Assembly: GCA_027619375.1 (NCBI GenBank)
Contig: JAQCFL010000009.1
Coordinates: forward strand, 1 to 37,675
Source: Verrucomicrobiota bacterium
GTDB lineage: Bacteria; Verrucomicrobiota; Verrucomicrobiia; Verrucomicrobiales; Akkermansiaceae
DNA length: 37,675 nt
Reading direction: 5' to 3'
Below are positions 1 through 37,675 of this stretch, in pieces. A model generated the notes under the pieces. It searched no databases. It was given only the letters and a program-made list of their open reading frames with translations, and had not been told where the DNA came from. The first letter of the stretch is position 1. The number at the start of each line of letters is the position of its first letter. The translations under genes and the position numbers were made by a program.

Positions 1-2
1 AA

Positions 3-1220
3 TCGACTCTGGCGGAGCAGATTGCGCCGCATTTGACGCGGGCCACCTCACCGATCTGGATGGATGGTTCGACCAGGGTGGAGTGTGCGGAAATTGCGGC
101 GGCGGTGGGGGGGACGGAGGAAGTGTGCCGGCGCAGTGGTTCGATTGCCATTGAGCGGTTTACGGGGCCGCAGATCCGGCGATTTGCGAAGACGGATCCG
201 GAGGGTTGGGCGCGGACCGGGGTGGTGCATTTGGTGAGTTCCTTCATGGCGTCGATTTTGGCCGGTCGGAGCGTGGCGATTGATCACGGGGATGGGGCGG
301 GGATGAACCTGATGAATTTGGCGACGGGGGATTGGGATGCGGGGTTGGTGGCGGCGACCGCGCCGGATTTGGCGGAGAAGCTGCCACCGCTGGCCCCGAC
401 TTCGACGGTGGTGGGAGGGATGGCGGGGTATTTCGTGGAGAAGTATGGGTTCTCGGCGGCTTGCCAGGTGGTGCTCTTCTCGGGGGACAATCCCTGCAGT
501 CTGGTGGGAATGGGGGCCTCCTCGCCGGGGAAGGTGGTGGTGAGTTTGGGGACCAGTGACACGCTCTTTGCGGCGATGCCGGAGCCGAAGACCGATCCGA
601 ATGGGTTTGGGCATGTCTTCGGGAATCCGATGGGGGGCTACATGAGTTTGATCTGTTTCAAGAACGGCTCGCTGGCCCGGGAGCGGGTGAAGGAGGAGTT
701 CGGGCTGTCGTGGGAGGACTTTGGGCCGGAGGGTCTGGCCAAGACACCCGCCGGGAACGAGGGGCGGGTCATGCTGCCGTTCTTTGAGCCGGAGATCACC
801 CCGCGGATGGATACAGGTGGGGCCAGGTATTTCGGGTGGGAAGGGGAACGGGATGGGTTTTCGACGGTGCGGGCTGTTCTGGAGGCGCAGTTCATGAATA
901 TGCGGCTGCACTCCCGTTGGCTGGGGGTGGAGCCGGAGACGATCCTGCTCACCGGGGGGGCCTCGCAGAATGACGGGATCGCCCAGATCGCGGCGGATGT
1001 TTTCGGGAAGCCGGTGGAGCGCCTGAGCGTCACGGGGTCGGCGGGGGTGGGGGCGGCCATGCAGGCGGCAGTGGCGGCGTGTGGCGTGCCGTTGGGGGAG
1101 TTGGAGCAGAAGTTCTGCGCGACGACTCCCGGACGGCGAGTGTTGCCAAAAGATGTTTCCTGCAAAATTTATGAGGATTTCGAGCAAGCCTATGCTCGGG
1201 CCTTGCAGGGGGCTGTCTGA
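3..1220 (+). CDS. xylB: Xylulokinase-like FGGY carbohydrate kinase, 3' part (5' end outside window)
   Basis: The reading frame is open to the left window edge, so the true start lies upstream; about 405 of the usual roughly 500 residues are present. Known role of the family: ATP-dependent phosphorylation of D-xylulose in the cytoplasm. Seen: the segments SGDNPCSLVGMG, VVSLGTSDTLFA and CFKNGSLARE, which resemble eukaryotic-type XYLB more than E. coli XylB, and the C-terminal ATPase motif LLTGGASQNDGIAQIAADVF followed by SAGVGAAMQAA. It is followed after 44 bp by a sugar isomerase/epimerase and two Gfo/Idh/MocA dehydrogenases on the same strand, consistent with a catabolic operon. The FGGY family is secure; the exact substrate is inferred. 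Confidence 0.85.
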   Translation, partial: STLAEQIAPHLTRATSPIWMDGSTRVECAEIAAAVGGTEEVCRRSGSIAIERFTGPQIRRFAKTDPEGWARTGVVHLVSSFMASILAGRSVAIDHGDGAGMNLMNLATGDWDAGLVAATAPDLAEKLPPLAPTSTVVGGMAGYFVEKYGFSAACQVVLFSGDNPCSLVGMGASSPGKVVVSLGTSDTLFAAMPEPKTDPNGFGHVFGNPMGGYMSLICFKNGSLARERVKEEFGLSWEDFGPEGLAKTPAGNEGRVMLPFFEPEITPRMDTGGARYFGWEGERDGFSTVRAVLEAQFMNMRLHSRWLGVEPETILLTGGASQNDGIAQIAADVFGKPVERLSVTGSAGVGAAMQAAVAACGVPLGELEQKFCATTPGRRVLPKDVSCKIYEDFEQAYARALQGAV

Positions 1221-1264
1221 GAGCCTAACAAGGCACCTCGCAATCAGCCAACATACCACTCCTT

Positions 1265-2323
1265 ATGCCACGTCCCGTCACCATGTTCACCGGCCAGTGG
1301 GCCGATCTGTCGCTCGCCGAGCTTTTGCCGCAACTCAAATCGCTCGGTTACGACGGGGTGGAACTTGCCTGTTGGGGCGACCACTTCGATGTGCAGGCGG
1401 CCCTGAAGGAGGAGGGCTACGTGGAGGGGCGGTGGGCGCTGCTCAAGGAGAACGGCATGTCCTGTTACTCGATTTCCTCCCACCTGGTGGGGCAGGCGAT
1501 CTGCGACAACATCGATGAGCGCCACAAGGGGATCCTTCCGCCGCACGTGTGGGGAGACGGGGATCCGGAAGGGGTGCGGCAGCGGGCCGCGCAGGAGATG
1601 ATCGACACAGGCAGGGCCTTGCGGAAATTTTTGGACGCAGGGAAGGACTACATGGCGGGCCAGCAACCGGCCTGCGCGCACAAGGCGGTGGTGAACGGCT
1701 TCACGGGATCGAGCATCTGGCACGCGCTCTATGCCTTTCCTCCGACCAGCCAGGAGTATTTGCAGGAGGGCTTCGATGACTTTGGACGCCGCTTCAAGCC
1801 GATCATGGATGCCTTCGCGAAGGAGGACGTTTACTTCGGTCTGGAGTGTCATCCGACCGAGATTGCCTTCGACATAGTTTCCGCGCAGCGGGCCATCGAT
1901 GCCCTGAACGGTCATGAGCGCTTCGGCTTCAACTACGACCCGAGCCACTTCGGGTATCAGGGGGTGGACTACGTGAATTTCATCCGCACCTTCGCGGACC
2001 GCATCAACCACGTGCACATGAAGGACGTGTGGTGGGGTCACGGTGATGGCTCGGTGGGCGTCTTCGGCGGGCACACCGACTTCTGTGACGCCCGGCGTTT
2101 CTGGGATTTCCGCTCGGTGGGGCGGGGGGACATCGATTTTGAGGAGATCATCGTGGCGCTCAACGACATCGGCTACGGGGGCCCGCTCTCGGTGGAGTGG
2201 GAAGACGGGCGGATGGAGCGCTTTCATGGGGCGGCCGAGAGCTGTGCCTACGTGAAGGGCCTCGATTTTCCCCGGAACGAGTCTTCGATGTTTGATGCTG
2301 CCTTTGAAGCGGATAAGCGCTAG
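1265..2323 (+). CDS. Sugar phosphate isomerase/epimerase (xylose-isomerase-like TIM barrel)
   Basis: This 352-residue protein has the AP-endonuclease-2/xylose-isomerase TIM-barrel pattern. Likely metal ligands are visible in strand-end motifs: Glu in [12 protein letters not shown], Asp and His in [10 protein letters not shown], His in [11 protein letters not shown], and Glu near the end in [11 protein letters not shown]. The family interconverts keto or aldo sugars, or inososes, in the cytoplasm. It lies between the xylulokinase and two Gfo/Idh/MocA dehydrogenases, 11 bp before the first of them, so co-transcription is likely. The substrate cannot be read from the sequence. The ATG at 1265 starts directly at the conserved N-terminal strand ([19 protein letters not shown]). 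Confidence 0.87.
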
Positions 2324-2334
2324 AGACTACTTCC

Positions 2335-3414
2335 ATGGCAACGAAAGTAGGAGTAGTGGGGGCGGGCGGCATGCTGCAGTATCATGCGGCGGGATTTCGG
2401 GCGGCCGGCGCGGAGATCGTGGCGGTGGCGGATGTGAACGAAGCGGCGGCCAAGGCGGCGGCCGCGAAGTGGGACATTCCGCAGGCCTTTGGCAGCGTTG
2501 AGGCGATGTTGAGGGACGGCGGAGTGGATGCGGTGAGCGTGATCGTGCCGAACAAGTTTCACGGGCCGGTGGCGATCCAGTGTCTGAATGCGGGCAAGGA
2601 CGTCTTTTGCGAGAAGCCCCCGGCGCTGAGTGCTCCGGAGGTTGCGGAGATGATCGCGGCGGCGGACAAGGCGGGGAAGCGGTTGATGTTCAACTTCAAC
2701 AACCGGGCCCGACCGGAGTCGCTGGCGATGGCGGACTACATCCGCAATGGTGATGTGGGGACGGTGAACTCGGCGCAGGCCCAGTGGATTCGGCGGACCG
2801 GGATTCCCGGTTTCGGGGGATGGTTCACCACCAAGGAACTGGCGGGTGGTGGGCCGCTGATCGACCTGCTGCACATGATCGATCTGGCCATGTATTTCAT
2901 GGGATACCCGGAAGCGGAGTATGTGATGGGGCAGACCTTTGATGATCACATCACCGACAAGACCTTCAAGGGTCCCTGGGGAATTCCGGACCGGGTGGGC
3001 GGGGTGACCGATGTGGAGGCTGCGGCGCATGGCTTTGTGAAGTTCAAGACCGGACAGGTGTTGAGTTTGCGGTGTTCCTGGGCGGAGATGAACCATCGGG
3101 AGGTGTGTTCGGTGGTTTTCCAGGGGACCAAGGCGGGAGGCAAGGTGGAGCGTTTGTTCCGGGTGGACGGGCTCGACGAGACCTTCATCGACAGCTGTGA
3201 GCTCTATACGCACGAGAATGGACGGGCGGTGAACCGCAAGGTGGTGACCGAGGAATGTGAGGACATGGGCAGGGTCCGCTCGGCAGAGAACTTCATCCTC
3301 GCCCTGGAGGGCAGGGAAGAGCCCTTCAACACCGCCGAGCAGGGTTTGCGGCTCATGCAGGTGATCGACGCGGTCTATGAGTCGGCCCGCACGGGAGCTC
3401 CGGTGGCGCTCTAG
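2335..3414 (+). CDS. Gfo/Idh/MocA family NAD(P)-dependent oxidoreductase
   Basis: The 359-residue protein begins with a Rossmann nucleotide-binding segment (VGVVGAGGMLQYHAAGF, residues 5-21) followed by the acidic end of strand 2 (VADVN). The family signature EKP is at residues 93-95 (CEKPPALSAPEV), and the C-terminal domain holds the catalytic-type motif GGGPLIDLLHMIDLAMYFMG. Such enzymes oxidise or reduce cyclic sugars or inositols with NAD(P). The start is 11 bp after the isomerase stop, and a second paralogous dehydrogenase follows after 27 bp, so this is the third gene of a sugar-catabolic operon. The exact substrate is unknown. Confidence 0.88.
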   Translation: MATKVGVVGAGGMLQYHAAGFRAAGAEIVAVADVNEAAAKAAAAKWDIPQAFGSVEAMLRDGGVDAVSVIVPNKFHGPVAIQCLNAGKDVFCEKPPALSAPEVAEMIAAADKAGKRLMFNFNNRARPESLAMADYIRNGDVGTVNSAQAQWIRRTGIPGFGGWFTTKELAGGGPLIDLLHMIDLAMYFMGYPEAEYVMGQTFDDHITDKTFKGPWGIPDRVGGVTDVEAAAHGFVKFKTGQVLSLRCSWAEMNHREVCSVVFQGTKAGGKVERLFRVDGLDETFIDSCELYTHENGRAVNRKVVTEECEDMGRVRSAENFILALEGREEPFNTAEQGLRLMQVIDAVYESARTGAPVAL

Positions 3415-3441
3415 CGAAACATTTTACCCAAACAGAAGACG

Positions 3442-4602
3442 ATGGCAATGAAGCGAAAATTACGCATGGGAATGGTTGGAGGAGGTCGCGGAGCCTTCAT
3501 TGGAGCGGTGCACCGCATGGCCGCCAATCTGGATGGCCAGATTGAGCTGGTGGCCGGGGCCTTTTCCTCGGATCCCGAGAAATCGAAGCTGTCGGGAGAG
3601 GATTTTTTCCTCGATGCCGAGCGGGTCTATGGGTCCTACGCCGAGATGGCGGAGAAGGAGGCGGCGCGGGAGGACAAGATCGATTTCGTGACCATCGTCG
3701 TGCAGAACCATCTGCATTTTGCGGTGGCGAAGACGTTTCTTGAGGCGGGATTCAACGTCATCTGTGATAAGCCAATGACCCTGACCCTCGAGCAGGGGCT
3801 GGAGTTGCGTGAGATAGTGGCGAAGAGCGGGAAGGTCTTTTGCCTGACGCACAACTACACCGGCTATCCGATGGTGAAGGAGGCCAGGCGCATGGTGCGG
3901 GACGGGGAGCTGGGACGTCTCTTGAAAGTGGTGGCGGAGTACCCGCAGGGTTACGCGGTGGGCGATGTGGAAGGGGAGGGGCAGGGCAAGATTTCCAACT
4001 GGCGGGCCGATCCAAAGGTGGCCGGGGCCTCGAACTGCATGGGGGACATCGGCACCCATGCGCACAATTTGGTGCGCTACATCACCGGACTGGAGATCGA
4101 GGAGATCGCCGCGGAGCTGACCGCCTTCATTCCCGGACGGGAGTTGGATGACGACGGCAACTGTCTGGTGCGTTTCACGGGCGGGGTGAAGGGCCTCATC
4201 TTTGCCTCCCAGATTTCAAACGGTGACGAGAATGCGTTGAGCATCCGGGCCTATGGAACGAAGGCGTCCATTGAGTGGCATCAGGAGGATCCCAACGAGC
4301 TGATCGTGAAGTATGCCAACGCGCCGCGGAAAACCTACCGGCGGGGCAACGACTATCTTGGTTCGGCCGCGGCGGCGAACAGCCGGACGCCATTTGCCCA
4401 CCCGGAGGGCTTCATCGAGGCCTTTGCCAACATCTACCTCGCGGCGGCGGGAGCGATTGCCGATCAGCTGGAGGGCAAGTCCGCTCCGGAAGGCGGCTAT
4501 GATTTCCCCACGGTGGACGACGGCGTGGCGGGGATGGCCTTCATTGAGGCCACCGTGCGTTCCTCGCAGAACAACGCGGCCTGGGTGAAGCCGAAGGCTT
4601 GA
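3442..4602 (+). CDS. Gfo/Idh/MocA family oxidoreductase (second paralogue)
   Basis: The 386-residue protein has an N-terminal Rossmann segment (MGMVGGGRGAFIGAVHRMAA) and the lysine signature as CDKP around residues 108-111, with Asp replacing the Glu of the neighbouring paralogue, a variant common in this family. The motif GDIGTHAHNLVRYITG matches the conserved catalytic helix of the C-terminal domain. The two dehydrogenases are only distantly similar and may act on successive intermediates of one pathway. It is the last gene of the operon; its stop is about 20 bp from the stop of a convergent operon and no terminator hairpin is visible between them. ATGs at 3442 and 3448 are both possible. 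Confidence 0.87.
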   Translation: MAMKRKLRMGMVGGGRGAFIGAVHRMAANLDGQIELVAGAFSSDPEKSKLSGEDFFLDAERVYGSYAEMAEKEAAREDKIDFVTIVVQNHLHFAVAKTFLEAGFNVICDKPMTLTLEQGLELREIVAKSGKVFCLTHNYTGYPMVKEARRMVRDGELGRLLKVVAEYPQGYAVGDVEGEGQGKISNWRADPKVAGASNCMGDIGTHAHNLVRYITGLEIEEIAAELTAFIPGRELDDDGNCLVRFTGGVKGLIFASQISNGDENALSIRAYGTKASIEWHQEDPNELIVKYANAPRKTYRRGNDYLGSAAAANSRTPFAHPEGFIEAFANIYLAAAGAIADQLEGKSAPEGGYDFPTVDDGVAGMAFIEATVRSSQNNAAWVKPKA

Positions 4603-4622
4603 GCGGAGAGGGGCGTTGGGAA

Positions 4623-5840
4623 CTAAGGGGAGCTTTCGGCCCCGGCCTCCAGCCATTCCTTGAATTGGCGTTCTTCGAAAAGCCGTTTGGCGAGGAGGGC
4701 GTAGCCTTCGGTGAGGGGATGGCTGGTGTCGCCGTAGAAGTCGCTGGGCAGGACTTCCGGAGCGAAGTTGGAGACCTGCTCCGCATCGAGCCGTTCGCGC
4801 ACGCCCTCGACCAGCTTGCGAAACACGACGCGGTTTTCGGGAATCATGGTGTGTTCGTTGAGCGGGCCGATGACGACGAAGATGTCGTTGCCGCGTTCAC
4901 GCAACAGGTTCACGAGACGTTGAAACGCGCCCCATTGCAGGGAGGTGTCTAGGTCCACCCATTCGAACCGCGAGGTGCCCTCTCCGGTGGTGGACCACGG
5001 CTTGTGCCGGGGACTGGCCGGGCCGCGCAGAGGATCGTCCTCCGGGGCGGCGGGCACGACCATGGTGATCTGTGAGACCGGATTCTTGTAGGTGTTGGGA
5101 AATTTCGGGGGGAGCCCGCCGTCGTCCGCGAGGGTCCAGTCGATCAGGCTGTTCTGGTTGAAGTAGGCGGTCTGCAAATGCTCGGTCCAGCCGAAGAACG
5201 GCACCCTCCGTTCGAGGACGTTGCTCAGGCGCACGTTCGCGTCGGCGCGGTAACAGGGAATCCGCGGGGAGAACTGCGGCACGAGTTTCGGGTGGTTGAA
5301 CTTCTCCTCCTTCTCGGTCTGCAAATCCGCCTTGGGACTGCTCATCCAAAGCAGGTTGCAGTGCAGGATCACCTTCCGGTCGTGGATCGGCCCGCCGTAA
5401 CTCCCGATCAGGCCCTCAAGGGCGAGTGGGAAGAGGCCGTTCCCCCCGCCGTTGACGAAGCGGTTGGTCGCGTCCGTTTCGCGATCCAGAAAGTGGGGGA
5501 GTGTGCCGTCGGGCAAAACGAACTCGCCCCACACCACGGAGTCACCGATCACGACGACCTGCTCCGGATTGTCGAGCCGCTCCATGCGGCGTTGGTAGAG
5601 CCAGTAGTCCTTGCTCAGGTCGTAAGGAATCCGGTAGTCGGTCCCGATGTCAAAACGCTCGAGGCGTTTCCACAAGCACGGCGTCGCCAAAACGATGGCC
5701 AGGATCAGGCCGCCCACAAACGCCCATTGCCGGAGATTGAGGCGGACCGTGTTCGTGGCGAAGTAGGGCGGGTCGGCCTCACCGGCCCTACCGGCAGCTG
5801 ATTCGTTCCGGGCGGCGTTGGGATTGGCGGTTTGTTTCAT
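4623..5840 (-). CDS. SGNH-hydrolase-like membrane-anchored protein, MBOAT partner
   Basis: A 405-residue protein with one N-terminal transmembrane segment (about residues 38-56, FVGGLILAIVLATPCLW) and a large extracytoplasmic domain. The SGNH block I is visible as VVVIGDSVVWGEF (GDS at 99-101), and the C-terminal Asp/His block as YGDTSHPLTEGY. Proteins of this type (AlgX/AlgJ or DltD-like) take acyl groups delivered by an MBOAT transporter and esterify extracellular polymers. The MBOAT gene lies immediately upstream with an 18-bp gap, which supports that role. The acceptor polymer is not identifiable. Hydrolase rather than transferase activity cannot be excluded. Confidence 0.8.
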   Translation of the reverse strand: MKQTANPNAARNESAAGRAGEADPPYFATNTVRLNLRQWAFVGGLILAIVLATPCLWKRLERFDIGTDYRIPYDLSKDYWLYQRRMERLDNPEQVVVIGDSVVWGEFVLPDGTLPHFLDRETDATNRFVNGGGNGLFPLALEGLIGSYGGPIHDRKVILHCNLLWMSSPKADLQTEKEEKFNHPKLVPQFSPRIPCYRADANVRLSNVLERRVPFFGWTEHLQTAYFNQNSLIDWTLADDGGLPPKFPNTYKNPVSQITMVVPAAPEDDPLRGPASPRHKPWSTTGEGTSRFEWVDLDTSLQWGAFQRLVNLLRERGNDIFVVIGPLNEHTMIPENRVVFRKLVEGVRERLDAEQVSNFAPEVLPSDFYGDTSHPLTEGYALLAKRLFEERQFKEWLEAGAESSP

Positions 5841-5858
5841 GTCGCGGCGGTCGGTTGC

Positions 5859-7463
5859 TCAGAATTGAAAGTAGATGAAGGCGCCGCCTTCGGACGAGAA
5901 CAGAAGCAGGTAGAGAATCATCCCGGCGGCCAGTCCCACGCGGACGGGTTTGAGCTGAAGCCACGGCCGCCAGTGCGACTCGTAGAAAAACTGGTAGAGC
6001 CAGATTGCCGCCATCAATCCCAGCATCAACGCCGGACAATACGGATCGCTCCAGGCCGTGGTGAAGATCCGTTCCACGACGAGCAGGGCGTCGTCCAGCG
6101 ACAGCGCGCGGAAGAAGATCCAGGCGAAACAGACGAACGCGAAGACCATCAGCTGTTTGGCGAAACGCGGTACCCGTTCGCGATAGAACTCCGAACGTTC
6201 CAGTTCGCGCGTGACGACGCAGCCGACCGCGTGCAGCGCGCCCCAGATCACAAAGGTCCAGGCCGCGCCGTGCCAGATTGCCGAGATGAGCAGGGTGAGG
6301 AAGAGGTTGCGATAGGTCAGCAGCTTGCCGCCGCGGTTGCCGCCGAGGGGAATGTACACGTAGTCGCGAAACCACGTTGAAAGGCTGATGTGCCAGCGCG
6401 ACCAGAAGTCGCCGAGGCCGGTGGCGAGGTAGGGATTGTTGAAATTCAACATCAGCTTGAACCCCATGATCCGCGCCACGCCGCGGGCCATGTCCGTGTA
6501 ACCGCTGAAGTCGAAATAGATTTGCCAGGCGAAGGCGACCGTTGCCAGGACGAGGGCTGAGGCGTTGTACGATCCGGGGTCGTCGTAAACGCGGTCCACG
6601 TAGTAAGAAAGGTAGTTTGCCAGGGCCAGTTTCTTGAAGAGCCCGACCAGAAACAGGGAGAGGCCGTCGGCCACGTCCTGTCGGCGGATGGGCGGCGCGG
6701 AATTGAACTGTGGCAGGAGGTTGCTGGCCCGCTCGATCGGTCCGGCCACGAGTTGCGGGAAGAACGACACGAAGGAGGCGAAGCGGACGAAGCTGCGTTC
6801 GCGGTGGATGTTCCCGAAATAGAAGTCGATGGTGTAGCTCATCGACTGGAAGGTGTAGAAGGAGATGCCGACCGGCAGCAGGTAGTCGAACCCGAAGGGC
6901 ATGAGTGTGTAGGGCTCCGGAAAGCCCGCGGTCACTTGCAGCCAGTTGTGCAGGATGTAATTCAGGTTGTCCGTGAAGAATTCCGCGTATTTGAAGAAGA
7001 CCAGCAGCGAGAGGTTGTTGATCAGGCTGACGACAAGCCAGGTCTTGCGGTGGCTGAACAACGCGCCCCAGGTCATCAACAGAAAGATCAGGGCGAGCCC
7101 GGCCATCATCGGGCGCAAGGTGGCCTCCCCGAAGATCCCCACGCCGATGCTGGCGAGGGCGCCGGCACCACAGATCAGGTAGGCGCGTTTCAGCGCCGCG
7201 TTGTCAAACCGCAGGCGCGTGAGCCGGCCGCGCAGGTCCACGGGTGTGCCGTCGCGCGGACAGTGGTCCATGAGCAGGACGATGAAGTAATCCAGCGCCG
7301 TCGAATACGCGACCAGGACGAGGTAGTAGGGGTTCCACCAGCCGTAGAAAACGTAGGACGCGAGCAGCAGCCAGTGAATCCAGAAGTTCGTTCGTCGCAA
7401 CGCCAGGAATACCGGCATCACGACCAGCATGAAGATCAGGAATGGCCAGGTGTGGAAGAGCAT
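5859..7463 (-). CDS. MBOAT family O-acyltransferase (AlgI-like)
   Basis: A 534-residue polytopic membrane protein. The diagnostic AlgI-type motifs are present: FWSRWHISLSTWFRDYVYIP with His358, and the catalytic-type SAIWHGAAWTFVIWG with His398, plus PVGISFYTFQSMSYTIDFYF and LVAGPIERA. Known role: movement of acyl (usually acetyl) groups across the inner membrane for O-acylation of exopolysaccharide or cell-wall polymers. It carries an extra hydrophobic stretch around residues 95-150 after the first helices, making it somewhat longer than typical AlgI. It sits between a SUMF1-fold lipoprotein and an SGNH-type protein with gaps of about 20 bp, consistent with one operon. Confidence 0.92.
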   Translation of the reverse strand: MLFHTWPFLIFMLVVMPVFLALRRTNFWIHWLLLASYVFYGWWNPYYLVLVAYSTALDYFIVLLMDHCPRDGTPVDLRGRLTRLRFDNAALKRAYLICGAGALASIGVGIFGEATLRPMMAGLALIFLLMTWGALFSHRKTWLVVSLINNLSLLVFFKYAEFFTDNLNYILHNWLQVTAGFPEPYTLMPFGFDYLLPVGISFYTFQSMSYTIDFYFGNIHRERSFVRFASFVSFFPQLVAGPIERASNLLPQFNSAPPIRRQDVADGLSLFLVGLFKKLALANYLSYYVDRVYDDPGSYNASALVLATVAFAWQIYFDFSGYTDMARGVARIMGFKLMLNFNNPYLATGLGDFWSRWHISLSTWFRDYVYIPLGGNRGGKLLTYRNLFLTLLISAIWHGAAWTFVIWGALHAVGCVVTRELERSEFYRERVPRFAKQLMVFAFVCFAWIFFRALSLDDALLVVERIFTTAWSDPYCPALMLGLMAAIWLYQFFYESHWRPWLQLKPVRVGLAAGMILYLLLFSSEGGAFIYFQF

Positions 7464-7485
7464 GGAACGGCGGGATTTATGTCCG

Positions 7486-8403
7486 TCACGTTTTCTTCGT
7501 CAGCGCGGCCACCTCTTCCGCGGTCACCCGGCGGACACAGCGGAAGCCGCAATAGTCCGTGTAGAAGCATGCGTCGGTGTTGCCGGTGCGCTGGCCCTGC
7601 CGAAAACTCGCGCGGCACATGTCCGCGCTGGATTTCCAGGACCCGCCGCGCATGACGCGCTTGACGTCCAGGCCGGGATCGGCCGGACCGGTCGGGTCCG
7701 TTCCGGGACTATTCGAGTAGTAATCCGCGCTGTAAACGTCTTCGCACCATTCGGAGACGTTTCCATAAAGTCCGTAGATGCCCCAGCGGTTCGGCTTGCG
7801 CCCGGCTGTGGGATGGGTCCGCTCGCGGGCGTTTTCGTCATACCACGCATACTGCCGCAAGCGGTCGGCGTTGCCGAAGGAGTAGGGTTGGTCGGAGCCG
7901 GCGCGGCAGGCGTATTCCCATTCCGCCTCGGTCGGCAAGCGGTAGCCGTTCGCATTGTAATCGCAGTCCCATTCCTTGGTCTTCTCGTCATAGCACGGCG
8001 TGAGACCTTCCAGGAGCGAGCGTTCGTTGCAGTAGGTCTTGGCGTCCCGCCAGCGCACGCGCTCGACAGGATTCGCCTCGTTGTCCTGCCAGTGGGAGGG
8101 GTTCGGGAGCTGTACCTTGGCGAACATGGCGTGCGTCACCTCGGTCTTGTCCATCGCGAACGCGGAGAGCTCGACGGTGTGCGCGGGCGCCTCGTCGGGA
8201 TTGCCCCTGTCGTAGCCCATCTTGAAGGTGCCCCCCGGCAGGAAAACCATCTCCACGCCGGAGGCGGTGACAAAGTTGACGGTAGCGGCGGAGGAGGAAT
8301 TGGATCCATCCGAGCCGCCGGAGGTGTCGTCCGATTCCCGGGAGCAAGCGCCGAGGATGAGCAGGACTGCGAGCCCGAATGGGCCTGTCAATGAATAATT
8401 CAC
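7486..8403 (-). CDS. SUMF1/formylglycine-generating-enzyme-fold lipoprotein
   Basis: A 305-residue protein with a GTG start, a signal peptide and a lipobox (LILGAC, Cys20), then a Ser/Asp/Gly-rich linker and a FGE-sulfatase domain from about residue 45. Seen: GGTFKMG, DKTEVTHAMF, RLPTEAEWEYACRAG, GLYGNVSEWCED, MRGGSW and GFRCVRR, all typical of the fold. In true formylglycine-generating enzymes two cysteines lie in a C-x4-C arrangement near the C-terminus; here Cys263 is present but the second position (268) is Arg. It therefore probably does not modify sulfatases and may bind carbohydrate or another ligand on the cell surface. It is separated by 4 bp from the upstream propeller gene. Confidence 0.87.
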   Translation of the reverse strand: MNYSLTGPFGLAVLLILGACSRESDDTSGGSDGSNSSSAATVNFVTASGVEMVFLPGGTFKMGYDRGNPDEAPAHTVELSAFAMDKTEVTHAMFAKVQLPNPSHWQDNEANPVERVRWRDAKTYCNERSLLEGLTPCYDEKTKEWDCDYNANGYRLPTEAEWEYACRAGSDQPYSFGNADRLRQYAWYDENARERTHPTAGRKPNRWGIYGLYGNVSEWCEDVYSADYYSNSPGTDPTGPADPGLDVKRVMRGGSWKSSADMCRASFRQGQRTGNTDACFYTDYCGFRCVRRVTAEEVAALTKKT

Positions 8404-8407
8404 AAGA

Positions 8408-9457
8408 TTACTTCTTCGGTTGAAACCAGTCCGATTCCTTGTGGCTCTCTCCGTCGGTGGTCAGCGCAAGCGCTTTTGGGTCGGGCTGATCAAGATGAAC
8501 GGCTCCTGCGTTTGCCGGGACGACGTAAATATTCCAGCCCTTCGCATAGACGCCCACGATTTCACTGGCTGAGGCGTAGGTGTGGGGCTGGGAAATGTCC
8601 CCTTTTCCGTTGGGACCGCAACTGCAGGAAACGAATTTTCCGTCCGGCGACCAGTCGATGTGGTACACCTTGTTCTTCTCGTCGAACACCTGCAGAATCT
8701 TGTCGCCCACCTTGGGTTCGTCGGCATCGGTATCGAGAGGAGCGGTGGCAACCTCATGATCCCCGGGTCCCCAGGCGACGAACTTGCCGTCCGGGCTGAT
8801 CGTCGGGCGGCAGCCGGGAATCCCGAGGTTGATGACCCGGTCGCCATGCGCCTCGATGAGCAGGTTGGCGTGGCTGAACCCCATCCCCGCGTGAACGGTG
8901 GCGACGATCCATTTTCCGTTGGGCGAGAAGCCGGGATTGTAGAGATGCCGGAGGTTCTCGTTGTTGGGGTGCGGGGTCGTCTTGCCGGTCGAGAGGTCGT
9001 AAAACATGATTCCCTTCGTGAAATAATCAATGACGTTGAACTTCGGGTATTCCTGGGGCAGATACGCGACCACATTGCTGTCCGGACCCCAGAAGGCCTG
9101 CCGCGCGTAGTCCGCGATTTTTTTGCGGTCCGAGCCGTCCACGTTCATCACCCACGCGCTGCGGATGGTCTCGCGCCCCTCGCCCGTGTCCACCATGAAG
9201 GAGATCTTCGACCCGTCCGGCGAAGCCTGCGGGTAAAGCTCGCTGATGTCCGGCGTGTGGGTCAGGTTTTCACGCTGCGAGCCGTCCGCGTTCATCACGA
9301 ACAGGTCCCAGTTTTGGTCAACGTAGCCTTCGCAGACGAGTTTGAAATGCGAGCTGCCAAGTTGGTCGCGCAGCGCCGGTTCGTCTGCGCCAGCGTTGAG
9401 CGCGAGCAAGGACAGGACCGCGAGGCAGTGAAACCGGTGTGTGGAAGTGGGTTGCAT
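8408..9457 (-). CDS. Secreted TolB/WD40-like beta-propeller protein
   Basis: A 349-residue protein. The ATG at 9457 is chosen because it begins a signal peptide (MQPTSTHRFHCLAVLSLL, cleavage after NAGA); the open frame upstream of it shows no protein-like sequence. The mature part has repeated PD40/TolB-like blades: FVMNADGSQRENLTHT, YPQASPDGSKISFMVDTG, WVMNVDGSDRKKIADY, NPGFSPNGKWIVATV, TISPDGKFVAWGPGD and IDWSPDGKFVSCS. These read as a propeller of about six blades located outside the cytoplasm. It is the first gene of a tightly packed operon with a SUMF1 lipoprotein, an MBOAT and an SGNH protein. The ligand is unknown. Confidence 0.83.
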   Translation of the reverse strand: MQPTSTHRFHCLAVLSLLALNAGADEPALRDQLGSSHFKLVCEGYVDQNWDLFVMNADGSQRENLTHTPDISELYPQASPDGSKISFMVDTGEGRETIRSAWVMNVDGSDRKKIADYARQAFWGPDSNVVAYLPQEYPKFNVIDYFTKGIMFYDLSTGKTTPHPNNENLRHLYNPGFSPNGKWIVATVHAGMGFSHANLLIEAHGDRVINLGIPGCRPTISPDGKFVAWGPGDHEVATAPLDTDADEPKVGDKILQVFDEKNKVYHIDWSPDGKFVSCSCGPNGKGDISQPHTYASASEIVGVYAKGWNIYVVPANAGAVHLDQPDPKALALTTDGESHKESDWFQPKK

Positions 9458-9552
9458 GAAAAATGTAATAGGGTTTGATGGTGGGTTTGGCGAATGCGAT
9501 TCCGACGCCAGATCTAAATACTTCCCCCAGCCTGTGCAAACTATCGGTTGAG

Positions 9553-9594
9553 GGGCAAAAAGGTTCGAAATCATGCCTCTTTTTGCCCTTTTTT
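9553..9594 (+). other. Hairpin followed by T run, upstream of the DUF6788-like gene
   Basis: The 10-bp arms GGGCAAAAAG (9553-9562) and CTTTTTGCCC (9579-9588) are perfect inverted repeats with a 16-nt loop, directly followed by six T residues. Read on the + strand it has the form of an intrinsic terminator, but no + strand gene lies upstream of it. It stands 48 bp before the ATG of the DUF6788-like gene. It may insulate that gene from read-through or act as a leader attenuator; both are inferences. Confidence 0.55.
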
Positions 9595-9635
9595 GAGGTT
9601 GCGTATTGGCTAGGATTCTAGACATTTTTTCCGTG

Positions 9636-10007
9636 ATGAACTCCGCGCCCGAACCCGCCGCTGCTCTCCGGCAGTCTCTGATGGACCAGATTGCGGCCAT
9701 CGAGACGATGCTTCCTGGAACCCTTGCCGAGGAATATCGTCTTTCTCCGGCCTCCGGCGGCAAGAGCGCCAGAAAGCTCGGCCCTTACTTCAAGCATCAG
9801 TTCTGGAGGAACGGCCGCAACGTCAGCAGACGCGTGCCAGTCGAAGAGGTCCCTCAACTGCGCGAGGACATCGAGAACGCCAAGTGCTTCAAAGAACTCG
9901 TCGCCCAGCTCGACCAGCTCAACATCGAGCATACCCTTGCCCTTCGCGCTGCGGAAACGATCACCAGCACCGCAAGAGCGGCACCGGTCGTTTTCCCAGG
10001 GACGTGA
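9636..10007 (+). CDS. DUF6788-like hypothetical protein
   Basis: A 123-residue protein if started at ATG 9636; an in-frame TTG at 9606 with a GAGG about 7 nt upstream is an alternative. The pattern MLPGTLAEEYR, then KLGPYFKHQFWRNGRNVSRRVPVEE and a following helical part (LREDIENAKCFKELVAQLDQL) matches the small DUF6788-type proteins that occur in many copies in Verrucomicrobia and Planctomycetes, often beside transposases. I recall that context from general knowledge; no transposase is visible here. The typical Cys residues of some members are absent. It stands alone between two minus-strand operons. Function unknown; possibly a remnant or passenger of a mobile element. Confidence 0.6.
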   Translation: MNSAPEPAAALRQSLMDQIAAIETMLPGTLAEEYRLSPASGGKSARKLGPYFKHQFWRNGRNVSRRVPVEEVPQLREDIENAKCFKELVAQLDQLNIEHTLALRAAETITSTARAAPVVFPGT

Positions 10008-10049
10008 AGGGTTCATTTGAAGAGGGTGCCCTGTCGTTGGGTACAGTCT

Positions 10050-10062
10050 GTCCCGGAGGGAC
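10050..10062 (+). repeat. Short hairpin GTCCC-GGA-GGGAC
   Basis: A perfect 5-bp stem with a GGA loop in the 196-bp gap between the DUF6788-like gene and the DUF1501 gene. On the opposite strand the loop reads TCC, the same as in the REP-like hairpins found at 14044, 14158 and 36281. It has no following T run, so a terminator function is unlikely. The same gap also holds a 9-bp tandem repeat of the unit CTCCGGCTC at 10159-10182. Confidence 0.4.
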
Positions 10063-10203
10063 GAAGAGTATTTCCCCCTCACTCCCGAGGAATTTGCAGA
10101 GCGCGAACCTCTCTGGGGTCAGCAACGGGAAGGGCGGGGCAATGTTCGCAGGGCGGCCCTCCGGCTCCTCCGGCTCCTCCGGTTTCGCGGGGGAGGGGGC
10201 GGA

Positions 10204-11625
10204 TCACGCGAGGATGTCTTTCACCACCTCGCCGTGGACGTCAGTGAGGCGGAAGTCGCGGCCCTGGCTGCGGAATGTGAGCCGTTTGTGGTCGATGCCC
10301 ATGAGGTGGAGGATGGTGGCATGGAGGTCGTGGACGTGGACCTTGTTTTCGACGGAGTGGTAGCCGAACTCGTCGGTGTTGCCGTAGGTGAGGCCGGGCT
10401 GCATTCCGCCCCCGGCCATCCACATGGTGAAACCGTGGGGATGGTGGTCGCGTCCCCAGGTCCGGCCCATAACCTGGGCGACGGGGGTGCGCCCGAATTC
10501 GCCGCCCCAGAGGACGAGGGTGTCGTCGAGCAGCCCGCGTTGCTTGAGGTCGGCGATGAGGGCGGCGATCGGCCGGTCTGCGGCGGCGCACTGGCGCTTG
10601 TGCTCGCGGTCGATGTCGCTGTGGGAATCCCAGCCGCGGTCGTAGAGCTGGACGAAGCGCACGCCGCGCTCGACGAGGCGGCGGGCCATGAGGCAGTTGC
10701 GGGCGAAGGAGGGTTTGACGCGGTCGGCACCGTAGAGGTCGAGGATCTTGTCGGGCTCCCCGTCCAGTTCGGCGAGCTGGGGGACGCAGGCCTGCATGCG
10801 GAAAGCCAGCTCGTAGGAGGCGATGCGGGCGGCGATTTCCGGGTCGCCGAGGGTCTGGTGCTGGCGCTGGTTCATCCACTGCAGGAGGTCGAGTTCGCGG
10901 CGTCGGTCGCCGCTGGTGATGCCGTCGGGGTTGTCGAGATGGAGCACGGGCGGACCGCTGTTGCGGAAGGGAACGCCGGCGTGGCGGGAGTCGAGGAAGC
11001 CGTTGCCCCAGAAACTCTGCAGGAGCGGCTGGCCGTCGCTCACGCCGGAGGTGAGGACGATGTAGGCGGGCAGGTCCTCGTTCACCGAGCCGAGGCCGTA
11101 GGAGAGCCAGGAGCCGAGGGTGGGGCGGTCGCCGAGCAGCGTGCCGCAGTTCATGAAGTTCACGCCGGGGTCGTGCACGTTGGTGTCGGTGTGCATCGAG
11201 CGGATCACAGTCAGCTCATCCGCGACTCCGGCCAGGTGCGGCAGCAGCTCGGAGAGGACGGTGCCGGACCGGCCATGGTGTTGGAAGGCGTAGGGGGAGC
11301 CCTTGAGGTTCGGGGTGCCGCGGATCAGGGCAAACTGCTGGTGGTCCTTCAGCAGCTCCTGCGGGATGGCCTTGCCGTCGAGTTCGTTGAGCTTTGGTTT
11401 GGGGTCGAAGAGATCGATGTGCGAGGGGCCCCCGGCCATGAAGAGGAAGATGACGCGTTTCGCCTTGGCGGCGTGGTGCAGGCCCGGGAGGCTGCCCTGC
11501 TCTGCGAAGGCCCGGTCATTGAGGAGGGAGGCGAGGGCCAGCGATCCGATCCCCCCGGCGGAGCGGCCGAGGAAAGCGCGGCGGGTCAGCGCGGCGGAGG
11601 AGCAGGGTTGAAGCGGCGGGGTCAT
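10204..11625 (-). CDS. DUF1501 domain protein with Tat signal
   Basis: A 473-residue protein. The start at 11625 is chosen because it overlaps the upstream stop by ATGA and begins with a twin-arginine signal (LTRRAFLGRSAGGIGSLALA). Seen: FLFMAGGPSHIDLFDPKP, a metal-site-like start shared with the alkaline phosphatase/sulfatase fold, then VLWGGEFGRTP, GRDHHPHGFTMWMAGGG, and the conserved end HDLHATILHLMGIDHKRLTF with FRLTDVHG. The family is abundant in Planctomycetes and Verrucomicrobia and is nearly always paired with a DUF1549/DUF1553 cytochrome protein, as here. Its biochemical role is unsettled; an exported hydrolase-like function is inferred. Confidence 0.92.
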   Translation of the reverse strand: MTPPLQPCSSAALTRRAFLGRSAGGIGSLALASLLNDRAFAEQGSLPGLHHAAKAKRVIFLFMAGGPSHIDLFDPKPKLNELDGKAIPQELLKDHQQFALIRGTPNLKGSPYAFQHHGRSGTVLSELLPHLAGVADELTVIRSMHTDTNVHDPGVNFMNCGTLLGDRPTLGSWLSYGLGSVNEDLPAYIVLTSGVSDGQPLLQSFWGNGFLDSRHAGVPFRNSGPPVLHLDNPDGITSGDRRRELDLLQWMNQRQHQTLGDPEIAARIASYELAFRMQACVPQLAELDGEPDKILDLYGADRVKPSFARNCLMARRLVERGVRFVQLYDRGWDSHSDIDREHKRQCAAADRPIAALIADLKQRGLLDDTLVLWGGEFGRTPVAQVMGRTWGRDHHPHGFTMWMAGGGMQPGLTYGNTDEFGYHSVENKVHVHDLHATILHLMGIDHKRLTFRSQGRDFRLTDVHGEVVKDILA

Positions 11626-13832
11626 GGGCGGGTGATGGTTTCGTCGAGGTTGAGGAGCACTGTGGCCACGCTCTGCCAAGCGGCGAGATCGGGGGCGGGG
11701 GCCTTCGCGTAGCGGATCACCTGGGTGTCGAGGAAGCTCAGAAAGCGATCCCGTTCGGTCGCATCGGGCGGGCGGGCCAGGCAGAGTTGGAAGGCGAGTT
11801 CGAGGCGGAGGCCGGGGTCGTCCGGCGCTTCGGCGAGGAGTCGTCGGGCCAGGTGCTTGGCGGAATCCACGAAGACCGGGGCGTTCAGGGTGACGAGCGC
11901 CTGGGTGGGCAGATTGGAGAGGTTGCGTTTCACCGTGCAGACGACTCGGGCGGGGCCGTCGAGGAGTTCCATGGTCGGATGCAGGGCCATCCGGCGCCAG
12001 TAGGTGTAGAGGCTCTTGCGGTAGAGGTCGTGGCCGGTGCTCTTGGCCCATTTCCCGGGCAGGTCGCGATCCTCCCAGTAGCGGTCGGGCTGCGGGGGGA
12101 AGACGGGGGGGCCGCCGGTGAAGGGCTGGAGCAGGCCGCTGATCGCGAGGGCCTGGTCGCGGATCTGTTCGGCGGGCAGGCGCACGCGTTGCATGCGGGC
12201 GAGAAGGAGGTTGTGTGGGTCACGCTCGCCGAGCGCTGCGCTGATCCGGGCGGACTGCCGGTAGGTGGCGGAGGTGACGATAAGGCGGTTGATGTGTTTC
12301 ATGTCCCAGCCGCTCTCCACGAACTCGGTGGCCAGCCAGTCGAGCAGGCCCGGGTGGGTCGGCAGGGTTCCCTGCGCGCCGAAGTCGTCCGGGGTGCGCA
12401 CCAGGCCGTGGCCGAAGTAGCTCTGCCAGAAGCGGTTCACCACCACCCGCGCCACCAGCGGGTTCCGGCCATCGACCAGCCAGCGCGCGAAGTCCAGGCG
12501 GTTGCGGGGCTGGGGTTCCCCGGCGGCGACGAGGACGGCCGGGGCGGCGGGGCCGACCTGGTCGCCCCGGTTGAGGAAGTTGCCGCGCAGGTGGATGAAG
12601 GTTTCGCGGGGCGCGGGAAGCTCCCGCATCACAGGCACGGCGACGGGTTTTCCCGTGGTCGTCGCACCGGGTGGGGGAGGGTAGGGCATTGTCGGGCCGC
12701 CCTGACCCATTCCCGAGCCCTGATGCTCGATGTTGTTGAAGATGGCGAAGAGGGAGTAGTAGTCGCGCTGGCTGATCGGGTCGAACTTGTGGTCGTGGCA
12801 TTCCGCGCACTCCATGGTCAGTCCCAGCCAGACCTTGGCGGTGGTGTTGACGCGATCAGTCACCCCCTTCAGGCGGTATTCCTCCACCGGATAGGTTTGG
12901 CCGCGGGCCTGGGGGGCGTTGCGGTGGAATCCGGTGGCCAGACGCTGCTCGTCGGTCGCCGCGGGCAGCAGGTCCCCGGCGAGCTGCTCGATGGTGAAAC
13001 GGTCGAAAGGCATGTTGCCGTCCAGAGCACGGATCACCCAGTCGCGGTAGGGCCAGATTGGGCGGGGCCTGTCATCGGCAAAGCCACGGGTGTCGGCGTA
13101 GCGCGCCAAGTCGAGCCAGTCCTGAGTGCGTCGTTCGGCGTAGTCGCGGGTGGCCAGCAGCCTGTCGACCAGGCGTTCGTAGGCCCCCGGGGCGGGGTCG
13201 TTCAGGAAGGCCTTGATCTGCGGCGGGGTCGGCGGCAGGCCGGTGAGGTCCAGGGTGACGCGGCGGATGAGGGTGAGGCGGTCGGCTTCCGGGGCGGGGG
13301 CAAGGCCCTCTCTGGCGAGGCGGGCCTGGACGAAGCGGTCGATCGGGTTCGCTGCCCGCGCGGGGATGGCAGGCTCCGGAGGGGTGTCCTTGTGTGGCGG
13401 GAGGAAGGCCCAGTGGGGCTGGTAGGCGGCCCCCTCCTCGATCCAGCGCTTGAGGAGCAATTGTTCGGCCGCGGTGAGTTGCTTGTTGCTCTTTGGAGGG
13501 GGCATCATCTCGTCCGCATCGGTACTGGCGACGCGATGCCAGGCCTCGCTTTGCGCCGGGTCGCCGGGTTTGATGGCCTGCGTGCCGTCCCGGATGGCGA
13601 AGGCCCCCTCCGGGGTGTCGAGACGCAGTTCCGCTTTGCGCTTTTTGCCGTCGAAGCCGTGGCACGCGAAGCAGTTGTCGGAGAGGATGGGACGGATGTC
13701 GCGGTTGAACTCAATCCGGGAGGGCTCCCCGGGCCGGGCCTCCGGCGGCACCGCGGCCTGCGCAGTGGTGGTGCAGGGCGCCAGGGACACGGCCAGAAGG
13801 ATCGATGCCATGAGGTTGTCTCGACGGGACAT
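11622..13832 (-). CDS. PSD1 and planctomycete cytochrome C domain protein (DUF1549/DUF1553)
   Basis: A 736-residue exported protein starting at ATG 13832 (alternative 13811), with a signal peptide (MASILLAVSLAPCTTTAQA). Domain order: PSCyt1 with the haem motif CFACHGFDGKKRKAELRLD; DUF1549 with RRVTLDLTGLPPTP, DWLDLARYADTRGFADD and a second CxxCH in CAECHDHKFDPIS; then DUF1553 with NPLVARVVVNRFWQSYFGHG, HPGLLDWLATEFVESGWDMK and RLPAEQIRDQALAISG. It is somewhat shorter than many family members. The 4-bp ATGA overlap with the DUF1501 gene indicates translational coupling. A periplasmic cytochrome role is inferred from the CxxCH motifs; the substrate is unknown. Confidence 0.93.
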   Translation of the reverse strand: MSRRDNLMASILLAVSLAPCTTTAQAAVPPEARPGEPSRIEFNRDIRPILSDNCFACHGFDGKKRKAELRLDTPEGAFAIRDGTQAIKPGDPAQSEAWHRVASTDADEMMPPPKSNKQLTAAEQLLLKRWIEEGAAYQPHWAFLPPHKDTPPEPAIPARAANPIDRFVQARLAREGLAPAPEADRLTLIRRVTLDLTGLPPTPPQIKAFLNDPAPGAYERLVDRLLATRDYAERRTQDWLDLARYADTRGFADDRPRPIWPYRDWVIRALDGNMPFDRFTIEQLAGDLLPAATDEQRLATGFHRNAPQARGQTYPVEEYRLKGVTDRVNTTAKVWLGLTMECAECHDHKFDPISQRDYYSLFAIFNNIEHQGSGMGQGGPTMPYPPPPGATTTGKPVAVPVMRELPAPRETFIHLRGNFLNRGDQVGPAAPAVLVAAGEPQPRNRLDFARWLVDGRNPLVARVVVNRFWQSYFGHGLVRTPDDFGAQGTLPTHPGLLDWLATEFVESGWDMKHINRLIVTSATYRQSARISAALGERDPHNLLLARMQRVRLPAEQIRDQALAISGLLQPFTGGPPVFPPQPDRYWEDRDLPGKWAKSTGHDLYRKSLYTYWRRMALHPTMELLDGPARVVCTVKRNLSNLPTQALVTLNAPVFVDSAKHLARRLLAEAPDDPGLRLELAFQLCLARPPDATERDRFLSFLDTQVIRYAKAPAPDLAAWQSVATVLLNLDETITRP

Positions 13833-14043
13833 GTCGGGTGGGTGCGGAAAAGGCCGGACGTCCGAAAGCCGCCGAGCAGCGTGGGAACTCAGGGCTGCCA
13901 AAGCGGGGTTCGTGGAGCCTCTACGGCATGAGATGGGTGGAATCTTACATGCCTCCGCACTCCTGGAACCCGGTCGGGTGGAGGTGAGGACGGGGGGGAT
14001 GGGGACAGGCTGACGAGGCACGATGTGACGGAGGCACATGGCA

Positions 14044-14069
14044 GGGGACGGTCGCTCCGCGCCGTCCGG
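14044..14069 (+). repeat. REP-like hairpin element, copy 1
   Basis: The copy has an outer stem GGACGG (14046-14051) with CCGTCC (14062-14067), an unpaired T, an inner stem CGC (14053-14055) with GCG (14059-14061), and a TCC loop. It is identical over 26 bp, in inverse orientation, to copy 2 at 14158-14183. A third copy at 36281 differs only by two changes that preserve pairing. This form is typical of dispersed REP-like elements. Confidence 0.75.
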
Positions 14070-14157
14070 TGGGTTGGCGCATCGAGGCGCACTCGAAACC
14101 GGTCACGTTCGGGACCCGGTCGTTCGACACTTTATGCCGCAACGGGAGGTGAAACAG

Positions 14158-14183
14158 CCGGACGGCGCGGAGCGACCGTCCCC
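14158..14183 (-). repeat. REP-like hairpin element, copy 2 (inverted)
   Basis: This is the exact reverse complement of copy 1 at 14044-14069 over 26 bp, separated from it by 88 bp, so the pair forms a head-to-head arrangement able to make one large stem or two small ones. Flanking bases outside the 26 bp diverge quickly, apart from a similar purine-rich GTA/GCA edge. Confidence 0.75.
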
Positions 14184-14353
14184 TACCTTTGAGCATCCAA
14201 GCAGGGCATGCCTGGAGCGCGAGCAGGCCGCAATAAATCAACGAGATAGCGCTTAACCGCGTGCCATCCAGGACCCCATTTTGAATGCTCGATTTCAAGG
14301 ACCCGAATCGTTCAGCAAGGGACAGGTCTTCTGTCGGCAGGCCGGATCAACGC

Positions 14354-14388
14354 AAAAAGGCGCGGCCCCACACAGGTCGCGCCTTTTT
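14354..14388 (-). terminator. Rho-independent terminator (bidirectional shape)
   Basis: The 11-bp perfect arms AAAAAGGCGCG (14354-14364) and CGCGCCTTTTT (14378-14388) enclose a 13-nt loop. Read on the minus strand, the GC-rich stem ends in a T run. It lies 18 bp after the stop of the PEP-CTERM gene, so it most likely terminates that gene. The A/T ends are symmetrical, so it could also work on the + strand. Confidence 0.8.
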
Positions 14389-14405
14389 GATGTCTGTCGA
14401 AACAG

Positions 14406-15071
14406 TCAGTGAAGAGACGGGCGCTTGCGGCGGAGGAGCAGGGCACCCGCGCCGAGAAGGCTGAGGAGGGCTGAACTGGGCTCGGGGACGGCGTTGCCAT
14501 CAAGGACAAAGGCGGCGGAAGATCCGGCATTGGTTCCGATCTGCTGGATGTGGATGCCGCCCCGGATTTCGTTGTTGGCGATGGCAGTCATGACCGTGGC
14601 CGCGTCGGCGGTGCCGACCTTGAACGTGCCGCTCTCGTCGGGATCAATGCCGTTCTTGGATGGCGGAGAGCTGGGATCGAAATGGAAGGTGGAGGTGAAG
14701 CTGATATTGTTGTCTCCGGGAAGACTGCCCCCTACGTCGGAATCGTCGTAGTTGACGCCCTCTCCGGCTGCCGTGCCGACGCCGCTTTCAAACAGGCCTA
14801 AGCCGCCACCGCCTAGGATGTCGTTGGGGTCCTCGATGAAAATGCTGGTCACCACCGGCCTGGTGCCATCAATATTACAGTCCAATTGATCCGAGGAGTT
14901 CAGGATGACGAAGAAGAGCATGCCGGCCGATTCCTCGACGCTCAGGCTGACCTCGATTGGGGAGAGCGCGGGGTCATTGGGCAGGTCGCCGGGGAGGGTG
15001 GCGTCCTGAAACTCAAATGGGACGACGAGGTCCTCCTGCCGGGAGAGCAGGAGCGGGTGGGCTTTTATCAT
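14406..15071 (-). CDS. PEP-CTERM sorting domain protein, apparently 5'-truncated
   Basis: The C-terminus is a clear PEP-CTERM signal: VPEP, a hydrophobic stretch (SSALLSLLGAGALLL) and RRKR at the end. This targets proteins to exosortase-dependent processing at the envelope. The body (SAGMLFFVILNSSDQLDC, TSIFIEDPNDILGGGGLG, ISFTSTFHFDP, IRGGIHIQQIGTN) resembles a common Verrucomicrobial PEP-CTERM family. The earliest reasonable ATG is 15071 (another at 14921), but neither gives a signal peptide, which this class must have. The 5' end runs head-on into the DUF1232 gene on the other strand. I infer that the first part was lost by deletion, so the gene may be non-functional. Confidence 0.65.
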   Translation of the reverse strand: MIKAHPLLLSRQEDLVVPFEFQDATLPGDLPNDPALSPIEVSLSVEESAGMLFFVILNSSDQLDCNIDGTRPVVTSIFIEDPNDILGGGGLGLFESGVGTAAGEGVNYDDSDVGGSLPGDNNISFTSTFHFDPSSPPSKNGIDPDESGTFKVGTADAATVMTAIANNEIRGGIHIQQIGTNAGSSAAFVLDGNAVPEPSSALLSLLGAGALLLRRKRPSLH

Positions 15072-15485
15072 CGGCTGCGCAGGCGGGTGGTGCGGTGGTC
15101 GCGACGGCAGACGGGGCGGGAGAACCGCTGGGCGGAATTCCTCCTGGCTGCGCCGGATCTTTTCCATTTGCTCTGTGCGCTGCTGGTGGACCGGAGTGTG
15201 CCGCTGAAGCTGAAGGCCCGGTTGTCGTTGGTGATTGGCTACTTTATTAGTCCGCTCGATTTCCTTCCAGAGGCGTTTCTGGGGCCGCTGGGCTATGTGG
15301 ATGACTTGGCCTTGGCGGCCTTTGTGCTGAATCAGCTGGTGAACGCGGGGAATCAGGCCGCGGTGCTGCGGCATTGGGCGGGGGATGGGGATGTGCTGGA
15401 GTTGATCCGGCGGCTGGCCTCCTCGGCGGATGAGTTGGTGGGGAGCGGGCTTTGGCATCGGCTGGAGCGGTGGCTGGGGGACTGA
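15057..15485 (+). CDS. DUF1232 (YkvA-like) small membrane protein
   Basis: A 142-residue protein if started at GTG 15057, which has AGGAG a few bases upstream and begins FYHRLRRRVVRW as expected for the family. The DUF1232 core is clear: SVPLKLKARLSLVIGYFISP, LDFLPEAFLGPLGYVDDLAL, then AAFVLNQLVN. WAEFLLAAPDLFHLLCALL precedes it as a hydrophobic helix. Function of the family is unknown; members are small membrane-associated proteins. The frame is open further upstream to 14886, but that part is antisense to the PEP-CTERM gene and has no family similarity, so I do not include it. Confidence 0.75.
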   Translation: MGFYHRLRRRVVRWSRRQTGRENRWAEFLLAAPDLFHLLCALLVDRSVPLKLKARLSLVIGYFISPLDFLPEAFLGPLGYVDDLALAAFVLNQLVNAGNQAAVLRHWAGDGDVLELIRRLASSADELVGSGLWHRLERWLGD

Positions 15486-15754
15486 GATTTGGAACCGCGA
15501 ATCGATGCGAATGTTCGCGAATGTGGATTGATGCTCAATGGGTTGTGGTCGGGGAGGCTGAAACTTGGAGGACTGTTCCCTTCTCCTGCGGTCTAAGGCG
15601 ATCGGACGGGGCGCGGGGCGTTGCTTTTGGCTATCATTTTCGGGGCAGGCTCTGATTTGAGTTGCGTGGTGTGGCGCAGGGATTAGGGAGTGCGGTAATC
15701 CTGTGGCCGGTCCCAGACAAGGGGGTCGGCGGAGAACGCTTTAGCGGCGAATCG

Positions 15755-16555
15755 ATGATGAAAACGATCCTTCCTACTTTGATGGCCGGCCTCCTGAGCG
15801 GGGCCTTGCAGGCTGCCCCGGTGCTCGACGAGAAGGTGTTTGGGAAGATGCTGGGCGGATGGAAGCAGAAGGGCGATGAGGCGGCGGACTATGAGATCTC
15901 CGGCTCGAAGTATCGGACCTGGAAGCCACATATTTCGCCGACGTTGGACGGAGGGGTCTTCATTTCGGTGCGGATCGATCACTTGCGGGGAGTGTTTGCG
16001 AGCAACGACCACGCCAGCCTGGAGCTGACCTTTGACAAGGACAGCAACATCGACACGGCGCGGAGCACGATTGCGCTGCAGGGGCGGAAGATTTCCAGTG
16101 ACTTGATCCAGGGGGGGGCCAAGGCGGGAGCTTCGGTGGTGGGGATGGATCGGGCGGCGAAGGTGGGGACGGATTTGATCGGCAACCTGACCTCGAAGCT
16201 GCTGCGGGAAGAGATCAGCGAGCCGGGCCGGGTCGGATTTCCGGCGGCATTGCGGCACAATTACAACCTGTTGTGCCTGTCCGTCCGCAATTCGGACGAC
16301 AAGGCGGTGCCCTTGGACGGCCAGCACACGGGGGTGGCCATTCCGGCCGTGCCGGTGGAGGAGGAGGGGGTGGTGCCTGTGGTGCCCGCCGCGCAACCGC
16401 CGACGGCGGAGCCTGTGGAGGGTGCTGCGCCAAAGGGTGCAGTGGGACCGGCCGGGGAGCCTGTCGAGGAACAGGGACGGAGGGTGCCGCCGTTGGAGGT
16501 GGATCAGCACGGAAAGCCCAAGAAGGCGGATTTGGAGAAGGAGAAGAAGGACTGA
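15755..16555 (+). CDS. Secreted protein of unknown function with Pro/Val/Glu-rich tail
   Basis: A 266-residue protein. The start at 15755 (or the adjacent ATG at 15758) begins a signal peptide (MMKTILPTLMAGLLSGALQA, cleavage before APVLD). The first 180 residues form a globular part containing GGVFISVRIDHLRGVFASND, LELTFDKDSNIDTARSTIAL and HNYNLLCLSVRN. The tail from about residue 195 is low-complexity, rich in Pro, Val, Ala and Glu, and ends in a Lys/Glu run (KPKKADLEKEKKD). I do not recognise the family. It is followed after about 27 bp by a broken C39-like peptidase gene; co-transcription is possible. No function is proposed. Confidence 0.65.
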   Translation: MMKTILPTLMAGLLSGALQAAPVLDEKVFGKMLGGWKQKGDEAADYEISGSKYRTWKPHISPTLDGGVFISVRIDHLRGVFASNDHASLELTFDKDSNIDTARSTIALQGRKISSDLIQGGAKAGASVVGMDRAAKVGTDLIGNLTSKLLREEISEPGRVGFPAALRHNYNLLCLSVRNSDDKAVPLDGQHTGVAIPAVPVEEEGVVPVVPAAQPPTAEPVEGAAPKGAVGPAGEPVEEQGRRVPPLEVDQHGKPKKADLEKEKKD

Positions 16556-16582
16556 GGATTTTTGGTGAGTGAGGAGAATCCG

Positions 16583-16885
16583 GTGGCGATGCGGCGGGGG
16601 CGGGGCTGTGGTTTGGTGGCGATCGTGCTGTTGGTGTTGGCGAGCGGGCTAGTGATCCGCTGTGCGGTGTATTTGCTGGGATCGGGGGAGATTTCGGGGA
16701 AATACGACCCGGGGAAGGGCGATGCGGGGGAGTTTCGGGAGTTGCCGGGGGAGGTGGTGGCGGACTTGCCGGTGGAGAGCCACACCTGTGGGTATCATGC
16801 CTTGGCGGCGCTGTATCGGGCCTGGGGACGGGATCCGGAGCGGTCGCGGCTGCGGTTTCGGCTGGGGGTCGATCTGTCGATCTGA
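16583..16885 (+). pseudogene. C39-like cysteine peptidase domain protein, N-terminal fragment (frameshifted)
   Basis: The GTG at 16583 is preferred because GAGGAG lies 6 nt upstream (alternatives TTG 16562, ATG 16589). The fragment has one N-terminal membrane segment (LVAIVLLVLASGLVIRCAVY) and the cysteine part of a papain-like fold (SHTCGYHALAALYRAWGRD). It stops after VDLSI, in the middle of the expected domain. The remaining half, with the His and Asp motifs, continues in the next frame from about 16885 to 17328. A single-base indel at about 16870-16890 would join them. Either a genuine pseudogene or a sequencing error is possible. Confidence 0.6.
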
Positions 16886-16890
16886 CCGCG

Positions 16891-17328
16891 GTGCCGGGGA
16901 TGGGGAGCACGCGGGGGACCCTGCATCCGGATCTGTTGCGGGTCGTGGAGCAGGATGGATTTGGGTATCGCTTGCTGGATCCTGCGGCGTCGGGTGCTGC
17001 GGATGAGGTGGTTGCGGAGTTGGGAGCGGGACGACCGGTGCTCATTTTGGAGATTCGGGAGGAGACCGGGGGTCTGCATTGGGTGGTGGGGGATCGGTGG
17101 GAGGACGGGCGGCTGCGCTTGCGGGATTCTTTGGCGGAGGGGCCGATCGAGGTGGATGGTGCCGTGTTTCTGCGGAGCAGGGCCCTGAGCCTCGTGTTTT
17201 TGGCTCCAAAAGAGGGGAGGGGGAGCGAGGAATTTTGGCCGGCGCATGAGGATGGAATTGCGGAGATGCGGCGGGTGCAGGAGCGCTTGAAAAAAGTGCC
17301 GTCAAAAGAACGAAAAACGGCAAATTGA
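16891..17328 (+). pseudogene. C39-like cysteine peptidase domain protein, C-terminal fragment (frameshifted)
   Basis: A 145-residue frame continuing the interrupted domain. It starts with VPGMGSTRGTLHPDLLRVVE, then RPVLILEIREETGGLHWVVG, which carries the expected His, and RLRLRDSLAEGPIEVDG, which carries the Asp; these complement the Cys segment of the upstream fragment. The frame is open upstream as LTAVPGMG, with no need for a separate start, which argues that this is the second half of one gene and not an independent gene. The tail is charged (Arg/Lys/Glu) and has no hydrophobic helix. Function of the intact protein is unknown. Confidence 0.6.
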
Positions 17329-17402
17329 TGTTGCCAGAAAGGGGCCTCGGACTTAGACCCACGCAACCTCGCATCGGACGCGGGCTATTCAAGCAACTTT
17401 GC

Positions 17403-17420
17403 TTGTGAAAAATTTCACAA
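17403..17420. promoter_or_regulatory. CRP/FNR-family operator-like palindrome, site 1
   Basis: The 18-bp sequence TTGTGAAAAATTTCACAA contains TGTGA-N6-TCACA, the form of a CRP/FNR-superfamily binding site, with the outer T/A bases also symmetrical. An identical copy lies 23 bp downstream, between the broken C39-like gene and actA. The exact regulator is unknown and none is encoded in the window. Confidence 0.7.
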
Positions 17421-17425
17421 AGGCC

Positions 17426-17443
17426 TTGTGAAAAATTTCACAA
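17426..17443. promoter_or_regulatory. CRP/FNR-family operator-like palindrome, site 2
   Basis: This is identical over 18 bp to site 1, separated from it by AGGCC. It ends 22 bp before the actA start codon, so it probably overlaps the core promoter or the 5' untranslated region, a position more usual for repression than for class I or II activation. The two sites together may bind two dimers on about the same DNA face. Confidence 0.7.
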
Positions 17444-17465
17444 GCGTTTACTGACTCCTCAGCTG

Positions 17466-18200
17466 ATGGCCAATTTTTTCCCTCGGTGGACGAACCTCCT
17501 GCCCCTGAAGATCGCGGTGTGTCTTGCGGCATTGGGGACAGCGGTAGTGGCAGGATTTGCCTACTACGCGACTCCCAAGGCCCAGCGGGTGGGGTATCAA
17601 CCCTCGCAGCCGATCCCGTATGATCACGAGTTGCACGTGAACCAGCTGGGGCTCGATTGTCGCTATTGTCACAGCTTTGTGGAGCATTCCGGCCATGCCA
17701 ACGTGCCGACGGCGAACGTTTGCTGGAACTGTCACCAGCACGTCGCGAAAGGCAGTCCGAAGCTGGCCGCCTTGCGCAGCGCGATGGGGGTCAACGAGGA
17801 CCACCAGGAGCTGACCGGCGAAGCGGGCGAGGGCCATCCGATTGAGTGGGTGCGGGTACACCGCGCACCGGACTACGTTTATTTTGATCACTCCGCCCAC
17901 GTGAACCGCGGGGTGAGTTGTGTGAGTTGCCACGGCAACGTGAACCACATGCGGGTCGTTTGGCACGACAAGAGCCATTCGATGGGTTTCTGTCTCGACT
18001 GTCACCGCGCTCCGGAGAACCACCTGCGGCCGCTGGAGGAGGTTTACAATCTCGACTACATCGCGGAGGACTATTTGAAGGAGAACAAGATTCTCGACAA
18101 GGACGGCAACCGCATCACCACGCAGCTTGATTTTGGCATGCACCTCAAGGAGCACTGGAACATCAGGCCCAAGGAGAGCTGCACCACCTGCCACCGCTAA
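17466..18200 (+). CDS. actA: Alternative complex III pentahaem cytochrome c subunit
   Basis: A 244-residue protein with one N-terminal membrane anchor (residues about 15-35, KIAVCLAALGTAVVAGFAYY) and five haem c motifs: CRYCH (65-69), CWNCH (86-90), CVSCH, CLDCH and CTTCH at the extreme C-terminus. This is the ActA pattern of ACIII, which oxidises menaquinol or ubiquinol and passes electrons to periplasmic carriers. It is the first gene of the operon actABCDEF and lies 22 bp after the second CRP/FNR-like palindrome. No Shine-Dalgarno sequence precedes the ATG. Confidence 0.95.
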   Translation: MANFFPRWTNLLPLKIAVCLAALGTAVVAGFAYYATPKAQRVGYQPSQPIPYDHELHVNQLGLDCRYCHSFVEHSGHANVPTANVCWNCHQHVAKGSPKLAALRSAMGVNEDHQELTGEAGEGHPIEWVRVHRAPDYVYFDHSAHVNRGVSCVSCHGNVNHMRVVWHDKSHSMGFCLDCHRAPENHLRPLEEVYNLDYIAEDYLKENKILDKDGNRITTQLDFGMHLKEHWNIRPKESCTTCHR

Positions 18201-18211
18201 ATTTTCCGGAG

Positions 18212-21200
18212 ATGAGCAAACGCATCTGGCAACACCCCGACATTCCCGCTTCCGAGCAGGGAACGGAAGTCTGGCGCTCCGTTGGAGAGCTGGAGAACAC
18301 TCCGCAGTTCCGCACCTGGATGGAGCGCGAGTTCCCTGCGGGGACGGCCGAGATGGACGAGGAGGAGCGGGAGATGTCGCGGCGCAATTTTGTGAAATTG
18401 ATGGGGGCCTCCTCCGCGCTGGCGGGGCTGACGCTCGCTTCCTGCCGCCGGCCGGAAGCCTACATCGTGCCCTACAAGCAGGGGCCGGAGTGGATCATCC
18501 CGGGCAAGCCGTTGTTTTACGCGACCAGCATGCCGCGTTCGGAAGGCGCGGTGCCCTTGGTGGTGACCACGCATGAGGGACGGCCGACGAAGCTCGAGCC
18601 GAACCGCACCCATCCGAATGGCGGGGGGACGGATGCCTTCACGCAGGCCTCGGTGCTCGATCTTTATGCGCCGAGCCGGTCGCGGGACATTCTCAAGAAT
18701 GGCGAGGAGGCCAGCCGCGAGGAATTCGTGGCGGCGATGACGGAGGTCGCCAAGGGCTCCGGCAAGATTGGGTTTGTTTTTGGAGAAGACGACAGCCCGA
18801 CCCGCGCCCGGATGGTGGGGGAGCTCGGCACGGCCTTTTCCGAGGCGAAGTTCTACCGCTACGAACCACTCGCCGGGGAAGGCCGCAAGAAGGCTCTGGA
18901 CGGGGCCTTTGGGGCGGACGGGGCCGAGGTGGTGGCCGACTTTTCGAAGGCCCAGCGGATCCTCTCGCTCGATGCCGATTTCGCCAGCCTCGACCAGCAG
19001 GGGGAGGTGGGTCCGTTCTTCAAGGGACGGCAGGGTGGCGGTGACGACTACAGCCACGAGGTCGCGGCGGACAAGATGAACCGCCTCTACGTGGTGGAGA
19101 CGGCCTTCAGCATGACCGGCGGCCTGGCGGATCACCGTCTGCGGGCCACGCCGAGCGAGATTTTCCGCTTCGCGGCGGAGATCGCCATTCGGGTCAATCT
19201 GAAGGCGCAGGACGCGCAACTGCAGAAGATTTTGGCCGACATCGATCCGCTCGTCTATGAGAAGAGCGCGGAGCGTGACGACACCTGGAAGCGCGAGTGG
19301 ATCAACGCCTGTGCGGAGGATCTTTGGGACAACAAGGGTCAGGCCATGGTTCTCGCCGGTCGCCGGCACAGCGAGGGGTTGCACCGCTTGGTGACCTCCC
19401 TGAACTTTGCCTTGGAGGCCTATGGTGACAACAAGCCGCTGCGTCCGGTGAAGACCGGCCGCGAGGGGCTCGGTTCGATCGAGGCGCTGGCCACGGATCT
19501 GGAGAGCGGGGCGGTGGAAACGCTCATCCTGCTCACCCCGGCCAATCCGGTTTACGACGCGCCGAGCGATCTCAGGTTCGGTGAGTTGCTCAAGAAGGCG
19601 AAGAACAGTGTGCATCTCGGCCTGCGGACCGACGCCACGGCCTGGGCCTCGACCTGGCACGTGCCGGCTGCACATTATTTGGAGTCGTGGAGCGACTCGC
19701 GCACCGCGCAAGGCACCTATTGCCTCGTGCAGCCGATGATCCTGCCGCTCTTCGGCGGCCTTTCGGAGCTGGAGTTGCTCTCGCAGCTGTTGGCTTGGAA
19801 AGAGGCGAAGGCCGAGGAAGCCGCGCCCGCCCTGATCACCGGGGAGGACGCCGAGGGTGGACCTTCCCCGGCCTATCTCGAAGTGCGCAAGACCGTTGCG
19901 GCGATCGCCGGGGAAGGGGAGGACGCCTGGAAGGAAGCGTTGAAGAACGGCTTCGTGGCGGACAGCGCCTACAAGACTATTGATCTCGGCGCGGGAATCC
20001 GCCTCGACGAGGAGAAGACGGCCGCGGCGGTGGCCGCGGCGCTGTTCCTGACGCCCGCCTTGATTGAGAACCTTGAGCTGAGCTTCGCGACCGATGGATC
20101 GGTTTACGACGGTCGCTACATCGACAACGGCTGGTTGCAGGAAGCACCGGATCCGATTTCGAAGATTTGTTGGGACAACGCCGCGTTGGTTTCGCCGCGG
20201 ACGGCCAAGGCGCTGGGAGTTTACGAGCAGATCACCCAACTCCAACCCGAGTCCAAGATTTTCGGTGTTGAGAATGGCCCCAAGCCAGAGATCGGCGAGG
20301 GTCGTGACGCGAACGCGCCGTTCATCACCATCAAGGTCGGTGCGCAGACGCTGGAGATTCCGGTGGTGGTGGCCTTTGGTCACGCCGACAACTGCATCAC
20401 CGTCTCCCTCGGCTACGGCCAGGGGGCCACGGACGGACGGCAGGGGGCGCCGAAGCTCGACAAGGACAAGCCGACGGTCGGTTTGGTCGGGCGCAACACC
20501 GGTTTCAACGCCTACCCGCTGCGGACGAGTGCGACTTCGCTGTTCGTGACCGGGGTGACGACGGCAGGGGCCGGCGGGAAGAGGTACCCGATGGCCTTCA
20601 CGCAGGAGCACCACGCCATGTATGGCCGGGCCCTGGCACGGGAAATTTCCACGAACGACGTCAAGCACAAGAGTTTCGAGGAGCAGTTGGCCAACGTCCG
20701 GAAGCAGGGGATGGATTCCCACGCGCCGGACAACATCTCGCTCTACCTGCCGAAGGGCTCGTCGAATTTCCAGAAGGACGAGGCCAAGGTCGAGAACCTG
20801 ATCAGCGACAAGATCCACCAATGGGGGATGACCATCGACCTGAACACCTGCATGGGCTGCAACGCCTGTCTGGTGGCCTGTCAGGCCGAGAACAACATCC
20901 CCATCGTCGGCAAGGAGCAGGTCGCCATGGGTCGCGAGATGCACTGGATCCGCATGGACCGCTACTTTGCCGCGCCGAAGTTCGAGCGCGACGGTCACGG
21001 GCACGTGAAGAAGGAGAAGATCGACGGGAAGGAAGTCGAGAAGGTGGCCCCGGAGTGGGTGCGCGACAACCCCGAGCTCATTCCGCAGCCGGTGGCCTGT
21101 GTGCAGTGCGAGGCGGCGCCTTGTGAGACGGTTTGTCCGGTCAATGCGACGGTGCACACCGAGGAGGGCCTCAACACGATGGCCTACAACCGCTGCATCG

Positions 21201-21790
21201 GCACGCGTTACTGCGCGAACAACTGCCCCTACAAGGCGCGTCGGTTCAACTTTTTCGACTACAACAAGCGCAACCCGCTCATCGACCACAACCTCTACAA
21301 GGGTCCGGCCGGCAAGAAGCAGGTGGGCGAGGCCCCGCACCTCCAGCGTAACCCGAACGTTTCGGTGCGCATGCGCGGGGTGATGGAGAAGTGCACCTAC
21401 TGTGTGCAGCGTCTGGAGGGAGCGAAGATCAAGCGAAAGCAGGTGCAGCGTTCGAAGTCCCTCGCCGCGGCGGGTGGCTCGAAGAGCGTGGATGTTTCCG
21501 TGGAGGATCTGCGGGTGAAGACCGACAGCGTGAAAACGGCCTGTCAGGACGCCTGTCCGGCCGAGGCGATCTCCTTCGGCAACCTGCTGGACACCAACTC
21601 CCGGGTGTTCCGCGCGAAATATTTCAACGAGAAGGAGAATGGTTCGTGGAAACCGAAGCCGCGCAACTACGACCTACTCAACTACGTCGGGACCATCCCG
21701 CGCACCAGCTATCTGGCCCGCGTGAAGAACCCGAATGAGAAGATGCCCGACGCGAAATACGCCGGGCAGGCAACCATCCACATGACCTAA
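18212..21790 (+). CDS. actB: Alternative complex III iron-sulfur subunit (molybdopterin-like fused to ferredoxin-like domain)
   Basis: A 1192-residue protein. After a short N-terminal segment it has a twin-arginine signal ([19 protein letters not shown]), typical of ActB. The first part resembles molybdopterin oxidoreductases but belongs to the cofactor-free ActB1 type. The second part, from about residue 870, is a multi-cluster ferredoxin: [12 protein letters not shown] starting at residue 880, [44 protein letters not shown] and [13 protein letters not shown]. In characterised ACIII this domain holds three [4Fe-4S] and one [3Fe-4S] cluster and connects quinol oxidation to the haems of ActA. 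The length fits a fused ActB1-ActB2. Confidence 0.95.
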
Positions 21791-21797
21791 GTCCCTC

Positions 21798-23288
<1,491 letters not shown>

Positions 23289-23296
23289 TCGAAACG

Positions 23297-23854
23297 ATGA
23301 GCACGACTGTCAAACGCGTCTACGGCTACCTGGCCGAGTTCGAAAGCGCCTCGGCCCTCTACAAGGCTGCGGAGAAGGTGCGCGATGCCGGATTCCGGAA
23401 GTGGGATTGTTTCACGCCGTATCCGGTGCACGGCCTGGATCATGCGATGGGCGTGAAGCGCTCCATTTTGCCTTACTTCGTCTTCTTCGGGGGCCTGACC
23501 GGCTTCCTGACCGCCCTCGTCCTGGCCTACACCACGCAGGTGGTGATCTACCCGACCGTGGTGCAGGCCAAGCCGGCCAACATCTTCACGGTGCCGGCCT
23601 TCTTTCCGATCATGTTCGAGTTGACGGTGCTCTTCTCGGGATTCACGACGCTCTTCGGACTGCTCGGTCTGTGTCAACTGCCGCGGCTGAACCACCCCCT
23701 CTTCGCGAGCAAGCAATTCCACCGCGTCACCGACGACGGTTTCTTCATCGCCATTGAGGCGCGTGATCCGAAATTCTCGGCGGAGGCCACCAAGGGCCTT
23801 CTTGACGAGATTGGCGGCAAGAACATCGAACTGGTGGAGGACGACAACAAGTAA
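23297..23854 (+). CDS. actD: Alternative complex III subunit ActD (DUF3341)
   Basis: A 185-residue protein with an N-terminal soluble domain (YGYLAEFESASALYKAAEKV, DAGFRKWDCFTPYPVHGLDH) followed by two transmembrane helices (PYFVFFGGLTGFLTALVLAY; IMFELTVLFSGFTTLFGLLG) and a short C-terminal domain (FHRVTDDGFFIAIEARDPKF). This is the DUF3341 architecture of ActD, which packs against the NrfD-like subunit in ACIII structures and carries no cofactor. Its stop overlaps the start of actE by one base (TAATG), suggesting translational coupling. Confidence 0.94.
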   Translation: MSTTVKRVYGYLAEFESASALYKAAEKVRDAGFRKWDCFTPYPVHGLDHAMGVKRSILPYFVFFGGLTGFLTALVLAYTTQVVIYPTVVQAKPANIFTVPAFFPIMFELTVLFSGFTTLFGLLGLCQLPRLNHPLFASKQFHRVTDDGFFIAIEARDPKFSAEATKGLLDEIGGKNIELVEDDNK

Positions 23855-24513
23855 TGAAGTACTTCTTCCTGGCACTCTTTCTCCTCTGCGTCCTTGTGGT
23901 TGGCATCGGCGGGTTCCGCGGCCAACTCAAGTCGGAGCGACCCATCGAGATTTTCCCTGACATGGATGTGCAGGACAAGATCCTCGGGCAGGCCGACAGC
24001 CACTTTTTCAGCGACGGGCAGGGCTCCCGCAACCCCGTGCAGGGATCGGTCCCCCATGCCGGTGACGACGGGGTGTTCCCGGTCGAGTTCAGTGAGGGCC
24101 GCAGCGGTTACTACTACACCGGGGCGATCGACGACTACTTCGGCAACGGCATGCCGGCGGAGCTCGGACTCGACAAGGACAACATCGAGGCCTTTCTGCG
24201 GCTTGGACACGAGCGCTACGCGACCTCTTGCGCTCCCTGCCACGGTGCGACCGGGGACGGGAAGGGGATCACCAGCTACTACGGCATGGCCGGAATCGCG
24301 AACCTGCACACCAAGCCCCGCGAGACCACGCCGGACGGCAATATTTACAACACCATCACGAACGGCAAGGGCCTGATGGGTTCCTACGGAGCGACTCTTC
24401 CAGTGCGTGATCGCTGGGCCATTGTGGCCTACATCCGCGCCCTGCAGACCGCCATGAAGACCGACGCCGCCGCCGTTGTCGCGCCGTCCGAACCATCCAC
24501 CGCCAGCAACTGA
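23854..24513 (+). CDS. actE: Alternative complex III monohaem cytochrome c subunit
   Basis: A 219-residue protein with an N-terminal hydrophobic segment (MKYFFLALFLLCVLVVGIGG) and one haem motif CAPCH at residues 126-130 (SCAPCHGATGDGKGI). Downstream GMAGIANLHTKP and YNTITNGKGLMGSYGATLPV contain Met candidates for the sixth ligand. Conserved features of ActE such as MPAELGLDKDNIEAFLRLGH are present. In several characterised homologues ActE is lipid-anchored; here Cys12 lies inside the hydrophobic helix without a good lipobox, so a transmembrane anchor is more likely. It is coupled to actD by a 1-base overlap. Confidence 0.92.
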   Translation: MKYFFLALFLLCVLVVGIGGFRGQLKSERPIEIFPDMDVQDKILGQADSHFFSDGQGSRNPVQGSVPHAGDDGVFPVEFSEGRSGYYYTGAIDDYFGNGMPAELGLDKDNIEAFLRLGHERYATSCAPCHGATGDGKGITSYYGMAGIANLHTKPRETTPDGNIYNTITNGKGLMGSYGATLPVRDRWAIVAYIRALQTAMKTDAAAVVAPSEPSTASN

Positions 24514-24520
24514 CTTCCGC

Positions 24521-25867
24521 ATGGGCCACCACGTAACATCGAAAGACATCCCCGTTGACGGCGAGCACCTCGACCGGAGCAAGGTCGCGGGGATCATGCG
24601 CATCTGCCTGATCATCGCCGTGGTCGGGACCATTGGGGCCTTCGCGATCATGCTGGGCGGGGACAAGGAGAGCCAGTTTGTGGGTTCCGTGACCTACTCC
24701 TGGTTGTTTGCCTTCTTCTACTTTCTGACCATCGCGATGGGCGGTTGTTTCTGGACGCTGCTGCACAACGTCTCCAACTCGGGGTGGGGGACCTCGGTCC
24801 GCCGGACCATGGAGAACGTCGGTTTCGTCTTCCCCTTCATGTTCGTCTTCGCCCTTCCGCTGCTCTTCCCGCAGGTGCAGCACTGGCTGTATGAGTGGAT
24901 GACGATGCACAAGGCCGCTGCGGCGCATGCGCCGGAGGGCATGGGCCTCAAGGATGCCCTGCACCACTCCGGTGATCCGCACGATCACCTCCTTTACAAC
25001 AAGTTTTTCTATCTGAACCAGCCGATGTGGTATCTGCGCTTCTTCCTCTTCTTCGGGGCGCTCGGCTTCACGATCTGGGTGCAGCGGAAGTGGTCGATCG
25101 CGCAGGACACCGATCCGAATCCCACCACGGCCCTTCTCTTCAAGCAGCGCTGGCACGCCTCATGGGGCATACCCATCGTCGCGGTGACCATCACCTTCGC
25201 GGCGATCGACTGGGTCATGGGGCTCGACTACAAGTGGTTCTCCACGATGTTCGGGGTCTATGTCTTCGCGGGATCGGCGCTGAACTCGATGGCGGTGATC
25301 ATCCTCGTGACGATCTTCCTGCGCCGGAAGGGCTACCTGAAGAACGTGGTCGGTCCCGAGCATGACCACATCATGGGCAAGCTGGCCTTCGCCTTCACCA
25401 TCTTCTGGGCCTACGTGACCTTCTCGCAGTTTTTCCTGATCTGGTATGCCAACATCACGGAGGAGACGAGCTACTTCCTGCTGCGCAACACCTCGAACTG
25501 GAACACGCTGAGCATCGGCCTCGTGGCGCTGCACTTCTTCGTGCCCTTCCTCATGCTGCTGCGCTCCGACGTGAAGAAGAGCAACAAGTTCATGATTTTC
25601 ATGGCCAGCTACCTCCTTGTCCTGCACATGGTGGACGTTTATCACATGGTCATTCCGGAGCGGGGGCCATCGGTGACGAGCATTGCCTCGCACGGCAAGG
25701 ACATCCACCTCTGGGTGAATGTCTCCGCGGCATGGCTCTACGATTTGGTGGCTTTCGTGGTCATCGGATCGGGCTTCCTCTTCTTCCTCCTGCGCAACAT
25801 CACCTCCGCGGCGCTCTACCCGCACCGGGATCCCCGCATCCTCGAATCGGCCAACCTGCACAACTGA
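24521..25867 (+). CDS. actF: Alternative complex III second NrfD-like membrane subunit
   Basis: A 448-residue membrane protein with about ten hydrophobic segments. The ATG at 24521 is chosen because it lies just after the actE stop; a longer open frame overlaps the actE coding region without sense. Seen: TYSWLFAFFYFLTIAMGGCF and WGTSVRRTMENVGFVFPFMF near the N-terminus, and HASWGIPIVAVTITFAAIDW and LNSMAVIILVTIFLRRKGYL in the central part. These match ActF, a paralogue of ActC that in ACIII has no quinol site but may take part in ion movement. Its stop overlaps the next cytochrome gene by one base (TGATG). Confidence 0.93.
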   Translation: MGHHVTSKDIPVDGEHLDRSKVAGIMRICLIIAVVGTIGAFAIMLGGDKESQFVGSVTYSWLFAFFYFLTIAMGGCFWTLLHNVSNSGWGTSVRRTMENVGFVFPFMFVFALPLLFPQVQHWLYEWMTMHKAAAAHAPEGMGLKDALHHSGDPHDHLLYNKFFYLNQPMWYLRFFLFFGALGFTIWVQRKWSIAQDTDPNPTTALLFKQRWHASWGIPIVAVTITFAAIDWVMGLDYKWFSTMFGVYVFAGSALNSMAVIILVTIFLRRKGYLKNVVGPEHDHIMGKLAFAFTIFWAYVTFSQFFLIWYANITEETSYFLLRNTSNWNTLSIGLVALHFFVPFLMLLRSDVKKSNKFMIFMASYLLVLHMVDVYHMVIPERGPSVTSIASHGKDIHLWVNVSAAWLYDLVAFVVIGSGFLFFLLRNITSAALYPHRDPRILESANLHN

Positions 25868-26649
25868 TGGACACCGCTTCTGACAATCCGTTTCGTCGCT
25901 TCACCTCCTTCTGGCTGGGGTTGGCGATCTTCTTTGCCTTTGCGATCCTCTTTGTCTTCCTGAGTCCGCTCCTAAGCGGAAAGAAGGACCAGGGGGTGGA
26001 CAAGGCTGCGGCAGCCCGTCGCATGGAGATCAAGAAGGAGATGCTGAACGCGCAAGCCGGGGTGCTTCCCGTTCCGGTGGAGAGTGTTTATGGGAAGGCG
26101 GGTGGCGAATTGCTTTCCGTGGCCCCTGGTGCGGTGGAAGACGCCGCGCAGATTGTGCCGGGCTCACCCCGCGCCCTGGCCCTGGCCGCGGTGCCTGATG
26201 TGAAGGTCGACATCGTGCAGACCGATCCGGACGCGCCGATTGATCCCGCCGTGTTCGAGGCCGGCAAGGCCCAGTATATCCTCTGCCAGGCCTGCCACGG
26301 TCCGGATGGCGGGGGCATGCCGGGACTGGCCCCGCCGCTGGCCAACTCCGATTGGGTGCAGGGGCCGGTGGAGAATCTGATCCGTATTCAGCTTCGTGGG
26401 TTGACCGGTCCGATCACCGTGAGTGGCGTGGACTACGCCCTGCCGGTTCCGATGATCGCGCAGTCCTTCCAGACCGACGAGCAGATCGCCGCGGTGCTGA
26501 CCTACGTGCGCAACAGTTTTGGCAACAAGGGCTCGGCGGTGACGCCGGAGCAGGTGGCGGCCTTCCGGGGTGAGGTCGGCAAGCCGCCCCTGACCGTGGA
26601 AGACCTCATCAAACCCGAGCCGGCGGCCGAGAAACCGAACGACCAGTAG
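25867..26649 (+). CDS. Membrane-anchored monohaem cytochrome c of the ACIII cluster
   Basis: A 260-residue protein with one N-terminal transmembrane helix (FWLGLAIFFAFAILFVFLSP), a linker of about 100 residues rich in Ala, Val and Pro, and a cytochrome c domain with CQACH at 140-144 (YILCQACHGPDGGGMPGLAP). VPMIAQSFQTDEQIAAVLTY gives the Met ligand candidate, followed by VRNSFGN. It overlaps actF by one base. It is paralogous to the cytochrome at 28871: both have an N-terminal anchor and end the haem domain with TY(V/L)RNSFGN. A role as electron carrier between ACIII and the oxidase is inferred. Confidence 0.88.
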   Translation: MDTASDNPFRRFTSFWLGLAIFFAFAILFVFLSPLLSGKKDQGVDKAAAARRMEIKKEMLNAQAGVLPVPVESVYGKAGGELLSVAPGAVEDAAQIVPGSPRALALAAVPDVKVDIVQTDPDAPIDPAVFEAGKAQYILCQACHGPDGGGMPGLAPPLANSDWVQGPVENLIRIQLRGLTGPITVSGVDYALPVPMIAQSFQTDEQIAAVLTYVRNSFGNKGSAVTPEQVAAFRGEVGKPPLTVEDLIKPEPAAEKPNDQ

Positions 26650-26661
26650 CAGAGCGAACAC

Positions 26662-28149
26662 ATGGCCACTGATTCCGATACCATCAAACACGCTGACGAC
26701 GATTTGCGTCCGCTGATCGACCGCTCCCTGCGGCATCCGGTGATGTTCTTCTTCACCAGCGCCGCGGCGTGGCTTGCGGTGGCCCTGATCCTGGGGATCG
26801 TGGCCTCCGCCAAGACTCACGCGCCGGAGTTCATGGGCAACGTGGGCTGGTTGGTCTATGGCAAGGCCTACGCGGCCCACCTCAACACCCTCGTCTATGG
26901 CTGGGGTTGTCAGGCCGCCTTCGGGGTCATCATCTGGCTCATGGCGCGTCTTTCCCGCAAGGAGTGCCGCAATCCAGGGACCATCCTGTTGGTCGGGCAC
27001 GTCTGGAATTTCGCGGTGCTCTACGGTGTGATCGCCATTCTCAGCGGTGGTGGAACCGGAGTCCCCTGGATGGAGTTTCCGGCGGCGGTGTGGCCGGTGC
27101 TGTTGATCAGCTACGTCTTCATCATGGCCGGTTCGGTGGTGCAGTTCCGCTGCAAAGAGGGCGGGCACACCTACATCTCGCAGTGGTATCTGCTCGGGGC
27201 GATCATTTGGTTCCCCTGGGTTTTCACCACCGCCAACATCCTCATCTTCCACTTCAACGGGCACCCCGTGATGGATGCGGGGATCAACGCCTGGTTCAAA
27301 TCGACCCTTATATTGCTCTTCTTCGTCCCGGTCGGAGTGGCGGCGGCCTATTATCTGGCGCCGAAAGTGACCGGTCGTCCGGTGCACAGCTACGCGTTGG
27401 CGCAGATGGGATTCTGGGCCCTTGCGGCGATCGGGCCGTGGACGGGCATGCAGAAGTTGGCGGGTGCGCCGATCCCGCAGTTCCTTCCCTATGTCGGTGC
27501 CGCGGCGACGGTGCTCTTCTTCATCCCTGCGGTGACAGTGGCCGTGAACATTCTCAAGACGGTTGCCGGGCACGCCTCGACCGTGGCGGCCAGTCCGACG
27601 CTGCGCTTCACCATCGCGGGTATTTTCGGCCTGCTCGCGCTCGGCGTGATGGGGGTCTGCCTGAACTTCCCGGCGGGTCTCCGCTTCTCGCAGTTCTCCA
27701 TCGCGGGCTACGGATTTGAAATTCTCGCCATCTATGGTTGCTTCAGCATGTGTTCGTTCGCCGCCATGTATTTCATCGTGCCCCGCATCACCCGGCGGGA
27801 ATGGCTCTCGCGCCGCTTCATCTCGTGGCACTTCTACCTTTCCGCTTATGGGGTGGCGACCATCGTGATCTGCACGATCGGTGGGGGGTTGATGCAGGGA
27901 GCGGCGCAGGAATACTGGAACATGCCCTGGTCGGACGCCGCGACCCGGCAGTATGCCTACGGATGGGGGACGACGGTCTCCTGGCTCTTCATCCTCTTTG
28001 CGAACGTCTTCTTTCTCCTGCACCTCCTCCTGATGTGGGCGCGCCTCGGCCGCCGCAGTCAGCATCCGACCCTTCTCCACAAACACCACTCCGAATCGCC
28101 GCACGGTCCGGAGGGGGACATCGATGAAATTCAAGCCGCGAACGCCTGA
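26662..28149 (+). CDS. CcoN-like membrane protein lacking CuB and high-spin haem ligands
   Basis: A 495-residue protein with about twelve hydrophobic segments whose overall pattern follows cbb3 oxidase subunit I: AYAAHLNTLVYGWGCQAAFG (TM2 His73), PVHSYALAQMGFWALAAIGP, MYFIVPRI and ISWHFYLSAYGV with GGGLMQG. The catalytic residues are absent. The CuB segment GHNAVGFF is replaced by FKSTLILLFF (K213 onward). The GPHH pair is replaced by GPWTG (248-252). The HVH haem pair is missing; no His occurs between residues 295 and 389. Only the TM2 His remains. An oxygen-reducing role is therefore excluded by sequence; a structural, quinol-binding or electron-relay role is open. A CcoO-like cytochrome follows after 6 bp. 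Confidence 0.82.
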   Translation: MATDSDTIKHADDDLRPLIDRSLRHPVMFFFTSAAAWLAVALILGIVASAKTHAPEFMGNVGWLVYGKAYAAHLNTLVYGWGCQAAFGVIIWLMARLSRKECRNPGTILLVGHVWNFAVLYGVIAILSGGGTGVPWMEFPAAVWPVLLISYVFIMAGSVVQFRCKEGGHTYISQWYLLGAIIWFPWVFTTANILIFHFNGHPVMDAGINAWFKSTLILLFFVPVGVAAAYYLAPKVTGRPVHSYALAQMGFWALAAIGPWTGMQKLAGAPIPQFLPYVGAAATVLFFIPAVTVAVNILKTVAGHASTVAASPTLRFTIAGIFGLLALGVMGVCLNFPAGLRFSQFSIAGYGFEILAIYGCFSMCSFAAMYFIVPRITRREWLSRRFISWHFYLSAYGVATIVICTIGGGLMQGAAQEYWNMPWSDAATRQYAYGWGTTVSWLFILFANVFFLLHLLLMWARLGRRSQHPTLLHKHHSESPHGPEGDIDEIQAANA

Positions 28150-28155
28150 GAAGCC

Positions 28156-28866
28156 ATGACGTTCAGAACATTCAGCCTCGGATTGCTCGGCACCTTCTCG
28201 TTGCCGTGGCTCCTTATTGTGGTGGTGCCCTACGCCACCATGCAGCGTATTCAATCTGTCGAGTTCAACGAGGACGACGACGGTCGCACGGGTCCCTACG
28301 TCCCGGCACGTCCCGGACGGGTGACAGACGGGGCGGCGGTCTATGCCGCGAACGGCTGCTACACCTGTCACACCCAGTTGATCCGGCCGACCTACGCGGG
28401 GACGGACATGTGGCGCGAGGATTGGGCGGGCGTGCACGTCGCCGCGGACAACATCGACACCCGTCGTGAGACCTCGGTTTTTGATTTCAACGGTGAGGCC
28501 TTCGCGCAGATCGGCCTGACCCGCACCGGGCCGGATCTATCCAATGTCGGCCACCGCGCCGAGAGCTACGTCAAGGGCACCGAGACGACCCCGGAGGAGT
28601 GGTTCCTCATGCACCTCTACAATCCCCGCGGCGACTTCGAATACTGGTCGTCCTGCCCCTCCAACGGACACCTCTTCAAGGTGCAGAAGAAGGAGGGGCA
28701 AGGCAGCGGTGAAGCGCTTGCCGTGAAGGCTCGCAAGGGCAAGGAAGTCGTTCCGACCGCCGCAGCCCGCGCCTTGGCCAGCTATCTCTATTCCTTGCAA
28801 AAAGACGATCAGGTTCCCTACTCGCTCAACTACCGCCCCGACAAGAAGCGGGCCATCGAACAATAA
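28156..28866 (+). CDS. CcoO-like monohaem cytochrome c
   Basis: A 236-residue protein with an N-terminal transmembrane helix (LGLLGTFSLPWLLIVVVPYA) and a CcoO-type haem domain: GCYTCHTQLIRPTY (haem motif 68-72), then RTGPDLSNVGHRAESY and EEWFLMHLYNPRGDFEYW. In true CcoO the sequence after NPR is of the SNMPAYPWL type, with Met as sixth haem ligand; here it reads SSCPSNGHLF, with Cys167 at the Met position and His172 nearby. Its gene partner, the CcoN-like protein, has also lost its catalytic residues. The pair therefore seems to be a diverged cbb3-derived module. The C-terminus is longer than in CcoO and rich in Lys. Confidence 0.85.
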   Translation: MTFRTFSLGLLGTFSLPWLLIVVVPYATMQRIQSVEFNEDDDGRTGPYVPARPGRVTDGAAVYAANGCYTCHTQLIRPTYAGTDMWREDWAGVHVAADNIDTRRETSVFDFNGEAFAQIGLTRTGPDLSNVGHRAESYVKGTETTPEEWFLMHLYNPRGDFEYWSSCPSNGHLFKVQKKEGQGSGEALAVKARKGKEVVPTAAARALASYLYSLQKDDQVPYSLNYRPDKKRAIEQ

Positions 28867-28870
28867 CCCC

Positions 28871-29677
28871 ATGTCCGATTCCTACCAGCCCATCGACCCC
28901 CTTCGTCCCGATCTCGACGAGGGGACCAACGTTGCGCAGACCCATGGTGCCGTCCTTGCGGACAACGCAGCGATCTCCCGGGAGCGCCGGGTGCGCGAGA
29001 ACGGCATGGAGCCGGTTTCCCTCTGGGTGATCGTTTCGAGTGCCTTTGTGCTTCTCGTGGCCGGAGCGGTGCTCAATGCCGGTGGCGGCCTTTTCAACTA
29101 CAACGAATACCGTGTGAACGGCTACGTGCAACGCGATGCCCCGGGGGTCGGAGACAGCGGCCCGGCCACCGCGCCGATCATGGACGCCCTCGTGAAGAAC
29201 GGTTCCAAGGTTTACTCGACCTGTTCCGGTTGCCACCAGGGTGACGGCATGGGGGATGGCGCCAGCTATCCGCCGCTCGGTGGATCGGAGTGGGTGACGG
29301 GTGACACGGAGCAACTGGCCATGATCATCCTGAGCGGGGTGAACGGCGCGATCACCGTGAACGGTCGGACCTGGAACACGCCGGGCGGAATGCCTGCCCA
29401 GCCCTTGCGCGATCCGGTGCAACTGGCCTCCGTGATGACCTACTTGCGCAACAGCTTCGGCAACAGCACCGGAGACGTGGTGACGCCCGAGATGGCCGCC
29501 GCGGCCTTGGAAATTTACAATGAGAAAGCCGGGGGCTCCCCAACGCCCCCACAAGTCACCGAAGCGGAGCTGAAGGCCGACCACGGCAAGATGTTGTCCG
29601 GCGAGGTGATGGATCCCGCCACGGTTGTCGATCTTGAAACCTTCCAACCGGTGGAAGCGGCTGGTGCCGCCGAGTAA
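28871..29677 (+). CDS. Membrane-anchored monohaem cytochrome c (second paralogue)
   Basis: A 268-residue protein with a charged N-terminal 45 residues, a single transmembrane helix (VSLWVIVSSAFVLLVAGAVL), and a cytochrome c domain with CSGCH at 118-122 (STCSGCHQGDGMGDG). A candidate Met ligand lies in NTPGGMPAQPL, followed by MTYLRNSFGN, which is shared with the cytochrome at 25867. It takes the place of CcoP in a cbb3 operon but has only one haem motif and a different anchor. The C-terminal tail of about 60 residues is acidic. It precedes ctaD by 27 bp; transfer of electrons to CuA is a reasonable inference. Confidence 0.86.
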   Translation: MSDSYQPIDPLRPDLDEGTNVAQTHGAVLADNAAISRERRVRENGMEPVSLWVIVSSAFVLLVAGAVLNAGGGLFNYNEYRVNGYVQRDAPGVGDSGPATAPIMDALVKNGSKVYSTCSGCHQGDGMGDGASYPPLGGSEWVTGDTEQLAMIILSGVNGAITVNGRTWNTPGGMPAQPLRDPVQLASVMTYLRNSFGNSTGDVVTPEMAAAALEIYNEKAGGSPTPPQVTEAELKADHGKMLSGEVMDPATVVDLETFQPVEAAGAAE

Positions 29678-29704
29678 ACCCGCACAACCAACCGACAAGC
29701 CCCC

Positions 29705-31600
29705 ATGAGCTCAGCATCTGAAGCACACGCCTCCGACGGTCATCACGATGATCACGGCGACCACCATCACGAGCTTCCGTTTTGGAAGAAGTATATCTTC
29801 TCCACCGACCACAAGATGATCGGGATCCAGTACGGGATCACCGCGCTGCTCTTTTTGGCCTTTGGATTCTATCTGATGATGGTGATGCGGTGGAGCATCG
29901 CCTATCCGCACGAGCCCCTTCCGGGCTGGATGAGCTGGTTCCTGTCGGACGACTGGAAGGCCCGCTGGCTGCAGGACGGGAAGGTGACGGGGGAGACCTA
30001 CAACATGTTCGGGGCGATGCACGGCACCATCATGGTCTTCCTGGGGATCGTGCCGCTTGGATTCGCGGCCTTTGGCAACTTCGTGACGCCGCTGCAGATC
30101 GGGGCGATCGACATGGCCTTCCCGAAACTCAACATGGCCAGCTACTGGCTCTATCTGCTGGGTGGCTTGGTGATGATCGGCAGCTTCTTCGTGGAGTCCG
30201 GCGCGGCGAAGTCCGGTTGGACGAACTATTCGCCGCTGGCGGGGTTTGCGGACTCGCAGATCGTGAACCAGTTTCTAGCGGGGCAGACGCAGTGGCTGTT
30301 GGGGATGGTTTTCCTGATTTCCTCCTCGCTGCTGGGCGCGGTCAACTTCCTGACAACGATCATCAACCTTCGAGCCAGGGGACTGACCTGGATGCGGCTG
30401 CCCTTCTTTGTATGGGCGATGTTGGTGACCGGATTCCTGCTTCTTCTCGCCTTCCCGCCCCTGGAAGTGGCGGCGCTCATGCAGCTCATGGACCGAACTG
30501 CCGGATCGAGCTTCTTCATGCCGAGCGGGCTCTACACGAAGACGGCCGGCCTGCTGGAGGCCTCCGGTAGCGGAAGCCCGTTGCTCTATCAGCACCTCTT
30601 CTGGTTCCTGGGACACCCCGAGGTTTACGTGCTCCTGCTGCCGGCCATCGCCTGTGTGGCGGAAATCATTCCGACCAACACGCGGAAGCCGCTCTGGGGA
30701 TACAAGTCGATGGTCTATGCGGTCATCGTGCTCGGCTTCCTGAGCTTCATCGTCTGGGCCCACCACATGTATCTGACGGGGATGGGGCCGGTGGTTTCCA
30801 ACTTTTTCCAGACCACCACGGTGCTGATTTCGATTCCGTCGGTAATCCTGCTGACCTCGATGTTGATTTCCCTGTGGGGTGGATCGATCCGTTTCAACCA
30901 ACCGATGTTGTGGGCGGCGGCGTTCATTCCGATGTTCGGGATCGGAGGCCTGACCGGATTGCCGCTGGCCTTCAACCTGGTCGACCTACACCTGCACGAC
31001 ACTTACTACGTGATCGGCCACTTCCACTACGTGGTGGCGCCGGGGGTGCTCTTCGGGCTCTTCGCGGGGATCTATCACTGGTATCCGAAGATCACAGGTC
31101 GGCACATGAGCAATTTCCTGGGTCACCTGCACTTTTGGCCGTCGCTGATCTTCATGAACCTGCTCTTCTTCCCGATGCTTGTGCAGGGGATGGCCGGTTT
31201 CCACCGTCGTTGGTATAACGGGGGAGACGCCTACCTCTCGAAGGCTTCGGACAGCGTGAACATCTTTGGCAACACCGTGGCCGAGTGGCTCTGGTTGAAC
31301 CCGGTGATGTCCTGGGCCGCGTGGTTGCTGGCCGCGGCGCAGATTCCGTTCTTCATCAATTTCTGGACGAGCATCTGGTGGGGCAAGAAGATCAAGAACG
31401 ACAACCCGTGGGATGCCACCACCCTTGAGTGGTCGACCCCGACGCCGCCGCCGCATGGCAACTTCACCTACGACGTGAACGTCTATCGGGGTCCTTACGA
31501 ATACAGTCGTGAGGATCATGAGGGTGACTTTTACCCGCAGTGGGAGGCCCCGAAACGGGACGAACCCGCTGAAGAACCAGCCAAGAAACCCGTCGCCTAA
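29705..31600 (+). CDS. ctaD: Cytochrome c oxidase subunit I (haem-copper oxidase, A family)
   Basis: A 631-residue protein with twelve or more membrane helices. All metal ligands are visible: His in MFGAMHGTIMVF, HPEVY with the Glu and crosslinking Tyr of the A1 type, WAHHMYLTGMG for CuB, and HDTYYVIGHFHYVV for the two haems. The D-channel region GAIDMAFPKLNMASYW is conserved. The K-channel segment, PTGIK in classical enzymes, reads PSVIL here, with Leu382 in place of the Lys. The cytoplasmic N-terminus is His-rich (HHDDHGDHHH within residues 8-22). It works with subunits III, IV and II encoded downstream. Confidence 0.95.
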   Translation: MSSASEAHASDGHHDDHGDHHHELPFWKKYIFSTDHKMIGIQYGITALLFLAFGFYLMMVMRWSIAYPHEPLPGWMSWFLSDDWKARWLQDGKVTGETYNMFGAMHGTIMVFLGIVPLGFAAFGNFVTPLQIGAIDMAFPKLNMASYWLYLLGGLVMIGSFFVESGAAKSGWTNYSPLAGFADSQIVNQFLAGQTQWLLGMVFLISSSLLGAVNFLTTIINLRARGLTWMRLPFFVWAMLVTGFLLLLAFPPLEVAALMQLMDRTAGSSFFMPSGLYTKTAGLLEASGSGSPLLYQHLFWFLGHPEVYVLLLPAIACVAEIIPTNTRKPLWGYKSMVYAVIVLGFLSFIVWAHHMYLTGMGPVVSNFFQTTTVLISIPSVILLTSMLISLWGGSIRFNQPMLWAAAFIPMFGIGGLTGLPLAFNLVDLHLHDTYYVIGHFHYVVAPGVLFGLFAGIYHWYPKITGRHMSNFLGHLHFWPSLIFMNLLFFPMLVQGMAGFHRRWYNGGDAYLSKASDSVNIFGNTVAEWLWLNPVMSWAAWLLAAAQIPFFINFWTSIWWGKKIKNDNPWDATTLEWSTPTPPPHGNFTYDVNVYRGPYEYSREDHEGDFYPQWEAPKRDEPAEEPAKKPVA

Positions 31601-31635
31601 GTTTTCACCGCGCAAGCCTCAGACGCCTTCTTTCC

Positions 31636-33375
31636 ATGGAGATTCCCTACACATTCACCGCCCGGAAGGACACCGGCCTCTTCAACTCGAAGATCGGTAT
31701 CTGGCTCTTCCTCGCTTCCGAGGTCATGCTCTTCGGTGGCCTGTTTTCCGGCTACGTCTTCCTGCGTCTTTACGCTGATTATCCCTGGCCGGAGCGGGCC
31801 CTGCCGGTCCTGCCGGGTCTCATCAACACCTTCGTGCTGATCGGTTCTTCCGTGACGGTGGTCTTTGCCTGGGCTTCGCTGAAGATGCGGCAGTGGGGGC
31901 GGTTCCAGTTTTTCATGGGGATCACGATTTTCTGTGCGGTGATCTTCATGGTCCTCAAGGGTCTGGAGTACAACGCGAAGTGGCATCACCAGGCGGTGCG
32001 TCTGGATGATTTCACGATCCTTGAAGGGCACACCCACAAGGCCGAGCTCGATGAGCGCGGTCACCTGCACATCCACCATGAGCACGGCGCCGAGCCGACC
32101 GAGGAGGAGAAGAAGAGGCAGTTTCCGGCCAACGTGGTGGTGGTCGAGGCGGAGGAGATCAACTTCACCCTCGTGCGGGCCCATGATCCCTATGTGAAGG
32201 ACATTCTGGCGAAGGCCAAGGAGCGCGGTGCGGTGCCGGTGCTCGCTGACAACGCCTTCTTCTATGGTTCGCCTAAAGATCTGCCGATCGACGCTGCGGA
32301 GCGCAAGAAGCTGGAGGATCAGCTGATCAAGTCCCACGCATCCGGCAAGGAAGCGGTGAGGTTCGGGGACAAAAAGGATTCCCTCTACATTCCGAAGGAC
32401 ACCCAGCTAACGGTCGATCTGTTGGACCGCGCCGAAGACGTCTATCTTGAGGCGCGGGCCATCAACGGGGAAGTGCGGACGAAGGTGCTGCGCAAACTCT
32501 GGAAAGATGCACGAGAGGCGGACAAAGAGGACCTTCCGAACTTCAAGTTGGCGGAGGGCATCCAGATCGATCCGGAGGAGCATCTTACCGGTCTCGTGGC
32601 CGAGGCGCCCTCGGCATTGACCTTCACGTTTGAGAAGCCGGTGGCGCTGCACTTCAAGCGCAGCCTGATCCGCGAGGGCGAGGGCAGCAGCAAGCTCAAG
32701 GATGACACCATCATCAAAGGTGCGGTGGCCAGCAGTCCGATGGGACTCGCCGTGGATGCGGTGGACCTCCGCTGGGTGGCCCAGCGGGCCCATGAGCAGG
32801 GCAAGGATCCGAAGACCGTGATCGAGGGACTCTGGATCATGGAGAACCCCGAGTTCAAGGAGATCTGGGAACGGCATTCCGCGCAGCTGGCAATCTTGAC
32901 AGAGGAATTGAAGAAGGATGGCCGGGAGCCAACCGAGAACGACAAATACCGGATCGATTGGCAGGACCTGGTGGCCTTCCACCGCGCCCATGAGAAGCAC
33001 CTCGAGCCTGGCTCGCCGGAGGTGGCGGACCTGCGGCCCGGGATGTTCGAGGGGATCACCGGTCCCAACCACAAGATCGAGGAGAACCAGCATGCCTTCT
33101 TCAGCATCGACATTCCCAACGAGAAGGTCGGCTTCGAGTCGCTCTTCACGCCGAAGTGGAACAACTACTACGCGATCTACTTCACCCTCACCGGCCTGCA
33201 CGGTCTGCACGTGGTGGGTGGGGCGCTGGTGCTGGCCTACTACATGTTTTTCAGCAAGGGACTCTATCGCCGCAATCCGGAGTGGCTCGCCAACCGGGTG
33301 GAGATCGGGGGCCTCTTCTGGCACTTTGTGGACCTGGTTTGGATCTTCCTCTTTCCGATCCTCTATTTGATGTAA
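31636..33375 (+). CDS. ctaE: Cytochrome c oxidase subunit III with a large hydrophilic insert
   Basis: A 579-residue protein, against about 200 for the usual five-helix form. The subunit III core is clear at both ends: IGIWLFLASEVMLFGGLFSG with the conserved Glu, two further helices ending in FMVLKGLEYNAKW, then after the insert NNYYAIYFTLTGLHGLHVVG and FWHFVDLVWIFLFPILYL. Between about residues 115 and 505 lies a hydrophilic, charged region of about 390 residues without membrane segments, starting with the His-rich GHTHKAELDERGHLHIHHEH (131-150). By the usual subunit III topology this loop would be periplasmic. No frameshift is visible and base use is even through the insert, so it looks like a genuine extension. 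Confidence 0.92.
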   Translation: MEIPYTFTARKDTGLFNSKIGIWLFLASEVMLFGGLFSGYVFLRLYADYPWPERALPVLPGLINTFVLIGSSVTVVFAWASLKMRQWGRFQFFMGITIFCAVIFMVLKGLEYNAKWHHQAVRLDDFTILEGHTHKAELDERGHLHIHHEHGAEPTEEEKKRQFPANVVVVEAEEINFTLVRAHDPYVKDILAKAKERGAVPVLADNAFFYGSPKDLPIDAAERKKLEDQLIKSHASGKEAVRFGDKKDSLYIPKDTQLTVDLLDRAEDVYLEARAINGEVRTKVLRKLWKDAREADKEDLPNFKLAEGIQIDPEEHLTGLVAEAPSALTFTFEKPVALHFKRSLIREGEGSSKLKDDTIIKGAVASSPMGLAVDAVDLRWVAQRAHEQGKDPKTVIEGLWIMENPEFKEIWERHSAQLAILTEELKKDGREPTENDKYRIDWQDLVAFHRAHEKHLEPGSPEVADLRPGMFEGITGPNHKIEENQHAFFSIDIPNEKVGFESLFTPKWNNYYAIYFTLTGLHGLHVVGGALVLAYYMFFSKGLYRRNPEWLANRVEIGGLFWHFVDLVWIFLFPILYLM

Positions 33376-33393
33376 TCCTTTAAACCGACAACG

Positions 33394-33768
33394 ATGGCAG
33401 ATTCCGTAGAAGAAATCAAAAAGGCGCAGAAGCTCTATATCCTGATCGGGCTGGTTCTGTTCGTCTTCACCGTGGTGACGGTGGCGGTGGCAACCCAACC
33501 GTGGCTGGACTTCGGGGCGCATGGCTTTGACAAGGCCGACATGACGATCGGTCTGTTGATTGCCACCGTGAAGGCGACCCTGGTGGGGGCTATCTTCATG
33601 CACCTCAACCACGAGAAGAAGCTCGTCTACTGGGTGTTCGGGTTGGGGATCATCATGGGCATCGCCCTGATGCTGCTGACCGCGCTGAGCTTTGCCGACC
33701 CGATCAAGTACGGCAACCCGAAGACCGGCGACGGCTTCTACAACCCTGAAATTCCCGAGATCAACTGA
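33394..33768 (+). CDS. ctaF: Cytochrome c oxidase subunit IV (prokaryotic, COX4_pro)
   Basis: A 124-residue protein with three hydrophobic helices (YILIGLVLFVFTVVTVAVAT; MTIGLLIATVKATLVGAIFM; YWVFGLGIIMGIALMLLTAL). The motif VKATLVGAIFMHLNHEKKLV is diagnostic of the bacterial subunit IV family. The role is structural, stabilising subunits I and III. It follows ctaE by 18 bp and has no Shine-Dalgarno sequence. The C-terminus is longer than usual and polar (GNPKTGDGFYNPEIPEIN). Confidence 0.9.
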   Translation: MADSVEEIKKAQKLYILIGLVLFVFTVVTVAVATQPWLDFGAHGFDKADMTIGLLIATVKATLVGAIFMHLNHEKKLVYWVFGLGIIMGIALMLLTALSFADPIKYGNPKTGDGFYNPEIPEIN

Positions 33769-33771
33769 CCC

Positions 33772-33975
33772 ATGTCCCTGCGCGGCTTTCATATCGTCTT
33801 CGTGACGCTCACCATCTTCCTCAGCCTGTTTCTGGCGGTGTGGGGGTTTGGCTATGCGCCTGATGACGCGGAGGGAATGGCGAAGGTAATGGGAGTGATC
33901 GGGGTGGTGGGCCTGATTGTCATGCCGATTTACGGCGTCTATTTTTACCGCAAAGCCAAGAAGCTGATCCTCTGA
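33772..33975 (+). CDS. Small two-helix membrane protein in oxidase operon
   Basis: A 67-residue protein with two predicted transmembrane helices (IVFVTLTIFLSLFLAVWGFG; VMGVIGVVGLIVMPIYGVYF) joined by a short acidic loop and ending in a basic tail (RKAKKLIL). It starts 3 bp after ctaF and is followed after 4 bp by another tiny membrane protein. I do not recognise a family. Its position inside the oxidase operon suggests an accessory subunit, but this is inference. The ATG has no Shine-Dalgarno sequence, like its neighbours. Confidence 0.78.
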   Translation: MSLRGFHIVFVTLTIFLSLFLAVWGFGYAPDDAEGMAKVMGVIGVVGLIVMPIYGVYFYRKAKKLIL

Positions 33976-33979
33976 ACCG

Positions 33980-34177
33980 ATGCAAACCGACTCCATCATC
34001 ATGGCCTGCGCGACCTGCGCCAACAGCTTCAAGGAAGCTGGAGGAGAAGCGGCGGGTTGGGCGATCATGTTCATGGTGGCGATCATCGTCCCCATGGCTG
34101 CGGGGATCGTCTTTCTCATTGCCCGCATTGCGCGGCGGGAAGCGGCGGCCCTCGAACCTCAATTTCGCGACCAGTAA
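33980..34177 (+). CDS. Small single-helix protein with CxxC motif in oxidase operon
   Basis: A 65-residue protein: a short N-terminus with CATC (MACATCANSFKEAGGEAAG), one transmembrane helix (GWAIMFMVAIIVPMAAGIVF) and a basic C-terminus. An internal ATG in TDSIIMACATC could be an alternative start. The CxxC pair has no following His, so it is not a haem c site; metal binding or disulfide exchange is possible but not shown. It stands 23 bp before ctaC, whose product holds the CuA centre, so a link to copper-site assembly is a speculation worth testing. No known family was recognised. Confidence 0.72.
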   Translation: MQTDSIIMACATCANSFKEAGGEAAGWAIMFMVAIIVPMAAGIVFLIARIARREAAALEPQFRDQ

Positions 34178-34200
34178 CCCGACCCGACCAACCTTTCCTC

Positions 34201-34989
34201 ATGACCCCGACCAAACTTCTCGGCATTCCGGAGAACTTCGCTGAACACGGCGGAGGCGTGGACCACTTGATCGACGTGGTGCACTACTTCATGGCGGCGC
34301 TCTTCGTGGGCTGGACGCTCTTTTTCTTCTACTGCTGTTTCCGTTTCTGGTGCCGCCGGAACAAGACGGCCTCCTACCGCGGGGTTCAGAGCCACGTATC
34401 CACGCACCTGGAGATCGGGGTGGTCATCATCGAGGCCATTCTGCTTCTTGGTTTCGCCTTCCCGCTGTGGACGGAGCGGACTGATCGCTACGCGGACATT
34501 CAGCAGCAGGATCCGGTCCGCATTCGCGTGATTGGCTATCAGTTTGCCTGGAACTACCACTATCCTGGTGCGGACGGGAAGTTCGGGCGCATCGACCGCC
34601 ACCTCATTCAGAATGTGGGGGATCCCTGCATTGATCCCGCAGATCCGAATGGCTGGGACGACTACACGAGTCCGGTGCTGAAGATTCCGGTTGGCCGCCC
34701 CTGCATTCTGCAGGTGACCTCCACCGACGTGATTCACAACTACGCCATCGTCCCGATGCGGATCCAGCAGGATGCGATGCCCGGGGAGGACATTCCGATG
34801 TGGTTCCGGCCGATCCAGAAGCTGGAGACCTACGTGGTCTGTGCGCAGCTTTGCGGGGAAGGCCACGCGAACATGCGGGGGATCATGGAGGTGATCAGCG
34901 AGGGTGCCTACGACAGTTGGGAGGCCGAGCAATCGGCCGGGGCATCGGAGCGCAACAAGTCGAAGGAGCCTGGTTTGGCGCAGCAGTAG
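34201..34989 (+). CDS. ctaC: Cytochrome c oxidase subunit II (CuA)
   Basis: A 262-residue protein starting at ATG 34201; a longer open frame from 34057 overlaps the preceding gene and is not used. Two membrane helices (HYFMAALFVGWTLFFFYCCF; VVIIEAILLLGFAFPLWTER) are followed by a periplasmic cupredoxin domain. CuA ligands are complete: His in STDVIHNYAIVP, and Cys, Cys, His and Met in CAQLCGEGHANM. GYQFAWNYHYPGADGKFG carries the conserved aromatic entry residues. It has no fused cytochrome c, so external cytochromes of the operon must donate electrons. It is unusually placed last in the operon, after ctaDEF. The lpxA gene converges 9 bp downstream. Confidence 0.95.
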   Translation: MTPTKLLGIPENFAEHGGGVDHLIDVVHYFMAALFVGWTLFFFYCCFRFWCRRNKTASYRGVQSHVSTHLEIGVVIIEAILLLGFAFPLWTERTDRYADIQQQDPVRIRVIGYQFAWNYHYPGADGKFGRIDRHLIQNVGDPCIDPADPNGWDDYTSPVLKIPVGRPCILQVTSTDVIHNYAIVPMRIQQDAMPGEDIPMWFRPIQKLETYVVCAQLCGEGHANMRGIMEVISEGAYDSWEAEQSAGASERNKSKEPGLAQQ

Positions 34990-34998
34990 GGGGAAGCA

Positions 34999-35775
34999 CT
35001 AATGACTCAGGACGCCGCGTTTGCTGGGGTTGGTGACGGCGGCGAGGAGTTTGGCGGCGTGTTGGGACCAGGTGGTCTTTGACGCTTCGGCGATGGCTTC
35101 GGCGAGGGTGCCGGGGCGCTGGAAGAGGATGCGGTAGAGGCGTTTGAGCTCGGTGCGTTGTTCGAGATTGAGGCCGGCGCGGCGGAGCCCGACGATGTTG
35201 AGTCCGGCCACGGTGTCTTCGCGGGTGGCCATGCAGTAGGGGGGGACGTCCTTGGAGATGGGGGCGTTGCCGGCGATCATGGCGAGGTCGCCGACGTGGA
35301 GGAATTGGTGGCAGACGGCGCTTCCTCCAATGAAGACGTTGTTGCCGACCTGGATGTGGCCGGCGAGTAGGGCGTTGTTGGCGAGGATGTTGCTGTTGCC
35401 GAGGCGGACGTCGTGGGCGAGATGGACCCCGGTCATGAGGAAGTTGTTATCGCCGAGGATGGTGTCGGTGCCGGGGGCGGTGGCGCGGTGGATGGTGACG
35501 TATTCACGGAGGGTATTGCGGTTGCCGAGGACCACCCCGGTCTCGGTGGCGGGGTCGAAGGTCAGGGACTGGGGATCGCTGCCGACCACCGCGCCGTGGC
35601 CGATGTGGTTATTGGTGCCCATGGTGACGCGGCCGGCGATCCAGGCATTGGCTCCGATGGTGCAGCCCGGACCGATGACGGCGGGGCCATCGATGAGGGT
35701 GTGGGGGCCCACCGTGACGTCGGGCGCGAGTTGCGCGGTGTCGGAGATGATGGCGGTGGGGTGGATGCTGGGCAT
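34999..35775 (-). CDS. lpxA: UDP-N-acetylglucosamine O-acyltransferase
   Basis: A 258-residue cytoplasmic enzyme of the first step of lipid A synthesis. It has the left-handed beta-helix hexapeptide pattern from the start (IHPTAIISDTAQLAPDVTVG) and the catalytic motif GVHLAHDVRLGN with His121 at the place of E. coli His125. GSAVCHQFLHVGDLAMIAGN and KDVPPYCMATRE are also typical. The C-terminal helical part (LKRLYRILFQRPGTLAEAIA) is complete. Length matches the family (about 255-265). It is not in an obvious lpxD-fabZ cluster; upstream on the same strand is a small membrane protein gene. It supports a Gram-negative envelope with LPS. Confidence 0.95.
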   Translation of the reverse strand: MPSIHPTAIISDTAQLAPDVTVGPHTLIDGPAVIGPGCTIGANAWIAGRVTMGTNNHIGHGAVVGSDPQSLTFDPATETGVVLGNRNTLREYVTIHRATAPGTDTILGDNNFLMTGVHLAHDVRLGNSNILANNALLAGHIQVGNNVFIGGSAVCHQFLHVGDLAMIAGNAPISKDVPPYCMATREDTVAGLNIVGLRRAGLNLEQRTELKRLYRILFQRPGTLAEAIAEASKTTWSQHAAKLLAAVTNPSKRGVLSH

Positions 35776-35811
35776 GGGGAATTTTATCGGTGGGAGAGGG
35801 TGCCGGCAAAT

Positions 35812-36207
35812 CTAGAAGTTTTGCATGTTTTGAATGATCTTGTAGAGGGGCAGACCCGCGGCGAAGTCGAACAACCAGATCAAGAGGAGATGGAGGAAGA
35901 GGGAGAAGGAGAAGAGGTAGAGGAAGAGTGCGGTCCGGCTTCGAAAGCAGACGATGAGCAGGGCAATGAAGCTGGCAAGGGAGAGGAGGGGGAGGCTTTG
36001 GACGATGAGGGGGTGGGATGACAGGAGATTGAAGAGTCCGGGAAGCTCGACACTTCCCATGTCTGCGTACATCTCCCGGGCATGGACGAGTTTTGTGGCG
36101 GCGACGAAGAGTTGAAGGGTGAGCAGAGGGGAGATGAGGCACGCGATGAGCTTGAGTCCGACGCGCAGATCGCGGAGTTGTTTTTCGGTGTCGAGGGCTG
36201 GCGTCAT
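35812..36207 (-). CDS. Hypothetical three-helix membrane protein
   Basis: A 131-residue protein if started at ATG 36207, which gives a normal N-terminus (MTPALDTEKQLRDLRVGLKL); a longer frame to 36261 reads into repeat DNA and is not used. Three hydrophobic segments are visible: LIACLISPLLTLQLFVAATK, LPLLSLASFIALLIVCFRSR and ALFLYLFSFSLFLHLLLIWL. No motif of a known family was recognised. It lies 36 bp upstream of lpxA on the same strand and could be co-transcribed. Confidence 0.65.
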   Translation of the reverse strand: MTPALDTEKQLRDLRVGLKLIACLISPLLTLQLFVAATKLVHAREMYADMGSVELPGLFNLLSSHPLIVQSLPLLSLASFIALLIVCFRSRTALFLYLFSFSLFLHLLLIWLFDFAAGLPLYKIIQNMQNF

Positions 36208-36280
36208 GGCGATTGGGAGGGTGCCTGAGGGAACACCCAATATCCAACAAGGAATGTCCAATTTCCAAGGGGGGGAGGTA

Positions 36281-36306
36281 GGGGACGGTCACTCCGTGCC
36301 GTCCGG
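36281..36306 (+). repeat. REP-like hairpin element, copy 3
   Basis: The same design as copies 1 and 2: outer stem GGACGG (36283-36288) with CCGTCC (36299-36304), an unpaired T and a TCC loop. The inner stem is CAC/GTG instead of CGC/GCG, so one G-C pair has become an A-T pair by two compensating changes. This covariation shows that the folded form, and not just the sequence, is kept. Confidence 0.75.
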
Positions 36307-36469
36307 CGGTTGGGCGGTGAGGTCCGGGGGAAGCCGGAGGAGTGTTTTGGCGTCGGCGTGTGCGGAGGATTTCGCCGCCGCAGGGACACCGGCAAGTGGG
36401 CGCCAGTGATAGAGAGGGAGGAGCGGAGGGGGTTGGGAGGTTTGGTATTTTGAATTTGGGGACTGGAGC

Positions 36470-36552
36470 TTATTTGGAAATTGGATCGTGGAAATTCGAC
36501 GGGGCCAACCCGATAGATCGGAAAATTTCCACCCCCCCCAATTTCCAAATAA
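36470..36552. repeat. 15-bp perfect inverted repeat
   Basis: TTATTTGGAAATTGG (36470-36484) is the exact reverse complement of CCAATTTCCAAATAA (36538-36552), with 53 bp between. The AT-rich arms contrast with the GC-rich surroundings and are consistent with a dispersed intergenic element or a small mobile remnant. No T run follows. Confidence 0.55.
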
Positions 36553-36646
36553 ATTTCAAATCCATAGACCAATTTTCAAGGACTGAAGGCGGAACGCTTA
36601 GCCTGACGCCTATGCGGAGTCGCGGATTCGGATTTCCAAGGGGGAG

Positions 36647-36731
36647 AGGTGGCGTGGCTGTTCCGGTCGCATGCCTGCGTTTGTGGGCTGGGTGACGATG
36701 GAGGCCTGCGACCGGGACGGTCACGCCACCT
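36647..36731. repeat. 25-bp imperfect inverted repeat upstream of the radC stop
   Basis: The arm at 36647-36671 (starting AGGTGGCGTG, ending CCGGTCGCA) matches the reverse complement of 36707-36731 at 22 of 25 positions, with the similarity continuing weakly inward (TGCCT against GGCCT). It lies between the radC 3' end and the small membrane protein gene. It could act as a transcription barrier between minus-strand genes, but has no T run. Confidence 0.55.
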
Positions 36732-36739
36732 GGGGCGAT

Positions 36740-37432
36740 TTACAGGAGTCCCGATTCCTGGAAGGAGAAGTAGGGTTCGTGGTGGGGGGAGGGGCGGCCG
36801 ATGATGAGGTGGTCGAGGAAGTTGACTTGGAGGAGGGCGGCGGCTTCGGCGATGCGGCGGGTGAGGTCGCGGTCGGCGCGGCTGGGACTCGGATCGCCGG
36901 AGGGGTGGTTGTGGACGAGGAGGAAACCGTGGGCGCGGTGGAGGACGACGGGGTGGAGGATGTCGCGGGGGTGGGCGATGGTTTCGTTGACGGTGCCGTC
37001 GGAGATGGTGAGGTAGCGAGTGGCGCGGAGGCGGGTGTCGAGGAGGGCGATGCGGAGGGATTCGCAGGGGAGGTGGCGCATTTGGGGGGCGAAGGTGTCG
37101 TAGGCGGCGATGGGGGAGTCGAGGGGGGTGAGGCGGCCGTGTTCGCGGGCCACGCGGGCACCGAGTTCGAAGGCGGCGGCCAGTTGGGCGGCTTTGGCGA
37201 GGCCGAGGCCGTGTTCGGCGGAGAGTTGGGAGAGGTCGAGCTGGCCGAGGGCGGAGAGGCCGCCGTGGGTTTGGAGGAGGCGGCGGCCGATCTCGATGGC
37301 GCTCTGGCCCTTGACGCCGACGCGGAGGAAGATGGCGAGGATTTCGGCATCGCTGAGGGCGGCGGCACCCTCGCGGGCCATGCGTTCACGGGGGCGGAGG
37401 GTATCGGGGAGGTCGTTGATGCGGATGTTCAT
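36740..37432 (-). CDS. radC: RadC family JAB/MPN-domain protein
   Basis: A 230-residue protein; the ATG at 37432 is preferred over 37450 because it begins the conserved MNIRINDLPDTLRPRERMAR. The N-terminal helix-hairpin-helix-like part (REGAAALSDAEILAIFLRVG) is followed by the JAB1/MPN domain with HNHPSGDPSPSRAD (His174, His176, Asp187), the zinc-binding JAMM signature. The end LDHLIIGRPSPHHEPYFSFQ is typical. The family was once linked to DNA repair, but its function is not settled. It is divergent from the DCC-family gene with about 70 bp between starts. Confidence 0.93.
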   Translation of the reverse strand: MNIRINDLPDTLRPRERMAREGAAALSDAEILAIFLRVGVKGQSAIEIGRRLLQTHGGLSALGQLDLSQLSAEHGLGLAKAAQLAAAFELGARVAREHGRLTPLDSPIAAYDTFAPQMRHLPCESLRIALLDTRLRATRYLTISDGTVNETIAHPRDILHPVVLHRAHGFLLVHNHPSGDPSPSRADRDLTRRIAEAAALLQVNFLDHLIIGRPSPHHEPYFSFQESGLL

Positions 37433-37501
37433 GGCAGGTATTCTATGCATACGTTCAATCGAACATCAATCTTGCAATTGCTACGGGGCCAGTTTGGGAG
37501 G

Positions 37502-37675
37502 ATGCTGGGGGGAATGGAGGAATTACCGGGGTTGATCGTGTTCTTTGATGCGGAGTGTCTGCTCTGCAATCGATCGGTGCAGTGGATGCTGCGGATGGAT
37601 GGGGCGGGGCGGCTGAGTTTTGCGCCGCTGGGGGGGGAGACGGCGAAGGGGCTGGAGGAGGCCGGGGGGTTGCGG
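37502..37675 (+). CDS. DCC family thiol-disulfide oxidoreductase (DUF393), 5' part
   Basis: The frame is open to the right window edge, so only about 58 residues are seen. The diagnostic motif is LIVFFDAECLLCNRSVQWML, with the D-x2-C-x2-C arrangement of DCC proteins, followed by RLSFAPLGGETAKGL, which normally reads as the FxPLQ-like second block. ATG 37502 directly follows a GGAGG, and ATG 37514 lies about 12 nt after it; either may be the start. The family is thioredoxin-like, but its substrate is unknown. It is divergent from radC. Confidence 0.75.
   Translation, partial: MLGGMEELPGLIVFFDAECLLCNRSVQWMLRMDGAGRLSFAPLGGETAKGLEEAGGLR

Follow-up and report, generated by a model that had tools for sequence, protein, structure and literature searches.

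Background

Alternative complex III (ACIII) is a quinol-oxidising respiratory complex, and supercomplexes that join it to an oxidase, with direct transfer from haem to haem, are known (PMC5928083, PMC8552683). A C-type oxidase adjoining ACIII has already been reported in Opitutaceae and in the verrucomicrobial methanotrophs (PMC8498564, citing Refojo 2010), and a cbb3 oxidase beside ACIII has been described in print and tied to oxygen affinity (PMC6688271, PMC8498564, PMC11102522), in one case to explain the high oxygen affinity of the methanotrophs (PMC6688271). Here we describe a 37,675-nucleotide stretch of DNA from a genome of the Verrucomicrobiota (GenBank GCA_027619375.1, contig JAQCFL010000009.1; hereafter the window), in which the gene at this place, hereafter N, codes for a protein with the body of CcoN, the subunit I of cbb3 oxidases, that has lost nearly all of the residues binding its metals and haems.

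Gene organization of the ACIII locus

The window carries the full ActA-F gene set of ACIII on the forward strand: ActA, a pentahaem cytochrome c with five CxxCH motifs (17466..18200; PF14522, NF041781 QrcA-like); ActB, the molybdopterin-oxidoreductase-like/Fe-S subunit (18212..21790; TIGR04519, QrcB/QrcC-like, with Fer4 domains); ActC, the NrfD-like quinol-binding membrane subunit (21798..23288; PF03916, 3.1e-22); ActD (23297..23854; PF11821, 4.5e-61); ActE, a monohaem cytochrome c (23854..24513; PF13442, 6.7e-13); and ActF (24521..25867; PDB ActF 6f0k_F, 1.4e-48). These are followed on the same strand by cyc1, a membrane-anchored monohaem cytochrome c (25867..26649; PF00034, 3.4e-9; CQACH), by N (26662..28149; PF00115 or COX1, 1.3e-37), by its partner O, a CcoO/FixO-like membrane monohaem cytochrome c (28156..28866; PF02433, 2e-9; CYTCH at residues 68-72) that passes the cut-off of the FixO profile (37.7 bits against 29.6), and by cyc2, another membrane-anchored monohaem cytochrome c (28871..29677; PF00034, 4.1e-10; CSGCH). 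An aa3-type oxidase operon comes next, again on the forward strand, with the catalytic subunit I CoxA (29705..31600; PF00115, 7.2e-129; GHPEVY, HH and HFHY present), subunit III CoxC (31636..33375; PF00510, 3.7e-15, in two stretches), subunit IV CoxD (33394..33768; PF03626, 7.9e-10) and subunit II CoxB (34201..34989; PF00116, 3.4e-11) with the CuA motif CAQLCGEGHANM. The metal-site motifs of CoxA and CoxB are kept. The transmembrane parts of CoxC are separated by a large hydrophilic insert of about 350 aa; its relatives in the window's order are likewise long, and the methanotroph CoxC has about 265 aa. In F. johnsoniae ACIII is contacted via subunit III.

At the loci whose flanks we read, ActA-F are followed by a short or cytochrome-like gene and then by N, O and cyc, after which CoxABCD sometimes come; the ActF-N-O-cyc arrangement is found across the window's class. 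Among named ACIII loci, located via ActC, only the Verrucomicrobiota-like ones carry N-O; none of the named Bacteroidota, Planctomycetota and Acidobacteriota loci does, and the Cox genes lie directly next to ACIII there wherever the contig is long enough. A scan of a viral collection gave no match. Within the window's order it is common, though not universal, for an aa3 operon to follow directly: one is present at 16 of the 51 loci with a ligand-deficient N and room to see it, and dead and ligand-complete loci do not differ significantly in this respect (p=0.20). Since the remaining 35 of the 51 are without it, pairing with an adjacent aa3 oxidase is not general.

Several variations on this organization were also seen. 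In five loci (L059, L061, L062, L067 and L041) the place of the window's cyc1, between ActF and N, is taken by a small unnamed protein with a single TM helix, about 100-200 aa long and sharing a conserved motif similar to SYGWxDxxxGxVRLPIxxAxELTxxEL; this protein is perhaps another ACIII subunit. In a methanotroph genome the ligand-deficient N is preceded by nosLDFY-like genes (L042:8846-13999), an exception to the usual order that matches the nos insertion reported in the ACIII cluster of Methylacidiphilum caldifontis (PMC11102522). Eight loci from another class of the phylum (L043-L048, L089 and L090) have a separate, ligand-complete CcoN-CcoO pair away from ACIII; in several of them a large ORF encoding an ActE-like haem domain comes before the pair.

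N retains the body of a cbb3 subunit I

The forward-strand frame at 26662-28149 codes for 495 aa and reads as given in an earlier sequence-only reading of this DNA, which had proposed that its product keeps the fold of cbb3 subunit I. Single-sequence searches of PDB with N returned only cbb3 subunit I, and a profile search placed the same subunit far ahead of all others (3mk7, 5.6e-69). An AlphaFold model built on a 30-row alignment of the window and related-locus sequences has 12 TM helices (mean pLDDT 88.6, pTM 0.89), and when compared with PDB by Foldseek and VIA-align it recovers CcoN chains at the top (Z 44.8-46.4, rmsd 2.4-2.6 A, about 448 residues), followed by NorB (Z 40-42) and then by the A-family oxidases. 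The 12 helices and the ranking of CcoN among the structure matches indicate that the body of N is intact, as had been proposed. N scores 84.6 bits with the ccoN equivalog model TIGR00780, whose cut-off is 583; the one ligand-complete relative that was scored also falls under this cut-off, with 250 bits.

Loss of the metal and haem ligands

The ligands of P. stutzeri CcoN (3mk7), which we take from the published cbb3 structure to be H60, H207, H257, H258, H345 and H347 along with Tyr251, align respectively with H73, S214, Q264, K265, F352 and I354 of N, and with G258. The sole survivor of the six histidines is His73 in TM2 (codon 26878..26880, + strand, as are all the following), equivalent to His60, a ligand of low-spin haem b. 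All three CuB histidines are gone, His207 being replaced by Ser214 (27301..27303) and His257-His258 by Gln264-Lys265 (27451..27456), and the His345-x-His347 motif that binds haem b3 and haem b has become Phe352-x-Ile354 (27715..27723). The active-site tyrosine of helix VII, which is crosslinked to a histidine in CcoN, is likewise lost (Gly258, 27433..27435). The loss of the CuB and HxH haem ligands, first suggested by inspection of the sequence, is thereby borne out, with two amendments: the counterpart of the GPHH pair is not GPWTG but G262-M263-Q264-K265, a few residues downstream of it; and the supposed absence of histidine from residues 295-389 holds for 305-389 and for the HxH position, but not for His304, which the alignment and the model place in the TM8-TM9 loop off that position. 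Apart from these sites, residues 468-481 of N (28063-28104) form a His-rich C-terminal tail (HPTLLHKHHSESPH), which the model leaves disordered and which is predicted to be cytoplasmic; it could possibly bind metal.

Ligand-complete and ligand-deficient forms across the phylum

In 289 genomes searched from the phylum, full-length relatives of N were found throughout the window's class, and an alignment of 110 related sequences was made. The number of ligand histidines in them is bimodal: 40 sequences have all six and 70 have three or fewer (three in 3, two in 9, one in 41 and none in 17), with not a single sequence having four or five. Hereafter we refer to the 70 as dead forms. The alignment includes 28 ligand-complete sequences from the same place in the ACIII operon, which also keep Tyr251; the loss is therefore not fixed across Verrucomicrobiota. 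The dead forms, by comparison, have retained Tyr251 in 0 of 70 cases and the equivalent of His73 in 28, the TM2 histidine being missing from the other 42.

We then considered the 138 columns that are conserved in the ligand-complete ACIII-linked forms. On average the dead relatives retain the 7 catalytic columns in 14% and the other 131 in 61% (Mann-Whitney p=1e-4), which, together with the complete loss of Tyr251, indicates a loss of ligands far beyond chance. W37, G80, P140, W211, P270 and P272 are present in 99-100% of the dead forms, and the haem motif of O (C68, C71, H72) is intact in all 57 dead and all 22 ligand-complete rows that were aligned.

The oxidase content was assessed by counting COX1 proteins in 42 genomes. 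In two small genomes of 98-99% completeness (G001 and G146) the ligand-complete N is the only COX1 protein, and cytochrome bd subunit I was not found in either; judging from this gene content, the ligand-complete N most likely functions as a terminal oxidase. All surveyed genomes with a dead N have at least one other haem-copper oxidase gene of the COX1 type. Four of these (G102, G125, G205 and G224) have exactly one besides the dead N and no cytochrome bd, from which we infer that this oxidase must be their O2 reductase. The window's own genome combines the dead N and the operon aa3 with a ligand-complete cbb3 oxidase (L002).

Selection on dead N and the number of losses

Pairwise dN/dS of dead N (NG86, pairs with unsaturated dS) ranges from 0.08 to 0.29, with 0.15-0.16 for the methanotrophs, 0.08 for L093/L094, 0.10 for L059/L096 and 0.29 for L051/L082. 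ActB and O in the operons concerned give comparable values, and ActC in the same genomes somewhat lower ones; the values for dead N show that it is under purifying selection.

The number of losses depends on the tree. Parsimony requires 12-13 changes between dead and live on the ActC tree, at least 10 of them forced by well-supported branches, and 15 losses are counted if loss is assumed to be irreversible. The tree of N itself, with the ligand columns removed, has 3 changes, at least 2 of them forced. A single origin of all dead rows is rejected (AU p=0.0085) only because L064 and L033 nest within the ligand-complete forms; once these two are taken out, a single clade of the remaining 52 dead rows is acceptable (p=0.51). 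It can thus safely be stated that the ligands were lost at least twice. We did not take the counts from the ActC tree at face value on account of a mismatch between L123 and L125: these share 99% identity in ActC and ActB, but only 72% in N and 67% in O. This contrast suggests that the N-O part was exchanged between operons, or a MAG artefact. More generally, the conflict between the trees may reflect faster evolution of dead N or exchange of N-O.

Proposed role of dead N and alternative explanations

The fold, O and its haem c are kept and the parts for O2 chemistry have been dropped, which makes a haem-free platform the most likely interpretation; likewise, that dead N is maintained by selection together with a haem-carrying partner indicates that it is probably a scaffold. 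We accordingly favor, with moderate confidence, the proposal that N is a cofactor-free membrane scaffold presenting a CcoO-type haem c to the oxidase partner of ACIII. The ancestor would have been a working cbb3-type (C-family) subunit I built into the verrucomicrobial ACIII operon along with a CcoO-type haem-c partner. Many lineages, the window's included, would then have given up the catalytic center (CuB, haem b3, normally haem b, and the active-site tyrosine), retaining the 12-helix body and O. Such an N would anchor the CcoO-like haem c of O, and probably the neighboring membrane cytochromes too, beside ACIII, so as to carry the haem relay of ActA/ActE on to a separate oxidase, which in the window would be the aa3 enzyme encoded directly downstream. 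The role in scaffolding and relay, the physical presence of N in an ACIII-aa3 supercomplex and the absence of haem from the window's own copy are all predictions of this kind. The original suggestion, that a subunit lying between ACIII and an aa3 oxidase was repurposed for a non-catalytic function, is supported by the fold, the ligand loss, the conserved gene position, the purifying selection and the retained haem c of O. It needs modification in that the loss is not fixed and happened more than once, and in that the adjacent aa3 is not universal.

Alternatively, N could be an assembly, stability or regulatory subunit, acting outside the electron path in the biogenesis of O or aa3, in a proton path or in gating. 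Although the strict pairing of the N and O genes and the conservation of non-catalytic residues would suit such a function, a haem-c partner that is always co-encoded and keeps its haem motif is better accommodated by a relay scaffold, and no assembly-factor domain was found; we regard this alternative as unlikely.

For the window's own clade the main competing explanation is that N still holds one low-spin haem b through His73 and a replacement ligand, as an electron carrier devoid of the oxygen site. His73 is kept in 22 of the 23 sequences of this clade, which is more than a pure scaffold needs, and a new histidine, His454, is found in 22 of the 23 as well; His454 further occurs in 27 of the 28 dead forms that have His73, most of the intact forms having an asparagine there. 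However, the model places His73 close to where TM2 (66-98) begins on the periplasmic side, and His454 close to where TM12 (431-459) ends on the cytoplasmic side; by this inferred topology the two should sit at opposite depths, making a haem pair of His73 and His454 unlikely. Moreover, their co-occurrence reflects few clades, the TM2 histidine is itself missing from the majority of dead forms (42/70), and the haem-adjacent CcoN positions R57 and H337 are mostly lost (kept in 14% and 17%). We therefore consider retention of haem b to be quite improbable.

It is very unlikely that N has an unconventional metal site made of other conserved residues and is still some kind of oxidoreductase: polar Q, K, R or H do occur at some ligand positions in different clades, but the substitutes vary from clade to clade and include F, I, A, G and V, and the alignment contains no new His/Cys/Met set common to all dead forms. 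Least probable is a decaying pseudogene of a lost cbb3 oxidase, a reading that might draw on the same-place ligand-complete relatives, and on Chthoniobacter flavus Ellin428 (L113:14595-16095), whose N gene is broken into two overlapping frames by a sequencing error or true frameshift, but that is ruled out for the family by selection, given the open frame in the window, full-length open frames in 70 sequences, relatives' dN/dS of 0.08-0.29, invariant structural residues and the retention of O; the intact homologues that had been named in advance as a possible refutation thus do exist, and the dead form beside them is a conserved gene.

Returning to the scaffold proposal, its broadest version would be that the core of a haem-copper oxidase became, on more than one occasion, a structural subunit without cofactors in a respiratory supercomplex, giving rise to a stable class of "pseudo-oxidases" across Verrucomicrobiota in which the sole survivor of the electron path would be the haem-c partner, between ACIII and a second oxidase. 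We see the case for this combined statement as evenly balanced.

Implications for the verrucomicrobial methanotrophs

The methanotroph family in our set (f4) has pmoA-type genes, and in this family and in Methylacidiphilum sp. Phi (L097) N retains one of the six ligand histidines. Genome G042 codes for six COX1 proteins, namely two aa3-like, two ba3-like (a label based on their length, their sequence and what has been published, not on a curated model), one NorB (PDB NorB, 1.1e-86) and the dead N; a catalytic cbb3 oxidase is absent among the six. The "cbb3-type oxidase" reported from Methylacidiphilum and Opitutaceae (PMC6688271, PMC8498564) resembles these N proteins in its place beside ACIII; keeping just one ligand histidine, these N proteins could not function as the high-affinity cbb3 oxidase of the reports. 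As far as the genes can be matched by operon place, the sequence does not support the ACIII-linked methanotroph gene as a catalytic cbb3 oxidase, and the annotation of this gene would be corrected to a protein lacking the metal ligands. As annotation by similarity names dead N genes cbb3 oxidase, the microaerobic capacity inferred for many Verrucomicrobiota genomes is at risk.

Comparison with known systems

The presence of C-type oxidase genes beside ACIII was already known. Neither a ligand-less CcoN nor any haem-copper oxidase pseudoenzyme was found described in the openly readable literature. The same holds for the recurrence of the catalytic-site loss and for the conservation of the dead form.

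The ACIII-caa3/aa3 supercomplexes of Rhodothermus marinus and Flavobacterium johnsoniae (PMC5928083, PMC8552683) likewise combine ActA-F with an aa3 or caa3 oxidase. They have a direct haem relay to the oxidase, from ActE or from a domain of ActA, and, unlike at the window's locus, CcoN/CcoO-like proteins between ACIII and the oxidase have not been described in them. CcoN of 3mk7 shares with N the 12-TM fold (Z 46.4, 2.4 A over 448 residues), stands among its best PDB sequence matches and has a CcoO-type gene next to it; it differs from N in that their identity is 18% by structural alignment, N lacks five of the six histidines and the active-site tyrosine, N scores 84.6 against the TIGR00780 cut-off of 583, and N is located in an ACIII operon. 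The ligand-complete N proteins (e.g. L060-L063, L069 and L071) share with dead N the operon place, the O and cyc neighbors and an alignment from end to end, and are set apart by six histidines and the tyrosine; in G001 and G146 no O2 reductase other than this form was detected. The two forms together give a natural gradation, at one operon place, from an oxidase core that works to one that is dead, which opens the conversion of a catalytic membrane core into a scaffold to direct study.
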